Source: an uncultured Verrucomicrobiota bacterium (lineage in GTDB: Bacteria > Verrucomicrobiota > Verrucomicrobiia > Limisphaerales > UBA9464). Taken from it: DNA of 64,000 bases. The stretch is taken from contig CAIVQB010000092.1 in assembly GCA_903907925.1 (NCBI GenBank), positions 1-64,000 on the forward strand, read 5' to 3'. Shown one piece after another: positions 1 through 64,000 of the stretch (position 1 is its first letter; each line of letters opens with the position of its first letter). A model generated the notes under the pieces. It saw nothing but the letters and a program-made list of their open reading frames with translations. It had not been told where the DNA came from and did not search any database. A program made the position numbers and the translations under genes.

Positions 1-109
1 CTCACTTCCCCCCTCATTCCGAGCCTCTCCGTACCATTCTTCAGAACCTTCTCCACCGGATCTCGAAATCATTCAGCCTTTTTGCTCCATTCCCAGAATG
101 CCGTGAGAC

Positions 110-433
110 ATGCGGGCTAACCCCCTACTGTGGTACTATATTCCTTCAATTGCTGTGAATGGCACCGGCGATGTTCTAATGGGGTTTTCGGGCTCAAACG
201 TAGACACATACCCTGCGGCATTCTTCTCGACGCTGCCTTTCAACAGTACTTCACCCTCAATCCCATTCGAATTTCGAGGCGCGTCGGATTCAAGTGTCGA
301 AGGAGGAAACTGGGGTGATTTCTCATCAACTGTAGTTGATCCTACGGACGGATTGTCCTTTTGGACATTTCAAGAGACATCTTCGCCCGACAATGAATTC
401 TGGACAAGAATTCAAAAAGTTCATTCGCCATGA
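110..433 (+). CDS. hypothetical protein, probably 3' part of a broken or longer gene
   Basis: A 107-residue ORF whose product (WYYIPSIAVNGTGDVLMGF, then VDPTDGLSFWTFQE) resembles the C-terminal part of secreted repeat proteins, but I cannot name the family. The same frame is closed upstream by TGA at 104-106. Frame 1, however, is open from base 1 to a TAA at 118-120, so the two frames meet here. This may be a frameshifted gene that began before the window. The stop overlaps the next gene's start as ATGA, which suggests translational coupling. Base composition is less GC-rich than the core genes. Confidence 0.4.
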   Translation: MRANPLLWYYIPSIAVNGTGDVLMGFSGSNVDTYPAAFFSTLPFNSTSPSIPFEFRGASDSSVEGGNWGDFSSTVVDPTDGLSFWTFQETSSPDNEFWTRIQKVHSP

Positions 434-969
434 ATAACAGATATGTAATCACTACCGTTGGTGTAGCCGTTGGATTGGTAATCGCTCACCAGACAAAGAC
501 CTTGGCGGACGGTTACTTCAAGCTGTCAAATAGTGAAACTCCAACCAGGTTGGACTCAACTACAGGTCCGCGTGCTGGTTCGAACGTGGTTTCAATGGCG
601 TTGGTGGGTTCTGTGGCGAGTACATTGATCCCGGTGGGAGATCCAATACATAATCTTCAGGGCGGTGGTATAATCTTGCCGGCACTCGTTGATGTGCCAT
701 TTGCCAACGATGGCGATTCCGTGTTCGTTGAGATGGCCGTCTGGGATGCGTCAAAGTGGGGTTTAAGATACGACAAAGTGCCGCCAGCGTTCGTTGGCTA
801 TTCTGACGTTGTGTCTGTTGCCCTGTCTGGCGCTCACTCAGATGCGTATTCCTCTCCATTGTTTACACGTGCTGCGATCGTGCCGCAGTCGGTACCTGAG
901 CCATCTGAGGTAGCCATGCTGGTCATGGGCCTTGGTGTGATCGGATGGCAGGCTTGGAGGCGGCGATAA
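430..969 (+). CDS. PEP-CTERM sorting domain-containing protein
   Basis: A 179-residue secreted protein. The N-terminus has a hydrophobic stretch (TTVGVAVGLVIAH) consistent with a signal peptide. The C-terminus has the full sorting signal: VPEPSE, a hydrophobic helix (VAMLVMGLGVIGWQAW) and a terminal RRR. In PEP-CTERM/exosortase systems this tail is anchored in the membrane and cleaved by an exosortase, often for export to exopolysaccharide or the cell surface. No exosortase is in the window. The middle part matches no family I recognise. The start overlaps the stop of the preceding ORF by ATGA. Confidence 0.8.
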   Translation: MNNRYVITTVGVAVGLVIAHQTKTLADGYFKLSNSETPTRLDSTTGPRAGSNVVSMALVGSVASTLIPVGDPIHNLQGGGIILPALVDVPFANDGDSVFVEMAVWDASKWGLRYDKVPPAFVGYSDVVSVALSGAHSDAYSSPLFTRAAIVPQSVPEPSEVAMLVMGLGVIGWQAWRRR

Positions 970-1041
970 ATGGGGTATGTACCTCGCAGCTAAAGAAAAG
1001 GATCAGTCTCCAGCCCAACAGGCCAAAGACCAATCCCCCTC

Positions 1042-1226
1042 TCACGCTGACAACGAGACAGTAGCCAACCCAAACGCCCGCGCCTTCACCCTGTAGTTCT
1101 CCCCAAACCACAGGGAGTTCAGTCGTTGCCCAGGATTCTGTCGGGTCTTCCTGTGGTCCAACCATTCAGTGACGCCGTTGAAGGCGGCCCAGAGGGTGCC
1201 ATTGACTCCAGACATGCGATTTCCTC
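1042..1226 (-). pseudogene. DUF932 family protein, C-terminal remnant
   Basis: Too short for the ORF track. The minus strand reads GVNGTLWAAFNGVTEWLDHR, RLNSLWFGENYRVKARAF and then a stop at 1044-1042. This is the pattern that ends DUF932 (plasmid/phage-like) proteins: a Trp-Ala-Ala-Tyr/Phe-Asn-x-Val-Thr-Glu helix followed by RLxSxWFG. Only about 60 codons remain. The open frame meets the IS66 terminus exactly at 1226/1227, so the gene was most likely cut by the insertion or by a later deletion. The track ORF 923-1165 on the same strand is in another frame and is a shadow. Confidence 0.65.
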
Positions 1227-1590
1227 GTAAGCGTCACCCCGAGGACCTACATGGAGCATAAATGTCGTAGCGTAATGCTATGACATTTACGCAGCGAGTT
1301 GACCGGCGAGTTGGTGGGATTTGAGCCAGTTGGCCGGGGTGATGTGGCCGATCTGGTGGTTGGTCATCGAAGGCAGGCGGGAGAGGACATCTCGGAGGTA
1401 GGCCATGGGATCGATCCCGCGCCGGCGACAGCTTTCGATCACCGAGTAGAGGATGGCTCCGCGTTGACCGGCACCGGCTTCTCCCACGAATAACCAGTTC
1501 TTTTTTCCGATGGCAGTCGGCCGGATGGCGTTCTCCACCAGGTTTTGATCGATCTCAATCCGACCGTCCTCAAGGTAGACCGTGCTGGCG
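1227..1590 (-). mobile_element. IS66 family element, 3' remnant
   Basis: Two signs mark an IS66 end. The left boundary reads GTAAGCGTCACCCC from 1227 inward, and GTAAGCG is the usual terminal-repeat start of IS66 elements. About 60 bp further in, the minus strand encodes the typical IS66 transposase C-terminus (YLEDGRIEIDQNLVENAIRPTA, GKKNWLFVGEAGAGQ, SCRRRGIDPMAYLRDVL). Only about the last 97 codons remain. The rest of TnpC, TnpA/TnpB and the other terminal repeat are absent, and the homology stops near 1585-1600 where a beta-propeller gene begins. The element cannot move by itself. Confidence 0.8.
1260..1288 (-). terminator. hairpin at the end of the IS66 transposase ORF
   Basis: AAATGTCGTAGC (1260-1271) pairs with GCTATGACATTT (1277-1288) around a 5-nt loop, giving 12 bp with one G-U. 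The hairpin overlaps the transposase stop codon. No U-tract follows on the minus strand, so it may be a structural element of the IS rather than a true intrinsic terminator. Confidence 0.4.
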
Positions 1591-2117
1591 GTGAGCATCG
1601 TATCCTGTCTCGGCTGCGCGATGACTTTCGTCAGTCCAGTCTGGGGATCATAGCGGCGCAATGCCGCCCAGCCAGACCCCGCGTAGGATGAAGTGATCAA
1701 TAGCGACCCGTCCGCGCAGAATGCCACCGTGTAAGTTCCACTTTCCCCAAACCCAACCGCGAAGAACACCGGTTTATCCGTGCCCGTCCGCAAATCCACC
1801 ACGTGAACCTGATTGCTGCCATTTACAGGCGCAGCCTGATCCGCGACTGCCAGCAGGTTTCCATCCGGTGATAAATCCATTCCGTATAGGCTGCCTCCCA
1901 GCGCGTAAGACGGAACAAAACTATTTGATGACAAGGAATACCGCAACACTTCTGCGCCGGAACTGATATAAAGGAGGTCGCGACCGGCATCATGCACCAT
2001 ATCCACCCGATTCGCCGCCGGTATGAACGACCCAACCGCTCCCCAGAGCGTCTGCATTGCCCCGATATGCAGCACCGCCAATATGATCCCCAATGCCACT
2101 CTTGGCTTCGTTTGCAT
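1287..2117 (-). pseudogene. chimeric ORF: truncated beta-propeller protein fused in frame to IS66 transposase tail
   Basis: One open frame of about 276 codons joins two unrelated parts. The first ~175 residues start with a signal peptide (RVALGIILAVLHIGAMQ, start taken at MQTKPR) and continue as YncE/lactonase-like propeller blades (YGMDLSPDGNLLAVADQ, YTVAFCADGSLLITSS). From about VYLEDGRIEIDQN the sequence is IS66 TnpC to the end. Propellers of this type normally have six or seven blades, and only about three are left. The fusion looks like the scar of a deletion that happened to keep the frame. A functional product is unlikely but not excluded. The track start (2135) adds six residues. Confidence 0.7.
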
Positions 2118-2157
2118 AAGTTCGCGATTTCTCAAAGATTATTTCGTTACTTCTTCA

Positions 2158-3372
2158 ATGGCAGTAACTCGCATCCTCCTTGGAGTTTTAAATAGCGGCG
2201 CGATCTTCTTCCCTCCAACGAGTGAAATCCAGCCCTATTTGACCAGTGGCCCGACCGGCGCCGGTTCGGCCCGGGGCGACGGACTGACGATCGGCAAACA
2301 GGTGGCGGACAAGGTAATCGAAGTCAGGAGTGCCGATGGCGTGACCACGACGGTTCCGTATGTTCCCGTTCCGCTTCCTGGACATTGGCGTCGGACGCCG
2401 CCGTTTTTTCGCCCGCCCGATTCTCCGCAATGCCCGTTCGTTACGCCGTTTGCAATGTTGGCAGGCAGTCAGTTTCGTCCACCGGGTCCGCCGGCTCTGA
2501 CCAGCGCCCGGTATGCGGCCGATGTCAACCAGGTCCAGCAGTTGGGCGCGACGAACAGCACCGTCCGCACCGCGGAACAGACGCAGATCGCCCGGTTCTG
2601 GTCCGACTTCAGCTACACCGCCACGCCACCGGGACATTGGAATTGGATCGCTTCGGTGATCGCCGAAAGCCGCGGTCTTTCACTGGTGGACACGGCGCGA
2701 CTCTTTGCATTGCTGAACATCACGATGGCCGATGCGGGGATCCTGTGTTGGGATGCGAAATACACTTACGACTTCTGGCGGCCGGTCACCGCGATTCGGG
2801 CGGCGGACACGGATGACAATCCGGATACTGATCCCGATCCCTATTGGAATTCGCTCCTGCCCGCACCGCCGTTCCAGGAATACACCTCCGGCCACAGCAC
2901 CTTCAGCAAGGCGGCGGCCGTCATTCTGGCCCGATTCTTTGGCACCGATGCGATTGCGTTCAGCATCAGCAGCGATGCGCTTCCGACGGTGACCCGATCC
3001 TTTGCCACTTTGTCGGCGGCGGCCGATGAATGTGGGATCAGCCGGATCTACGGCGGGATTCATTTCTACTCGTCCAACCGGGATGCCAAGACCGCGGGTT
3101 CGGCTCTTGCGGAGTATGTCCTCGGTAATTTTCTCCTGCCGGTTTCCAGTCTGCCGCAGTTGAACGCGGTCCGCGTGGTGGGTGGCGACCCGCAATGGCT
3201 GCTCCATGGCATCGCAGGACAACGCTACGTCGTGGAAGCCAGTCCGGATTTGGTGCAATGGTTGCCGGTGGGGACGAACGTGGCCGGGTTGAACGGCATA
3301 TCGATCGTCGATCCGTTGTCGGTTTCCGATGACCAAAGGTACTACCGCGCGGGACCGTTCTTGTTTCGGTAG
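2158..3372 (+). CDS. vanadium-dependent haloperoxidase / PAP2-like protein, N-terminally truncated
   Basis: The C-terminal catalytic domain of the vanadium haloperoxidase/PAP2 acid phosphatase superfamily is present with its phosphate/vanadate-binding signatures: WDAKYTYDFWRPVTAIR, EYTSGHSTFSKA and SRIYGGIHFYSSNRDA. After it comes a C-terminal module (GQRYVVEASPDLVQWLPVGTN ... YYRAGPF) that is frequent in secreted Verrucomicrobiota proteins. Family members normally carry a signal peptide and over 100 further N-terminal residues of helical bundle. Here homology starts only near GLTIGKQVADKVIE, and the first 40 residues look unrelated. The gene abuts the IS66-associated scar and is probably 5'-truncated. 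I prefer ATG 2158 to 2023, which would overlap the divergent ORF. Confidence 0.65.
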   Translation: MAVTRILLGVLNSGAIFFPPTSEIQPYLTSGPTGAGSARGDGLTIGKQVADKVIEVRSADGVTTTVPYVPVPLPGHWRRTPPFFRPPDSPQCPFVTPFAMLAGSQFRPPGPPALTSARYAADVNQVQQLGATNSTVRTAEQTQIARFWSDFSYTATPPGHWNWIASVIAESRGLSLVDTARLFALLNITMADAGILCWDAKYTYDFWRPVTAIRAADTDDNPDTDPDPYWNSLLPAPPFQEYTSGHSTFSKAAAVILARFFGTDAIAFSISSDALPTVTRSFATLSAAADECGISRIYGGIHFYSSNRDAKTAGSALAEYVLGNFLLPVSSLPQLNAVRVVGGDPQWLLHGIAGQRYVVEASPDLVQWLPVGTNVAGLNGISIVDPLSVSDDQRYYRAGPFLFR

Positions 3373-3419
3373 GTCCCGTCGGACTTGATCGAGGATCGGT
3401 TTGGGTCGAGGGTGGTCCG

Positions 3420-4334
3420 GTGACTCCGACCCGTCAGGGATCCTTTCGACTATTCCAAATCGCCGGCATCGAGGTGTTTCTCCACTTCTCGTGGTTCATT
3501 GTCGCGTACTACGGGATCAAGGTGCGGATGCCCGGCTACTCGTCGTTGGTTTGGCCCGTTGCCGAGTACGTCGCCCTGTTCGCCACCGTGCTGCTGCACG
3601 AATTCGGTCATGCATTGGCCTGCCGATCCGTGGGTGGGAAGGCTGAAGAAATCGTTCTCTGGCCGTTGGGCGGCGTGGCTTATGTGGCGGCACCGCCGCG
3701 GCCCGGTGCGCAATTGTGGAGTATCGCCGCCGGCCCGCTGGTGAACGCGGTGTTGTTGCCGTTTTTTTGGATTCTTTCCTCGGCTACGGCCTCCGCTGGT
3801 TGGGCGGATTCAAATCCCAACGCCCAGACGTTCCTGGTGGCGATGAAATATCTGAATGGCGGGTTACTCGCCTTCAATCTGCTGCCGGTCTATCCGCTGG
3901 ACGGCGGCCAAATCCTTCGCTCGCTCTTGTGGTTCGGACTGGGTCGGGCAAAGAGCCTGAAGGTCGCGAGCGTCGTCGGCTTCCTCGGGGTCGCCGGGTT
4001 GGGGTGTCTGGCGCTTTGGTCGACGGACGTGTGGCTGGGTTTGATGACCGCCTTTGTCGGCCTGAACTGTTGGCGCGGCTGGAAGGAGGCCCAATTGTTG
4101 TCGCGGATCGAACAATGGCCGCGTCGGGTGGGTTTCAAATGCCCCACGTGCAGCAAGGCGCCGCCGGTTGGGCCGTTCTGGCGCTGCGAAGCCTGCCGCG
4201 CTCCCTTCGACACCTTCGAATCGTTCGGCGGCTGTCCCGCCTGCGGAATGGCCCAAACGGCCACGCCCTGTCCGGATTGCGGTGCCATCGGACCCACGGC
4301 GAACTGGGTGTCCGCACCGCCCCGACAGGCTTGA
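3420..4334 (+). CDS. M50 family (site-2 protease-like) membrane metalloprotease with C-terminal zinc ribbons
   Basis: A 304-residue polytopic membrane protein with the intramembrane zinc protease signature HEFGHA (about residues 60-64) and the second metal motif NLLPVYPLDGG (about 153-163). These identify the S2P/SpoIVFB-like M50 family, which cleaves substrates within the membrane. After the last membrane helices comes an unusual tail with cysteine pairs (CPTC, CEAC, CPAC, CPDC) that should form two zinc-ribbon modules. The start is GTG at 3420. The substrate is unknown. The gene stands alone, in the same direction as ilvB. Confidence 0.85.
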   Translation: MTPTRQGSFRLFQIAGIEVFLHFSWFIVAYYGIKVRMPGYSSLVWPVAEYVALFATVLLHEFGHALACRSVGGKAEEIVLWPLGGVAYVAAPPRPGAQLWSIAAGPLVNAVLLPFFWILSSATASAGWADSNPNAQTFLVAMKYLNGGLLAFNLLPVYPLDGGQILRSLLWFGLGRAKSLKVASVVGFLGVAGLGCLALWSTDVWLGLMTAFVGLNCWRGWKEAQLLSRIEQWPRRVGFKCPTCSKAPPVGPFWRCEACRAPFDTFESFGGCPACGMAQTATPCPDCGAIGPTANWVSAPPRQA

Positions 4335-4385
4335 TTCGCCGGGGTGCACCGCCGAGAAACCCATCGTCGGCCTCGATTTGCAGAC

Positions 4386-4415
4386 TTGACCGGACCGGGT
4401 GGGTCTCCGTTTACT
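4386..4415 (+). promoter_or_regulatory. candidate sigma-70 promoter of the ilvB leader
   Basis: TTGACC (4386-4391) and TTTACT (4410-4415) are 18 bp apart. They would start transcription close to 4421-4423, directly before the leader-peptide ATG at 4424. The leader mRNA would then be leaderless or nearly so, which agrees with the absence of a Shine-Dalgarno site there. The -10 match is weak, so this is a suggestion only. Confidence 0.35.
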
Positions 4416-4423
4416 GTCCGGCA

Positions 4424-4498
4424 ATGCAACCGTGCACGAACCTTGTAGTAGTCCTTGTAGCGGGCGGCGACGCCGCTGCTGGGACGTGTCGTGCATAA
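4424..4498 (+). CDS. ilvB operon leader peptide (Leu/Val-rich attenuator peptide)
   Basis: A 24-codon ORF reading MQPCTNLVVVLVAGGDAAAGTCRA and ending in TAA. Six successive codons (CTT GTA GTA GTC CTT GTA, 4442-4459) encode Leu-Val-Val-Val-Leu-Val. It lies between a candidate promoter and an intrinsic terminator and ahead of ilvB, the arrangement of leader peptides such as E. coli IlvL/IvbL that sense charged branched-chain tRNAs. The regulatory codons GTA and CTT look uncommon in these GC-rich genes, which would make stalling more sensitive. The ORF is the tail of the track ORF 3716-4498; only this part has meaning. Confidence 0.75.
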   Translation: MQPCTNLVVVLVAGGDAAAGTCRA

Positions 4499-4546
4499 CT
4501 GCGCTTTCACTAAAACCCACGGCTGGCAACGGCCGTGGGTTTTTTG
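4463..4546 (+). promoter_or_regulatory. ilvB transcription attenuator: pause hairpin, antiterminator and terminator
   Basis: Three mutually exclusive pairings can be read. A pause/protector hairpin forms between GCGGC (4464-4468) and GCCGC (4472-4476). An antiterminator can form when GCCG (4472-4475) plus TGGG (4480-4483) pair with CCCACGGC (4516-4523), leaving a 4-nt bulge. The terminator is AAAACCCACGGC (4512-4523) pairing perfectly with GCCGTGGGTTTT (4532-4543), followed by T residues. A ribosome stalled at the Leu/Val codons would cover the 5' arm of the protector and free the antiterminator strand, giving read-through into ilvB when Val or Leu is short. The mechanism is inferred; the pairings are seen. 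Confidence 0.7.
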
Positions 4547-4594
4547 TCGCCAAATGACCGACGCCGTTCCGGCCCGAATTCCAGCAAAAGCACC

Positions 4595-6484
4595 ATGAGC
4601 ACTGCGACCACCCCCTCCAATCCATCCCACTCGTCCTCCACCGCCGCCGGCGGCAAGGAGGTCGGGCCCATGATGTTTGGCCGTGACATCTTTGTGGAAG
4701 CCCTCGAACGGGCCGGGGTCGAGGTGATCTTCGCCTATCCCGGCGGCGCCTCGATGGAAATCCATCAATCGCTGACCCGCTCCAAGATCCGCACCATCCT
4801 CCCGCGGCACGAACAGGGCGGCAGCTTCGCGGCGGAAGGTTATGCCCGCGCCACCGGCAAGGCCGGCGTCTGCATGGGTACCAGCGGACCGGGCGCGACC
4901 AACCTGGTCACCGCCATCGCCGATGCCTACATGGATTCCTGCCCGCTGGTCGCCATCTCCGGCCAGGTGACCCAGGCCATGATCGGCCGCGGTGCCTTCC
5001 AGGAAACCGACATGCTCGGCGTCACGATGCCGATCGTGAAGCACAGCTATCTCATCACCGACATCAAGGACATCCCCCGCGTGGTCGCCGAGGCGTTTTA
5101 CATTGCCGAATCCGGCCGGCCCGGTCCGGTGGTGATTGATTTCCCCAAGAACCTGCAACAGGCCAAGGCTCAGCCCGTCTGGCCGACCCTCGCCGAAATC
5201 AAAAAGGGTCTGCGCGGCTACAATCCCGACGTGTTCGCCGGTGACCTGGAATTGAACGAAATCATCGGCCTGATCGAGAAGGCCAAACGCCCGGTGCTGT
5301 ATTGCGGCGGTGGCATCATCACTTCTGGTGCGGCGGCGGAACTCAAGAAATTCGCCGAGGCGGCGCAAATCCCGGTGACCACCACGTTGATGGGCATCGG
5401 CGGTTTCCCGGAGACCAATCCGTTGTCGATGCGCTGGCTGGGCATGCACGGATCGGCCGTGGCCAACTGGGCGGTCAGCGGTGAATTCCAACAGCGCAAG
5501 GATCCCTCGGAACCGATGGTCAAGGTGCACGATGGGGCCGATCTGTTGCTCGCGTTCGGCGTGCGGTTCGATGACCGCGTGACCGGTGCCTTCAGCGAAT
5601 TCGCCAAGGGTGCCACCATCGTCCACATCGACATCGATGCCTCCGAGCACAACAAGAACAAGCGCGCCCATCTCGCCGTGCAGGGCGACATCAAGGACGC
5701 CCTGACCCGGCTCAACGCGCTCGTCACCCGTCACGGCGGCGTTCGCAAGAAGTTCGACGCCTGGCATGCCCGGATCGCGGAATGGAAGAAGAAGGCTTCG
5801 TTCCACTACGAGATCACCCCGGAGATCTCCAACAGTGATCACATGAAGGATCACATGAAGGGTCAGGAAGATCAGGTCATCCTGCCGCAGATGGTGATCG
5901 AGATGTTGTACGAGTTGACCGGCGGCGATGCCATTATCACCACCGGCGTCGGCCAGCACCAGATGTGGTCGGGCCAATGGTACAAGTATTCCGAACCGCG
6001 CACCTTCATCACCTCGGGCGGTCTGGGGTCGATGGGTTACGGCTATCCCGCGGCGCTCGGCGCCAAGGTGGCCCGCCCTGACAAACAGGTCGTGGACATC
6101 GACGGCGACGGTTCCTTCCTGATGAACATCCAGGAACTGGCGACCGCGCACGTCGAGAAGATCGCCGCCAAGGCCATCATCCTCAACAACCAGCACCTCG
6201 GCATGGTGGTGCAATGGGAGGACAGCTTCTACGCCGGCAACCGCGGCCACACCTACCTCGGCAATCCCGAGAACCGCTCGCAGATCTATCCGGACTACGT
6301 GCGCGTCTGCAACAGCTTCAATGTTCCCAGCGAACAGGTGATGTTCCGTCGCGACCTCAGGGCCGCGTTGCAGCGCATGCTGGATTCCGAGACCGCCTAC
6401 GTCCTCAACGTCGTGACTCCGTACGCCGAGCACGTGCTGCCCTTCATCCCGGCCGGTCGCACGGTGGCGGACATGAAATACTGA
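4595..6484 (+). CDS. ilvB: acetolactate synthase, large (catalytic) subunit
   Basis: The thiamine-diphosphate enzyme that condenses two pyruvates, or pyruvate and 2-oxobutyrate, in the first common step of Val/Leu/Ile synthesis. The ~629 residues carry the whole family pattern: AYPGGASMEIH, RHEQGGSFAAEGYAR with the ThDP-activating Glu, GTSGPGATN, and the GDGSFLMN ... ILNNQHLG Mg/ThDP motif near residues 500-530. The start is taken at ATG 4595, after the attenuator; the track's GTG 4535 lies inside the terminator stem. A 20-residue Ser/Thr/Gly-rich tail precedes the conserved core. The regulatory subunit ilvN is not adjacent and is not seen in the window. Confidence 0.95.
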   Translation: MSTATTPSNPSHSSSTAAGGKEVGPMMFGRDIFVEALERAGVEVIFAYPGGASMEIHQSLTRSKIRTILPRHEQGGSFAAEGYARATGKAGVCMGTSGPGATNLVTAIADAYMDSCPLVAISGQVTQAMIGRGAFQETDMLGVTMPIVKHSYLITDIKDIPRVVAEAFYIAESGRPGPVVIDFPKNLQQAKAQPVWPTLAEIKKGLRGYNPDVFAGDLELNEIIGLIEKAKRPVLYCGGGIITSGAAAELKKFAEAAQIPVTTTLMGIGGFPETNPLSMRWLGMHGSAVANWAVSGEFQQRKDPSEPMVKVHDGADLLLAFGVRFDDRVTGAFSEFAKGATIVHIDIDASEHNKNKRAHLAVQGDIKDALTRLNALVTRHGGVRKKFDAWHARIAEWKKKASFHYEITPEISNSDHMKDHMKGQEDQVILPQMVIEMLYELTGGDAIITTGVGQHQMWSGQWYKYSEPRTFITSGGLGSMGYGYPAALGAKVARPDKQVVDIDGDGSFLMNIQELATAHVEKIAAKAIILNNQHLGMVVQWEDSFYAGNRGHTYLGNPENRSQIYPDYVRVCNSFNVPSEQVMFRRDLRAALQRMLDSETAYVLNVVTPYAEHVLPFIPAGRTVADMKY

Positions 6485-6527
6485 CGGACCTTGGTTCGGG
6501 ATTGCGGTCCGCGAACGGGAGCGCTGT

Positions 6528-7451
6528 TCAGCGGAACTGCGGGTGATTCATTAACGCCTGCCGGCTGGCCTCGGACAACGGGGCCTGCCGGTAGACGGCT
6601 TCCTCCAACGGTTCGGCACTGGTCGAACGCAACGCCCGGCCCAGCCAGGTGGCGTCGAGCGGGCGTCTCAGCAACTCCAGGCTGCTCGCGGCGACGGTTG
6701 TTTCCTCTTTTTCGCCGGTGGCTGAACCCGCTCCGACAAACCATCCGGCCCGGAGCAGGCTGACCCGGAACAAGGTCGCCCTCGAATAGGTGGCCAAGGA
6801 GCACGGACGCAGCGGATCCACCCGGTCCCGCATCGAGCGGAACAGCGGCAGCGTCCACATGGCGGCGTTGCGGGCGGGTGAAAACGCGTCGAACAAAATC
6901 GCCTCGGGGCAGGGCAGGGCGGCGGCATCGCTCGATGCCAGTCGGGTCGGAAAATCACCACCGTGGAATTCCCAACGCACCGTTCCCGATCCGTGCGCGA
7001 ATTCGACAGTGCCCGATTTCAGCAGGCCGGCGACGTGATCCTCGTAGCCGCCGAAATACCCGAGCGGTTCGGCATGACGGAGGGCGAACTCCAGCGGGAT
7101 CGGCGTGTGATCAAAGCTCACCATCCGCACCGAATGTCCGGGGATTTCGCGCAACGCGCGCAGGGCGGTCAGGGTGTTCGCCGCTGCGCCGAGTCCGACA
7201 TCCCAGATGACGAACGTCTTGCCAGCGGATTCCGCGACCCGTTGCGGCAATTCGAGTTGCTGGACATACAACGATTCCGCCTCGGCAACCGGGCCGATAA
7301 CGGGATGAAAGGTTTCGCCCTCGGCATTGGAACGGACGCTCCAGGCACCGTTTTGGAGTTGGACCAGTTGGTAATCGGAAGAATCGATGGACACGACAGG
7401 GGCGCTGATCGTAGCGCCACACCGCCGGGGATGTCGCGAAGGATTCGACAT
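6528..7451 (-). CDS. MnmC/MnmD-like SAM-dependent methyltransferase (DUF752)
   Basis: About 307 residues matching the methyltransferase half of the tRNA-modifying enzyme MnmC, which completes 5-methylaminomethyl-uridine at the wobble position. Seen are the SAM-binding segment FVIWDVGLGAAANTLTALRA and the catalytic-region motif AILFDAFSPARNAAMWT, which corresponds to LDGFAPAKNPDMW of MnmC. There is no FAD-oxidase domain, so this is a stand-alone MnmD-type protein. I take the start at ATG 7451. The longer track start would overlap the divergent gene at 7481. Substrate assignment to tRNA is by family only. Confidence 0.75.
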   Translation of the reverse strand: MSNPSRHPRRCGATISAPVVSIDSSDYQLVQLQNGAWSVRSNAEGETFHPVIGPVAEAESLYVQQLELPQRVAESAGKTFVIWDVGLGAAANTLTALRALREIPGHSVRMVSFDHTPIPLEFALRHAEPLGYFGGYEDHVAGLLKSGTVEFAHGSGTVRWEFHGGDFPTRLASSDAAALPCPEAILFDAFSPARNAAMWTLPLFRSMRDRVDPLRPCSLATYSRATLFRVSLLRAGWFVGAGSATGEKEETTVAASSLELLRRPLDATWLGRALRSTSAEPLEEAVYRQAPLSEASRQALMNHPQFR

Positions 7452-7480
7452 CGCTTGAAGTTTGGCCCTAGCGTCGTCGC

Positions 7481-8755
7481 ATGGCCGCAGGCGTACCGCT
7501 TTCCACACGGGTTGGGGACATCGTGACCCGCACCCCGGTGCTCGACATCCACACCCATCTCTACGATCCGGGGTTCCGTTCGCTCTTGTTGCGCGGCATC
7601 GATGACCTGCTGGTCTATCACTACCTGGTCAGCGAGTCCTTCCGGCAGATGGATATTCCCTACGATCGCTTCTGGGCGGCGTCGAAAACCGAACAGGCAG
7701 GCTACATCTGGGATGCGCTGTTCGTGAAGCATTCGCCGGTCTCCGAGGCCTGCACCGGTGTGTTGACCGTGTTGCACGCACTGGGAATGGATCCCCGACA
7801 GGGCGATTTGAAATCGCTGCGCGCGTGGTTCGCCGCGCTTCCCGCCGATGAACACGTGGAACGCGTGATGAAGGCCGCGAATGTGTCCGCGGTGGGCATG
7901 ACAAATTCGCCCTTCGACGACGAGGAACGTCCCTACTGGGAACAATCGATTCCGCGTGATCCGCGTTTCTTCGCCGCGCTGCGCATTGATCCGCTCCTTT
8001 TGTCGTGGGAGACCGCGGTGCCGTTTCTGCGCCAGCGCGGCTACGATCTCACCACCGACCGCACTGCGAGGAACGCCGCGGAAGTTCGCCGGTTCCTCGC
8101 CGATTGGACGCGCCGGATTGGTTCGCGTTACTGCATGGTGTCGTTGCCGCCGGAGTTCCGCTATCCCGCCGACACCGACACGAATTGGCTGCTCGATCAG
8201 GCGGTACTGCCGCACTGCCGCGAGTTCAACCAGCCGTTCGCGTTGATGATGGGGGTGCGCCGCGCGGTGAATCCGTCGCTGCGCATGGCCGGGGATGGCG
8301 TGGGTCGCAGCGACCTCAATGCGCTGCGCGACCTGTGTTCAGCGAATCCGGAGAATCGTTTCCTGGCCACCTGTCTGAGCCGCGAGAACCTGCACGAACT
8401 GGTGGTGTTGGCGCGGAAGTTCCGCACGCTGCATCCCTTCGGCTGCTGGTGGTTCACCAACACCCCGCAGTTGGTCGAGGAGATCACCCGAATGCGACTC
8501 GAACTGCTCGGCACCAGCTTCACCCCGCAGCACAGCGACGCCCGCGTATTGGATCAGTTGATCTACAAATGGCGCCACACCCGGGCGGTCGTGACGAAGG
8601 TGCTCACCGACCGCTACCAAGCTTTGGAGGCCGCCGGTTGGTCGGTGAGCGATTCCGAGATCCAACGCGACGTTACGGAATTGTTCGGGGGGGCGTTTGA
8701 TCGATTCCGAGAAAAGCCGCTTCAATCCGAGCGCCCGGTTCAATCCTTGGACTGA
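7481..8755 (+). CDS. glucuronate isomerase (UxaC)-like amidohydrolase-fold protein
   Basis: A 424-residue protein with the amidohydrolase metal motif HTHLYDP near the N-terminus and features of the uronate isomerase family further on (a conserved GCWWFTNTP segment and a C-terminal helical region YKWRHTRAVVTKVLTDRY). True UxaC enzymes isomerise glucuronate and galacturonate. Other uronate-catabolic genes are missing here, and the sequence diverges in several segments, so the real substrate may differ. It lies 30 bp from a divergent methyltransferase gene and is followed after 21 bp by a PhyH-family oxygenase, possibly co-transcribed. Confidence 0.65.
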   Translation: MAAGVPLSTRVGDIVTRTPVLDIHTHLYDPGFRSLLLRGIDDLLVYHYLVSESFRQMDIPYDRFWAASKTEQAGYIWDALFVKHSPVSEACTGVLTVLHALGMDPRQGDLKSLRAWFAALPADEHVERVMKAANVSAVGMTNSPFDDEERPYWEQSIPRDPRFFAALRIDPLLLSWETAVPFLRQRGYDLTTDRTARNAAEVRRFLADWTRRIGSRYCMVSLPPEFRYPADTDTNWLLDQAVLPHCREFNQPFALMMGVRRAVNPSLRMAGDGVGRSDLNALRDLCSANPENRFLATCLSRENLHELVVLARKFRTLHPFGCWWFTNTPQLVEEITRMRLELLGTSFTPQHSDARVLDQLIYKWRHTRAVVTKVLTDRYQALEAAGWSVSDSEIQRDVTELFGGAFDRFREKPLQSERPVQSLD

Positions 8756-8776
8756 TCCTTCATCCGTCCATTCTCG

Positions 8777-9442
8777 ATGTGCCAAAATCTTGAACGGGAT
8801 GGATTTGAAACGGTTGATGATGTCGTCGGAATCGGGACCAGACAGGCGCTGATTAACCTCCTTGGTCCCACCACCGGCGCAGGCAAGCGCGACCTCCTCG
8901 CCAATCCAGCGGTGGCTGAACTGGCACGATCAGGGCCGATCTTAACACTTTGCCGGCGTCACCTGGCTGCCGAGTCGTTTCCGGTTCGGGCGATTTATTT
9001 CGACAAATCTCCTGAAGCGAACTGGCTGGTTCCATGGCATCAGGATTTGACGATCGCGGTTCGTGAACGTGGGGAGGTGCCTGGATTCGGGCCGTGGAGC
9101 AGTAAATGCGGTATTCCCCACGTCCAACCTCCGCTCGAACTCCTTCAGCGGATGTTGACGATTCGAATCCATCTCGACCCTGCCGATGAGTTTACGGGCG
9201 CCCTGAGAGTCCTGCCGGGTTCTCATCGATTGGGCCGGCTCAATCCTGAACAAATCCAGGAGTACCGTAATCAACGAGTGGAACACCTCTGTGTTGCCTC
9301 CGCGGGCAGTTGCCTGCTGATGCGTCCACTGCTTCTTCACGCCTCGAGTCGTTCAACGGGTGGCAGCCATCGCCGGATCCTTCACATTGAGTTTGCCGAT
9401 TTCGATTTGCCGTCGCCATTGAGATGGAATGACGGGGCATGA
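8777..9442 (+). CDS. phytanoyl-CoA dioxygenase (PhyH) family protein
   Basis: A 221-residue Fe(II)/2-oxoglutarate-dependent oxygenase of the PhyH type. The metal ligands appear as WHQD (HxD) in the middle and a distal His in LLLHASS. RILHIEFA near the end supplies the Arg expected to bind 2-oxoglutarate. GALRVLPGSHRLG is the typical PhyH turn. Bacterial members hydroxylate diverse small molecules, and no substrate can be read from context. It follows the UxaC-like gene by 21 bp. The repeat-rich gap downstream marks the end of this unit. Confidence 0.8.
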   Translation: MCQNLERDGFETVDDVVGIGTRQALINLLGPTTGAGKRDLLANPAVAELARSGPILTLCRRHLAAESFPVRAIYFDKSPEANWLVPWHQDLTIAVRERGEVPGFGPWSSKCGIPHVQPPLELLQRMLTIRIHLDPADEFTGALRVLPGSHRLGRLNPEQIQEYRNQRVEHLCVASAGSCLLMRPLLLHASSRSTGGSHRRILHIEFADFDLPSPLRWNDGA

Positions 9443-10143
9443 GAAATCAGAGTTGTGGACGAGAACGGGGCTGCATCTCCAGATTCCCAGGGTTGCGTCA
9501 CGACAACGTCCTTGTGTGCGTGCGGCAGAGCCGCCGCCTTGCCGGACGGGCGTGGTTCGCCATCCCGAATCCCGCTCCAAAGCGGTGTCGGCGCTTCGCT
9601 CTACCCCCGCACCGCTCCATGACGACAGGCGTTTTGCTGAATCGCTGCGCGGAAGTTGACCCTCGTGAATGTGACTCCTCCGAAGCGCCAACGACGCGGC
9701 CACCTGCCAGACCGGGGCAATGCCCTCGGATTTGGTGGACCGCGGTCTCTCGAGGGCTGAATGCCAGCTCCATTGTTGATCCTGGGAGAGCGGCGTGCCA
9801 GTGGGACCTTTCGATTCGATGCTTCCCGGTTTCATAGCGCCGTCGACGCTGCGCTCTGCCGGCGCACTCCATAACGGAGTTGCGCTCGACCTATGGAGCG
9901 CGGTGGGAAGCGGAGCGCCACACCGCTGTGTAACCGGTGGTGCGGATGGGCCAGGTCGGAGTCATTTCGGACGAGAGGGCGTGCGGTGCAGCGTCGGTGT
10001 CTCGTAACTTCCGGGTTTCATAGCGCCGTCGACGCTGCGCTTTGCCGGCGCACTCCATGGGGCGGGCAAAGGCGCTCCACCAGTTGGCGAAAAACCCCTT
10101 CCCATCCCGGGTGACTGGCCGATATTCTCCGCCGTTTATCAGT
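9443..10143. repeat. 700-bp gene-free stretch built of short dispersed repeats
   Basis: No credible gene lies here; the track ORFs in the stretch are low-complexity and overlap one another. It contains a ~50-bp direct repeat, ttccsggtttcatagcgccg and onward, at 9823-9872 and 10009-10058 with two mismatches. Further related pieces ending in CGCTCCAT or its complement occur around 9590-9625 and 9890-9935, some inverted. Such blocks are typical of dispersed palindromic (REP-like) units in intergenic DNA. The dapA promoter must lie in the last part. Confidence 0.6.
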
Positions 10144-11022
10144 ATGTTTACCGGCACCTATACCGCGATTGTCACTCCGTTCCGCAATGGCCTCATCGAC
10201 GAGGCCGCGCTCGAGAAGCTCGTCAAATCCCAGATCAAGGGAGGCGTGGACGGCATCGTGCCGGTGGGGACGACCGGCGAATCGCCGACGCTCGACACCG
10301 ACGAACACATCCGGGTGATCGAACTCGCAGTGCGCTTTGCCGCCGGCCGGGTGAAGGTGCTGGCGGGGACCGGCGCGAACTCCACCCACGAAGCCGTGAC
10401 CCTCACGCAGCGGGCTGAAAAGGCGGGTGCCGATGGAACGCTTCAGGTGGCTCCGTATTACAACAAGCCGACGCAGGAAGGCATCTTCCAGCACTTCCGC
10501 GAGATCGCCCATGCGGTGCGGTTTCCGGTGGTGCTCTACAGCATCCCGGGTCGGTGCGGCGTGGAGATCGGCGTGGACACCACCGCGCGGCTCGCCAGGG
10601 AATGCGCCAACGTAGTGGCGATGAAGGAAGCGGGTGGCGATGCCGACCGGGTGAGCCGGTTGCTGGCCGCCTGTGGTCCGAAGTTCACCGTGTTGAGCGG
10701 CGACGATTCCCTGACTCTGCCGTTCATGGCGGTCGGCGCGAAGGGCGTGATCAGCGTGGCGTCGAATGTGGCACCGGGGCCCGTGAGCACGATGGTTCGC
10801 AAATTCGCCGCCGGTGACCTCAAGGGTGCCCTCAAGCTGCACCAACGGCTCTATCCATTGTTCAAGAACCTCTTCGTGGAGACCAATCCGGCGCCCTGCA
10901 AGGCGGCGCTGGCGTTGATGGGCATGATGACCGAGGAGATTCGGCTGCCGCTCGTTCCGGTGACGGCGCCGACCCGGGCTCTGATGGAAAAGACGCTGCG
11001 CGACCTCGGACTGCTGAAGTAG
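10144..11022 (+). CDS. dapA: 4-hydroxy-tetrahydrodipicolinate synthase
   Basis: Condenses aspartate semialdehyde with pyruvate, the first committed step of lysine and diaminopimelate synthesis. The 292 residues equal the usual DapA length. Seen are GTTGESPTL (substrate threonines), APYYNKPTQEGIF with the catalytic Tyr, and VVAMKEAGGD with the Schiff-base Lys. The start is ATG 10144 (MFTGTYTAIVTPF); the track's extra 34 residues are intergenic repeat. First gene of a same-strand run with dapB, folK and two small membrane proteins. Confidence 0.96.
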   Translation: MFTGTYTAIVTPFRNGLIDEAALEKLVKSQIKGGVDGIVPVGTTGESPTLDTDEHIRVIELAVRFAAGRVKVLAGTGANSTHEAVTLTQRAEKAGADGTLQVAPYYNKPTQEGIFQHFREIAHAVRFPVVLYSIPGRCGVEIGVDTTARLARECANVVAMKEAGGDADRVSRLLAACGPKFTVLSGDDSLTLPFMAVGAKGVISVASNVAPGPVSTMVRKFAAGDLKGALKLHQRLYPLFKNLFVETNPAPCKAALALMGMMTEEIRLPLVPVTAPTRALMEKTLRDLGLLK

Positions 11023-11109
11023 TCCACGGGGCGTCGCAATTCCGCACGGCGTGGTCGCGTGCTTTTTCGGCGTGGCACCCGGGCGCGCCAATGGCAGGCT
11101 GCGTTCCGG

Positions 11110-11844
11110 ATGACGAAACTTATCATCAACGGATCGAAGGGTCGGATGGGGCAGGCGCTGTTGGCCTGCGCGAAGCGGATGCCGGACCTCGCGGTGGTCG
11201 GGGCGATGGATGCTGGGGACGACCTCGCATCGATTCTTCCCGGGGCCGATGTGGTGATTGATTTCAGCTTTCACAGCGTGACGGCCGGCGTGGCGGCGTT
11301 GTGCGCGAGCCACGGCAAGGCCTTGGTGATTGGAACCACCGGACACTCGGACGCCGAAAAAGCCGTGATCCGCGGCCACGCGGCCCGCATCCCCATGGTC
11401 TGGGCCTCCAACTATTCCACCGGGGTGAACACCCTGTTCTGGCTGACCCGCAAGGCGGCGGAGATCCTCGGGCCGTCCTTCGATTTGGAAGTCATCGAGA
11501 TGCATCACCGGCTCAAGAAGGATGCGCCAAGCGGCACGGCTACCACTCTGTTGGAAATTCTGGGCGACGTGCGACAGGTGCAGTTGAAGGAAGTCGTTCG
11601 TCACGGGCGTCAGGGCATCACTGGCGAACGGACCTCGTCGGAAATCGGCATGCACGCCATTCGCGGCGGTGATGTGGTTGGGGATCATACCGTGATTTTC
11701 GCGGCCAATGGTGAGCGGGTGGAATTGACCCACAAGGCCAGCAGCCGGGAGACCTTCGCCAATGGTGCCTTGCGCGCCTCGGCGTGGGTCGTTGGCCGTT
11801 CGCCCGGGGTCTACGACATGCAAGATGTCCTCGGACTCAAGTGA
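11110..11844 (+). CDS. dapB: 4-hydroxy-tetrahydrodipicolinate reductase
   Basis: Reduces the DapA product with NAD(P)H in the lysine/DAP pathway. The N-terminus has the dinucleotide-binding loop (NGSKGRMGQ), and the middle has the family signature EVIEMHHRLKKDAPSGTA, which carries the catalytic His and Lys residues. At 244 residues it is slightly shorter than the E. coli enzyme, as in many bacteria. The start is ATG 11110; the track's 17 extra residues are spurious. The end overlaps folK by 20 bp, which implies co-expression. Confidence 0.95.
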   Translation: MTKLIINGSKGRMGQALLACAKRMPDLAVVGAMDAGDDLASILPGADVVIDFSFHSVTAGVAALCASHGKALVIGTTGHSDAEKAVIRGHAARIPMVWASNYSTGVNTLFWLTRKAAEILGPSFDLEVIEMHHRLKKDAPSGTATTLLEILGDVRQVQLKEVVRHGRQGITGERTSSEIGMHAIRGGDVVGDHTVIFAANGERVELTHKASSRETFANGALRASAWVVGRSPGVYDMQDVLGLK

Positions 11845-12409
11845 CTCGAGCGGGCTGACCGGCTTGGAGGGGCCGTGGGTGATCGTGGCCCTCGGCGCGA
11901 ACCTGGGCGACCCGGTTGCGGCTGTGACCGACGCCTTCGAGGCGCTTGCTCCTTTTGCGGAGGGACCGATGTTGCGATCGCCACTGTACTGGAGTTCGCC
12001 CGTTGACTGTCCCCCAGGTTCGCCGCTGTTCGTGAACGCGGTTGCGGTGTTCCGTCCGCGGGCGGGCGAATCTCCCGAGGCGTTTTTGGAGGCGACCCAG
12101 GACTTGGAACGACAAGCCGGACGGCGGCCGAAACACGTGGTTAACGAGGCGCGGCCCCTGGATTTGGATCTGATCGCCTGGGGCAGGGAACGACGCAATG
12201 GCGACCGGTTGATCCTGCCCCATCCGCGGGCTCATTTGCGGCGCTTTGTGCTGGCTCCCTTGGCGGATTTATTGCCCGACGGGATTCTTCCGGGCCAGAC
12301 GATGACCGTGGCGCGACTCCTGGAACAACTGCCGGCGGACCCGTTGTTGCGCCGGCTGGAGATTGGGACCGGACGGAAAATTCCTTGGAATGCTGGCGCG
12401 TCGCCCTAG
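11825..12409 (+). CDS. folK: 2-amino-4-hydroxy-6-hydroxymethyldihydropteridine pyrophosphokinase
   Basis: Transfers pyrophosphate from ATP to the pterin precursor of folate. Family marks are VALGANLGDP near the N-terminus, LYWSSPVDCPPGSPLFVNAV, and EARPLDLDLIAWG followed by LPHPRAHLRRFVL. About 194 residues. The start (ATG 11825) lies inside the 3' end of dapB, 20 bp overlapping, so the two are translationally linked although the pathways differ. A Ser-rich N-terminal tail of about 16 residues precedes the core. Confidence 0.93.
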   Translation: MSSDSSDSSGLTGLEGPWVIVALGANLGDPVAAVTDAFEALAPFAEGPMLRSPLYWSSPVDCPPGSPLFVNAVAVFRPRAGESPEAFLEATQDLERQAGRRPKHVVNEARPLDLDLIAWGRERRNGDRLILPHPRAHLRRFVLAPLADLLPDGILPGQTMTVARLLEQLPADPLLRRLEIGTGRKIPWNAGASP

Positions 12410-12428
12410 GGTTCCCGCAGTCGCGACC

Positions 12429-12701
12429 ATGAAAAAATTCTCAGGCCTAGCATTGCTTGCCGGTGTTCAGGTGGTGGCCGCCGTGGGTGTTGCGGGGCTT
12501 GCCGCCTGGAATGTCTGGGCGACTCGAACCGTGTCCCGCCAGGCGCAGGCGATTAACATGTTTCAAAGCAACAAGTCGGCGATGGACGTGATGATCGCCG
12601 TCAGTGCCGAGTATTCCCGCACGAATCCGTCGATCGACCCGCTGCTGGTGCGGCTCGGTATCAAGAAAACCATCAATCCCGGTGTCAAACCGGGCAAGTG
12701 A
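12429..12701 (+). CDS. small single-pass membrane protein, hypothetical (paralogue 1)
   Basis: A 90-residue protein with one N-terminal transmembrane segment (LALLAGVQVVAAVGVAGLAAWNVWA) and a periplasmic tail ending NPSIDPLLVRLGIKKTINPG. I know no family for it. It is 19 bp after folK and 3 bp before a second small membrane protein whose tail looks related: a run of small and charged residues, an aromatic, then a short helix ending in RLGIK or RFGLK. The pair probably derives from a duplication. Start chosen at ATG 12429, since the upstream part of the track ORF overlaps folK. Confidence 0.65.
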   Translation: MKKFSGLALLAGVQVVAAVGVAGLAAWNVWATRTVSRQAQAINMFQSNKSAMDVMIAVSAEYSRTNPSIDPLLVRLGIKKTINPGVKPGK

Positions 12702-12704
12702 GCC

Positions 12705-13046
12705 ATGGAACAACCCCAGGACGAATCCAACATCCAACAGGAGTTGCACCTGATCCGAAACGATCAGGGCGAGCTCGCCAATGTCATGTGGCGCGCCCTG
12801 GCGGGCCTGCTGGTTCTCACCGCGAGTTGCGGCGTCTACCTGCTGCGGCAGGACATGCTGCTCAGCAAACAGGCGGCTGTCCAAAGGCCGATGGTGGGTG
12901 AAGCCATCAAGCGCAATGAGGAACTCCTGGCCGTTGCCGCCGAGTTCCAAAAGTACGGTGCCGGTCACGCGGATTACGCGACCAACGTGTTGAATCGCTT
13001 CGGCCTGAAGCCGCTGGCCCCGACGAACTCCACCCCGGGTCGGTAG
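12705..13046 (+). CDS. small single-pass membrane protein, hypothetical (paralogue 2)
   Basis: A 113-residue protein with an acidic, Gln-rich N-terminal part (MEQPQDESNIQQEL), one transmembrane segment (ALAGLLVLTASCGVYLL) and a tail with EELLAVAAEFQKYGAG then ADYATNVLNRFGLKPL. The tail parallels that of the preceding gene (AMDVMIAVSAEYSRTN, then IDPLLVRLGIKK). Function unknown. It is last in the run dapA-dapB-folK and faces the LAB_N gene convergently, 16 bp away. Confidence 0.7.
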   Translation: MEQPQDESNIQQELHLIRNDQGELANVMWRALAGLLVLTASCGVYLLRQDMLLSKQAAVQRPMVGEAIKRNEELLAVAAEFQKYGAGHADYATNVLNRFGLKPLAPTNSTPGR

Positions 13047-13062
13047 GCACCGAGGCGCGCGT

Positions 13063-13473
13063 TCAGGTTCGCGCGAGAGGCAGCCCCTTGCCGCATTCCT
13101 GGCAAAAACGGGCTCCCGGAGGGTTCACATTGAGACACACCCGGCATTCCATGTGGGCGGCCAGGTGGCGCTTGTGGATGATGAGATTCCGGATGTAGGG
13201 GATCCAGTTGAAGAGGTTGGCGAAGATGAAGACGGAGTCGTGGGTCTTGAAGAGGGCGTAGCTCAGCAGGCAGAACGATCCGAGGATGCTCAGCCACCAA
13301 AACGCGATCGGAACCACCACCTGTTTGCGGTTTTCCGATGCCCGCCACTGGATCAGGAACCTCGAAAAAAAGGCCAAGTTGCCGATCCATCCGATGACCT
13401 TCCACGTACTCCAGGCAATCCCGAAGAAATGGCCGCCCGGGAAAAAAATGTTGTTCAGGTCCTCAAGCGACAC
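13063..13473 (-). CDS. lipid A biosynthesis N-terminal domain (LAB_N) protein with C-terminal zinc ribbon
   Basis: A 136-residue membrane protein. Residues ~20-105 show the LAB_N pattern: GWIGNLAFFSRFLIQWRASENRKQVVVPIAFWWLSILGSFCLLSYALF, then a second helix pair ending YIRNLI. LAB_N occurs at the N-terminus of some lipid-A-disaccharide synthases and alone next to glycosyltransferases. Here it is followed by an added zinc ribbon (CRVCLNVNPPGARFCQEC), which I have not seen described for LAB_N. The start is GTG 13473. No LpxB is present, so a role in lipid or glycan handling is only suggested. Confidence 0.75.
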   Translation of the reverse strand: MSLEDLNNIFFPGGHFFGIAWSTWKVIGWIGNLAFFSRFLIQWRASENRKQVVVPIAFWWLSILGSFCLLSYALFKTHDSVFIFANLFNWIPYIRNLIIHKRHLAAHMECRVCLNVNPPGARFCQECGKGLPLART

Positions 13474-13577
13474 CGGCGCAGACTCGCCCGATCCCGCCGT
13501 CGGGGCAAGGCTGGACGAAGCCGTTCGGACAGGGTGATTTCAGGCGAATCCGCGGTCTCCCGGCGGAAAATGACCGG

Positions 13578-15158
13578 TTACCGGCCGGCGACTGCGTAAA
13601 TGCGGGTCAGGGTGGCGATGAACAGGGTTCCGTTCGCCGCCGTGGTCGTCGAACAGATGGGCGAGGGAAGGTCGACGTGTCCGAGCACTTCCTTCTCGCG
13701 GCTGTCGCGAAAGGTCCAGAATCCGCCGCGCCGCGTCCCCACATAAACCTTGCCATCGGCCACCAGCGCGGAGGCCCACATCTCCGCACCCAGATCATGG
13801 CTCCACAACGGGGTGCCCGTGGAAACGTCCACGCAGCGCAGTTGATATTCGGAGTCGGTGACGTACACCCGGCCTTCGTGGATGGCCGGCGTGGCCATGG
13901 TATGACGCCCGATCGGACAGCTCCATTTGAGGCTGTCCGCGGTGATAATCCCCGCGGCATTGGGCTGGAAACATTTCAGCCACGATTCGTTTTTGCCCCA
14001 GAACCAGTCCCCGCCGCCCGCGACGAAGAGGCGTCCCGCGTCAATCACGGGCATTCCGTAGATGTTGCTGGGTCCTTCGCGCCGGTTGCTCAGGAATTGA
14101 TGGATGTCTCCCGGCGGATGATTCGTGTCGAACTCGACTTGCCACCGTTTGACGAGGGTCAACGGTTGGCCGCCACTCGGCGCAGATTTCACGGGTTCAA
14201 AGCCGTAAAGCCATCCATTTCCACCGGCGAAGACGATGGTCCGCCGGCCTGAGAAAGTGGCCAGGGCGGGGGAGGACCAGGTGCAATGGAAGATGTTGGG
14301 GGCGATGTGTTCCTGGTCCCGCGCCACCAGTTGGCCGGTGTGTTTGTTGAGCACCACCAGGCTCGGGGCGTCCGGCGTTCGGATCACCTTGTGGGTGTTG
14401 TCCACGCCGGTGCTGGTGTTGATGTAGAGAAAATCACCGTCGATGAGGATCGAGGAATGGGCGCCGTCGTGGGACCAAATTCCCACCTCACGGGTGAGGT
14501 CAAAGGTCCAGAGAATATCCGCGTCGAGCGGCCCGGAAGGCGCCGGATTGTTGGTTGCGGGTTCCGTGCGCGGGGTCAGATACAGGGCTTCATCGCGGTA
14601 CGGGCCATCGTTTCCGTTGGCCATGCCGCGGGCATCGAGACAGGCGACCTCGCCCCGGTTGTTGACCTGGTACACCCGATTGCCTTCGACCGTGACCGGC
14701 GACGACATGCCGGTCTTGGGCCAGTCGTAGAAGGGGTCCAGTTCGCGCTTGGGGACGGCGAATTGCCAGAGGAGGTGTCCGTCCTTCTCATCCAGGCACA
14801 GGAGCACGCCGCGGTCTCCGGGGCGTCGCGGATCGCGCGGATGCTCGTTGTTGGTGCTGATGTAGACCCGTCCGCTGGCGACGATCGGCGTGGAATAGGT
14901 TTCGGTTCCCAGTTCCGTCGTCCATTTGACGTTGTTTCCGGAGGCCGGGTCGAAGGTCACCGGCAACCCGCGTTCCGCGGAAACGAGATTGCGATCCCAG
15001 GCGTGACCCCATTGAGGTTGATCGGCGGCCGAGGCAACGGTCCCGACGAGGGCGAGAGCAGTGACCACGACAGCGAAACGGGACACGGTCAGCGGAGTGA
15101 GGGAAGGTGCCGACGCAAAAAGCGGTCGGCGGGTGTTGCATCGCGGAGCGGTGGTCAT
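13578..15158 (-). CDS. secreted PQQ-type beta-propeller repeat protein
   Basis: About 526 residues with a hydrophobic export segment ([17 protein letters not shown]) and repeated blades of the PQQ/BamB type, each with GxVY or a similar strand and a closing W ([70 protein letters not shown]). Such proteins bind quinone cofactors or serve as scaffolds. No PQQ dehydrogenase active-site signature is evident, so a structural role is possible. Its start is separated from pckG by about 175 bp of divergent promoter region. Confidence 0.8.
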
Positions 15159-15334
15159 CGCCAACGAGGACGCCACAGATGCCGTTGGGATTCAGCTTCA
15201 AACGCAACCATCGGCCGGGTTCCCGCAAATTCCGTGGAGACGGACCGAAGTTCTCCGTGGAGATTGGCGAACAACAGGACCCTTCCGAATTCCCGGACCG
15301 GCCCGTAGAATCGGGCACGGAACGGATTTATCTC

Positions 15335-17113
15335 ATGATACCTCAGACCAAATTGGGCACCCGGCAGCCGGCGAATGAACACGTGGCGCGCTGGGTGCAG
15401 ACGATGACGGCGCTGACCCAGCCCGACCGGATTTTTTGGTGCGACGGATCGGAAACCGAGCGGGCCCACCTTCAGGAAGTGGCGGTTCGGGAAGGGGTGT
15501 TGATTGCGTTGAACCCGGAAAAACTCCCGGGCTGTTTCTACCACCGGTCGAATCCCAACGACGTCGCCCGGGTCGAGCAGTGCACCTACATCTGCACCGA
15601 AACCGAGGAGGAAGCCGGTCCGACCAACAATTGGGCGGAACCTGTCGCCATGCGGGCCAGGGTGTTGGAATTGGCCCGGGGTTCGATGCGGGGACGGACG
15701 ATGTATGTCGTACCCTATTTGATGGGGCCGCCGGGATCGCCGCTGGCCAAGGTGGGGTACGAGATTACCGATTCGGTGTACGTGGTGTTGAACATGGGAA
15801 TCATGACCCGCATGGGTGAAGTCGCCCGACGGGAGCTGGGTGAGCGTTCGAACTTCAACCGCGGACTGCATTGCCTGCTCGATCAGGATCCCGCCCGCCG
15901 TTACATCTGCCATTTTCCCCAGGATGACGAGATCATCTCCGTCGGCTCGGGATATGGTGGCAACGTCCTGCTCGGGAAAAAGTGCCTGGCCCTCCGCATT
16001 GGATCCTGGCTGGGACGCAAGCAGGGCTGGCTGGCGGAACACATGCTGATCCTCGGGGTGGAATCTCCGACCGGGGAAAAAACCTACGTGGCGGCGGCGT
16101 TCCCGAGTGCGTGTGGGAAGACGAACTTCGCCATGCTGATTCCGCCCGCGCGGTTTGGCGGTTGGAAGATTTGGACGGTGGGCGATGACATTGCCTGGAT
16201 GCGGCCCGGCCCGGACGGCCGTTTGTGGGCGATCAATCCGGAGGCCGGCTATTTTGGCGTGGCACCGGGAACCAATGGGCGGACCAATCCAAATGCAATG
16301 GCCTCGCTGTCGCGGGACACCTTGTTCACCAACGTGGCCTTGAAGCCTGATGGAACGGTGTGGTGGGAGGGACATGACGATCCGCCCCCGGAACACTGTC
16401 TCGACTGGCAGGGACGTCCGTGGACCCCGGAATCGAAGGAAAAAGCAGCCCACCCGAATTCGCGGTTCACCGCGCCGATGAAGAACAACCCGTCACTGTC
16501 GGCCGAGGCGGATCTGCCGGACGGCGTTCCCATCTCGGCGATTATTTTCGGCGGTCGCCGGGCAACGACACTGCCCTTGGTGTACGAGGCATTCAATTGG
16601 GTCCACGGAGTTTACCTGGGAGCCACCATGGGCAGTGAAACCACGGCCGCGGCGGTCGGGGCGGTGGGGCAGGTGCGCCGCGATCCGATGGCGATGCTGC
16701 CGTTCTGTGGCTACAATATGGGGCACTATTTCCGCCACTGGCTGAACCTTCGAAAACGGCTCCGGTTTCCGCCAAGAGTCTTCCAGGTCAATTGGTTCCG
16801 AAAGGACGCTGCCGGAAAGTTCCTGTGGCCGGGGTTCGGCGACAACATGCGGGTTCTGAAGTGGATCGTCGATCGGGTCCACGGCCGGGCCGGGGCCAAC
16901 GAGTCGCCTCTCGGTTGGTTGCCCCGGGTGGAAGACGTGGATCTCGAAGGGATTCCCGGGTTCGGACCCGCCGAGTTTGAGCAGGTCCAATCCATCAATC
17001 TGGAAGAGTGGCGACGGGAGATTCTTTCCCAGGACGAGCTGTTCATGAAGCTCTACAGTTACCTCCCGAAAGAGATGATCTTCCAACGGGAATTGCTGGT
17101 TGCCCGACTCTAA
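15335..17113 (+). CDS. pckG: phosphoenolpyruvate carboxykinase (GTP)
   Basis: Converts oxaloacetate and GTP to phosphoenolpyruvate, the entry to gluconeogenesis. 592 residues, the usual size. Visible motifs: [12 protein letters not shown], the P-loop [13 protein letters not shown] (~residues 255-265) with the reactive Cys, the metal-binding [10 protein letters not shown], and the GTP-contacting [22 protein letters not shown]. The start is ATG 15335 (MIPQTKLG); the track's upstream 76 codons overlap the divergent propeller gene. Downstream lie 90 bp with no strong terminator. Confidence 0.95.
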
Positions 17114-17206
17114 CCGGCTGTGCCAGAAACGATGTCGGATTCTAAGAAAACGGCTTAGAGCCGGTAGGGTTTAGATGTTGCAGCATTGTGACCAGAGTGC
17201 GCGGTG

Positions 17207-18346
17207 ATGCTCAGTAGTCCATCCGTCGGTACGACTGACCTCAGCGGGGGGGGGATTCCTGTTCCTGCGGAAATTGGGGAGACGTTGTCTGGCAACTCGG
17301 ACGCCCGGGTTTTGGTCGTCGACGACGATCCCATTTTTGCACGCCTGCTGGCTCATTTTCTGTATCGCGAAGGATTTACCACCGAGGTGGCGCGCTCCGG
17401 TGAAGAGGCGTGGACGAAGGCCATTCCTCCGCTGGCGTTGATGCTGGTCGACATCCGGCTGCCCGATGTGGATGGCCGGGAATTGATTCAGCGCCTGCGT
17501 CGGCAGCCGGGGATGGCGTTGGTGCCGGTTGTTTTCCTCACCGCATTTCCCCTGTCGACCGCGAATGCCCTGCTGACCGTGGGTGGCAACAGCCAGACGT
17601 CGGTCGTGTTCAAGGACAAGACTCCGGCCGAGCTGTTCCGCTGCCTGCGCCGGCATCTCGTCCAATCGGATGCCCGCCCGGTGGCCAACGAGTGGCCTGA
17701 CTGGTTTTCGGTGTTCGATCATGAACTGAACAACCAATTGGCCGGAATCCAGGGCGTTGCAGAGTTGCTGAAGAGCCCGGGTGGATTGTTCAGTCCGAGC
17801 GAACTCCAGCGTTTTGGACGCTTGATCAACGGTGCCGTGAACGCCCTGCGGTCGGCGTCGCATCAGGTGACCCGTTACGCCGAGCTCAAGGCGGAGATGA
17901 ATTCCTGGAGTCTTTCCAGTCCAGAGCACGGAGCTTCGCCGGAACTGACCCACGATCAAATCACCCGCGCCGCCGTCCGTCGCACGTCCATCTGGCATCG
18001 GTCGGGTGAGCTGTCCTTCGACCTCCGCGGCGGTGCCAGTCCGCTGCGACCGGTCGCGCTTCAGGTGGTGGTGGAGGAGTTGGTGGGGCATGGGTGTCGC
18101 TACAGTCCGCCCGGGTCCGGCATCGAAATCTGCACCTATGCCGATGCCACCTCATGGACCCTGAAGGTCACCATGGTGGGAGTGGATTCCACGTCCACTC
18201 CGCCGGACGTTACCGGAGAACTGGTTCCCGGTGTGGACGTGAGCTTCAGTCTTGTGCGCCTGGCCATCGAGCCGGTGAAGGGGCGGATGGAAGTGTCCGC
18301 GGCGGAGGGATTGGGTCGGGTCGTGGCCATCCGGGTGCCACTCTGA
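17207..18346 (+). CDS. response-regulator receiver fused to degenerate histidine-kinase-like module
   Basis: Residues ~35-155 form a canonical receiver: LVVDDDPIF acidic pocket, LMLVDIRLPDVDG with the phosphoacceptor Asp, VVFLTAF with the Thr, and a Lys in VVFKDKTP. The rest resembles a histidine kinase core in reduced form. A dimerisation helix has WFSVFDHELNNQLAGIQGVAELL, which keeps the His but not the usual HELRTPL. A GHKL-like end has VVEELVGHGCRYSPPGSGIEI, where the N-box Asn is replaced and no clear DxGxG follows. It may bind a partner rather than ATP. Start at ATG 17207; GTG 17204 is also possible. Confidence 0.7.
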   Translation: MLSSPSVGTTDLSGGGIPVPAEIGETLSGNSDARVLVVDDDPIFARLLAHFLYREGFTTEVARSGEEAWTKAIPPLALMLVDIRLPDVDGRELIQRLRRQPGMALVPVVFLTAFPLSTANALLTVGGNSQTSVVFKDKTPAELFRCLRRHLVQSDARPVANEWPDWFSVFDHELNNQLAGIQGVAELLKSPGGLFSPSELQRFGRLINGAVNALRSASHQVTRYAELKAEMNSWSLSSPEHGASPELTHDQITRAAVRRTSIWHRSGELSFDLRGGASPLRPVALQVVVEELVGHGCRYSPPGSGIEICTYADATSWTLKVTMVGVDSTSTPPDVTGELVPGVDVSFSLVRLAIEPVKGRMEVSAAEGLGRVVAIRVPL

Positions 18347-18445
18347 CGGGGGTCCGTCCGGGCCCGAACGCGGTTCCGCGCTTTGACCCGCCCGGTTTTT
18401 GCGATTGCTGGTCCGTGTGTGTGCGTGGTCTCTTTTCGGGGTTCG

Positions 18446-19609
18446 ATGATCCTTTCGCACCCCGACGACGCCCTGCCAACCAAGGAGCCCTCTCCGCTTC
18501 CCAGCACGGTGCGGCTGCTTTCCCTCGATGCCCTGCGGGGATTCGACATGTTTTGGATCATGGGAGCCGACTCGTTCGGCGCTGCCGCCGCGGGGGTGGC
18601 TTCCGGTCCGGTGACCCGAGCCGTGGCCCATCAGCTCGAACATGTGCCCTGGATCGGGTTCCATTTCTACGACCTGATTTTCCCGCTGTTCATCTTCATT
18701 TCCGGAGTCTCGCTGGTCCTATCGCTCGATGGCTTCACGCCCCGCTATGGGAAGGATGCCGCGGTGTTGCGGGTGGTGCGGCGCACCTTCTGGCTCTACC
18801 TCCTCGGCATCTTCTATTACGGAGGATTCTCGACGCCTCTGGAAGGGATCCGGTTGTTGGGTGTCCTCCAACGCATCGCCTTGTGCTACGGGGCCTGCGG
18901 TCTGGGCTTAATTTTCTTCAAGCCGCGGACGCTGGCGATTCTCGGCGGACTGATCCTGATCGGCTATTGGGCGTTGCTGGCGCTGGTGGCGGTTCCGGGG
19001 CAGGCGGGAGGCGTCAGCTTCGACGAGGGACACAACATCGTGAATTGGTTCGATTCGCGTTTTCTGCCCTTTCGAAAATGGGACGGTGACCACGATCCGG
19101 AGGGCGTTCTCAGCACCTTCCCGGCGATCGTGAGTTGCCTGCTCGGAATCTTTGGCGGATTGATCCTGACCGATCCCAAACGAAGCCCGTTGCAACGGGT
19201 CAAGACACTGGCGATCGCGGGAGTCGTCCTGCTGGCGACCGGTTATCTCTGGGGTCTGTCCTTCCCGATCATCAAGAAGCTGTGGACCTCGTCCTTCGTC
19301 CTGGTGGCCGGTGGATGGAGCGCGCTCCTGCTGGCGGCCTTCTACTGGTGCATCGACATCAAGGGCTGGCGTGGTTGGTGTCAGCCGCTGGTCTGGGTCG
19401 GTCTGAACCCGATCACCGTCTACCTGGCGAGTCACCTCATTGATTTCGAACAGCTCTCCTCCCGGCTTGCTGGCGGCAACGTTCAGGCGCTTTTGGATCG
19501 TCTGACGTTTTCTGGAATGGGGGGCGTGGTGCTCGCGGTGATCGGAGCGGGCTACGCCTTCGGCCTCGCCTGGTACCTGAATCGCCGGAAGATCTACATT
19601 CGTCTCTGA
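18446..19609 (+). CDS. HGSNAT-like transmembrane acyltransferase family protein (paralogue 1)
   Basis: About 387 residues with roughly ten membrane helices. The N-terminal signature LDALRGFDMFWIMG and HVPWIGFHFYDLIFPLFIFISGVSL match the heparan-alpha-glucosaminide N-acetyltransferase / DUF5009-DUF1624 family, which moves acetyl groups across membranes to sugars. LLGVLQRIALCYG and LSTFPAIVSCLLGIFGG are further family segments. An almost parallel gene follows after 10 bp. Start at ATG 18446; the track's upstream M (18383) adds 21 residues. The acceptor is unknown, probably a glycan. Confidence 0.8.
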   Translation: MILSHPDDALPTKEPSPLPSTVRLLSLDALRGFDMFWIMGADSFGAAAAGVASGPVTRAVAHQLEHVPWIGFHFYDLIFPLFIFISGVSLVLSLDGFTPRYGKDAAVLRVVRRTFWLYLLGIFYYGGFSTPLEGIRLLGVLQRIALCYGACGLGLIFFKPRTLAILGGLILIGYWALLALVAVPGQAGGVSFDEGHNIVNWFDSRFLPFRKWDGDHDPEGVLSTFPAIVSCLLGIFGGLILTDPKRSPLQRVKTLAIAGVVLLATGYLWGLSFPIIKKLWTSSFVLVAGGWSALLLAAFYWCIDIKGWRGWCQPLVWVGLNPITVYLASHLIDFEQLSSRLAGGNVQALLDRLTFSGMGGVVLAVIGAGYAFGLAWYLNRRKIYIRL

Positions 19610-19619
19610 ACCTCCGACC

Positions 19620-20951
19620 ATGCCCTATCGTTTTGAATCGGCCGGTTATCGTCGCGGGGGCGCTTCGCGCGGCGGACGGGGTGGACGGGCGCCGCGCGGT
19701 TCGCGAAATCTTCCGGAGATCCCGGAACGGTTTGTCTGCGTGGATGCGCTGCGGGGGTTCGACATGTTCTGGATTGTCGGTGCCGCCTACCTCGTCAGCG
19801 CACTCGAACGGTGGACCGGATCGGGCATTCTGACCGCCTTGAAGGGGCAGTTGCATCATGTGGAATGGGAGGAATTCGCCTTCTACGACCTGATCTTTCC
19901 ACTGTTCGTTTTCATCACCGGGGTTTCCGCGGTGTTTTCCATCCGGAAGACGATTGCCCGGGAGGGTCGTGGTGTTGCGGCACGGCGTATTCTGAAGCGG
20001 GGGATCATCCTTTTCGCCATCGGGCTTTTCTATTCGGGCGGGTTCCACGGGACACCCTATGTCCCTCCCGACGGCGGCGATGCCACTTCGCGCGAACTGC
20101 TGCGTCATCTGTTCGACAACACCCGGCTGTTGGGAGTCCTCAACCGCATCGCCCTGGCCTACCTGGCCGCCGGGTTTCTGTTTCTGATTCTGCCGGTGCG
20201 TCTGCTCTTGGTGGTCTTTGTGGGCATTCTATTCGGCTACTGGAGCATCATGGCCCGGGTGCCGATCAGGGACATCGAGCTGAGCCGCGAGCGGATTGCA
20301 GCGCTGGGTGAGGAGACGGGGGAAACCAATGCGATGAAGCTCTATCTCGCCACCACCAACCGGGTGGAGGGCCGTTTTGGGCCCGGATACAACGTGGCGA
20401 ATCACATCGATTTTCTGTATCTGCCGGGCCACAAGCTGGATGGGTTCTACGATCCGGAAGGCCTGCTGAGTACGCTTCCGGCGATCGCCACCTGTCTGCT
20501 CGGAATGCTGGCGGGTGCCATGCTGCAACGGGTCGATTTTGAGCCGACCACCAAGTCCATCTTCTTCCTCGTGTCGGGAATATTCCTGGTGGCGATCGGG
20601 TTCGTCTGGGGCTTTTCGTTCCCGGTGGTCAAGAAGCTGTGGAGCTCGTCGTTCGTTTGTGTCGCGGGGGGTTACAGTCTCATCCTGCTCGCGGTGTTCC
20701 ACCAGATCATCGACGTCTGGAACAAGGAACTCTGGTGCCAGCCGTTCGTCTGGGTGGGCTCCAATTCGCTGGTGATCTATCTCGGCGCACAACTCCTGAA
20801 CTACCGCAAAGTGGCGGAACGTTTCGTCGGCGGACCGGTCAGCTCCCACCTGGGACGCTTCGGGGATGTCGTGCTGGGAATCGCTGCATTGTTCGTCCTC
20901 CTCGCCTTCGCACGGTTTCTGCATCGACGACAGTTGTTCCTGCGCCTGTGA
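19620..20951 (+). CDS. HGSNAT-like transmembrane acyltransferase family protein (paralogue 2)
   Basis: 443 residues with the same architecture as its upstream neighbour: VDALRGFDMFWIVG, HHVEWEEFAFYDLIFPLFVFITGVSAVFS, LLGVLNRIALAYL, LSTLPAIATCLLGMLAGA and the C-terminal KLWSSSFVCVAGG. It differs by a longer basic, Gly/Arg-rich cytosolic N-terminus (RRGGASRGGRGGRAPRG) and an insertion after the third helix. The two genes are a tandem duplication with diverged specificity. Its TGA overlaps the GTG start of the ABC binding-protein gene. Confidence 0.8.
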   Translation: MPYRFESAGYRRGGASRGGRGGRAPRGSRNLPEIPERFVCVDALRGFDMFWIVGAAYLVSALERWTGSGILTALKGQLHHVEWEEFAFYDLIFPLFVFITGVSAVFSIRKTIAREGRGVAARRILKRGIILFAIGLFYSGGFHGTPYVPPDGGDATSRELLRHLFDNTRLLGVLNRIALAYLAAGFLFLILPVRLLLVVFVGILFGYWSIMARVPIRDIELSRERIAALGEETGETNAMKLYLATTNRVEGRFGPGYNVANHIDFLYLPGHKLDGFYDPEGLLSTLPAIATCLLGMLAGAMLQRVDFEPTTKSIFFLVSGIFLVAIGFVWGFSFPVVKKLWSSSFVCVAGGYSLILLAVFHQIIDVWNKELWCQPFVWVGSNSLVIYLGAQLLNYRKVAERFVGGPVSSHLGRFGDVVLGIAALFVLLAFARFLHRRQLFLRL

Positions 20952-22282
20952 ACCTCCGATTGCGCGTTCTGCTGGCCGCGGCGTGGTCCCTGGTCCACGT
21001 TTCCGCCGCCGACACGCTGGTCGTGATTTCGCCTCATCCCGAGGAGATCCGGTCCGAGTTTGGAGAGGGGTTCTCACGATGGCACCAGGCACGGTATGGC
21101 ACGCCGGTCACTTTCGATTGGCGGGATCCCGGCGGCTCCGGCGAATCCCAGCGTTTCGTTGAATCGGAATTCAAGGGCCGGCCGGAGGGCATCGGGATCG
21201 ATGTATTCTTCGGCGGCGGACCCGAGCCGTTTCTGGCCCTGGCGGCGCGGCACTGGCTGGACGGGAGCGGCATTCCCATTTCAGCAACCGACGGGATACC
21301 GGCGCGCCGGGGTGGGGCGGATCTGTTTGATCCGAACCGGACCTGGTTCGGAGCCTGCCTCGCCACTTTTGGAATTCTTCAGAACCGCCGGGTTGCCGCG
21401 CTGACCGGCCTACCGCGCGTGAGCCGCTGGGAGGACCTGGCGCAACCGGCCGTGCGCGGATGGGTCGGTGCCGGTGATCCCCGGAACAGCGGGACGATGA
21501 ACAACATGTACGAAGCCGTCCTTCAGGCCTACGGATGGGAGCGCGGCTGGCGCCTGCTCACCTGCATTGCCGGCAACGTGCGGCAATTCGACCGGTTGAG
21601 TTCCCACACCGCCAAGGAGTGCGCCCTCGGCCAGGTGGCGTATGCGTTCTGTATCGATTACTACGCCTTCATTCAACGGGACGCGGCGAGTCCGGGCAGT
21701 CTGGAATTCGTCTTGCCGGAGGACTTTACATCGATTTCTCCGGACGGAATTGCCGTGCTCCACGGCGCACCGCACCGGGAAACGGCGTCGCGATTTGTCA
21801 CCTACGTCCTCAGCGAGGAGGGACAGAAGCTGTGGTACCTGCCCGTGGGAACGCCCGGCGGACCCGCACATCATGCGATCGAGCGGCTCCCGGTGAGGCC
21901 GTCGCTGTATTCGGAATATGGCGGCCAAAGCCGGATCCGGGTGAACCCCTTCACTTTGAATCCGTCGTTCCGCTACGATGCCGCCCTCGCGCGAAGCCGG
22001 CGCGACGTGGTGCGGTCGCTGTTTGGTTCCATGTTGATCGACCTGCATCCGGAGTTGTGCCGGGCTTGGGAAGCGGTGATCCGCCGTGGAAACCGAGCGG
22101 CGGAAGTCGCGGATTTCGGGGCCGTGCCGCTAACCGAACTCGAGGTGACCGCGCTGGGGCGGCGGACGGGATTGGACGCCCGTGTGCGGCAACGGATGAA
22201 GTTGGACTGGCAGAAGTGGGCCCAGGCAAAATACCGGCGGCTGTCGGAGGCTCGCGCGACCGACACCGCTTCCGCGCCATGA
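20948..22282 (+). CDS. ABC transporter substrate-binding protein, iron(III)-type family
   Basis: 444 residues starting at GTG 20948 with a signal peptide (LRLRVLLAAAWSLVHVSAA). The body shows the FbpA/AfuA/PotD type 2 binding-protein pattern: VVISPHPEEIRSEFGEGFSRWHQARYG, then DVFFGGG, TWFGACLATFGILQNR, GAGDPRNSGTMNNMYEAVLQAYGWERGW and the C-terminal RFVTYVLSEEGQKLW. It overlaps both neighbours (GTGA upstream, ATGA downstream), so it is translated with the ATPase gene that follows. A long C-terminal segment after ~residue 330 is not usual for the family. Ligand identity (iron, other metal or organic) is open. Confidence 0.8.
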   Translation: MNLRLRVLLAAAWSLVHVSAADTLVVISPHPEEIRSEFGEGFSRWHQARYGTPVTFDWRDPGGSGESQRFVESEFKGRPEGIGIDVFFGGGPEPFLALAARHWLDGSGIPISATDGIPARRGGADLFDPNRTWFGACLATFGILQNRRVAALTGLPRVSRWEDLAQPAVRGWVGAGDPRNSGTMNNMYEAVLQAYGWERGWRLLTCIAGNVRQFDRLSSHTAKECALGQVAYAFCIDYYAFIQRDAASPGSLEFVLPEDFTSISPDGIAVLHGAPHRETASRFVTYVLSEEGQKLWYLPVGTPGGPAHHAIERLPVRPSLYSEYGGQSRIRVNPFTLNPSFRYDAALARSRRDVVRSLFGSMLIDLHPELCRAWEAVIRRGNRAAEVADFGAVPLTELEVTALGRRTGLDARVRQRMKLDWQKWAQAKYRRLSEARATDTASAP

Positions 22283-23331
22283 AGATCACCGCCCGCAATC
22301 TCACCAAGAGCTTTGGAACAACACCGGTCCTGCGCGACGTTTCGCTGGAGATTCAACCCGGCGAACTGTTCTTCCTGCTCGGACCCAGCGGCTGCGGTAA
22401 AACCACCCTCCTGCGCATCGTGGCGGGTTTTCAACTTCCGGACCACGGCGACCTTCTGTTTGACGATCGGGTGGTGACGGAGATGCCCCCCCACCAGCGC
22501 AATGTCGGAATGGTCTTTCAGAACTACGCGCTGTGGCCCCATCTCACCGTCGCGCAGAATGTCGCCTACGGTTTGGAGGTGCGAAAGGTCGAATCGACCG
22601 AACGCCGGCGCCGTGTCGCCGAGGCCTTGGAAATGGTGCGAATGGGCGGTCTGGGTGACCGGTTGCCGAACCAGCTTTCCGGCGGCCAACAGCAGCGGGT
22701 GGCTCTCGCCCGGGCACTGGTGATCCGACCCGGCGTCCTGCTGCTCGATGAACCGTTGTCCAACCTCGACGCCCGGTTGCGACTCGAACTCCGCGACGAG
22801 ATTCGACGCATCCAGAATGCCACCCGGATTACCACCGTCTACGTCACCCACGATCAGCGCGAGGCGTTGTCGCTCGCCGACCGGATGGCGGTGCTGGATC
22901 GGGGGGGCGTCGCGCAGATCGGGACCCCGCGTGAAGTCTATTGTCGTCCGTTGAACCGCGGCGTGGCGGAGTTCCTTGGGGATGTGAACTGGATTGATGC
23001 AGTGGTGGAATCCGCGGGATCGGAGGCCCTGATGCTTTCGACCGCGGAAGGACCGCTCCAGGCGGCCCCGCGCGGTGATCTGGTGCCCGGGATGACGGTC
23101 TCCGCCGGATTCCGCCCCGAATCCGTGCAGTGGGTCTCTACACCCAATTCCGGGTGGACCTGTTCCATTCTTCGCAGTCTGTATCAGGGCGACTCGGAGG
23201 AATATCACCTCCAGACCCGGTCGGGTGCCATCTTCAAGGCGCTCGTCCCCAACCCGTCCCTTCACCCGCGGTCCGGGGACGCGGTGCAGGTTTCCGTGCG
23301 GTCGCAGGACGTGTTTGTCGTCAACCGCTGA
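22279..23331 (+). CDS. ABC transporter ATP-binding protein, FbpC/PotA type
   Basis: 350 residues. The nucleotide-binding domain has Walker A GPSGCGKTTL, Q-loop FQNYALWPHLTV, signature LSGGQQQRVALARAL, Walker B VLLLDEPLSNLD and H-loop YVTHDQREAL. The last ~110 residues form the TOBE/OB regulatory part of this subclass (GFRPESVQW). It starts within the stop of the binding-protein gene (ATGA). A permease would be expected next, but the following gene is a sigma factor. The membrane partner must be encoded elsewhere or the system is incomplete. Confidence 0.9.
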   Translation: MKITARNLTKSFGTTPVLRDVSLEIQPGELFFLLGPSGCGKTTLLRIVAGFQLPDHGDLLFDDRVVTEMPPHQRNVGMVFQNYALWPHLTVAQNVAYGLEVRKVESTERRRRVAEALEMVRMGGLGDRLPNQLSGGQQQRVALARALVIRPGVLLLDEPLSNLDARLRLELRDEIRRIQNATRITTVYVTHDQREALSLADRMAVLDRGGVAQIGTPREVYCRPLNRGVAEFLGDVNWIDAVVESAGSEALMLSTAEGPLQAAPRGDLVPGMTVSAGFRPESVQWVSTPNSGWTCSILRSLYQGDSEEYHLQTRSGAIFKALVPNPSLHPRSGDAVQVSVRSQDVFVVNR

Positions 23332-23518
23332 ACGCCGCGGGGTTCCGAGCCGCCGCTGTCGTTGATCGGAAGGCTTCCCGAAATCCCGGGTTGCGTTTTT
23401 TCCGTTTTTTCTTTGAGCCGTTTTCACGACCCGGTGTCTCAACGGGCATGATGGGACGGGTCTTCGAGTTGGCCGCGCACTTGCTCTGAACGCTCGAATC
23501 CTTCCTGCGAAAGGCGTT

Positions 23519-24742
23519 ATGATTACAAATATAAAACGTTCGAGCCCTCCTCGGGCGGTTGGGCGTGGGAAACGCAAATCAACGGTTCGGGCCGTCCGGG
23601 CTGTTCCACCACCGCATCGCCTGCGAGGTCGCTCCACCGGTCGATCCGCCCGCCGCTTGGACGCACGGGCCACGGTCCGCCCGGCCACCGACCGTTCGCC
23701 AGCGGTTCCCAAGCCTCTGGAACGGCCTTCTGAACCTGCGGTGCCGCCCACGGTTTCGGTCGCGGTGCCGATCGATATGCCTGCCGCAACGTTGCCTGCC
23801 GAACTGCTGCCCACCGGAGCGGTCGGGCCGGTGCCAGCGACGATTCCCGCTCGCCCGCGGCCGGAACGGACGACGGGTCCCGGTGATCGTGACGGGGACA
23901 TGAGTTTACGGTTGTACTTGCGGGAAATCAGCGAGACCCCGCTGCTGTCGATTCAGGATGAAATCGACCTCGCCGGGCGCATTCAAAAAGGCGATGCCGC
24001 CGCCCGTGAGCACATGATCACCGCCAATCTCCGGCTGGTGGTAAAGATCGCCCGCGACTACGAGGGGATGGGTTTGCCGCTGCTCGACATGGTGAATGAG
24101 GGCAACATGGGTTTGATGCGGGCCGTCGAACGGTTTGATCCGACCAAGGGTGCCAAGCTCTCAACCTATGCCGCATGGTGGATCAAGCAGTCGATCAAAC
24201 GCGGGATCGCCAATCAGGGGAAAACGATCCGTCTGCCGGTGCACCTGGTGGATCGCGTGGCCAAGATTCGCCGGGCGGCCCTCAAGCTGCATGAAGAACT
24301 CGGGCGCGAACCCACCGAGTCGGAAATAGCCGAGGTCATGGGGATGAAAGCCGAGCGGGTCGGCGAGTTGCTCGCCGCCAGTTGCCGTCCGGCATCATTG
24401 GATGCACCCGTGGGCGATGACGACGACACCCGGTTTGCCGACCTGGTCCGCGACGAAAACTCCACCACGGCCTTCGAGCGCCTCGATGAGTCGTCACGGC
24501 ACGACATGGTGCTGGAACTGGTTGGACGACTGGATCAGCGCGAGATCGCCGTGATCCGGGAGCGGTTCGGATTGAACGGCCGTTCCGAACGGACGCTGGA
24601 GCAGATCGGCCAGCGGTTCGGCGTCACACGCGAACGCATCCGTCAGATTGAGGCGGGCGCGCTCCGCAAGTTGCGCAAGCTCGTCGAACGCCGCGAAGCC
24701 CAGATTGATCCCGACCTTGAGCCTTTCCGCGAGGCAGCCTGA
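23519..24742 (+). CDS. sigma-70 family RNA polymerase sigma factor (group 1/2) with basic N-terminal extension
   Basis: 407 residues. From about residue 126 all primary-type regions are present: 1.2 (SLRLYLREISETPLLS), 2 (HMITANLRLVVKIARDYEGMGLPLLDMVNEGNMGLMRAVERFDPTKGAKLSTYAAWWIKQSIKR), 3 and 4 with the -35-binding helix (TLEQIGQRFGVTRERIRQIEAGALRKLR). In place of region 1.1 it has ~125 residues rich in Arg, Pro and Ala, with no recognisable fold. AAAGG lies a few bases before the ATG, one of the clearer ribosome sites here. It could be the housekeeping factor or a group 2 alternative; length and missing 1.1 leave this open. Confidence 0.88.
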   Translation: MITNIKRSSPPRAVGRGKRKSTVRAVRAVPPPHRLRGRSTGRSARRLDARATVRPATDRSPAVPKPLERPSEPAVPPTVSVAVPIDMPAATLPAELLPTGAVGPVPATIPARPRPERTTGPGDRDGDMSLRLYLREISETPLLSIQDEIDLAGRIQKGDAAAREHMITANLRLVVKIARDYEGMGLPLLDMVNEGNMGLMRAVERFDPTKGAKLSTYAAWWIKQSIKRGIANQGKTIRLPVHLVDRVAKIRRAALKLHEELGREPTESEIAEVMGMKAERVGELLAASCRPASLDAPVGDDDDTRFADLVRDENSTTAFERLDESSRHDMVLELVGRLDQREIAVIRERFGLNGRSERTLEQIGQRFGVTRERIRQIEAGALRKLRKLVERREAQIDPDLEPFREAA

Positions 24743-24769
24743 GTTGGAGCTTTGGAAAGGGCTAAAAAC

Positions 24770-24875
24770 GGACACGGATTTCACGGATTCTCACGAATTT
24801 CGGAAGTGCCGATTCATTCGGATCCATTCCGTTCGATTTGCTCCCAATCCGTGATAATTCGTGAAATCCGTGTCC
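24770..24875. repeat. long imperfect inverted repeat between convergent genes
   Basis: GGACACGGATTTCACGGATT (from 24770) returns inverted at 24846-24875 (AATCCGTGATAATTCGTGAAATCCGTGTCC) with four mismatches over 30 bp and a loop of about 46 nt. The unit lies between the 3' ends of the sigma-factor gene and glnS. Its CACGGATTTCACG words are themselves iterated. It is likely a dispersed intergenic repeat and could also act as a two-way transcription stop, although no clear U-tract is present. Confidence 0.65.
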
Positions 24876-24906
24876 AATATCGTCTGAGTCAGCTCGAATT
24901 TTCGCG

Positions 24907-26712
24907 TCAGATTTTTGCCGTTTCCTTCGCCCACGTGTCCTTGAGCGGCAGCGTGCGGAGGAAAACGGTCGGGCTGCCGGACGGTGTCTTCGGGTCGGGC
25001 CAGAAATAGCCGAGGCGTTCGAACTGAAAGCGTTCACCCAGGGCCGGCGCGGCCAGCGAGGCTTCCAACCGGGCGGTTACCGTTTCCAGGGAACGCGGAT
25101 TGAGCACTGATTTGAAATCGCGTCCGTCCTTCTCCGGTTCCTGTTCGGTGAACAGCCGATCGTAAAGCCGCACCTCCGCCGGCACGCTCTCGGTGGCGCT
25201 GACCCAGTGGATCGTTCCCTTGACCTTCCGCGCGGCGTTGGCTCCACCGGACCGTGATTCCAGATCGGCCGTGCAGTGCAATTCCGTGACCTTCCCGGCG
25301 GCATCCCGGATCACCGCGTCGCAGTGGATGATGCAGGCGTATTTCAGACGCACATCGCCGTCGGGCCGGAGTCGGAAATACTTCGGTGGCGGGCCTTCCA
25401 TGAAATCGTCCTGCTCGATGAACACCTCGCGAGTCAATACGACCCGGCGCGATCCAGCCGACGGATCCTCCGGGTTGTTCACTGCCTCGCATTCGATCCG
25501 GTCGTCCGGCCCGAGATTGGTGAGGATGATCTTGAGCGGGCGAAGCACCGCCAGACGGCGCTGGGCGGTCCGGTTCAATTCGTCCCGGATGGAATGTTCG
25601 AGGACCGCCACGTCCGTCTGGCCGCTGAATTTGGTGACACCGATGCGGGTTGCGAAATGACGGACCGCCGACGCGGGAACCCCCCGGCGCCGGAGACCCG
25701 AGATCGTCGGCATCCGGGGATCGTCCCAGCCGGTCACCCGGCCCTCGGTCACCAACTGGTGCAGCTTGCGCTTGCTCATGACCGTGTAGCCGAGGTTCAA
25801 CCGCGCGAACTCGAACTGGTGCGGCAGCGCACGGGGCAGGTTCAACTGTCCCAAAATCCAGTCGTACAGCGGCCGATGGACCTCGAACTCCAGGGTGCAG
25901 ATCGAGTGGGTGATGCCTTCGATGTAGTCGCTCAGGCAGTGGGCGAAGTCGTACAACGGATAAATGCACCAGCGGCTTCCGGTGTGGTGATGTTCGGCAT
26001 GGCGGATCCGGTAGAGGAGCGGATCGCGAAGCCAGATGTTGGGCGAACCCATGTCGATCTTCGCCCGCAACGTCCGGGCTCCGTCAGGGAATTCACCCGC
26101 GCGCATCCGTGCGAACCAATCGAGGTTCTCGGCAACCGACCGGTTTCTGAAGGGACTGTCGGTCCCCGGCCGGTCGGGTGAACCGCGAAGGCGCTCGGTG
26201 TCTTCCGGGGACAAATCGCACACGTAGGCGCTGCCCTTCTGGATCAACTGGATCGCATAGTCGTGGAGTTGATCGAAATAATCCGATGCGAAAAAGGGTT
26301 CCCGCCCGGTGATCTCCGGACCGGTTCCGGTGACGGCCGGAAGGTGGAAATCGGTTCCCGGCGCCCCGGGCATCGGCGGGCGTGCACCGACCGGCTTGAG
26401 CCCCAGCGTTTCATCGGCCCAACCGCCGATGAGCCACCGGACGTCGGCCTGGATGGAGTCGACGTACTCGATGTCCTCCTTGGTGGGATTGGTGTCGTCC
26501 ATCCGGAGGTTGCAGACCCCGCCGAACTGACGGGCGATCCCGAAGTTCAGGCAGATGGATTTGGCGTGGCCGATGTGGAGATAACCGTTGGGCTCGGGCG
26601 GAAACCGGGTGTGGATCCGGGAATGACGGCCGGCGGCGAGATCGGCGGAGACAATGTCCCGGATGAAGTCAGCGGGCTCGGCTGCGGCGGCTGTTGCGGC
26701 GGGTTCGGACAT
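24907..26712 (-). CDS. glnS: glutaminyl-tRNA synthetase
   Basis: Class I synthetase charging tRNA-Gln. About 601 residues with the HIGH-type motif RFPPEPNGYLHIGHAKSICLNFG, the GlnRS/GluRS DDTNPTKEDIEYVDSIQ segment, the KMSKS equivalent VMSKRKLHQLV, and the two C-terminal anticodon-binding barrels (FMEGPPPKYFRLRPDGDVRLKYA). Start at ATG 26712; the track's 23 extra residues precede it. Possession of GlnRS indicates that the organism does not depend only on GatCAB for Gln-tRNA. Confidence 0.95.
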   Translation of the reverse strand: MSEPAATAAAAEPADFIRDIVSADLAAGRHSRIHTRFPPEPNGYLHIGHAKSICLNFGIARQFGGVCNLRMDDTNPTKEDIEYVDSIQADVRWLIGGWADETLGLKPVGARPPMPGAPGTDFHLPAVTGTGPEITGREPFFASDYFDQLHDYAIQLIQKGSAYVCDLSPEDTERLRGSPDRPGTDSPFRNRSVAENLDWFARMRAGEFPDGARTLRAKIDMGSPNIWLRDPLLYRIRHAEHHHTGSRWCIYPLYDFAHCLSDYIEGITHSICTLEFEVHRPLYDWILGQLNLPRALPHQFEFARLNLGYTVMSKRKLHQLVTEGRVTGWDDPRMPTISGLRRRGVPASAVRHFATRIGVTKFSGQTDVAVLEHSIRDELNRTAQRRLAVLRPLKIILTNLGPDDRIECEAVNNPEDPSAGSRRVVLTREVFIEQDDFMEGPPPKYFRLRPDGDVRLKYACIIHCDAVIRDAAGKVTELHCTADLESRSGGANAARKVKGTIHWVSATESVPAEVRLYDRLFTEQEPEKDGRDFKSVLNPRSLETVTARLEASLAAPALGERFQFERLGYFWPDPKTPSGSPTVFLRTLPLKDTWAKETAKI

Positions 26713-26805
26713 ACAAATTGGCGGCGATTGATAGGGTGGGATGGCTCCGAAGTCGAGGGGGAGGTTGCGGGAAACCGGCACCCGGTGGGGTGCCGACGCG
26801 GTGAA

Positions 26806-27960
26806 TCAGATCCGGGTCAACCGGCCGTCGGAACCGACCCGATAGCTTACGCCGCGCCAGACCACGCGGTTTCCAAACAGCGCCGCCGCCCACAGCACAA
26901 CGCCGGCCGCATCCTTGAACAATGCGAAGAGCGCGGGTGACGCCTGCCGCGTGTCGCCCGCGAGCCGGCGGGCCAGCAGATGGACCTGGAGCATCCGCCA
27001 GGCGAAGAGCGGCAACAGGCCCAGTCGAAGGGCGAGGGCCACCCGCGGGGACGCCGCTCCACTGGTGGCGAGGAGCAGGAGCCACCAGAATGTTTGGTTG
27101 CTGAGCAGGCTGGCCGCGAAGGGCAACGGCTGGCAGACCCGGATGGTTCGGTTCCAGCGGAGTTGATGAGCCCAGACTTGTCCCCAGCCCATTGGGGGAT
27201 CCCAGCACTCCACCACCACCGGACTCAACGCGATCTTGAAGCCGTTCCGCACAATACGGCGGCCCAGTTGATAGTCGTCGGCCAAATGGTCGGCCAGGGC
27301 CGTGAATCCGCCGATCTCCGCCAGCCGACCGGCCGGCAGTGCCATCGTGGCACCCAAGGCGAAATCCTGTTCCTGGAGGGTGCGCGACTGCAGGACTTGG
27401 CTCCAAAAATCGGCATTGATGGCGACCGCCTCCCAGTGCATGGCGGCGGTGGAGGGATTGGCGAGCCGGTAGAAGCAATTCACCAGACCGACCTTCGAAT
27501 CCCGCAACGGGGCCAGGACTTGAGAGAGAAAATCGGCCGGGACCCGGACATCGGCATCGCTGATCACCAGGTAGGGATGACGGGCGAGGGGTTCGAGGTG
27601 GGCCAGTTTGGAGACTTTGGCATTGGCCCCGATCAACGTCGTGACGATCTCCAACCGCGCATCAGCCCGCGGGAATTCAGACATCAGTTCCCGGACAATG
27701 TTGCACGCCGGATCGGAGGCGTCCTGTACCGCGAACAGGATCTGCACCGGACCGGGATAGTCCTGGGTGAACCAGCTCCGCAGACAGTTGCGGGTGGACG
27801 GGTCGCATCCCTTGAGCGGTTTGAGTAGGGAAACACCGGGCGTGAAATCACCAGTCGCCACGCGGCGATGCAGCGGAAACCGCAGCGCGGCGATGAACTG
27901 CCAGAGTCCAATGAAGGCACTCAGGACCGCCAGTCCGCCGAAGAGGGCGCAAAAAAGCAC
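26806..27960 (-). CDS. ceramide-glucosyltransferase/HpnI-like family 2 glycosyltransferase
   Basis: 384 residues, GT21 type. An N-terminal membrane helix precedes the catalytic domain, with VSLLKPLKGCDPSTRNCLRSWFTQDYPG, the metal-binding YLVISDADVRV, DHLADDYQLGRRIV and the QLRWNRTIR motif, followed by several C-terminal membrane helices. Members are either ceramide glucosyltransferases or HpnI, which adds N-acetylglucosamine to bacteriohopanetetrol. HpnJ/HpnK and other hopanoid genes are not next to it, so the lipid acceptor cannot be fixed. The start is GTG 27960. Confidence 0.8.
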   Translation of the reverse strand: MLFCALFGGLAVLSAFIGLWQFIAALRFPLHRRVATGDFTPGVSLLKPLKGCDPSTRNCLRSWFTQDYPGPVQILFAVQDASDPACNIVRELMSEFPRADARLEIVTTLIGANAKVSKLAHLEPLARHPYLVISDADVRVPADFLSQVLAPLRDSKVGLVNCFYRLANPSTAAMHWEAVAINADFWSQVLQSRTLQEQDFALGATMALPAGRLAEIGGFTALADHLADDYQLGRRIVRNGFKIALSPVVVECWDPPMGWGQVWAHQLRWNRTIRVCQPLPFAASLLSNQTFWWLLLLATSGAASPRVALALRLGLLPLFAWRMLQVHLLARRLAGDTRQASPALFALFKDAAGVVLWAAALFGNRVVWRGVSYRVGSDGRLTRI

Positions 27961-28078
27961 GGGCTGTTGTCGCTGGTTCGCCCGCCCGACGGCAAGCCGG
28001 GCGATTGGAAAGCCGGGGTGAATCAGTGACCCGACCTGCCGGCTTCACTCCCGACCCGGGCCGTGGCTTACTCGCGGC

Positions 28079-28717
28079 ATGTCGCACGCTTCACCGCTTC
28101 GCATTGGCGTTCTGGGCTCGGGAAAGGGGTCCAATTTTGCCGCCATCGCCGACGCCATCGGTTCCGGAACCATCGCCGCCCAGGTGGCCCTGGTCCTAAG
28201 TGACGTCGCCGGAGCCGGCATCCTGGCGCATGCGACCACCCGGAATCTGCCGGCCCGTTTCATTGAGCCCGGAAAGTTCCGCACCAAGCTGGATGAAACT
28301 GCCGAGGCGGCTTTCGTCCAGGCGCTCCGGGAGGCCGGGGTTGAACTCATTGTTCTGGCGGGATTCATGCGGATCCTGAAGGGAGAGTTCCTCCGCGCCT
28401 TCGAGGGACGGGTCATCAACATCCACCCTTCGTTGTTGCCGTCGTTCCCGGGTCTCGAAGCCTGGAAACAGGCGCTGGACTACGGCGTCAAGGTGACCGG
28501 ATGCACCGTTCACTATGTCGACCAGGGTATCGACACCGGGGCCATCATCGGACAGGAGGCGGTTCCCGTCATGGCAGGCGACACTGCGGGCACGTTGCAC
28601 GAACGGATCCAGGAAGCGGAACGCCGGCTGTATCCCGCGGTGGTCGGTGCCATCGCCCGGGGTGAGATCCAGGTCCGCGGCCGGTTGACGCGGGGATTCG
28701 ATCCGGCACGCGGATGA
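28079..28717 (+). CDS. purN: phosphoribosylglycinamide formyltransferase
   Basis: Transfers a formyl group from 10-formyl-THF to GAR, the third step of purine synthesis. 212 residues, standard for PurN. Motifs: [15 protein letters not shown] (phosphate loop), [25 protein letters not shown] with the catalytic Asn and His, and [16 protein letters not shown] with the catalytic Asp. It starts at ATG 28079 with no clear ribosome-binding site. mqnD follows after 59 bp on the same strand. Confidence 0.95.
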
Positions 28718-28776
28718 TCGTTCTTTGGCCTGATTTTCCAGTTTGGCGGGTTCCGGACCGAGGATAAGGTGGGAGC

Positions 28777-29631
28777 ATGGCGCCGTTGACGACATTGAAA
28801 CTCGGGTACTCTCCCGATCCGGATGATGCCTTCATGTTTTATCCGCTGGTTGAAGGGAAGATCGACTCGGGGGATCTCCGGTTCGAAGCCGTCCGGCAGG
28901 ACATTCAAACCCTCAATGAGCGCGCCACGCGGGGTGAACTGGATGTTTCCGCCATCAGCATTCACGCCTACGCCCACGTCAGCGGCCAGTACGCACTGCT
29001 TCCCAGCGGTGCCAGCATGGGCGATGGCTACGGACCAATGCTGGTGGCCAAACGCCGCTGGAATCGCGAAGAGATCGCGCGGCTGCGAATCGCCGTGCCG
29101 GGCACCATGACCAGCGCCTTCCTCGCACTTCAATTGTGGCTCGGTCGCACGAGTGACCAGATCAATTATGTGGTGGTTCCGTTCGACCGTATTTTCGATG
29201 CCGTCAACTCCGGTGGGGCCGACGTCGGGCTGATCATTCACGAAGGTCAGTTGACCTATGAGAGCGAGGGGTTGGTGGTGTGCACCGATTTGGGCGTGTG
29301 GTGGGGCGGTGAAAATGGCGGTCTGCCGCTGCCGTTGGGGGGCAACGTCATTCACAAGCGGCATTCACCGGAAGTGCGCCGTCAGGTCAGCGCCCTTCTC
29401 ACCTCCAGCATTCAGTACAGCCTCGACCACCGACAGGAGGCCGTCACCTACGCCCTCCAATGGGCGCGCAACATGGGGATCGATCTCGCCGACCGGTTCG
29501 TCGGCATGTACGTCAATCACTGGACCCTCGACTACGGCGATGCCGGGCGAGAAAGCATCCGGCGGTTCTTCGACCGTGGCAGTGCGCTTGGAGTGTTTCC
29601 AACGGCTCCGGTTCTGGAATTCGTGGTGTAG
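28777..29631 (+). CDS. mqnD: 1,4-dihydroxy-6-naphthoate synthase
   Basis: Last dedicated ring-forming enzyme of the futalosine route to menaquinone. 284 residues with LGYSPDPDDAFMFYPLVEGKI at the N-terminus, DVSAISIHAYAHV, and VGLIIHEGQLTYESEGL with the conserved His. These are MqnD features of the periplasmic-binding-protein fold without a signal peptide. No other mqn genes are near, which is common where the pathway is dispersed. It suggests that the organism makes menaquinone by futalosine instead of isochorismate. Confidence 0.92.
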   Translation: MAPLTTLKLGYSPDPDDAFMFYPLVEGKIDSGDLRFEAVRQDIQTLNERATRGELDVSAISIHAYAHVSGQYALLPSGASMGDGYGPMLVAKRRWNREEIARLRIAVPGTMTSAFLALQLWLGRTSDQINYVVVPFDRIFDAVNSGGADVGLIIHEGQLTYESEGLVVCTDLGVWWGGENGGLPLPLGGNVIHKRHSPEVRRQVSALLTSSIQYSLDHRQEAVTYALQWARNMGIDLADRFVGMYVNHWTLDYGDAGRESIRRFFDRGSALGVFPTAPVLEFVV

Positions 29632-29930
29632 CGTGCGCTTGTCCGTCTGTTGGGCCACTGGTCGCTATCACTTTTTGTCTGCTTCGTAGCCGATCGCTCG
29701 ACCACGACATCCATCATCTCTTCGCTCCAGCCGCGCTGAAAATCGCTAAAGTGCCTGTGAAATGGTTTCTGGTCTCGCATCTCCTCTGCACACTCCAAAA
29801 GAAAATTTCCGAGCCGCTCAATCATTTCAGCATCAGCGGACAGGTGAAGAAGCCGGACATTCAACTTCCGCAAACCTCGGTTGTCCGTGTGTGCGTGTTT
29901 GTTGAGCGCAATACCGGTAAGAGATTTCAT
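29532..29930 (-). CDS. Imm32-like small protein, possibly 3'-disrupted
   Basis: The N-terminal ~80 residues (LLHLSADAEMIERLGNFLLECAEEM, then FHRHFSDFQRGWSEEMMDVVVERS) recall the Imm32 immunity family, in which FLLxCAxEM, HxHxxD and a final DIIV strand recur. The usual product ends just after that strand. Here the frame runs on for ~45 low-complexity residues and about 100 bp into the 3' end of mqnD, while another frame meets TGA TAG directly after it. A small frameshift is likely. The region is visibly less GC-rich than its neighbours, suggesting acquisition. No toxin gene is adjacent. Confidence 0.45.
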   Translation of the reverse strand: MKSLTGIALNKHAHTDNRGLRKLNVRLLHLSADAEMIERLGNFLLECAEEMRDQKPFHRHFSDFQRGWSEEMMDVVVERSATKQTKSDSDQWPNRRTSARYTTNSRTGAVGNTPSALPRSKNRRMLSRPASP

Positions 29931-30033
29931 AGAAAGTCGGATAACGCGACGAGTGAGCCACCGCCAGCCACTGACGCTGGACCCGAAAATCCGCGCTCAT
30001 GGCGGTTGGCTCGAACCGATGTAGGCCATCGTG

Positions 30034-30504
30034 TCATCTCCATAAGACAGTGCCGCTGGGATTGATCACTAAAGGCTCGGATACGGTATACCGTTTTCCA
30101 GCCCTCCAAGCTCTGGTGCGCATGACAACCTGAAACCGATCGTCCTCTCGGTGCAGCCACCGCGTGGGCGTTGTCTCAAAGCGGCTATAGCCCGTCCGTC
30201 CAGCATCGCCAAGCTTTCCAAAGTTGGCGCCCTCCACCCCGCTGGCTTCAACCGCCAAATAGGTCGCGTTCGTTTGGCGAATAAATACAAAAACAACTGA
30301 GGCCTTCGGTTTTGGGATTGAAACTGCAACTGCCGTCCGATTGGAATTCCAAAGCCCCGCCTGCAGCGCGCTGACCAATTCATTCGTGGTAACCTCACTG
30401 GGTATAGCCTCTTGCGCAGCGGCGAGCAGCGCGTGGTCGATCTGCGACGCTCGAAGCGATGCGGTCGCTATCAACGCGAAGAGAATGAGTGCGGCGCGAA
30501 ACAT
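30034..30504 (-). CDS. secreted hypothetical protein
   Basis: About 156 residues with a clear signal peptide (MFRAALILFALIATASLRAS). The mature part contains ASVVFVFIRQTNATYLAVEASGVEGANFGKLGD and ends YTVSEPLVINPSGTVLWR. No family recognised. GTG 30525 would give seven extra residues and overlap the ppk2 stop as GTGA; ATG 30504 fits the signal peptide better. It follows ppk2 on the same strand and precedes the Imm32-like ORF. Base composition is somewhat lower in GC than the flanking metabolic genes. Confidence 0.6.
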   Translation of the reverse strand: MFRAALILFALIATASLRASQIDHALLAAAQEAIPSEVTTNELVSALQAGLWNSNRTAVAVSIPKPKASVVFVFIRQTNATYLAVEASGVEGANFGKLGDAGRTGYSRFETTPTRWLHREDDRFQVVMRTRAWRAGKRYTVSEPLVINPSGTVLWR

Positions 30505-30521
30505 GGCCGAACGGCGGGCTC

Positions 30522-31418
30522 TCACTCCTTCGAGCGCCGTTTCGCCGGACGCGGGCTGGCGGCGACCAGGCGTTTCCGAACTTGTTGCAGCGTGCGTCGC
30601 TGCGGGGCACCCAGTTTTGGAAACTGGGGATCAATCCCGCGCAGGACATGCAGCAGGATGGCTCCGACCGCCACCCGGGCCACCCATTTTCGGTCAGCCG
30701 GAATCACGTGCCACGGCGCCCGTTCGGTGCTGGTTTCACGGATCATTTCCTCGAAGGCCTCCTGATAAGCCTTCCAGTGCTGCCGCTCCCGTTCGTCGCC
30801 GATCTCGAACTTCCAGTTGCGCGCCGGGTCGTCGATACGTTGAAGAAACCGGTCCAATTGTTCCTCCGGTGAAAGGTGGAGGAAGAGTTTCACCACCCGG
30901 GTTCCGTTTTCCACCAGGTGTTGTTCGAAGTCGCGAATCTGCCGGTAGCGCTGGCGCCAGAGTTTCGGCGGCGCGGGTGAATCCTTGGGGAGCCGCTGGG
31001 CTTCGAGCAGTTCCGGATGCACCCGCACCACCAGGACTTCCTCATAGTACGAACGGTTGAAGATGCCGATGTGGCCGCGGTTGGGAGCGTGTTGATGGCA
31101 CCGCCAGAGATAGTCGTGATCCAACTCCCCGGAACTCGGGGCCTTGAAACTGGTCACCTCGCAACCCGCCGGATTGATGCCGCTCATCACGTGCTGGACG
31201 ATGCCGTCCTTCCCCGCCGCATCCATGCCTTGCAGGATGACCAGCACCGAGTTCCGGCGTTCCGCATACAGCCGGCTTTGCAGGGCCTGCAATTGGACCA
31301 GTTGCTGCGCCTGGAGATCCTGGGCGGATTCGCGCGACAGATTTCCCCGGAACCGCGGATCGTGGTCCGCGAGCTTGAAGTGTTCGGGATGCGCCTGAAG
31401 TTTTTGGAAAAGGTCCAT
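30522..31418 (-). CDS. polyphosphate kinase 2 family protein
   Basis: Uses polyphosphate to phosphorylate nucleotides (ADP/AMP/GDP class). 298 residues with Walker A LQGMDAAGKDGIVQHVM, the PPK2 lid and acceptor segments GCEVTSFKAPSSGELDHDYLWR, HIGIFNRSYYEEVLVVRVHPE and the second phosphate-binding RNWKFEIGDERER. The C-terminus ends in a basic tail. It may form a unit with the secreted protein downstream (GTGA overlap). The nucleotide class (PPK2 I, II or III) cannot be decided by eye. Confidence 0.92.
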   Translation of the reverse strand: MDLFQKLQAHPEHFKLADHDPRFRGNLSRESAQDLQAQQLVQLQALQSRLYAERRNSVLVILQGMDAAGKDGIVQHVMSGINPAGCEVTSFKAPSSGELDHDYLWRCHQHAPNRGHIGIFNRSYYEEVLVVRVHPELLEAQRLPKDSPAPPKLWRQRYRQIRDFEQHLVENGTRVVKLFLHLSPEEQLDRFLQRIDDPARNWKFEIGDERERQHWKAYQEAFEEMIRETSTERAPWHVIPADRKWVARVAVGAILLHVLRGIDPQFPKLGAPQRRTLQQVRKRLVAASPRPAKRRSKE

Positions 31419-31454
31419 GGATCTTCCCGAGTGTCGCCGGGTTTACCGAAGACA

Positions 31455-32387
31455 TCAAGCGTCCCTCGGCCGCCGGTCCGGCAATGTCAGCAGGACAATG
31501 CCGCCGATGGTGACTGCCCCGGCGATCAGCATCCGCCCGGTCACCGACTCGTTGAGCACCAGGGAGCCCAACAGGACGGCGATCACCGGATTCACGTAGG
31601 CATAGGTCGAAACTCGCGCGGGCGTGGTAACCTGCAGGAGATAGACATAGGCGCTGTAGGCGATCCACGAACCGAAGACCACCAGATAGCCGAAGGCCAG
31701 CACCGAGCGTTGGGAGAGTGCCCCCCAATTCCAGTCCGATCCTTCTCCACGGATCGCCGCCACCACCAGCGAGGTGGTTCCGCCGCACAACATTTGCATC
31801 GCGGCTCCGAGCAGGGGCGAGGTCGGCTTGTCCCACTTGCGTCCGAAAACCGATCCGGCCGACCAGCAAACGCAGGCACCGAGGACCGCGAGAAGTTGCG
31901 GTGTGTCGCGTCCGTCGCCGGAATGAACGCCAGTTGCGCCGGCCACCAGCCAGACCACACCCGCGAGGCCGATGGCGATGCCCAGACCGGTGATGGCGCG
32001 CGGACGGCGACCGCCCGGTCGGATCCAATCGGACAGGGCGAACCACACCGGTTGGGTGCAGACGATCAACGCGGCGACGCTCGACGACACGCGTTGTTCA
32101 GCCCAGACGATCACCGAGTTGCCCGCGGTCAACAGCAGGAAGCCCAGCACGGTTGCTGTTCCCCATTGTCGCCGGGTCGGTGCAGCGACGCCGTTCCAGC
32201 GGAGGAATCCATACAGAAGTCCGCCGGCGATGACGAAGCGCAGACCGGCCATCAGAAACGGCGGCATGGTCTCGATGCTGATCCGGATGGCGAGGTAGGT
32301 GGAACCCCAGATGAGATAGACGGCGGCGAACGCGGCCAGGATCAGGGATCGCGAGGGAGGGATTGGGGTCCGCGTGGGGATGGGCAT
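31455..32387 (-). CDS. EamA family (DMT superfamily) transporter
   Basis: About 310 residues with ten predicted membrane helices in two EamA repeats: AAFAAVYLIWGSTYLAIRISIETMPPFLMAGLRF in the first half and SAYVYLLQVTTPARVSTYAYVNPVIAVLLGSLVLNESVT in the second. YedA/RhaT-like members export amino acids or other metabolites. The substrate is unknown. I place the start at ATG 32387. The 42 residues upstream in the track would read through a strong terminator stem (32433-32465). It is separated from ppk2 by 36 bp. Confidence 0.88.
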   Translation of the reverse strand: MPIPTRTPIPPSRSLILAAFAAVYLIWGSTYLAIRISIETMPPFLMAGLRFVIAGGLLYGFLRWNGVAAPTRRQWGTATVLGFLLLTAGNSVIVWAEQRVSSSVAALIVCTQPVWFALSDWIRPGGRRPRAITGLGIAIGLAGVVWLVAGATGVHSGDGRDTPQLLAVLGACVCWSAGSVFGRKWDKPTSPLLGAAMQMLCGGTTSLVVAAIRGEGSDWNWGALSQRSVLAFGYLVVFGSWIAYSAYVYLLQVTTPARVSTYAYVNPVIAVLLGSLVLNESVTGRMLIAGAVTIGGIVLLTLPDRRPRDA

Positions 32388-32432
32388 GGTGTGGGTTCCG
32401 GTGGGCACGGAATCCGCCAGGGGCAGGGCAAT

Positions 32433-32465
32433 AAAAAACCCCGCCGGTAAGTTCCTGGCGGGGTT
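32433..32465 (-). terminator. intrinsic terminator on the minus strand, upstream of the EamA gene
   Basis: AACCCCGCC (32437-32445) pairs with GGCGGGGTT (32457-32465), and six T residues follow on the minus strand. This is a strong Rho-independent terminator for transcripts coming from higher coordinates. It lies only 45 bp before the EamA start, so it either ends the small ORF at 32491-32637 or acts as an attenuator in the EamA leader. Confidence 0.7.
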
Positions 32466-32490
32466 CCGAACGATGGGAAATGGATTTATA

Positions 32491-32637
32491 TCATCGTTGA
32501 AGGGATCCGCCATTCGGGCCGTGTTTGGCCCACTTTGCAGCGAGCCAGGCCATCATGGAGGCAGCCGGACGGACGGCGGCCGATACGACCATGCTCCGGC
32601 GGAAGCCCGTCGAGGGCGTGCCGCAGGCAATGTTCAT
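32491..32637 (-). CDS. possible 48-residue hypothetical protein
   Basis: A short ORF reading MNIACGTPSTGFRRSMVVSAAVRPAASMMAWLAAKWAKHGPNGGSLQR, with high GC at third positions, directly followed by an intrinsic terminator. It is internal to the longer track ORF 32491-32739, whose N-terminal part looks random. The Trp/Ala-rich amphipathic helix could bind a membrane. No family and no ribosome site. It may instead be the decoded trace of a non-coding RNA. The rest of the ~400-bp gap 32388-32789 holds no other gene I can support. Confidence 0.3.
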   Translation of the reverse strand: MNIACGTPSTGFRRSMVVSAAVRPAASMMAWLAAKWAKHGPNGGSLQR

Positions 32638-32789
32638 GGTCCCAAAATTCAACACGGCACGACACTGCCACTTCGACCGATGCAGCGTCAACCGCTGTCC
32701 GTCCGTTGGTTTTCCCGACCGAGCGTGATGGGAATTCAACGTCGCATTTTCGGTGGAGAAGGGCGCGCCGGGATCCCTACGCTGTCGTC

Positions 32790-33860
32790 ATGAATCTGCT
32801 GCCTTCGCGCGCGGCCATGGAACGGGCCTTCCAGGAGCGCGACGCGAGTTTCGACGGTCTGTTCGTCACCGCGGTGAAAACCACCGGGATTTTCTGCCGT
32901 CCGAGTTGTTCCGCCCGGAAGCCGCGGGTGGAAAACTGCGAGTATTTTGCCACGGTCAAGGAGGCGATGTTCTCCGGTTATCGAGCGTGCAAACGGTGCG
33001 ATCCACTTTCCGCCAACGGGCGTCCGCCCGACTGGGTGGCCCGATTGTTGGAACGGGTGGACGCCGTTGGGGGCGAACGTCTCAAGGCTGCGGATCTGGC
33101 GGATCTTGGTGTCGAGCCCGCCCGGGCACGACGTTGGTTTCAGAAGAATCATGGGATGACCTTTTCCGCCTTCTGCCGGGCGCGCCGGCTTGGTCGGGCC
33201 CTCGGTGCGCTGCGGGCGGGCGGAACCATCGATGAGGCCGCACTGGGTCACGGTTACGAATCCCACAGCGGATTTCGCGAGGCATTCTCCCGGCAGTTCG
33301 GGGACGCTCCCGGCCGGGCCCGATCCAGCGATTGTATCACCACCGCGCTGATCGAGTCGCCCCTCGGACCGGTGCTGGTCGGCGCGGTGGATGCAGGAAT
33401 CTGTCTCTTGGAATTCACCGATCGCCGCATGATCGAAGCGCAGGTGGAGGCCCTTCGGCGTCGTCTGGGAAAGTCATTGGTGCCCGGCGCTCATCCGCTC
33501 CTGAATCAACTGGAAGCCGAACTGGTGGAGTATTTCACCGGAACCCGCCGCGAGTTTGCCGTGCCGCTGGTCGCCCCGGGAACCGAATTTCAAGAACGCG
33601 TCTGGTCCGAGTTGCGACGCATCCCCTACGGCCAGACGATCTCGTACGAGGACCTGGCGAATCGCGCGGACCGTCCCGGCGCCCAACGCGCGGTGGGCAC
33701 GGCCAATGGCATGAACCGCATCGCGATCGTGATTCCGTGTCATCGAGTGGTGAACAAGGGCGGCGGTCTCGGTGGCTACGGCGGCGGGGTCTGGCGAAAA
33801 CGGCTCTTGCTGAACCTCGAACAGGGGCATCCACCGGGGCGGGAACCTTCCGAACGTTGA
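32790..33860 (+). CDS. ada: Ada-type bifunctional DNA repair protein and transcriptional regulator
   Basis: 356 residues. The N-terminal zinc/methyl-phosphotriester domain has FDGLFVTAVKTTGIFCRPSCSARKP and YRACKRCDP, which supply the four Cys. An AraC-type helix-turn-helix follows (~residues 90-175). The C-terminal O6-alkylguanine methyltransferase has FQERVWSELRRIPYGQTISYEDLA and the acceptor site IVIPCHRVVNKGG. Such proteins repair alkylated DNA and, once methylated at the first domain, activate repair genes. The start is ATG 32790. It stands alone; a self-regulated promoter upstream would be expected but I cannot point to an Ada box. Confidence 0.93.
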   Translation: MNLLPSRAAMERAFQERDASFDGLFVTAVKTTGIFCRPSCSARKPRVENCEYFATVKEAMFSGYRACKRCDPLSANGRPPDWVARLLERVDAVGGERLKAADLADLGVEPARARRWFQKNHGMTFSAFCRARRLGRALGALRAGGTIDEAALGHGYESHSGFREAFSRQFGDAPGRARSSDCITTALIESPLGPVLVGAVDAGICLLEFTDRRMIEAQVEALRRRLGKSLVPGAHPLLNQLEAELVEYFTGTRREFAVPLVAPGTEFQERVWSELRRIPYGQTISYEDLANRADRPGAQRAVGTANGMNRIAIVIPCHRVVNKGGGLGGYGGGVWRKRLLLNLEQGHPPGREPSER

Positions 33861-34203
33861 AACGCGCTCTCAACGGGCACGTCGCGGTAAAATCCAGCTT
33901 TGGAACGAATTCTGAAGCGGCAGTGTTTCGCAGTTGAGCTTCACCTCTCCCGCCTAATGGGCAACCTCCCCTCCATTCGGCATGGAGGGGAGGGCCGGGG
34001 AGAGGCGGTGCTCCACGGTCACTGAGCCTTGCCTGGCATCCTGCCTCGCATATCCGGTCGAACCTTGAGCCCTCCGTCCGACACGGTTTCGTCGCCCCAA
34101 AGTCACCGTCTCTCACCGGTATTGTTCTGAAACGGAGGGCAGAGCGGAATTTGCCCACCAAAACCGTGTTCAAAGCTTCGTGTTCTTGGTTTCCTCCGTC
34201 TGC
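33861..34203. repeat. intergenic region with a strong nested hairpin
   Basis: No gene is supported in these ~340 bp. At 33965-33993, CCTCCCCTCCAT and ATGGAGGGGAGG form a perfect 12-bp stem around TCGGC. Outside it CACCTCTCCC and GGGGAGAGGCGGTG give a second, outer pairing (about 33948-34010). The palindrome resembles dispersed intergenic units more than a terminator, since no T-run follows, but it could stop transcripts after ada. Confidence 0.6.
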
Positions 34204-34974
34204 GTGAACCTGGATCCGTACCGAGACTTTATTCATGAACTGGCCGCCGCCAGTGCCGCGGCCATCCTGCCGTGGTACGGAAGCCGGTCCGTCGGTGTCG
34301 AGCGCAAGGCCGACGAATCCCCGGTCACGGTGGCCGATCGCGGCGCCGAAGAGGTGATGCGGCGGATGATCGAGAAGCGCTATCCGCAGCACGGCATCGT
34401 CGGCGAGGAATTCGGAACCGTTCGGGCGGATGCGGAATTCGTCTGGGTCCTGGATCCGATCGATGGAACCAAATCGTTCATCACCGCCGTTCCTCTGTTC
34501 GGGACGCTGGTCGGATTGCTGTACCAGGGCAAACCGGTGTTGGGCTGCATCCATCAACCAGTGCTCGGCAAACTGCTGCTGGGCGATGGGAAAATCACCA
34601 CGCTGAACGGCGAACGGGTTCAGATCCGGCCTGCGCCTTCCATCGACGCCGCCACGCTGCTCACCAGCGATCCGCTGTTGCCCGGTCGGCACCAGAACGG
34701 TCCGGCCTTCGAAGCGCTGGCGCAGTCGGTTCGACTCTACCGTTCGTTCGGCGATTGCTACGGCTACCTGCTGGTGGCGAGCGGTTGGGCCGACATCATG
34801 GTGGATCCCATCATGAATTCATGGGACCTGCTGCCGTTGATTCCCTGCATCGAGGGTGCCGGCGGGCGGATCACCGACTGGCAGGGGCGTGACGCCACCC
34901 GCCCGGGCGCGAATTCCGCGGTCGCCTGCGCCCCCGAACTGCACGACGAAATCCTCAAGCGCCTGAATCCATGA
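34204..34974 (+). CDS. hisN: histidinol-phosphatase, inositol-monophosphatase family
   Basis: 256 residues with IMPase metal sites: KADESPVTVADRGAEE, GIVGEEFG, WVLDPIDGTKSFI and the distal SWDLLPLIPCIEGAGGRITDWQG. Close to HisN, which removes phosphate from histidinol phosphate, the penultimate step of histidine synthesis; the family also includes inositol and 3',5'-bisphosphate nucleotidases. I choose GTG 34204 (VNLDPYRDF), eight codons after the track start, to fit the family length. The last four bases overlap the ABM gene (ATGA). Confidence 0.85.
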   Translation: MNLDPYRDFIHELAAASAAAILPWYGSRSVGVERKADESPVTVADRGAEEVMRRMIEKRYPQHGIVGEEFGTVRADAEFVWVLDPIDGTKSFITAVPLFGTLVGLLYQGKPVLGCIHQPVLGKLLLGDGKITTLNGERVQIRPAPSIDAATLLTSDPLLPGRHQNGPAFEALAQSVRLYRSFGDCYGYLLVASGWADIMVDPIMNSWDLLPLIPCIEGAGGRITDWQGRDATRPGANSAVACAPELHDEILKRLNP

Positions 34975-35312
34975 TCCCCGGTCAGGGGTTGGCGCAGACC
35001 CCGGAGCCGCCCTACTACGCGGTGATCTTCACCTCTCTCCGCACCTCCGGCGATCAGGGTTATGGTGAAACGGTGGACCGGATGATGGAACTCGCGGTGC
35101 AACAACCAGGATTCCTCGGCGTCGAATCCGTGCGGGATCCGCAAACCGGACTCGGCATCACCGTGAGCTATTGGAAGGACGAAGCCTCCATCGCCGCCTG
35201 GCGCGCCCACGGCGAACACCGCCAGGCGCGCGAACGGGGACGATCCACGTGGTATTCTGATTTTGAACTCCGCGTGGCCCGTGTGGAACGAGCCAGTCGT
35301 CAGGCCAGGTGA
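34971..35312 (+). CDS. antibiotic biosynthesis monooxygenase (ABM) domain protein
   Basis: 113 residues of the small dimeric alpha/beta-barrel ABM family: YYAVIFTSLRTSGDQGYGETVDRMMELAVQQPGFLGVESVRD, GITVSYWKDEASIAAWRAHGEHRQAR and a closing YSDFELRVARVER. Many such proteins are oxygenases or heme/quinone-binding stress proteins, but most remain without known substrate. It is translationally coupled to hisN. I see no cofactor motif. Confidence 0.85.
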   Translation: MIPGQGLAQTPEPPYYAVIFTSLRTSGDQGYGETVDRMMELAVQQPGFLGVESVRDPQTGLGITVSYWKDEASIAAWRAHGEHRQARERGRSTWYSDFELRVARVERASRQAR

Positions 35313-35384
35313 CTGCGGCGGCACCCAAGAATCATTGCCGAGTCGGATGCCCGCCAGCGTTTCACCTTCGGAGCGCCAACGGTG

Positions 35385-35570
35385 CGGTGACATATCAGCC
35401 CGGGGCGGCGCCCCGGGGATTCGAAGAATCTTAATTTCCAAAAGGGCTGAAGGCCCGCTCCATGGGTGACGTTGGGAATGGCACGGGCCTTCAGCCCTCA
35501 CTCTCGTTTCTTTCACCGTCCTGGGGCGATGCCCCAGGCTGGTTTGTCGCGGGCCGTTGGCCCTGGTCCA
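35385..35570. repeat. compound palindromic intergenic repeat
   Basis: Three perfect inverted repeats are nested symmetrically: CCCGGGGC/GCCCCGGG (35399-35417), AGGGCTGAAGGCCCG/CGGGCCTTCAGCCCT (35443-35457 with 35484-35498), and CCTGGGGC/GCCCCAGG (35520-35538). A fourth copy of the outer type appears as GGGCCGTTGGCCC (~35551). The outer hairpins are near mirror copies around the central one. This looks like a mobile non-autonomous palindromic element. It separates the ABM gene from the 3' end of the O-antigen ligase-like gene. Confidence 0.7.
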
Positions 35571-35604
35571 GTGAAGAAAAATGCCAACGGGGTTGGCAAA
35601 GAAG

Positions 35605-37059
35605 TCAGTCAAAACAACTGTCGGATTCAGACTGCTTCCGAGGTTGAACCGGCAGGGCGGCCAGGATTCCGGCGAGAGTGAAGGCGGTCCAGGACAGGGC
35701 GGGAATGTAGAGTCCGAATTCGACGAAGCCTTGAGCCAGCCATGCAAGAACTCCGAGGGCCATCGCTTGGAAAATCGGTTTTCCGGGGTTCAACGCGTGG
35801 CGTCCCACCGCGGCGACGAGTGCTCCGATCCAGGTCAGGTAGAGCAGGCCGCCGATGATTCCGGAGTCGGAGAATTGCTCCAGGTAATCGTTGTGCACCA
35901 GACGCGCCATTTCGGCGGTTGGTGATTTGATTTGGGCGTAGGGCCGTTGAAAGGTTCCGGGTCCGGTCCCGGTCGCGGGATGAGCCGCAGCGGTCGCTAC
36001 GGCCGCGCGCCAATAGTCGAACCGCGCACCGACGCTGGTGGCACCGGCGGAAAAGTAGGAGTGAAACCGGATTCCGAAGGCGAGCAATCCCAGGACGGCC
36101 ACGGCGGTCAGGACGGCGATTCGGGTGCGGCGCGGAATGGGGAATTGGAACAGGCGGAATCCGATCACGGCCAACGCGATCAGCCAGCCCGATTTGGAAC
36201 CGGTCCAGTACAGGCAGCCGAGCCCGAGAAACGTCACTAACGCGATCAAGACCCGGCGGATGGCAGGGCGAAGTTCACCGGTGCCGAACACCGTCCAGGC
36301 GAGGGTGACTGGAAGCAGCAGGAGGATCGCTCCGGCGAGCGCATTCGGGTAGACGAGCGTGCCGTGGATCCGGCCCCGTTGGAGTTTCAGCAGGATGATC
36401 GGGTTCGCGATGTCGACGCCGTTGGTTTGAATGATGAGACTTTCCCGCTTCATCTGCTCCACAACTTCTGCCGGAAATTCCCGCCAACCGGTTCGCTCGC
36501 CTTCCACCAGGGTTTGGCGGTCCCGCTTGAACTCGACCTGATGCTGGTTCGCGCCCTTCACCAGGCAGACGAGGAATGCACCGAGCAAGAACACCAGCAT
36601 CAGGGGCGGGGAGCCCTTGCGGCTGAGAAGCAACAGCCCCGTCAGGTAACAGGCCACGCAAGCGGCGAAATGAACCTGCGTCGGTCCGCTCAATCCGGCG
36701 TCCACGGTTCGTCCCGCGGCGAAGCGTTGCCAGCCGAACCATAGCAGCGGCGTGAGCCACAGAATCCGCGCCGGTCGCAGGCCGCGCGACGATGGGTCGA
36801 GTAAATACAGAAGCCCGCCCGCCAGGCTGGCGACGAAGACGGCGATTTGTCCCCACTGCGCCGGCCAGGAAACGGTGATGGCTTCCGCGAAATCCTTCGG
36901 GGCTTCAATCTGGTGATCGAGAATCACCGGATTGCCGAACTTCAGAATCGCCATCCCGAGAATGAGCCCGAACACCGCTGCGAAAATGCTGCGCGGCGTG
37001 ACGGTCACGGTGGACGTGGCCGCGCGGTCCGGCGCTGGTGAGACGGAATGGGCGCTCAC
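35605..37059 (-). CDS. O-antigen ligase/polymerase-like (Wzy_C) membrane protein
   Basis: 484 residues with ten or more membrane helices. The periplasmic loop region carries the Wzy_C pattern: RGRIHGTLVYPNALAGAILLLLPV, YWTGSKSGWLIALAV, and ATGTGPGTFQRPYAQIKSPTAEMARLVHNDYLEQFSDSGIIGGLLYLTW with the conserved His. Members ligate or polymerise surface polysaccharides. GTG 37059 overlaps the holB stop (GTGA); the track's longer N-terminus lies inside holB. No other polysaccharide genes surround it. Confidence 0.85.
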   Translation of the reverse strand: MSAHSVSPAPDRAATSTVTVTPRSIFAAVFGLILGMAILKFGNPVILDHQIEAPKDFAEAITVSWPAQWGQIAVFVASLAGGLLYLLDPSSRGLRPARILWLTPLLWFGWQRFAAGRTVDAGLSGPTQVHFAACVACYLTGLLLLSRKGSPPLMLVFLLGAFLVCLVKGANQHQVEFKRDRQTLVEGERTGWREFPAEVVEQMKRESLIIQTNGVDIANPIILLKLQRGRIHGTLVYPNALAGAILLLLPVTLAWTVFGTGELRPAIRRVLIALVTFLGLGCLYWTGSKSGWLIALAVIGFRLFQFPIPRRTRIAVLTAVAVLGLLAFGIRFHSYFSAGATSVGARFDYWRAAVATAAAHPATGTGPGTFQRPYAQIKSPTAEMARLVHNDYLEQFSDSGIIGGLLYLTWIGALVAAVGRHALNPGKPIFQAMALGVLAWLAQGFVEFGLYIPALSWTAFTLAGILAALPVQPRKQSESDSCFD

Positions 37060-38084
37060 AGCTTGAGGTTCAACAGTCCGACCTCCAGCACGAGGGCTTC
37101 CTGCGCGTTGGTGTGCAACAGGCGTTGGGTGGATTCCCAGGCGTCGAGATTCGCGCGGGCATCCGCGGGCGAAAGGCGTGCCGCCACCTTGGCGGTGCAG
37201 GCTGCGAACGCGGGAAGGAAGGCCAGGGTGCCATCGCCGCCGAGGGTTTGAAGCCAGACATCTCGCAGCCAGGCGGCGAGGCCGGCGGCATAATGGCCGC
37301 GTTGGCGGCGATATTCGGCTTCGATTGAGGCCGACAATTCCTCCTCCCACCGTTCCAACTGACTGGCTTCGGCATCGGTATGGCGGGTCAGCGGCGAAAC
37401 CGCGGTGAGTTGGGTTTCGATCGCTTCGCGGGCCTTGCCGAGGGAGGCGATCAGCGAGCCGAGGAGTTGGTAGCGACCGGAGAGGGGTGGCGATGCGGGT
37501 TCGGCGAGCGCGGCGAATTCACCGACCCACGCGGCGACCGTTTCATCCACGCGAACCGTCCCGCTGGCAAAGCTGAGACGCTGGCAGCGCGACAGCAGCG
37601 TGTCGGGAATCCGATCAGGCTCGGTGCTCAACAGAATCAGGACGGAGCCGGGTGGCGGTTCCTCCAGCGTCTTGAGAAACGCGTTCGCGGCAAAGGTGTT
37701 CATCCGGTCGGCGCTGGAAAACACGGCGATCTTGTGGGCGCTTTCCGAGGTCTTCAGGTTCATCCGGTCGATGATCGCCCGGGTTTGATCCACGCTGATC
37801 ACCCGCGATTTCATTTCCGGCCGGACCCAGGAGACGTCGGGATGGTTCCGATGAAGAATGCGCTGGCAGGTGGGGCAGGTGCCGCAGGCTTCGAGGGGGA
37901 TGCCTGTTTCCCCGCGCCGGACCGGCTGCGTGCAATTCAGAGTTAGCGCGAGTTGACTGGCGGCCTCTTCGAGCACGTCGAGATCGTCACCGAGAAACAG
38001 GTAGGCGTGAGCCAGCCGGCCGCGATTCAAACTGCGTTCCAGCAGCGCGGCGGCGGTTCCGGCTCGTGTTTGCGGATCGGACAT
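37056..38084 (-). CDS. holB: DNA polymerase III delta' subunit
   Basis: Clamp-loader subunit. About 342 residues with HAYLFLGDDLDVLEEAASQLALTLNC, a zinc-binding stretch CGTCPTCQRILHRNHPDVSWV, ISVDQTRAIIDRMNLKTSESAHKIAVF and AFLKTLEEPPPGSVLILLSTEPDRIPDTLLSRCQRL. The Walker A motif is degenerate, as is normal for delta'. Start at ATG 38084. It sits between a TPR-like gene (75 bp upstream) and the O-antigen ligase-like gene (overlapping), all on the minus strand. Confidence 0.9.
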   Translation of the reverse strand: MSDPQTRAGTAAALLERSLNRGRLAHAYLFLGDDLDVLEEAASQLALTLNCTQPVRRGETGIPLEACGTCPTCQRILHRNHPDVSWVRPEMKSRVISVDQTRAIIDRMNLKTSESAHKIAVFSSADRMNTFAANAFLKTLEEPPPGSVLILLSTEPDRIPDTLLSRCQRLSFASGTVRVDETVAAWVGEFAALAEPASPPLSGRYQLLGSLIASLGKAREAIETQLTAVSPLTRHTDAEASQLERWEEELSASIEAEYRRQRGHYAAGLAAWLRDVWLQTLGGDGTLAFLPAFAACTAKVAARLSPADARANLDAWESTQRLLHTNAQEALVLEVGLLNLKL

Positions 38085-38159
38085 GGCTCCGGCGATGTAA
38101 CCGTGGAGCGGCGGAGGCAACAAGGCTTTGCCGATTCAAGATTCGAGCCGGTCGGAACT

Positions 38160-38939
38160 TCACCGATGGCTGCAGGCTTTTCGCAGCCGGTCGCGGCGCT
38201 GTTCCCAATCCTTCCAGACCGGCGCCTGTTCCGGACCGGTCCAGGTGGTTTTGGCCACCGGCCACAGTGTATCCAGGGTGCGAAGTTGTGCTGCGGCCGC
38301 CGCAGTGTGTTTCCATTTGAGTTCCGCCTCGGCAAGACAGAGACGATTTTCCGGAAAGTTCGAATCCAGCGTCACCGCATGTTCCAGATGGGTGCGGGCT
38401 TTGGCGTGGCTGCCGATGCTCGTTGGCCAACCCGGCGCATCGAGGTACAGCAGGCCGAGACAACGATCGGCTCCGGCGTGGTCGAATCCCGGATCCCGGG
38501 CCAGGGTGCCGATCCAGATCGTTTCCATTTCGCGGACGAGTTTGAGTGCGCCGATCCCTTTGGTCCGGGCCAACTGGCCCAGATTCAGAGCAAGATAGTA
38601 TTGAAGGGGAACGGAGCTCGGATCGTGGACTGCTCCCGTCCGGCAGGCGCGGATGGCTTCGGACGCGATTGTGGCGCGTTCCGCATCGTTGACGGCGGAT
38701 TCGGCCCAATCGAAGGCTGTTCGGGCGAGTTCGGCGATCCGGAGTGCGTTGGTTGGATCCGCCGTCCAGGCCGCGCGGGCGTGGGTGTAGGCGAGCTGGA
38801 AAGGCCGGGTTTCACCGGGTTCCGCCGCGGGCAAACGGGACCAAAACAGGCCCCATCCGAGGGCGAAAAGCCCGACGCAAAGCGCCGCCACCCGGGAACT
38901 TTGGCGAAATTGGGCTTGCCGGAGGTTCACTGCCTTCAC
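38160..38939 (-). CDS. membrane-anchored TPR-like hypothetical protein
   Basis: About 259 residues with one N-terminal membrane helix (VAALCVGLFALGWGLFW) and a helical repeat body: AYTHARAAWTADPTNALRIAELARTAFDWAE, YYLALNLGQLARTKGIGALKLVREME, HAKARTHLEHAVTLDSNFPENRLCLAEAEL. These are degenerate tetratricopeptide units, similar to TatT-type periplasmic proteins. The start is probably GTG 38939 or 38930; the track start lies over the infC leader. Likely first gene of the unit with holB. Confidence 0.7.
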   Translation of the reverse strand: MKAVNLRQAQFRQSSRVAALCVGLFALGWGLFWSRLPAAEPGETRPFQLAYTHARAAWTADPTNALRIAELARTAFDWAESAVNDAERATIASEAIRACRTGAVHDPSSVPLQYYLALNLGQLARTKGIGALKLVREMETIWIGTLARDPGFDHAGADRCLGLLYLDAPGWPTSIGSHAKARTHLEHAVTLDSNFPENRLCLAEAELKWKHTAAAAAQLRTLDTLWPVAKTTWTGPEQAPVWKDWEQRRDRLRKACSHR

Positions 38940-38969
38940 TATACCGTCTCCCGTCTGTCGGTGACAGTA

Positions 38970-39020
38970 ATGGTTTTCACGCCAAACATGTTCAAATTTC
39001 AACCGGAGAGGGTCGCTTGA
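38970..39020 (+). CDS. possible short leader ORF overlapping the infC start
   Basis: ATG-initiated ORF (MVFTPNMFKFQPERVA) ending in TGA at 39018-39020. Its stop overlaps the infC TTG start as TTGA, and its 3' part contains GGAGAGG that serves as the infC ribosome site. Translation of this short frame could couple to infC. It may equally be chance; only the exact junction makes it worth noting. Confidence 0.25.
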   Translation: MVFTPNMFKFQPERVA

Positions 39021-39763
39021 GCCGCCCATTTCCGTCACGTTTTTCCCCGCCCCAGCCGCAATACCGCATCAACGGCAAGATCCGAGCCCGCGAAGTCCGC
39101 GTGATCGGTGCCGACGGGCAGCAGATCGGAGTCATGGAGTTGGGCGGAGCCATCAAGATGGCGCTGTCCCAGGGACTCGATCTGGTCGAGATCGCCGCCA
39201 CCGCCGTTCCCCCCGTTTGCCGCATCGTCGATTTCGGCAAGTTCAAGTACGAGACGGCGAAGAAGGAGCGCGATTCCAAAAAGCACCAGAACGCCAGCAC
39301 CGTCAAAGAGGTGCAGCTCACGCCCCGCATCGATCCGCATGACCTCGGCATCAAGCTCGACCACGCGGTCGACTTCCTGTGCGAGGACATGAAGGTCAAG
39401 GTGGCACTCCGTTTCCGTGGACGCGAAATGGCTCACACCGAAATCGGCAAGGGCGTCGTCGAGAAGTTCCTCAAGGATCTCGCGCCCTGGGGTCATCCTG
39501 ATTTTCCGCCGAAGCTCATCGGCAAGGCCATCAACGTGATGGTGAGTCCGCTGCCCAAGCAGAAGCGGGCCAAGCATCCCCGCGAATTGGGAACGCTGCC
39601 GTCCGAGCTGCACGCCCAGGATCTCCCGGCGCAGATCGCCGTGGTGCGTGGTGTCGCTGTGGCCGGGGCCGCTCCGGCCCGCGTTCCCACCGACGCCGCC
39701 GAGAATCCGGCCTCGTTCGGAAACGACGCCTTCTCCAGTCTGGAACTGCCGCCGCGGGCCTAA
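39017..39763 (+). CDS. infC: translation initiation factor IF-3
   Basis: Binds the 30S subunit and checks start-codon pairing. About 248 residues with YRINGKIRAREVRVIGADGQQIGVM at the N-terminus, PPVCRIVDFGKFKYE at the linker, and VKEVQLTPRIDPHDLGIKLDHAVDFLCEDMKVKVALRFRGREMAH in the C-domain. No ATG or GTG fits; TTG 39017 with GGAGAGG six bases upstream is the best start, matching the habit of infC to use rare start codons for self-control. A ~60-residue Ala/Pro-rich tail extends beyond the usual end. rpmI and rplT, normal infC partners, are not downstream. Confidence 0.92.
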   Translation: MSRPFPSRFSPPQPQYRINGKIRAREVRVIGADGQQIGVMELGGAIKMALSQGLDLVEIAATAVPPVCRIVDFGKFKYETAKKERDSKKHQNASTVKEVQLTPRIDPHDLGIKLDHAVDFLCEDMKVKVALRFRGREMAHTEIGKGVVEKFLKDLAPWGHPDFPPKLIGKAINVMVSPLPKQKRAKHPRELGTLPSELHAQDLPAQIAVVRGVAVAGAAPARVPTDAAENPASFGNDAFSSLELPPRA

Positions 39764-39813
39764 GCCGAATCCACGCGGTCGACAAGCGGTTCGACCCTGA
39801 CTCGGTCAAAACG

Positions 39814-39838
39814 GCACGAATCCTTTGGGCATTCGTGC
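39814..39838 (+). terminator. weak stem-loop downstream of infC
   Basis: GCACGAAT (39814-39821) pairs with ATTCGTGC (39831-39838) around a 9-nt loop, about 50 bp after infC. There is no U-tract, only scattered T residues, so termination is uncertain. The ~270-bp gap up to the Hsp70 gene contains nothing else firm. Confidence 0.35.
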
Positions 39839-40030
39839 TCCGGGTGCTCCTTTCACGGAAGGGTGAATCTCATTTTGCACCGGGAATCCACCGGCGTTGC
39901 CGGCCCGGCTGCGATCGAACCCAGAAGAAGAGATTCAGACGAGATGAACTGAATGGACGGAATCCGATCGGATCCGACTCATTCCGTTCCTTCTGTCCAT
40001 TCTGTCTCGATCAATGAATCCGCGGTCCGA

Positions 40031-41953
40031 TCAGGAGGCCGGCGGGATCAATCCGCGCCGGCGGAGTTCCACTTCCATCACCTGATCCATGGCGTGTTCC
40101 GCGAGGGGCGTGGTGATGGTGTCGAGGGCTGAGGTGGCGGCCTTGAGGCGTTCCGGGTCGCCGGTCTTGGTTCGCGGATTTTCCAACGCCAGCACCGATT
40201 CCACCGCTTCCAGTGCGGCTTCGATCTGGGTTTTGTAGTCCGGATCCAACTGGTCGTGGTACTCGGCCATGGTTTTCCGTGTCGCAGTCAGAGTTTCGGC
40301 CGCGCGCAGCTTGGCCTCGATCCATTGACGCGCCCGCAGATCGTCGAAGGCGTGCTCGACCGATTCCTCGACCATCCGCTGTACATCGGCATCGGCGACG
40401 TCGACAGCGGATTTCATTTCGATCCGCTTTTGGTGGCCGGTTTTTACGTCGCGCGCGAGCACGTGAAGGATGCCATTGGCGTCGATCTCAAACTGAACGC
40501 CGACGCGGGGAACGCCCTTCGGTGCGGATTCGAATTCAATCTCGAACCGGCCCAGTGACCAATTGTCCGCCGCCCGCTCGCGCTCGCCCTGCAGCACGTG
40601 GATGAGCATGGATTTCTGGCCGTCCACGGCGGTGGTGAACAATTCGCCGGCCTTCACCGGGATGGTCGAGTTCCGGTGGATGATGACGTTCATCAATCCG
40701 CCGAAGGTTTCGATGCCCAACGACAACGGCGTGACGTCGAGCAGCAGCAGATTCTTGAGCCCGCCGGAAAGGATTTCGCCCTGAATGGCCGCGCCCAGCG
40801 CGATCGCTTCGTCCGGGTTCTGGCCGGTGTTCAACTGCGGACCGGTCGGACCGTGAGGATCGGTCCCGAGCCGCAGATCGCCGCGGGTCTCTTCAAAGTC
40901 GGAACAACCAAACCACTGGCTCACCAGGCGGCGCACCAGCGGCATCCGGGTTTGCCCGCCCACCAGGATCACCTGCTGCAGCTCGCGAGCTTCGAGTCGC
41001 GCATCGGCCAGCGAACGCAGGCAATGGCTGCGGGTTTGCTCGATCAGATCGATCGTCAGCGCCTCCAATTCTTCCCGGGCGATCTCCAGGGAAAAGCTGA
41101 AGTCCGGCGTCAGGAACGGGAGCGCCGCCTCGGTTCGGGTCTCACTGCTCAAGCGGATCTTCACCTGCTCGGCGACTTCACGAATCCGGCTCAACAACGC
41201 CGGGTTTCCGGTCGCATCCGGGCCGCCCGACTCGCGAATGCGGCGGACGAGGAAGTCGGTCAGGCGCCGGTCCAGATCGTCCCCACCGAGCCGGGTGTTG
41301 CCGTGGGTGCTCAGCACCTGGAACACCCCGTTGTTCAATTCGAGGATGGAAAGATCGAACGTCCCACCGCCGAGATCGTACACCGCGACCTTGGAGCGTT
41401 CGCCCAACCGGTCGAGTCCGTAGGCCAGTGCGGCCGCGGTGGGTTCGTTGAGAATGCGTTCGACGGTGAACCCGGCGAGTTCACCGGCGCGGATGGTGGC
41501 GTTGCGTTGGGCGTCGTTGAAATAGGCGGGAACGGTGATCACCGCGCGGGTGACCGGTTCGCCGAGCGCCGCTTCCGCATCGCGCTTCAACTTGGCAAGG
41601 ATCTGCGCGGAGACTTCCTCCGGGGTCCAACTGCGTCCGTGAATCTCGAACGTCACCGGACCGGAGCCCGTGCCCTGGACCGGATAGGTCACCCACAAAT
41701 CCTCCTTGGGAATGTCGCTGCCGCGGCGGCCCATGAAGCGTTTGACCGAATAAAGCGTTTCGAGCGGACGGACGGCTCGAACCCGGTTGGCCGCGTAACC
41801 AACCACGGGCGGTGCACCGTCGGGCGGAATGTGAACCACCGACGGGGTCAGGCGATGACCCTCTGCATCCGCGATGACGTACGGGATGCCGCTGTCCACG
41901 ACCGCCACCAGCGAGTGGGTGGTGCCGAGGTCGATGCCGACGATTTTACTCAT
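40031..41953 (-). CDS. Hsp70 family chaperone (DnaK/HscA-like)
   Basis: 640 residues. The ATPase half has GIDLGTTHSLVAVV, TVPAYFNDAQRNATIRAGELAGF, NEPTAAALAYGL, VYDLGGGTFDLSILE and VILVGGQTRMPLVRR. The substrate half has LLLLDVTPLSLGIETFGGLMNVIIHRNSTIPV. The tail ends ELRRRGLIPPAS and lacks the glycine-rich, EEVD-like end of main DnaK proteins; no grpE or dnaJ is near. It is therefore likely a second Hsp70 or HscA-like protein. It follows the radical SAM gene by 47 bp. Start at ATG 41953. Confidence 0.9.
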   Translation of the reverse strand: MSKIVGIDLGTTHSLVAVVDSGIPYVIADAEGHRLTPSVVHIPPDGAPPVVGYAANRVRAVRPLETLYSVKRFMGRRGSDIPKEDLWVTYPVQGTGSGPVTFEIHGRSWTPEEVSAQILAKLKRDAEAALGEPVTRAVITVPAYFNDAQRNATIRAGELAGFTVERILNEPTAAALAYGLDRLGERSKVAVYDLGGGTFDLSILELNNGVFQVLSTHGNTRLGGDDLDRRLTDFLVRRIRESGGPDATGNPALLSRIREVAEQVKIRLSSETRTEAALPFLTPDFSFSLEIAREELEALTIDLIEQTRSHCLRSLADARLEARELQQVILVGGQTRMPLVRRLVSQWFGCSDFEETRGDLRLGTDPHGPTGPQLNTGQNPDEAIALGAAIQGEILSGGLKNLLLLDVTPLSLGIETFGGLMNVIIHRNSTIPVKAGELFTTAVDGQKSMLIHVLQGERERAADNWSLGRFEIEFESAPKGVPRVGVQFEIDANGILHVLARDVKTGHQKRIEMKSAVDVADADVQRMVEESVEHAFDDLRARQWIEAKLRAAETLTATRKTMAEYHDQLDPDYKTQIEAALEAVESVLALENPRTKTGDPERLKAATSALDTITTPLAEHAMDQVMEVELRRRGLIPPAS

Positions 41954-42000
41954 GTGCGACGCGAAACGTGGGGGATGACACCCCGGAGGGCAAGGGCCGC

Positions 42001-43575
42001 TCAACCGCGGGATTCATCGGTCGATACTGTCGCTTCGCCGTGATGCCGGGACTGGCGTGCGGGCAATCCCGATCGCGGTCGGACGGTACGCGCCGGCGCG
42101 GCAGAAACCGGGCGGGAGTCGGCACCGACGGAAGCGGCCGCCCACGGTGGAACATCGCGGCGTCCGGGCCGCTGGTAGTCGGCGAGCAGGGTGGTCGCGA
42201 TCCGGGCGGAGTCAGCGTTCGGACGGCTCTGGAGGAATTCGCAGAGCAGGGAATACTGGCGGGCCAACGCGATGCCGCTGGTTTTGGTGCCCTGCTGATG
42301 CAACCAGTCCGAGAACGCCAGAAAGCCTTCGAACGGAGATCCGGCATTCCACAGCAACGGCAGGGCGGTGGTGAAGTTGGCGCTGTTGCCGAAGAGGTCC
42401 CAGAAGCTCGCGAACCGTCGCAACCGGCCGAGAGTGGCGAAGTCGAGGAGTCGCGTTTGCACCACTTCGTAGGGCGGATAGGGGCTGTAGACCATGCCCC
42501 ATTCGACGTCATGACGCATGATCGGGGTGCCGCGGAGGCGCTTGAGGATGCCGACCTGGATCTCCTGCGGTCGCAGCGCCAGGAGTTGATCGAATCCAGC
42601 GGCGAAACTCTCCAGGGATTCGCCGGGCAGCCCGGCGATGAGGTCGGCGTGGAGATGCACCCCGCTGCCAGATCGGAGCCAGCGGAAATTGTCGGCGAGG
42701 CGTTCGTGATTCTGGCGTCGGCTGATTCGTTGTTCTACTTCGGGATTCAGCGTTTGAACACCGACCTCGAACTGGAGCGCTCCCGGTGGAAACTTGGCGA
42801 TTAGTTCCCGCAAGGCGACGGGCAACCGGTCGGGCACCATTTCGAAGTGCACAAAGAGTCCAGTCGTCCAGCGTTCGAGGAAGAAGTTGAGGATGGCGGT
42901 GCTGGTCGGGAGATGCAGATTGAACGTCCGATCCACGAATTTGAAATGGCGCGCGCCTCGATCCAGCAAGTCCTGGAGCGCACCGAGAAAGCGGTCGAGC
43001 GGAACCTGTCGGACCGGTATGTCGAGCGACGAGAGGCAGAATTCGCAGGTGAACGGGCATCCGCGCGAGGCTTCCACGTACAGCACGCGATGGGCGAGAT
43101 CCTCGGCGGTGTAGAGTGCGTACGGCAGCTCCAGCCGGGCGAGATCGGGCAGCGGGGAGGCGATGATTTTGGCGGGCGGTGTTTCTCCGGCGAGAAGCTG
43201 ACGGCACAGCGCGGCAAAGCTCTGATCCGCTTCACCGGTCAAGGTGTGATCGGCGAGGTGGACAATCGCCTGCTCCTCCGTCTCAAAGCTCACCTCGGGA
43301 CCGCCCAGCACGATGATGAGATCCGGTCGGGCCCGCTTGAGGATGCCGACCAATTCCGCCGTGAGGGTGACATTCCAAATGTAGACCCCCAGCCCGAGGA
43401 TGCGGGGTGACTGGGCGAGGATGCGTTCGGCGATGTCGACCGGCTTCTGATTGATGTCGAATTCGGCGATGGCCGCGCGTTCCCGCAACTCGCCCAGATT
43501 GGCGAGCAGGTAACGAAGTCCGAACGCGCTGTGAATGTAGCGCGCGTTCAGCGTGGCGAGCAGGATTTCCGGCAT
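42001..43575 (-). CDS. B12-binding/radical SAM protein (DUF4080-like)
   Basis: 524 residues. An N-terminal cobalamin-binding Rossmann domain (~1-130; LLATLNARYIHSAFGLRYLLANL, LGLGVYIWNVT, VLGGPEVS) is followed by a radical SAM core with EASRGCPFTCEFC (Cys 173, 177, 180) and LQFEVGVQTLNPEV. The C-terminal region (LDFATLGRLRRFASFWDLFGNSANFTTALPLLW) is typical of the DUF4080 group. Reaction unknown; such enzymes often do methylations or rearrangements. The last ~50 residues are low-complexity. Adjacent in tandem to the Hsp70 gene. Confidence 0.85.
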   Translation of the reverse strand: MPEILLATLNARYIHSAFGLRYLLANLGELRERAAIAEFDINQKPVDIAERILAQSPRILGLGVYIWNVTLTAELVGILKRARPDLIIVLGGPEVSFETEEQAIVHLADHTLTGEADQSFAALCRQLLAGETPPAKIIASPLPDLARLELPYALYTAEDLAHRVLYVEASRGCPFTCEFCLSSLDIPVRQVPLDRFLGALQDLLDRGARHFKFVDRTFNLHLPTSTAILNFFLERWTTGLFVHFEMVPDRLPVALRELIAKFPPGALQFEVGVQTLNPEVEQRISRRQNHERLADNFRWLRSGSGVHLHADLIAGLPGESLESFAAGFDQLLALRPQEIQVGILKRLRGTPIMRHDVEWGMVYSPYPPYEVVQTRLLDFATLGRLRRFASFWDLFGNSANFTTALPLLWNAGSPFEGFLAFSDWLHQQGTKTSGIALARQYSLLCEFLQSRPNADSARIATTLLADYQRPGRRDVPPWAAASVGADSRPVSAAPARTVRPRSGLPARQSRHHGEATVSTDESRG

Positions 43576-43785
43576 CGGACGTGGAGACTACCGGACCCTG
43601 CGTCGCCGCACCAGATGCACTCTTGAGCGGAGATTCACCCATCGGCCCCCCCGGTGGGCAAGGCTCCCGCCGAGCCGTAGTGGACGGATTCAATGGCGCA
43701 CCGCAGCATCCCTCGCGCTGCCACTTACTCGGCTCGGCAGGAGCACTCGCCCTACCGCCGCCGGAGTTCTACCCAATGTTTCCGG
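43576..43785. repeat. intergenic inverted repeat, 'GGCTCGGCxGGAGC' type
   Basis: GGGCAAGGCTCCCGCCGAGCC (43656-43676) returns in inverse orientation as GGCTCGGCAGGAGCACTCGCCC (43731-43752), with three or four differences and about 55 bp between. It lies between the 5' end of the radical SAM gene and the 3' end of the DHH gene. Probably a dispersed repeat unit; any promoter for the radical SAM gene must be within its first 100 bp. Confidence 0.6.
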
Positions 43786-44712
43786 TCAGAGGCGCAGGCC
43801 AGCGAAGGGGGTGTTGAAGCCCGAACCTGATTCCAGTCGGGGATTGAGGGCCTGTCGCAGATAGGCGACGGCGGTTTCGGGATCGGTCACGGACTTGGGA
43901 AGGGTCGTGCCCGCCGCGTTGGCGTGACCACCGCCTTGAAGCCGCGAGGCCACCGGCAACGCCTCTCCGTTCTGGCTGCGGAAGCTGACCACCACCGTCC
44001 GGTTGGCCTTGGGAAACAGGGTCACCAGCACCCTGTAGGGAGTCGCGTGTCGCGCGAGGAGTTGATGTACAATGAGGTTGGTGTTGCCGACGGTGGTGCG
44101 GACCAGTCCCACCTCGCTGCTGATTTCCTGGATGTTGTTGCGGCTCCAGTCGAATCCGATTGGATCCTCGACCCGCCGTTTGGTGGTCATCACCTCCAGC
44201 AGGGGATGATCGAGCAATTGTTCGATCTTCCCGTCGATCAGATCGTGGAGATGCCAGAAGCCGTAGGTCTTGACCAAATTGGCGTAGTCGCACGCGAGGT
44301 CGAAGTCGGGATCGCCACACACCCAGAGGTCGCCGACATTGGTGAGATGAACGAGGCGGGTGAGCTCCGGGGATTCCAAGCCCTGTTCCCGACAGAGATC
44401 GTAGACCAGCAGCGCGGCGGAGCGGGTGAGGTCATGGACCAGCTTGGTCTGTTTCGGCGCGGTCGTGGTCGCATGATGATCCACCACCAGCCAGCCCTCG
44501 CGATCCAGCCGGGATTCAAAGGTGAAATCCGTCACCCACGCCGATCGTTCCTGCATCGAGCGGTTCTTCCAGCCCTGATAATTCCACGCCTGAAGCGGTA
44601 CATCGACCGCGAACAAGGCTCGCGCGAGTCGTTGCAGGAGCACGCCGGCGACCAGTCCGTCGAGATCGCTTTCATGGGTCAGAACCACGTCCGGTTTGGG
44701 AAGAGACAGCAC
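43786..44712 (-). CDS. DHH/DHHA1 family phosphoesterase
   Basis: 308 residues with THESDLDGLVAGVLLQRL (metal-binding Asp residues), VTDFTFE, LVVDHHATTTAP (the DHH motif) and the DHHA1 signature GGGHANAAGTTLP. The NrnA-like class degrades nanoRNA or 3'-phosphoadenosine phosphate; others cleave cyclic dinucleotides. No sensory domain is attached, so a nanoRNase/pAp-phosphatase-like role is favoured but not shown. The start is GTG 44712. Confidence 0.85.
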   Translation of the reverse strand: MLSLPKPDVVLTHESDLDGLVAGVLLQRLARALFAVDVPLQAWNYQGWKNRSMQERSAWVTDFTFESRLDREGWLVVDHHATTTAPKQTKLVHDLTRSAALLVYDLCREQGLESPELTRLVHLTNVGDLWVCGDPDFDLACDYANLVKTYGFWHLHDLIDGKIEQLLDHPLLEVMTTKRRVEDPIGFDWSRNNIQEISSEVGLVRTTVGNTNLIVHQLLARHATPYRVLVTLFPKANRTVVVSFRSQNGEALPVASRLQGGGHANAAGTTLPKSVTDPETAVAYLRQALNPRLESGSGFNTPFAGLRL

Positions 44713-44837
44713 CCGGCAAAGTTAGAGCCTGCCGCTGAAGTGCGTGAAGTCCTTTTCCCTAAAAACCGGCGTTCAAGGTGCCGGCCCGCCGTCGCCGATC
44801 TTGCCCGGCGGGGCGGCTCTGATAGCTTGCGGGCATC

Positions 44838-45902
44838 ATGCATCTGCGTTCCCTTGTTGCCGCCTGGACCTGCCTCGGATGGCTGTCGCTGTCGGCCGCC
44901 GAACGGGTCATCGACTTCTCAAGTCTGAAGGAAGGCGATGTCCCAACAGGATTCCGTCCCCTGATTGCCGGTTCCGGAAAGCCGGGCGACTGGAAGGTGG
45001 TTCTGGATTCGGTTCCCTCCAAGTTGTCCCTCGGCGGAGCGGTCGGCACCGCGGATCGCTCCCAACGGATTCCCGTGCTCTCGCAGGTTTCCCGGGATCC
45101 GACCGATGAACGCTTCCCGATTTTCCTCTGGGACGGGGATGTTTTCGGGGATCTGACGATGAAGGTTCATTTCAAGATTGTGACCGGGGGTTCGGAGCAG
45201 ATTGCCGGCGTGGTATTCCGGGCGAAGGATGAACGGAATTGCTACGTTGCCCGCGCCAACGCCATTGATGGCAACGTCCGCTTCTACAAGTTCGTGAACG
45301 GTGAGCGCACCGCGCCGATCGGAAACTCGATGCCGGTCACCAAGGGCGAATGGCACGAGCTCTCGGTTTCCTGCCGGGGCACCCGGATTCAGATCCGCTT
45401 CGACGGCAAGGAGGCCATGCCGGAGATCACCGACAATTCCTTCCTGATCGGAAAGGTCGGGTTCATGACGAAATCGGATTCGGTGGCGTCGTTTTCCGAC
45501 GCGGTGATTCAGTTTCAACCCTTGGAATCCCTGGCCGACGCCCTGGTCCAGGATCTGATCCATCGCCAGCCCCGGATGATGAACCTCCGCATTTACGGGA
45601 AGACCACCGCCCGTCCGGAATTGCATGTTCTGGCCGCCCGTCTGGCGCCGGACGTCGGGCTGGTGGCGGAAGAAACCGAACAGAAGGTGTTTTCCGAAAA
45701 CCAGGGTTACTTCTCCAAGACCCAGTTCGAAAACCGGGTCACTCTCCCGCTGCATGACCGGAACGGAGAGACGGTGGGGGTGGTTAAATTCTTCCTGAAA
45801 CCCTTCGCCGGTCAGACGGAAGGAAATGCCATTGCCCGCGTGCTGCCTTTGGTGCGCGACCTCGAAGGACGCATCGGAAGCGCGGTCGAATTGGGGGACT
45901 GA
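44838..45902 (+). CDS. secreted LamG/DUF1080-like protein, hypothetical
   Basis: 354 residues with a signal peptide (LRSLVAAWTCLGWLSLSAA). Residues ~30-230 look like the concanavalin-type sandwich of DUF1080/3-keto-disaccharide hydrolase proteins: GDWKVVLDS, DLTMKVHFKIVTGGSEQIAGVVFRAKDERNCYVARANAIDGNVRFYKFVNGER, EWHELSVSCRGTRIQIRFDGKE. The last ~110 residues (MMNLRIYGKTTARPELHVLAARLAPDVGLVAEETEQ) are a separate domain I cannot name. Possibly carbohydrate-binding; no catalytic residues identified. Confidence 0.65.
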   Translation: MHLRSLVAAWTCLGWLSLSAAERVIDFSSLKEGDVPTGFRPLIAGSGKPGDWKVVLDSVPSKLSLGGAVGTADRSQRIPVLSQVSRDPTDERFPIFLWDGDVFGDLTMKVHFKIVTGGSEQIAGVVFRAKDERNCYVARANAIDGNVRFYKFVNGERTAPIGNSMPVTKGEWHELSVSCRGTRIQIRFDGKEAMPEITDNSFLIGKVGFMTKSDSVASFSDAVIQFQPLESLADALVQDLIHRQPRMMNLRIYGKTTARPELHVLAARLAPDVGLVAEETEQKVFSENQGYFSKTQFENRVTLPLHDRNGETVGVVKFFLKPFAGQTEGNAIARVLPLVRDLEGRIGSAVELGD

Positions 45903-46156
45903 TCCCATCGTTCCGATCGTCCCGCAAATCCGATGGTTTCCGTGAAGTTCAACTGGCGAAAATGCTCCATGGCAACAGGTAGGATCGGCAAGTTGTGATT
46001 CGTTAGGGACTTGTGGAGGCACCACTGCGGTCGCGAAATCGAGCGAAATCGACGCGGGCGGACGAAGTTGCCGGCGGGTCATCGGAATGACACGGTCATG
46101 TCACTGGTCGGAACCGCCGCGGATCTGGCAAGGTCTATGCTGATCGCAAGACCAAG

Positions 46157-46714
46157 ATGAAAGCCGCTGTTTTTCTCGAGAGGGACGGGATTCTAAACGC
46201 GTGCGGGATTCGCTCCGGGCACCCGGCGCCACCCCTGCGACTCGACCAGTTCCAGGTTCAACTTTCCGCCGCGCCCCAGTTGGCCCGACTGAAGGAGGCC
46301 GGGTTCATCATCATCGTCACCACCAACCAGCCCGCTGTGTCGCGTGGCGACCTGCCGCGACGCGAGCTGGACTTGATGCACGCCGTGTTGATGCGCCGGC
46401 TGCCAATCGATGAACTCCTTGTCTGTCCGTACGACGATCCCACTCATCCGTGTTTCAAGCCGCATCCGGGGATGTTCCTGGAAGCCGCCTTCAAATGGAG
46501 CCTGGATCTCGATCGTTCCTTCGTGATCTCGGACAAATGGCAGGATGCCAAGGCCGCCCAGATCGCCGGCTGCACCAGCGTGATGATCGACTCACCCTGG
46601 ATTGGCGGAGATCACCATGACTTCGTCGTCACGGATCTGGAACACGCGGTAAAGAAGATCCTTCAACTGCATTCCACCCTGTTTTCCCACGAATTGCCGG
46701 CGGTCGTGGCTTGA
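46157..46714 (+). CDS. HAD-IIIA (GmhB-like) family protein with altered nucleophile motif
   Basis: 185 residues laid out like GmhB/HisB phosphatases: FLERDGILN (motif I), IIIVTTNQPAVSRGDLPRREL (motif II), CFKPHPGMFLEAA (motif III) and VISDKWQDAKAAQIAG (motif IV). In the family motif I is FLDRDGxLN, and the first Asp is the covalent nucleophile. Here it is Glu (E8) while the acid-base Asp (D10) stays. The zinc loop (CPYDDPTHPCF) has also lost its full Cys/His set. It may be inactive or have another role. Not in a heptose-synthesis cluster. Confidence 0.75.
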   Translation: MKAAVFLERDGILNACGIRSGHPAPPLRLDQFQVQLSAAPQLARLKEAGFIIIVTTNQPAVSRGDLPRRELDLMHAVLMRRLPIDELLVCPYDDPTHPCFKPHPGMFLEAAFKWSLDLDRSFVISDKWQDAKAAQIAGCTSVMIDSPWIGGDHHDFVVTDLEHAVKKILQLHSTLFSHELPAVVA

Positions 46715-46727
46715 GCTTCCACCGGGT

Positions 46728-48089
46728 CTAGGCCTTCCAGGCGATCCGTCCGCCGACCACTGTCAACACCGGCCGGCCGCGCAGGTGCCATCCATGAAAG
46801 GGGTTGTTCCGTGACCGGCTGGCGGTGTCGTCGCGGTTGCAGATCCATTCCGCATCCGGATCGATCACCGTCACGTCCGCCACGCCGCCCACAGTCAGGG
46901 TTCCGCGGCCGTCCTGGAACCGGAGCAGTCGTGCCGGGTTGCAGGTGAGCCGGGCGATGACCCCGGACAACGGCAGCCGTCCGGTGTGATGCAGCGCCAT
47001 CAGGGAGAGGGCCAGTTCCACTTCCAGTCCGAGGATGCCGAACGCAGCGTCATCAAACTCGACGTCCTTCTCCGATTCCGTATGAGGCGCGTGATCGCTG
47101 GAGATGATGTCCAGCGTCCCGTCGGTCAACCCTTCCAGAATCGCCTCGCGATCCGCGGCTGAGCGAAGCGGCGGGTTCATCTTGAAATGGGTGTGGTAGG
47201 AGGGCCAGACGGGCGGCGTATGGCCGCCGAAGAAGCGTTTGACCTGCTCCCGGCCGTCCTCATTCCAGTACGTTTCAGAGCCCGCGATGGAGGCGTCGGT
47301 CAGAGTGAAATGGTGGGGACACCCCTCTCCCGAAATGGGAATGCCACGGGCGCGGGCGTCCCGCAGCATGCGGACGCTTCCGGCGCTGCTGAGGTGCTGA
47401 CAGTGGATGTGGGTCCCGGTGCTTTCCGCCAGCAGGATGTTGCGGGCCACGATCATTTCCTCGCCGGCAGAGGGCCAGCCGCGCAGCCCGAGCATCGTTG
47501 AAAAATAGCCCTCGTGCATGACGCCATCAGTGACGAGCCCGTAGTCCTGGCAATGGTCCATGATCGGCAGGCCGAACATCAGGGCGTACTCACAGGCGCG
47601 TCGCATCAATTCGTTGTTCTGGATGCAATGTCCGTCATCGGTGAGCGCCACCACGCCGGCCCGGGCCAGCGATCCGATCGGCGCCAATTCCTCACCGGCG
47701 ATGCCCTTGGTAATGGCGCCCGCGACCTCGATGCGCACCGTCGCGCGGGTCGCCCGTTCCTGGATCAGGGCCACCGTTCCGGCGTTGTCGATGGAGGGCG
47801 AAGTGTTCGGCATGCAGACGACGGTGGTGAATCCGCCACGGGCCGCGCACTGGGCCCCGGTGAGAATATCCTCCTTCTTGGTCTGTCCCGGTTCGCGGAG
47901 ATGAACGTGAAGATCAATCAGGCCGGGACACACCACGCGACCGGAAACGTCAATGTGTTCCGCACCCGGGGCCACAATTCCGGTTCCAATCGCGGCGATC
48001 CGGCCGTCCGAAAGGTGAAGGTCCGCCACCTGGTCGAATCCCGATGCCGGGTCAAGGATCCGGCCGCCGGTCAGAAGGAGATCACTCAT
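46728..48089 (-). CDS. pyrC: dihydroorotase
   Basis: Closes carbamoyl aspartate to dihydroorotate in pyrimidine synthesis. 453 residues, class I type. Metal and substrate motifs: LIDLHVHLREPGQTKKEDI, CMPNTSPSIDNAGTV, ISGEGCPHHFTLTD and ISSDHAPHTESEK. The C-terminal small beta-domain closes with RGRPVLTVVGGRIAWKA. No pyrB is adjacent. Its start is 191 bp from the divergently transcribed gltB; regulators of both could act in this gap. Confidence 0.94.
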   Translation of the reverse strand: MSDLLLTGGRILDPASGFDQVADLHLSDGRIAAIGTGIVAPGAEHIDVSGRVVCPGLIDLHVHLREPGQTKKEDILTGAQCAARGGFTTVVCMPNTSPSIDNAGTVALIQERATRATVRIEVAGAITKGIAGEELAPIGSLARAGVVALTDDGHCIQNNELMRRACEYALMFGLPIMDHCQDYGLVTDGVMHEGYFSTMLGLRGWPSAGEEMIVARNILLAESTGTHIHCQHLSSAGSVRMLRDARARGIPISGEGCPHHFTLTDASIAGSETYWNEDGREQVKRFFGGHTPPVWPSYHTHFKMNPPLRSAADREAILEGLTDGTLDIISSDHAPHTESEKDVEFDDAAFGILGLEVELALSLMALHHTGRLPLSGVIARLTCNPARLLRFQDGRGTLTVGGVADVTVIDPDAEWICNRDDTASRSRNNPFHGWHLRGRPVLTVVGGRIAWKA

Positions 48090-48280
48090 GCAGGGCGACC
48101 GTACCCGTCGACGGCAGGGGCCGGCAAGCCGGCCGCGCGGAATCGCCGATACAGGTTTTCCAGTGGTTCACCGCCTGTTCGATGCCACTGGAACAGATTC
48201 TCTTTGCGTCGCGGGGAAATGGGCCCCTAGCTTTTCCGGTTGTTCGCGCGCTCCGTGCCGGACGACGACCGGCAGAACCC

Positions 48281-52843
<4,563 letters not shown>

Positions 52844-52883
52844 GTCGAATCCTCTCCACCAACGCTTGAAACCCTTCGCCTCC

Positions 52884-53285
52884 ATGCAACTGGCCACCCA
52901 GCTCGCCCTGTTCCTCGACAACCGCCCCGGAACGCTGGCACGCGTGTGTGACGCTCTGGCCGAGGCCGGGGTGAACATCCACGCGTTCTCCACCAACGAC
53001 GCGGTCGACCACACCGTCATCCGTATGGTCGTGAGCGATCCGCGCAAAGCGATCGAAGTGTTCGAGCAACGCAACGCGCTGGTGGTGGAGAGTGAGGTCC
53101 TGATGGTTCCGGGCGATAATCGTCCCGGTTCACTAGCCGAGATCGCCCGGAAGCTGGGCGAAGCGGGCATCAACATCGACTACGCCTATTGCGCGACGTC
53201 GCCGGGCGCCCGGAACGGTCTGCTCATTCTGCGCGCCACCAATTGCAAAAAGGCGATGAAGGTGTTGAACCAGCCTGTCAAATGA
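52884..53285 (+). CDS. tandem ACT-domain protein
   Basis: 133 residues forming two ACT domains: LFLDNRPGTLARVCDALAEAGVNIHAFSTND and VPGDNRPGSLAEIARKLGEAGINIDYAYCATSPGARNGLLIL. ACT pairs bind amino acids and tune enzymes or act as free sensors. It follows gltB by 40 bp and may be co-transcribed, pointing to amino-acid sensing in nitrogen metabolism. I considered IlvN, but the sequence and length differ. Start at ATG 52884. The 3' end overlaps lolD convergently by 8 bp. Confidence 0.85.
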   Translation: MQLATQLALFLDNRPGTLARVCDALAEAGVNIHAFSTNDAVDHTVIRMVVSDPRKAIEVFEQRNALVVESEVLMVPGDNRPGSLAEIARKLGEAGINIDYAYCATSPGARNGLLILRATNCKKAMKVLNQPVK

Positions 53286-53952
53286 CCCGGCCGTCTTCCA
53301 ATTGAACGACACGCCCGGCGCGATCGGCCACCCGGGCATCGTGCGTCGCGATCACCAGCGTGGTGCCGCGTTCGGCTCGCAACGACAACAACAGCTCCAG
53401 TACTTCGGTCCCGGTCCGGGTGTCGAGATTACCGGTCGGCTCATCGGCCAGGATCAATTCCGGGTCGTTGATCAGGCAACGGGCCAGTGCCACCCGTTGC
53501 TGTTCGCCGCCGGACAACTCATACGGCCGGTGTTCCAACCGATCCCCCAGGCCCACGCGGGTCAGCAGTGATTTCGCCAGTTCACGGACCTCGTGGGCGG
53601 GCCGGCGCGCCATCCGGCCGGGCAGGGCGGTGTTCTCCACGGCATCCAGTTCGGGCAATAAATGATAGGCCTGAAAAATGAAGCCGATGCGGCGGTTGCG
53701 AAAGGTGGTGAGGCCGGATTGCGAGAGCGTCGACAGATCCGTCTCCGCTACACGGATCCGACCGGAATCGGGCCGGTCGAGTCCGCCGACCAGGTGCAGC
53801 AGGGTGCTTTTTCCAGCCCCGCTGGCGCCGCGCAGGGCGACGAATTCGCCGCGTTCAACGGTGAGGTCCACGCCCCGGAGCACTTCCAGCCGGCGTCGGC
53901 CGAGGGAGTAGGATTTGTGGACCGATTCGGCGGCGAACATCGGTTCATTCAT
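53278..53952 (-). CDS. lolD: lipoprotein-releasing ABC transporter ATP-binding protein
   Basis: 224 residues of the MacB/LolD class: LRGASGAGKSTLLHLVGGLDRPDSG (Walker A), FIFQAYHLLPELDAVENTALPGRM, YELSGGEQQRVALARCL, LILADEPTGNLDTRTG and VIATHDARVA. With the LolC/E permease just upstream in transcription (8-bp overlap) it should extract lipoproteins from the inner membrane and hand them to a carrier, which implies a Gram-negative cell envelope. Start at ATG 53952. Confidence 0.92.
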   Translation of the reverse strand: MNEPMFAAESVHKSYSLGRRRLEVLRGVDLTVERGEFVALRGASGAGKSTLLHLVGGLDRPDSGRIRVAETDLSTLSQSGLTTFRNRRIGFIFQAYHLLPELDAVENTALPGRMARRPAHEVRELAKSLLTRVGLGDRLEHRPYELSGGEQQRVALARCLINDPELILADEPTGNLDTRTGTEVLELLLSLRAERGTTLVIATHDARVADRAGRVVQLEDGRVI

Positions 53953-55240
53953 GGCGCAACGCCTCCACGGGTTGAAGCCAGGCCGCACGAATCGCCGGCA
54001 CCAGTCCGGCAATCAGGCAGCTCAGCAGAGACACGCTACAGATGATCACCACGTCCGAGGTCACGATCTGCGCCGGCAGTTCGCGGAATTGATAGATCGA
54101 CGGCGGAAACAGGTTGAACCCGGTCAGCCGGTTCATCAGTTGCAGGAATTCATTGCGATAGGCCAGGGCGACCCGGCCCAGCACGAACCCGCTGGCAACG
54201 CCCATCACGCCGACGATGAGACTTTGCGAGAGGAACAAAAACGCCACCGACATCGGACTCGCCCCCAGTGCTTTCAACATTCCGATCTCCCGAGTCTTCT
54301 GCACCACGAAGGTGATCAGTGCGCTCATGATGCCGAACGCGGCGACGATCACGATGAAGAAGAGGATGAAGAACATCACCGTCTTCTCGGTGGCCAGCGC
54401 GTTGAGAAAATCGCGGCTCTCCTGGAGCCAGGTGACGACGTTGAACGCCGGTCCGAGCCGGGTTTGCAGGTTGCGCTGCATCGCCTCCGTTCCAGCCATG
54501 TCGGGGTTCTTCAACATCACCTTGAGACCCTGCACGCCCTCCGATTGCCCGCCCAAATCCTGGGCATCGGCGAGTGAGGCGATGATCAAATTGGCGTTCA
54601 GATCGTTCAGCCCGAAATCCGCCAGGCCCCGCACCCGGTAGTCCTCGGCCAGCATCAACTCTTCCGGCTCGCGCTTGCCGGCTTTCCGCGCCTGGTCATG
54701 GGCCGATTTCAACCGGGAAAAGGCCGCCGGGGAATAGACCGCTATGCGATCTCCGACCCGGATGCCCCGGTTGTCGGCGAGGGCATAGCCGACGATTACC
54801 GACTTCGGGGTCAGGCGTCCGTCGCCTTCGACGATGCGGTTGGTGAAGGAGGCGGTCCGGTTTTCCAGCACCGGATCAATTCCGCGGATGATGGTGCCGA
54901 ATGTCGTCGGATTGCTGCCGGCCGATTCCGTCTCGATCAGCACCGGAACGTCGATGTACGGCGAAACGCCGCGCACCCGGGAGTCGGTGGAAATGCGTTG
55001 CATCAACGTCCTCCAGTCGGCGATCGGCCGGCCCCGTTGCTCGATGCGCAGATGGGCGCTGAATCCGATCAATTGATCGCGGAGCTGCCGGTCGAATCCG
55101 GTCATCACTGAAATGACGATGATCAGGACGGCGACCCCGAGCATCACCCCGGCGATGCAGATCAGGGTGATGATCGAGACGAACGTCCGTTTGGGCCGGA
55201 GGTACCGCAGGGCCAGGGCCAGTTCGAAGGGGAGAGGCAT
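53945..55240 (-). CDS. lipoprotein-releasing ABC transporter permease (LolC/LolE family)
   Basis: 431 residues with the family layout: a first helix (TFVSIITLICIAGVMLGVAVLIIVISVMTGFDRQLRDQLIG), a large periplasmic domain (~50-270) and three C-terminal helices (FFILFFIVIVAAFGIMSALITFVVQKTREIGMLKALGAS, then PVEALRHE at the end). Single LolF-type permeases serve for both LolC and LolE in many bacteria; only one copy is seen here. Forms a unit with lolD, and two genes of unknown role stand before it. Confidence 0.9.
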   Translation of the reverse strand: MPLPFELALALRYLRPKRTFVSIITLICIAGVMLGVAVLIIVISVMTGFDRQLRDQLIGFSAHLRIEQRGRPIADWRTLMQRISTDSRVRGVSPYIDVPVLIETESAGSNPTTFGTIIRGIDPVLENRTASFTNRIVEGDGRLTPKSVIVGYALADNRGIRVGDRIAVYSPAAFSRLKSAHDQARKAGKREPEELMLAEDYRVRGLADFGLNDLNANLIIASLADAQDLGGQSEGVQGLKVMLKNPDMAGTEAMQRNLQTRLGPAFNVVTWLQESRDFLNALATEKTVMFFILFFIVIVAAFGIMSALITFVVQKTREIGMLKALGASPMSVAFLFLSQSLIVGVMGVASGFVLGRVALAYRNEFLQLMNRLTGFNLFPPSIYQFRELPAQIVTSDVVIICSVSLLSCLIAGLVPAIRAAWLQPVEALRHE

Positions 55241-55274
55241 GTCGACGCGCGGACGCTACCGGCGGGCGGCACGA

Positions 55275-55892
55275 TTACAAGAGTGCTGCGATCTGCGCCG
55301 AAGCACTCCGCTCGAGGGGATTCCCGTGCGCGAAGAGCGCGCGATCGAACCGTCGTTGAACCAATCCGCGCAACGACTGCCGCAGACGTGCCGGGTCGGT
55401 GCAATAGCGATCCGGCAGGATCTCCAGACCGCGTCCGGTGAGGTTCACCACGGCATCTCCGAACACCGCCAGTGACAACTCCGGACAAAACCACGCTGCC
55501 TCGCCGCCGGGCAGGGGAACGATCTCCCAACCGGTGATGGGGCAAACGGGTCGCGGACCGGATTCCCAGCGTTGAAGATATGGCAGATGGAGATTGGCGT
55601 CAGGTGAAGCCCATGCAGGAACCGGAAACAACGACTGCCATCGGACGAGATCGCGTTCGTGATTCTCGTTGGTCAGGACGAAGGCGGTCGGCGCACCGCG
55701 TGGGGGAAACCAATCCCAGATCGGCGCGGCCAATGGAATTGGATCGAACACGATTCCAGTATCGCCGATCCCCACCGCGTGCGAGGTCAATTCAACCTTG
55801 TGGGCCGGCGAATAGACCGACCAACGGAGGACGCCCGGGAACACCGTTTCGACCGAGGTGGCCACCGCTGATGAAACCGGTTCCACGGTCAT
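55275..55892 (-). CDS. metallo-beta-lactamase-fold-like protein, metal motif degenerate
   Basis: About 205 residues. Strand-turn segments resemble MBL-fold hydrolases (YSPAHKVELTSHAVGIGDTGIVFDPIP, AFVLTNENHERD, GEAAWFCPELSLAVFGDAVVN, RALFAHGNPL). The canonical HxHxDH is replaced by NENHERD, and the other ligands are partly gone, so it may not be a metal hydrolase. It starts at ATG 55892 inside the stop of the ferritin-like gene (ATGA) and ends 34 bp before the LolC/E gene. Confidence 0.65.
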   Translation of the reverse strand: MTVEPVSSAVATSVETVFPGVLRWSVYSPAHKVELTSHAVGIGDTGIVFDPIPLAAPIWDWFPPRGAPTAFVLTNENHERDLVRWQSLFPVPAWASPDANLHLPYLQRWESGPRPVCPITGWEIVPLPGGEAAWFCPELSLAVFGDAVVNLTGRGLEILPDRYCTDPARLRQSLRGLVQRRFDRALFAHGNPLERSASAQIAALL

Positions 55893-57349
55893 GCGGAAGC
55901 GGAGATGTCCTTTAAATCGGCACGAATGCTCTGGTAACTGGTCGAAAAGGCGAGCGCCGCCGGATCCGCGGTCACACCGTTGGCATCGCAATACTGTTGA
56001 TAGGTGGCGGGCCACCAGTTGTCGTGGCGGGTGAGCCCTTTCGCGCGCCACTCCTCCCAACCCATCAACACCTTGCTCCAGCAACGATCCCCATATGCTA
56101 CCGCCTCGTGGGCGCTGGGCATCTGGCTCACAAACCAGTCCCGGCCGACCCGCGCATGCAGAACTTCATCGGCCCAATCAAAATCCTGGAAGGTCGCGGC
56201 GAGCGGATTCTTCGAACGCACGCCGACCTCCCATTCATGACGCTTGCCGGTCCTGGGCATCAGACCCTGCTCAATGAAATAGAGAACGGCATGCCGCTCG
56301 ATCGGGGTCAGTTGGGTGTTCAGACCCAGCGACCAGGTGAAGTTGACCCGCACCTTCGACGGCCAGTCGACGCCGACCGCGGCGAATCCGACTTCGCCCA
56401 TCATCGCGTGACGCGCCTCGTCCCAGAGTTGGCGGGTCATGTCGCGGTAGTAGCCCCAGGGTTTGTCCGGGGTTTCGGCGAGAATGCTGGCCATCATCTC
56501 CGGCACATCGATTTCGCGAAGACGTTTGTAGAACATCATCATCACCTTCCCATCAAGCGGGAGCGTGGAGTCGTAGAGGAACACCTCGGCGTTGACCCCC
56601 ATATTGTACGGATCGGGAAACCGTTCATCGCGCCGGGGAATGCCGTCGAACTGGAACGGCTTGGCCGAATGCAACGGCGCAGGAATCGGCCCGGAAACCG
56701 GCGAGCAACCGTCCAAACCACCGGCCGCGCCGAGTGCCGCGCGCAACACCGCGAGCCCTGGCAGCGCCAACCGGCGATCCTCGGGCAACACGGTGCAACT
56801 CACGGCGCGGAGTCCGTAGGCGAGCATGTCGTCGAGATCGATTCGAGCAAACCGGATCAGTCGTCGGGTGGGTTGATCGGCCAGGAGATGGGCGTCGTCG
56901 TGGTGGCGATCCAGCGCATCGCGCACTGCCGGCAGGGCGACTTCGTACAGGCCGAGCAACAAGGAGGCGGTGGTCGGTGCGGCCAGGAGCTCGTCGAAAA
57001 ACCGTTCCAAGGCCGGATGCGGGACCTTTTCCAGGCCGAGTGGAGGTTCGCGCATTTCACCGACCCGCGAGCGCAACGCGGTCACCTGTTCGGCGCAGAG
57101 ATGCGCGTGATAGCTGAAGGCCATCTTCAATTCGTACACCGGTTCCGCGGTAATGTGGGTGATGAAGATTTGGTGAAGCCGGCGCAGGGCGTAGTGATGA
57201 ATCTTGAGACGGCGAACACTCTCCTCGACCGACAAGCCTGGACGGGCGGCTTCGGTGAATCCTCCGAGTCCGGCAAGAGGTGGCAGGCCCTGATGCGTGC
57301 GATAGGCGGCCAACCGGCCCTCGGTGGCGGCAGTGGAAGCGGCATTCAT
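55889..57349 (-). CDS. large ferritin-like (putative diiron) protein of unknown function
   Basis: 486 residues, mostly helical. Two ExxH motifs occur in the second half (LWDEARHAMMGEVGF, ~317, and WADEVLHARVGRDW, ~413). The first half has helices with Glu/His (VYELKMAFSYHAHLCAEQVTALRSRV). This is what a ferritin-like four-helix iron or diiron site would need, but the length is far above ferritin or rubrerythrin. I cannot assign a named family with certainty. It is coupled to the MBL-like gene by ATGA overlap and stands first in the unit that ends with the lol genes. Confidence 0.6.
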   Translation of the reverse strand: MNAASTAATEGRLAAYRTHQGLPPLAGLGGFTEAARPGLSVEESVRRLKIHHYALRRLHQIFITHITAEPVYELKMAFSYHAHLCAEQVTALRSRVGEMREPPLGLEKVPHPALERFFDELLAAPTTASLLLGLYEVALPAVRDALDRHHDDAHLLADQPTRRLIRFARIDLDDMLAYGLRAVSCTVLPEDRRLALPGLAVLRAALGAAGGLDGCSPVSGPIPAPLHSAKPFQFDGIPRRDERFPDPYNMGVNAEVFLYDSTLPLDGKVMMMFYKRLREIDVPEMMASILAETPDKPWGYYRDMTRQLWDEARHAMMGEVGFAAVGVDWPSKVRVNFTWSLGLNTQLTPIERHAVLYFIEQGLMPRTGKRHEWEVGVRSKNPLAATFQDFDWADEVLHARVGRDWFVSQMPSAHEAVAYGDRCWSKVLMGWEEWRAKGLTRHDNWWPATYQQYCDANGVTADPAALAFSTSYQSIRADLKDISASA

Positions 57350-57608
57350 GCGGCCTTGGTGGTAGCGTTTTCCAGCCGCGTCGACAAATCCGGAGGTGAC
57401 GTCTCTGCCCAGCTCAACGGTCGATCGTCGGAGTGGGAATGGATGGGGCTCCCCGAACCCCGTGAAAGCAGGACTCCGGCGCCACCCACGGAACGCGCCT
57501 TCCTCTTCAACTCTTCAACTCCTCAACAGTTCGACCTTCCGGCTCCTTCCGTGAAATCAGTGTCTCCCCCTCTTTCAATTCGCCGGCCGGCTCTTATCCT
57601 TGACCGAC

Positions 57609-59651
57609 ATGTCGGCGTTTGAACTCGTCTCCAACTATGCCCCGGCGGGCGACCAGCCCGGAGCCATCGTCCGGCTGACCGACGGACTGAAGCGCGGCGA
57701 GCCGCACCAGGTGCTGCTGGGCGTAACCGGTTCGGGGAAGACCTTCACCATCGCCAACGTCATCCGGAACGTGAACCGGCCGACGCTGGTGTTGTCCCAC
57801 AACAAGACCCTGGCTGCGCAGCTCTACGCCGAGTTCAAGGCCTTCTTCCCGCGCAACGCGGTCGAATACTTCGTCAGCTACTTCGATTTTTACCAGCCCG
57901 AGGCCTACATTCCCCGGACGGACACCTTCATCGAGAAGGACAGCAGCGTGAACGACGAGATCGAACGCCTGCGCCTCTCGACGATGAATTCGCTGTTGAG
58001 CCGGCGCGATGTGATCGTGGTGGCCAGCGTCTCCTGCATTTACGGCATCGGCAGCAAAGACGACTACGAGAGCATGGTGATCCCGCTCCGGGTCGGACAG
58101 GCCATCGCCCGCAACACACTCCTCGAAAAACTGGTGGCGCTGCAGTATGCGCGAAACGATTTCGATCTCACCCGCAGCAAATTCCGGGTGCGGGGCGATG
58201 TGGTGGAATTGCACCCGGCCTACACCGAGGACGCCCTGCGCATCGAGTTCTTCGGCGATGAAATCGAACGCTTCACGCGATTCGATCCTCTGACCGGCGA
58301 GGCCCTCGAATCGCTGCAGGCGGTGAACATTTTTCCGAGCAAGCAATTTGCCACGCCGCAGGAGAAGGTCAATCGGGCTCAGCTTTCCATTCGCGAGGAA
58401 CTCGGGAACCGGATCGCGGAATTCGAGCGTCAGGGCAAACTCCTCGAAGCGCAGCGGATCAAGATGCGGACGGAGTACGATCTGGAGCAGCTTCAGGAAT
58501 TGGGATTCTGCTCCGGCATCGAGAATTATTCCCGGCACATCGCCGCGCGGCCGGCGGGGTCGCGACCCGGGGTGTTGATCGACTTTTTCCCCGACGATTT
58601 CCTGATGGTGATCGATGAATCGCACGCCACGTTGCCGCAGATCGGCGGCATGCACGCCGGCGACCTGGCCCGAAAAGGCGTTCTCGTGGAACACGGATTC
58701 CGCCTGCCCAGCGCGTTGGATAACCGGCCTTTGAGTTTCGCGGAGTTTCGCGAGCTGACCGGCCAGGGCATCTACGTGAGCGCGACACCGGGGCCGACGG
58801 AAATGGAATGGGCCGGATCACGGAATGTGGCCGAACAGATTGTCCGCCCGACCGGACTGGTCGATCCGACGGTTGTCCTGCGCCCGTTGACCGGGCAGAT
58901 CGACGATTTGCTGAACGAATGCCGGGACCGGGTGGATCATGGCCAACGGGTGCTGGTGACCACCCTCACCAAGCGCACCGCGGAGGAACTCACCGACTAC
59001 CTGCGCGATCTTGGGGTGAACGTTCGCTATCTCCACAGCGAGATCGACGCCATCGAACGGGTGGAAATCCTCAGGGCCCTGCGCAAGGGCGATTGCGACG
59101 TGCTGGTCGGCATCAATCTGTTGCGGGAAGGTCTCGATCTGCCCGAAGTCTCGCTGGTGGCCATCCTGGATGCCGACAAGGAGGGCTATCTCCGCAGCGC
59201 CACCAGCCTGATTCAGACGGCGGGCCGGGCCGCACGACATTTGGACGGAAAGGTGATCCTCTATTGCGATGTCCGGACCCAGAGCATCCAGAAATTCCTC
59301 GCGGTCACCGAATACCGTCGCGGCCGCCAGCTCGCCTACAACGCCGCGAACGGGATCGTTCCGCGCAGCGTCACCCGTGGGATTGAAGAGGGGTTGAGCA
59401 GTTCGCCCGCGGGTCGGGCAGCCGTTTCCGGTGCGTTGCGTGAGACGATGGAGCAGTTCGACGTCACGGAAACCTTGCGGGAATTGGAGTCGGAGATGAT
59501 CGAAGCCGCCCAGGCATTGCAGTTTGAAAAGGCAGCATTGTTGCGCGATCAAATCCGCGAATTAAAGGTGCGGACGGGGATCGCGGGGCCTGAGCTTTCC
59601 AAGAAGCCCGGAAGCGGCGGCCGCCGCGCGGGACGCGCGCGCCGACGGTGA
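57609..59651 (+). CDS. uvrB: UvrABC excision nuclease subunit B
   Basis: Damage-verifying helicase-like subunit of nucleotide excision repair. 680 residues with FELVSNYAPAGDQPGAI, Walker A LLGVTGSGKTFT, the beta-hairpin YFVSYFDFYQPEAYIPRTDTFIEKD, DEXX-type MVIDESHATLPQ, VLVTTLTKRTAEELTDYL, INLLREGLDLPEVSLVAILDADKEG and a C-terminal UVR motif (MIEAAQALQFEKAALLRDQI). A Gly/Arg-rich tail ends it. Start at ATG 57609; TTG 57600 is less likely. uvrA and uvrC are not near. Confidence 0.96.
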   Translation: MSAFELVSNYAPAGDQPGAIVRLTDGLKRGEPHQVLLGVTGSGKTFTIANVIRNVNRPTLVLSHNKTLAAQLYAEFKAFFPRNAVEYFVSYFDFYQPEAYIPRTDTFIEKDSSVNDEIERLRLSTMNSLLSRRDVIVVASVSCIYGIGSKDDYESMVIPLRVGQAIARNTLLEKLVALQYARNDFDLTRSKFRVRGDVVELHPAYTEDALRIEFFGDEIERFTRFDPLTGEALESLQAVNIFPSKQFATPQEKVNRAQLSIREELGNRIAEFERQGKLLEAQRIKMRTEYDLEQLQELGFCSGIENYSRHIAARPAGSRPGVLIDFFPDDFLMVIDESHATLPQIGGMHAGDLARKGVLVEHGFRLPSALDNRPLSFAEFRELTGQGIYVSATPGPTEMEWAGSRNVAEQIVRPTGLVDPTVVLRPLTGQIDDLLNECRDRVDHGQRVLVTTLTKRTAEELTDYLRDLGVNVRYLHSEIDAIERVEILRALRKGDCDVLVGINLLREGLDLPEVSLVAILDADKEGYLRSATSLIQTAGRAARHLDGKVILYCDVRTQSIQKFLAVTEYRRGRQLAYNAANGIVPRSVTRGIEEGLSSSPAGRAAVSGALRETMEQFDVTETLRELESEMIEAAQALQFEKAALLRDQIRELKVRTGIAGPELSKKPGSGGRRAGRARRR

Positions 59652-60076
59652 GTGGACGTTTGGGAGCGCCGATTCGCGTTGAAGGGCCCGGTTCCACCCG
59701 GGCCCCAATCAATCGCGAACCCCGCGTAAGGATTTCCAGGGCCTGTGACTGGAAGCCCACAGCGTCCGAGACAACAGCCCCGGACTTCAGGCCGGGGTAT
59801 GATGGGAAGGATGAGGTGAGTCCCGCCAGGGACAAAAGATTCTGTCGCCCCCAACGGGACTGGAATCGACCGATGAGCCGGTAACCCAGGCGTGAACGCC
59901 TGGGCTATTTTCAGCGGTGCGAAACCATCGTGAGTTTACTCTCGAGATCGGCAAAACGGTGACGAGGGCCTCAAATTCCAATCGGATTATGGAGATCCAT
60001 TTGGACGCCCGGCTCGCGATCGATTGGGGCGCGGGTGGAACCTCGCCCTCCAAATCGGCATGTCCGCTTTTGCCTC
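59652..60076. repeat. gene-free region with palindromic repeats
   Basis: About 425 bp without a supportable gene. Two clear palindromes are CCCCGG/CCGGGG (59778-59797), and CCCAGGCGT GA ACGCCTGGG (59885-59904), a perfect 9-bp stem with a 2-nt loop. The phrases 'agccccggacttcaggccggggta' and 'cccaggcgtgaacgcctgggcta' look like dispersed intergenic units. They may end uvrB and LysR transcripts, which converge here. Confidence 0.6.
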
Positions 60077-60958
60077 TTACGGCGCTTCTTTGAGGAGCTG
60101 GATGAATTGCTTCATCGCGGGGGAGAGGGCCTTGTTCTTCTTGTAGATCACCGCCAGGGGGCGGCCAATGTCGGCGTCGGCGATGGGGATGGCGGTGAGG
60201 GTTAGTTTCGCCACTTCGCCGGCGACGGTTCCGTCGGGCACGATGCTCACGCCGGCCTCGATCTCCACCGCGCGTTTCACCGTCTCGATGTTGTCGAATT
60301 CCATCACCACCTTGATCGTGATGCCGGCATCGCGGAGGACCTTGTCCACCGCTTTACGGGTGGGAATGTCGGGCTCGAATCCGATGAATCGTTGGCCATC
60401 CAGTTGGGCGAGTTTCACCGTCTTGCCGCGCGCCAACGGGTGTTTCGGGTGGCAGATGAGCACCATCTTTTCCTCGCGGAGATGGACCATTTCCAACCGG
60501 GTGTCCTTGTTGGGATAGGCCACCAGGCCGAGATCCACGACATTGCCGAGGACGTCGTCATACACTTGGTTCGCCCGCTGGTATTCCACGTGAACGTTCA
60601 CCGTGGGATAGGCCTTGAGGAAGCGCTTGAGGTAGGGGGGAAGGTCATGCAGCCCGATACTGTAGATCGTCGCCACGCGGATGGTGCCGCTGATGATGTC
60701 CTTCACCTCCTGCAGCCGGTGCAGCAGTGAATCGTAGGTCGAAACCATCTGCCGGCTGTGTTCGTAGAGCAGTTCGCCCTCGCGGGTGAGGCGGAACTTC
60801 TTCTTGCTGCGCTCGATCAACAGCGACTTCAACTGCCGTTCCAGCGAGCTGATTTGCTGGCTCACGGCGCTTTGGGTCACGCCATTGATTTGGGCCGCCC
60901 GGGTGAAACTTTCCGTCTCGACCAGGTCGCAGAAGATTTTGAAGCTCTGAATCTGCAT
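60077..60958 (-). CDS. LysR family transcriptional regulator
   Basis: 293 residues: winged helix-turn-helix (MQIQSFKIFCDLVETESFTRAAQINGVTQSAVSQQISSLERQLKSLLIER) and a periplasmic-binding-like effector domain (GTIRVATIYSIGLHDLPPYLKRFLKAYPTVNVHVEY to the end). The region GLVAYPNKDTRLEMVHL resembles CysB/CbbR-like members. LysR genes usually control a divergent neighbour; here that would be the pseudouridine synthase at 61120, across 160 bp, which is an unusual target. The effector is unknown. Confidence 0.9.
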   Translation of the reverse strand: MQIQSFKIFCDLVETESFTRAAQINGVTQSAVSQQISSLERQLKSLLIERSKKKFRLTREGELLYEHSRQMVSTYDSLLHRLQEVKDIISGTIRVATIYSIGLHDLPPYLKRFLKAYPTVNVHVEYQRANQVYDDVLGNVVDLGLVAYPNKDTRLEMVHLREEKMVLICHPKHPLARGKTVKLAQLDGQRFIGFEPDIPTRKAVDKVLRDAGITIKVVMEFDNIETVKRAVEIEAGVSIVPDGTVAGEVAKLTLTAIPIADADIGRPLAVIYKKNKALSPAMKQFIQLLKEAP

Positions 60959-61119
60959 GCCGCCAGCGAATCAGGTTTTTTTGGGTTCTGCACCAGAATA
61001 AGCGGGGCTCACTTTGAGGGGCCAAATGATTGTGCTGATAAGTCCTCAAGCAATTCGGATTCCGCGGATCCGGTCAGCAAACGGTGTCTTTGGGCGGTGT
61101 TTCATGATTTACTCGGCCC

Positions 61120-61959
61120 GTGGCCAAACCCACCCAGATTGAACTGTCCGACGGCACGCGGATCCCGATTCTGTACGAGGATCGCGTGGTGATGGCTCTC
61201 GACAAGCCAGTGGGCTGGATCCTGGGCCCGGACGATTGGGAACACACCGCCCGGAACCTGCCCCTGGCCCTGCAATCGTCCATCCAGGCCGGAGATTTCT
61301 GGGCCCGGTCCCGGAATCTGCGCTTCCTCAAACACGTGCACCGGCTGGACGCCGGCACCTCGGGAATCCTCCTTTGCTCCAAGAGCATTGGCGCGATGGA
61401 GCCCTTGTCCCGGCTTTTCGCCGATCGTCGGATCAGCAAGACCTACCTGGCGGTGACCGATGGCATCCCCCGGAAAATGGAGTGGGCCTGCGATGACGCT
61501 CTCGGGCCGGATCCGCGCGAACCGGGACGGCATTGGCTCGATCCGAAGGCCGGCAAGGACGCCCACACCGATTTCAAGGTGCTGGAAAAGCGCCAATACA
61601 CTGCCCTAGTCGAGGCGCATCCGTTGACCGGGCGGACCCATCAGATCCGGCTTCACCTGCTGGCTGTGACCACTCCCGTGCAGGGGGATGAACTCTACGG
61701 AACGCCCCATCCTGACGGCCTGGCACTGCGGTCGGTCGGGTTGGAGTACAAGGATCCGTTCACCGGAAAACCGGTTCGGATTCGCGCTCCGGTCGTGGAG
61801 TTTTGCCGACGATACGGTTTCGCGGTTCCGGCCGCGTTTGCGCCAAGACCCAGCGGTGCCCCGCGCGCGGGCGAAGCCAATCCGAAGGCGGCCGGTGCGA
61901 AGCCGACGAAATCGGCTCCAGCGTCCGGTGTTGTTCCGAAACCTCCGGCAGGCAGCTAA
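61120..61959 (+). CDS. RluA-family pseudouridine synthase
   Basis: 279 residues with the catalytic motif LKHVHRLDAGTSGILLCSKS (Asp), RRISKTYLAVTDG and PLTGRTHQIRLHLLAVTTPVQGDELYG. No S4 RNA-binding domain precedes the core. The last ~45 residues are Ala/Pro/Lys-rich and disordered. Target RNA (tRNA or 23S rRNA) is not determinable. The start is GTG 61120. Its stop overlaps the convergent membrane-protein gene by 4 bp. Confidence 0.88.
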   Translation: MAKPTQIELSDGTRIPILYEDRVVMALDKPVGWILGPDDWEHTARNLPLALQSSIQAGDFWARSRNLRFLKHVHRLDAGTSGILLCSKSIGAMEPLSRLFADRRISKTYLAVTDGIPRKMEWACDDALGPDPREPGRHWLDPKAGKDAHTDFKVLEKRQYTALVEAHPLTGRTHQIRLHLLAVTTPVQGDELYGTPHPDGLALRSVGLEYKDPFTGKPVRIRAPVVEFCRRYGFAVPAAFAPRPSGAPRAGEANPKAAGAKPTKSAPASGVVPKPPAGS

Positions 61960-62732
61960 CCCTTCGCGGGTTTCTCTGGCTTGGCGGGTGCCGGGTGGAA
62001 CAGTTCGTCGTTCTTCAATCCGGTCAATTGCTCCAGGCCTTTGATCAATCGGAACAGGGCGAAGAGCATCACCACCATCATCGGCAGCGTGACGATCGGC
62101 CATTCGATCCAGTGGAGGCGTCCGATCTGGGCGGTTTGTTCGGAGGTTCCCGGCGGCGCGACCACGATCCAGCGGGCGAGGAAGAAATTGATCACGCCGC
62201 TGGCAAAGAAGGTGGCGGCCATCACCCAAGACGCCCAGAGCAGGAGGGCGTCGAAGCCGGGCACCGTGTTGCGCGCCTTGAGGGCTTCGCCGATCCGATG
62301 GGTGTCGAGCACCTGATCGTTGTAGAGCAGGGCTTTCACCAACGGTTGACGGGTCTTGAGGGTCATCGGAATGGCCAGACCGAGTACCATCGGAATCGCG
62401 GCGGCCTTGGCGGCGAACCAGAAGTTGTCGAGCTTGAGCAACCCCAGTCCGCCGGTGACCAGTGTTCCCACCAATCCGATGATGGAGAACACATTCCAGG
62501 TCTTGCGCTTCAGCAGATCGTAGATGCCGTAGACCAACGGAATGCTGAGGGCCACCACCAGGCCCCAAGCCGGCCCGAGCCGGGATTCCTTGCTGAGTTG
62601 GGTGAGGACGATGCCGGGCAGCACGGCATTGCAGGCAAGGTTGAACCAGACGTTCTCCTGGGCCGGACGGGGCGGGGGAAGAGTGCCGGGTGGGGTCGGT
62701 TGGGGAATGGCGGGGCTTGCTTCGTGATTCAT
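61956..62732 (-). CDS. VC0807-type multi-pass membrane protein
   Basis: About 258 residues with five or six membrane helices (NAVLPGIVLTQLS, WGLVVALSIPLVYGIYDLLKRKTWNVFSIIGLVGTLVTGGLGLL, WASWVMAATFFASGVINFFLARW). The segment around IPLVYGIYDLLKRKTWNVFSIIG matches a widespread family annotated as VC0807. Function unknown. Both ends are Pro-rich. Start at ATG 62732, ten codons inside the track ORF. Confidence 0.7.
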   Translation of the reverse strand: MNHEASPAIPQPTPPGTLPPPRPAQENVWFNLACNAVLPGIVLTQLSKESRLGPAWGLVVALSIPLVYGIYDLLKRKTWNVFSIIGLVGTLVTGGLGLLKLDNFWFAAKAAAIPMVLGLAIPMTLKTRQPLVKALLYNDQVLDTHRIGEALKARNTVPGFDALLLWASWVMAATFFASGVINFFLARWIVVAPPGTSEQTAQIGRLHWIEWPIVTLPMMVVMLFALFRLIKGLEQLTGLKNDELFHPAPAKPEKPAKG

Positions 62733-62840
62733 CGGTTCCAAGACTCCCCGCAGGCTTTGCAAGAAGACCCTTCAGTTCAATCCCTTTCCCCAGCGGAATC
62801 AGAAACCGCCGCAGTGGTCGGTGCGATTTCGCCCTACCGG

Positions 62841-63062
62841 ATGCTGGCCTGGCTGTGGTGCCTAGTGACGCCGGGCGCGGTGTTTTTGATGATTCAGAAT
62901 TCCGATTGGCGTCGGGAAGTGGGCTGGAAAGCGATGCTGCAATCGGTCCGGATCGAGCAATGGGTGGGGTTGGCGCTGGTATTGGTGCACGGATGGTTCA
63001 TCGTTCAAGCGCTGCGGAATCGGCAACAATCCGGGCCGGAAACCCGCTTGCCAACGGCCTGA
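62841..63062 (+). CDS. small two-helix membrane protein, hypothetical
   Basis: 73 residues with two membrane helices (LAWLWCLVTPGAVFLMI and WVGLALVLVHGWFIVQAL) and little else; hidden at the end of a long shadow ORF in the track (61803-63062). ATG 62841 or GTG 62814 may start it. It lies between the divergent VC0807-type gene and the zinc-ribbon gene, 41 bp before the latter. No family recognised. Confidence 0.55.
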   Translation: MLAWLWCLVTPGAVFLMIQNSDWRREVGWKAMLQSVRIEQWVGLALVLVHGWFIVQALRNRQQSGPETRLPTA

Positions 63063-63103
63063 TGCCGTCGGAGTGTCGTAGAAGTTCAATAGGTTACCTC
63101 CCC

Positions 63104-63349
63104 ATGCCCCTTTACGAATACGAGCTCTGCGACGGCAACTGCGCGGCCTGCGGGGGGCGCTTCACTCTTCGACGACCGTTGAGCGCGCCGGAAATCTCGG
63201 CGTGCCCGGCTTGCAAGAAGCCGATCCGCAAGCTGATTTCCGGGTTCAACACCCCGTCCATCACCAAGCCGTTGTCGATCAGCGACGCCAAGAAGGCCGG
63301 CTTCGCTGTGCTCAAACGAGTCAACAAGGGCGAATACGAAGCGATGTGA
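63104..63349 (+). CDS. FmdB-like zinc-ribbon protein
   Basis: 81 residues. MPLYEYEL at the N-terminus is the hallmark of FmdB/CxxC_CxxC_SSSS regulatory proteins, followed by the zinc ribbon CAACGGRFTLRRPLSAPEISACPACKKPI. The C-terminal half (KKAGFAVLKRVNKGEYEAM) is basic and helical. Proteins of this type are proposed regulators, with little experimental support. An extra Cys (LCDGNC) precedes the ribbon. Confidence 0.85.
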   Translation: MPLYEYELCDGNCAACGGRFTLRRPLSAPEISACPACKKPIRKLISGFNTPSITKPLSISDAKKAGFAVLKRVNKGEYEAM

Positions 63350-63440
63350 TTCTGCGTTTCGCTGACTTGGGTGGGTAGGCCGCCCGGAAGCGTGTTTCCC
63401 GCTGGCTAATCGGTCCGGTCCTGCCATTAGTTTCAGGAAC

Positions 63441-64000
63441 ATGAACTCCCTGGCGACGATTCAGGAGGCTGCGTCTCAAACGGCGACCCGAATGCGTTGG
63501 CTGCGCGGATGGGCCGGGCTGTGGAAGGGGTTCATCGTCGGGGCGGCGATGTACACGCTGGCGCTCGCGGTTTGGAAGCTTCTGCCGGTGCCGTACTATA
63601 CCGTTAGTCTCGCCGGGGTCATCGCGTTGCTGTGCCTGCCGGTCGGGTTCCTCGTCGGATTCCACCGCAAGATGACCCTCGGCGAGGCCGCGCGGTGGTT
63701 GGATCAAAAACGCGGCTTGAAGGAGCGCCTTTCCACCGCCCTGGAACTCGGAGCCTCTCCCGCAGCGGCGGATTCGGATCAATCCCGCTGGCACCAATTG
63801 GTGTTGGCCGACGCCGAGATGGCCGCCAGCGGTGTCGATCCCAAGGCCCTGCTGCCCCTCCGGTTGCCCGGGGTTTCGCGCTGGGTCGCGGGTGTTTTGG
63901 CGGTGACGGCCACGCTGGGTTTTCTGCCGGAATTTCGAAGTCAGGCCCATGTCCAGGCCAGGAAACAGGCCGAAGTCATTAAGGAAGTGGGTGCCCAGTT
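63441..64000 (+). CDS. membrane protein, 5' part only (runs off the window)
   Basis: Not in the ORF track because no stop occurs before the window end. ATG 63441 opens a frame of more than 186 codons: two membrane helices (GFIVGAAMYTLALAVWKLLP, VSLAGVIALLCLPVGFLVGF), then MTLGEAARWLDQKRGLKERLSTALELG, and a third helix (SRWVAGVLAVTATLGFLP). The 'LDxxxGLKERLSTALEL' segment is common in the large DUF4175-like/von Willebrand-associated membrane proteins of this phylum. Function unknown; the C-terminal part must be read downstream. Confidence 0.75.
   Translation, partial: MNSLATIQEAASQTATRMRWLRGWAGLWKGFIVGAAMYTLALAVWKLLPVPYYTVSLAGVIALLCLPVGFLVGFHRKMTLGEAARWLDQKRGLKERLSTALELGASPAAADSDQSRWHQLVLADAEMAASGVDPKALLPLRLPGVSRWVAGVLAVTATLGFLPEFRSQAHVQARKQAEVIKEVGAQ

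Follow-up and report, generated by a model that had tools for sequence, protein, structure and literature searches.

Background

A glutamate combined with an ExxH motif is a pattern common to ferritins and rubrerythrins, and a more particular form of the motif, D-E-x-R-H, also occurs in R2 and in bacterial multicomponent monooxygenases. The DEXRH form is present in acyl-ACP desaturases as well (PMC6923433). Heme-oxygenase-like dimetal oxidases (HDOs) have a different ligand set, made of three histidines and three carboxylates, with the signature HX3EX2H on core helix 3 (PMC11611611). Our search of the literature on DUF455 (PF04305) returned neither a function nor a characterised member of the family. 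Here we describe two overlapping genes, P1 and P2, in a stretch of 64,000 nucleotides (the window). P1 lies at the edge of DUF455, as judged from profile matches, and probably encodes a soluble dimetal carboxylate oxidase or oxygenase of small-molecule metabolism, with iron as the most likely metal, which came to lie before P2 and the lolCD genes by rearrangement.

Organization of the locus

The minus strand carries P1, P2, lolC and lolD in this order, and uvrB is divergent and upstream of P1 (Table 1). The initial annotation had reported a 486-residue protein whose gene overlaps that of a smaller protein by ATGA, with both genes preceding the Lol lipoprotein-export genes in one direction, and all of this was recovered in our gene calls. 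A 541-amino-acid open frame runs antisense to P1 (55997-57622, plus strand); we rejected it as a real gene and consider it a shadow of the high-GC coding sequence. P1 is conserved at the protein level, with at least 217 relatives detected in our search of the genome collection, which shows that coding is on the minus strand. P1 and P2 are therefore correctly described and are not chance reading frames.

Table 1. Features of the P1-P2 locus (positions within the window)
Feature	Position	Strand	Description
uvrB	57600..59651	+	Divergent from P1; Pfam UvrB domains
P1 gene	55889..57349	-	ATG start; 486 aa; two-bundle ferritin-like protein, distant DUF455 relative
P1 N-terminal helical bundle	56714..57244	-	Residues 36-212, from secondary structure of the model; lacks ExxH and presumably binds no metal
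Predicted dimetal-site region of P1	56156..56515	-	E279 ... D310-E311-x-R313-H314 ... E360 ... D394-E395-x-x-H398
ATGA overlap, P1 stop and P2 start	55889..55892	-	4 bp; possible translational coupling
P2 gene	55275..55892	-	ATG start; 205 aa; degenerate metallo-beta-lactamase-fold protein
P2 site of the HxHxDH motif	55653..55673	-	Reads TNENHER (T74-R80); alignment of 31 homologues
lolC/lolE-type permease	53945..55240	-	Directly downstream of P2; Pfam FtsX, MacB_PCD
lolD-type ABC ATPase	53278..53952	-	Pfam ABC_tran

Conservation and family of P1

Orthologues of P1 are found across Verrucomicrobiota with 57-80% identity. Around 85 residues are invariant among them, including many arginines, tryptophans and tyrosines. 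Besides the 96 related genomes, in which orthologues were called at E < 1e-60, a phylum-wide sample of 289 genomes added orthologues in 13 further genomes. In Planctomycetota they are rare and sporadic (57-60% identity; loci L059, L072, L074, L075 and L078), which suggests horizontal transfer. Several genomes of one Verrucomicrobiota family encode two to five members each, mostly divergent paralogues (G272, G284, G060, G122, G018, G091 and G088; loci L095-L110 and L194-L203), and in these multi-copy genomes the paralogues often adjoin PhyH, Gfo/Idh/MocA or transport genes.

The only Pfam match of P1 is to DUF455, at 15.3 bits against a curated cut-off of 34.3, which leaves it outside the family as Pfam delimits it. 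The same weak match recurs in 55 of 60 orthologues, with a best E-value of 5.9e-6, and some paralogues, around 25-30% identical to P1, score above the cut-off, at 53 and 51.9 bits. It is the C-terminal bundle of P1 that aligns with DUF455, over positions 80-202 of the domain, but P1 has in addition an N-terminal bundle and a C-terminal extension. Separately from P1, a true DUF455 protein is encoded in the window genome (G000:C73:16858-17520, locus L212; 162 bits). Neither P1 nor P2 had a useful match in NCBIfam or PHROGs. Sequence searches of the PDB with P1 or its profile returned only designed or repetitive proteins, at chance level, and no significant similarity to any solved ferritin-like diiron enzyme.

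Predicted structure and candidate dimetal site

The AlphaFold2 model of P1, built from 60 sequences, is confident (pLDDT 93.5, pTM 0.93) and consists of two helical bundles, the first of which spans residues about 41-186. Conserved residues of the N-terminal bundle are E73, K75, R95 and E98, as seen in the orthologue and paralogue alignments. No similarity between the N-terminal bundle and the C-terminal one (residues about 265-405) was detectable with hhalign, and hence no sign of duplication.

The two ExxH motifs that had been pointed out in this helical protein are E311-A-R-H314 and E395-V-L-H398, and both are invariant. Indeed, the whole set composed of E279, D310-E311-x-R-H314, E360 and D394-E395-x-x-H398 is invariant in 81 orthologues, and its nine residues, R313 included, are equally invariant in 14 paralogues that share 24-38% identity. 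This persistence in divergent paralogues is the strongest evidence that the residues of the site are functional. The spacing is E-X31-E-x-x-H in the first half of the site and E-X34-E-x-x-H in the second, with an aspartate preceding the glutamate of each ExxH. In the model, E279, E311 with H314, E360, and E395 with H398 fall on four successive helices of the C-terminal bundle, so that each of two helix pairs presents a glutamate and an ExxH motif, as in ferritin-like proteins. This is the classical ligand pattern, and the alignments and the predicted structure together support the view that P1 looks like a diiron-carboxylate enzyme.

Fold searches placed P1 less sharply. With the whole model, Dps, YciF and ferritin-like chains were matched over approximately one bundle, with probability 1.0 and E-values around 0.1 or worse. 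When the C-terminal bundle was modelled alone (pLDDT 87.9), TenA, PqqC, AetD and FlcD came first, followed by R2, R2-like oxidase and PaaA, all with weak E-values. None of the PDB fold searches with the P1 models returned a match at E <= 0.001.

Genomic neighbourhoods of P1

We clustered the open reading frames around the P1 loci after removing the shadow frames that overlap P1. A divergent AraC-type regulator with a cupin-like sensor lies next to P1 in 12 diverse loci. P1 may also stand alone, and genes downstream of it or nearby encode zinc alcohol dehydrogenases (L034 and L077), short-chain dehydrogenases (SDR; L081 and relatives), a PhyH oxygenase (L206), or an ABM protein together with an iron alcohol dehydrogenase (L181). 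No universal neighbour was found in the clustered neighbourhoods, and since the neighbours differ between genomes, they do not indicate a single pathway. Taken as a whole, they favour a role in oxidative small-molecule catabolism. Divergent paralogues adjoin PhyH, Gfo/Idh/MocA and transport genes; a pathway based on these neighbours, sugar transport among them, was considered and rejected, as they are too varied to name a substrate.

Occurrence of P1 and P2

To be a meaningful system, as the initial annotation had suggested, P1 and P2 would be expected to occur together and to stay adjacent. Among the 96 related genomes, P1 is present in 64 and P2 in 32, and both are found in 24, compared to 21.3 expected if the two were independent. 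P1 occurs without P2 in 40 genomes and P2 without P1 in eight, one of which (G345) is uncertain, as it is half-complete and contains a P1-like fragment. The two genes are adjacent in three genomes only, namely the window genome, G295 (L002) and G294 (L044). In a tree of P1 these three group as a single clade (support 0.966). In G293, which belongs to the same genus, they are 20 kb apart and on opposite strands. The pair is therefore not conserved as a neighbourhood, an outcome that the initial annotation itself had named as a refutation, and its co-occurrence is at chance level. The three genomes with adjacent genes all retain a 4-bp overlap, as ATGA in the window and as GTGA in the other two. 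This makes co-translation likely within the clade and does not show a shared function. The arrangement is best read as a local rearrangement through which P1 came to lie, once, before an existing P2-lolC-lolD operon.

Proposed function of P1

An oxidation or hydroxylation step is naturally suggested by the ligand pattern of P1, and the dehydrogenase and PhyH neighbours in other genomes agree with it. The oxygenase chemistry is read from the ligand pattern because our search found no relative with a known reaction. The diiron character first proposed for P1 is supported by its invariant Glu and His residues on four successive helices of one bundle, whereas the idea of an oxidation carried out with an MBL-like partner is not supported, as the pair is not conserved.

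As to the superfamily of P1, the fold search itself points both ways. P1 could be an HDO rather than a ferritin-like protein, since the best matches of the lone C-terminal bundle are TenA, PqqC, AetD and FlcD, and the positions of its ExxH, E and (D)xxxExxH elements resemble the layout of AetD (PMC11611611). However, P1 does not have the third histidine of HX3EX2H. Asp391 takes that position, which leaves two histidines and at least four carboxylates, as in ferritin-like proteins, versus three and three in HDOs (PMC11611611). This ligand set favours the ferritin-like side, the affinity to DUF455 also argues against an HDO, and we regard the HDO assignment as decidedly improbable. The likeness to the ferritin-like diiron enzymes (R2, R2-like oxidase, acyl-ACP desaturase and PaaA) lies in the succession of E, DExRH, E and DExxH on successive helices, and R2, R2-like oxidase and PaaA are also weak fold matches of the C-terminal bundle. 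P1 differs from them in that Leu replaces Arg in its second motif, and in that two bundles are joined in one chain.

P1 may also bind two metals and yet not oxidise an organic substrate, serving instead to store iron, as a rubrerythrin-like peroxidase or as a stress protein similar to manganese catalase. Dps, YciF and ferritin chains do rank first in the search with the whole protein, and P1 shares the E and ExxH pattern of ferritins and rubrerythrins. We nevertheless find this explanation unlikely. The large size of P1, its second bundle and its many invariant Arg, Trp and Tyr residues suggest a pocket for a specific substrate, the motif takes the D-E-x-R-H form seen in desaturases, R2 and monooxygenases, and the neighbouring genes include a metabolic regulator and dehydrogenases. 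The least probable of the alternatives, and one that we give very little weight, is that the two proteins work together as a pair, in which the diiron enzyme oxidises a substrate and the MBL-like protein processes it, perhaps during lipoprotein or envelope maturation. The start-stop overlap kept in three genomes and the common direction, in an apparent operon with lolCD, are in line with it. It is largely refuted by the distribution of the two genes, with chance co-occurrence, 40 genomes having only P1 and eight only P2, and adjacency confined to one clade; in addition, P2 has lost most of the metal ligands of the MBL family.

According to the oxidase or oxygenase reading that we prefer, two metal ions would be held in the C-terminal bundle by E279, E311, H314, E360, E395 and H398, and this site would activate O2. 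P1 would then oxidise a small organic substrate, most likely through hydroxylation or dehydrogenation, with the N-terminal bundle acting as a scaffold or as part of the substrate pocket, and dehydrogenases may take the product further. In most genomes P1 would act alone or in small catabolic neighbourhoods with an AraC-type regulator and dehydrogenases. It would have moved before the P2-lolC-lolD operon in the common ancestor of the window genome and its two relatives, with no functional partnership, and the real association of P2 would be with the Lol lipoprotein-release genes. We also put forward, tentatively and as a rather doubtful extension, that P1 is the founding member of a family of two-bundle diiron oxygenases, uncharacterised and expanded in Verrucomicrobiota, and that this family oxidises a sugar-like or other catabolic substrate new to diiron enzymes. 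P1 keeps around 60% identity across the phylum and has the complete signature of a dimetal site but no assigned reaction, which makes it well suited to enzyme discovery in Verrucomicrobiota. Since the adjacency to P2 is local, it should not be used for guessing the substrate of P1.

P2 and the Lol genes

P2 had been described as a small MBL-fold-like protein with a replaced metal motif, and our comparisons agree. It is similar to the solved MBL-like protein 2p97 (phmmer E = 4.9e-9, residues 19-179 aligned), which places it in the MBL fold, and has a weak match to Lactamase_B_5, below the cut-off. In its 31 aligned homologues, the HxHxDH motif is replaced by a conserved T-N-x-N-H-x-R, in which N75, N77, H78 and R80 are shared by at least 30 of the 31. 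Gly stands in for the His of the third motif, and D50, D146 and H189 are retained. P2 thus departs from the catalytic MBL proteins, in which HxHxDH is accompanied by further His and Asp ligands. The alignment indicates that P2 is a conserved, non-canonical MBL-fold protein rather than a decaying one. The Lactamase_B_5-type 2p97 shares with it the degenerate TNxxHxR in place of HxHxDH; P2, for its part, shows a link to lolCD within its family.

The genes conserved next to P2 are lolC and lolD, and not P1. P2 immediately precedes lolC at 14 of 30 P2 loci, with some of the remaining loci ending at contig ends. It is possible that P2 is an unrecognised accessory of lipoprotein release, and its link to lolCD makes this neighbourhood of a degenerate MBL protein worth following. 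In the bacterial family of the window genome, the P2-lolC-lolD cluster has P2 as its conserved first gene (53278-55892 in the window; also L114, L115, L117, L118, L124-L127, L130, L135 and L140).
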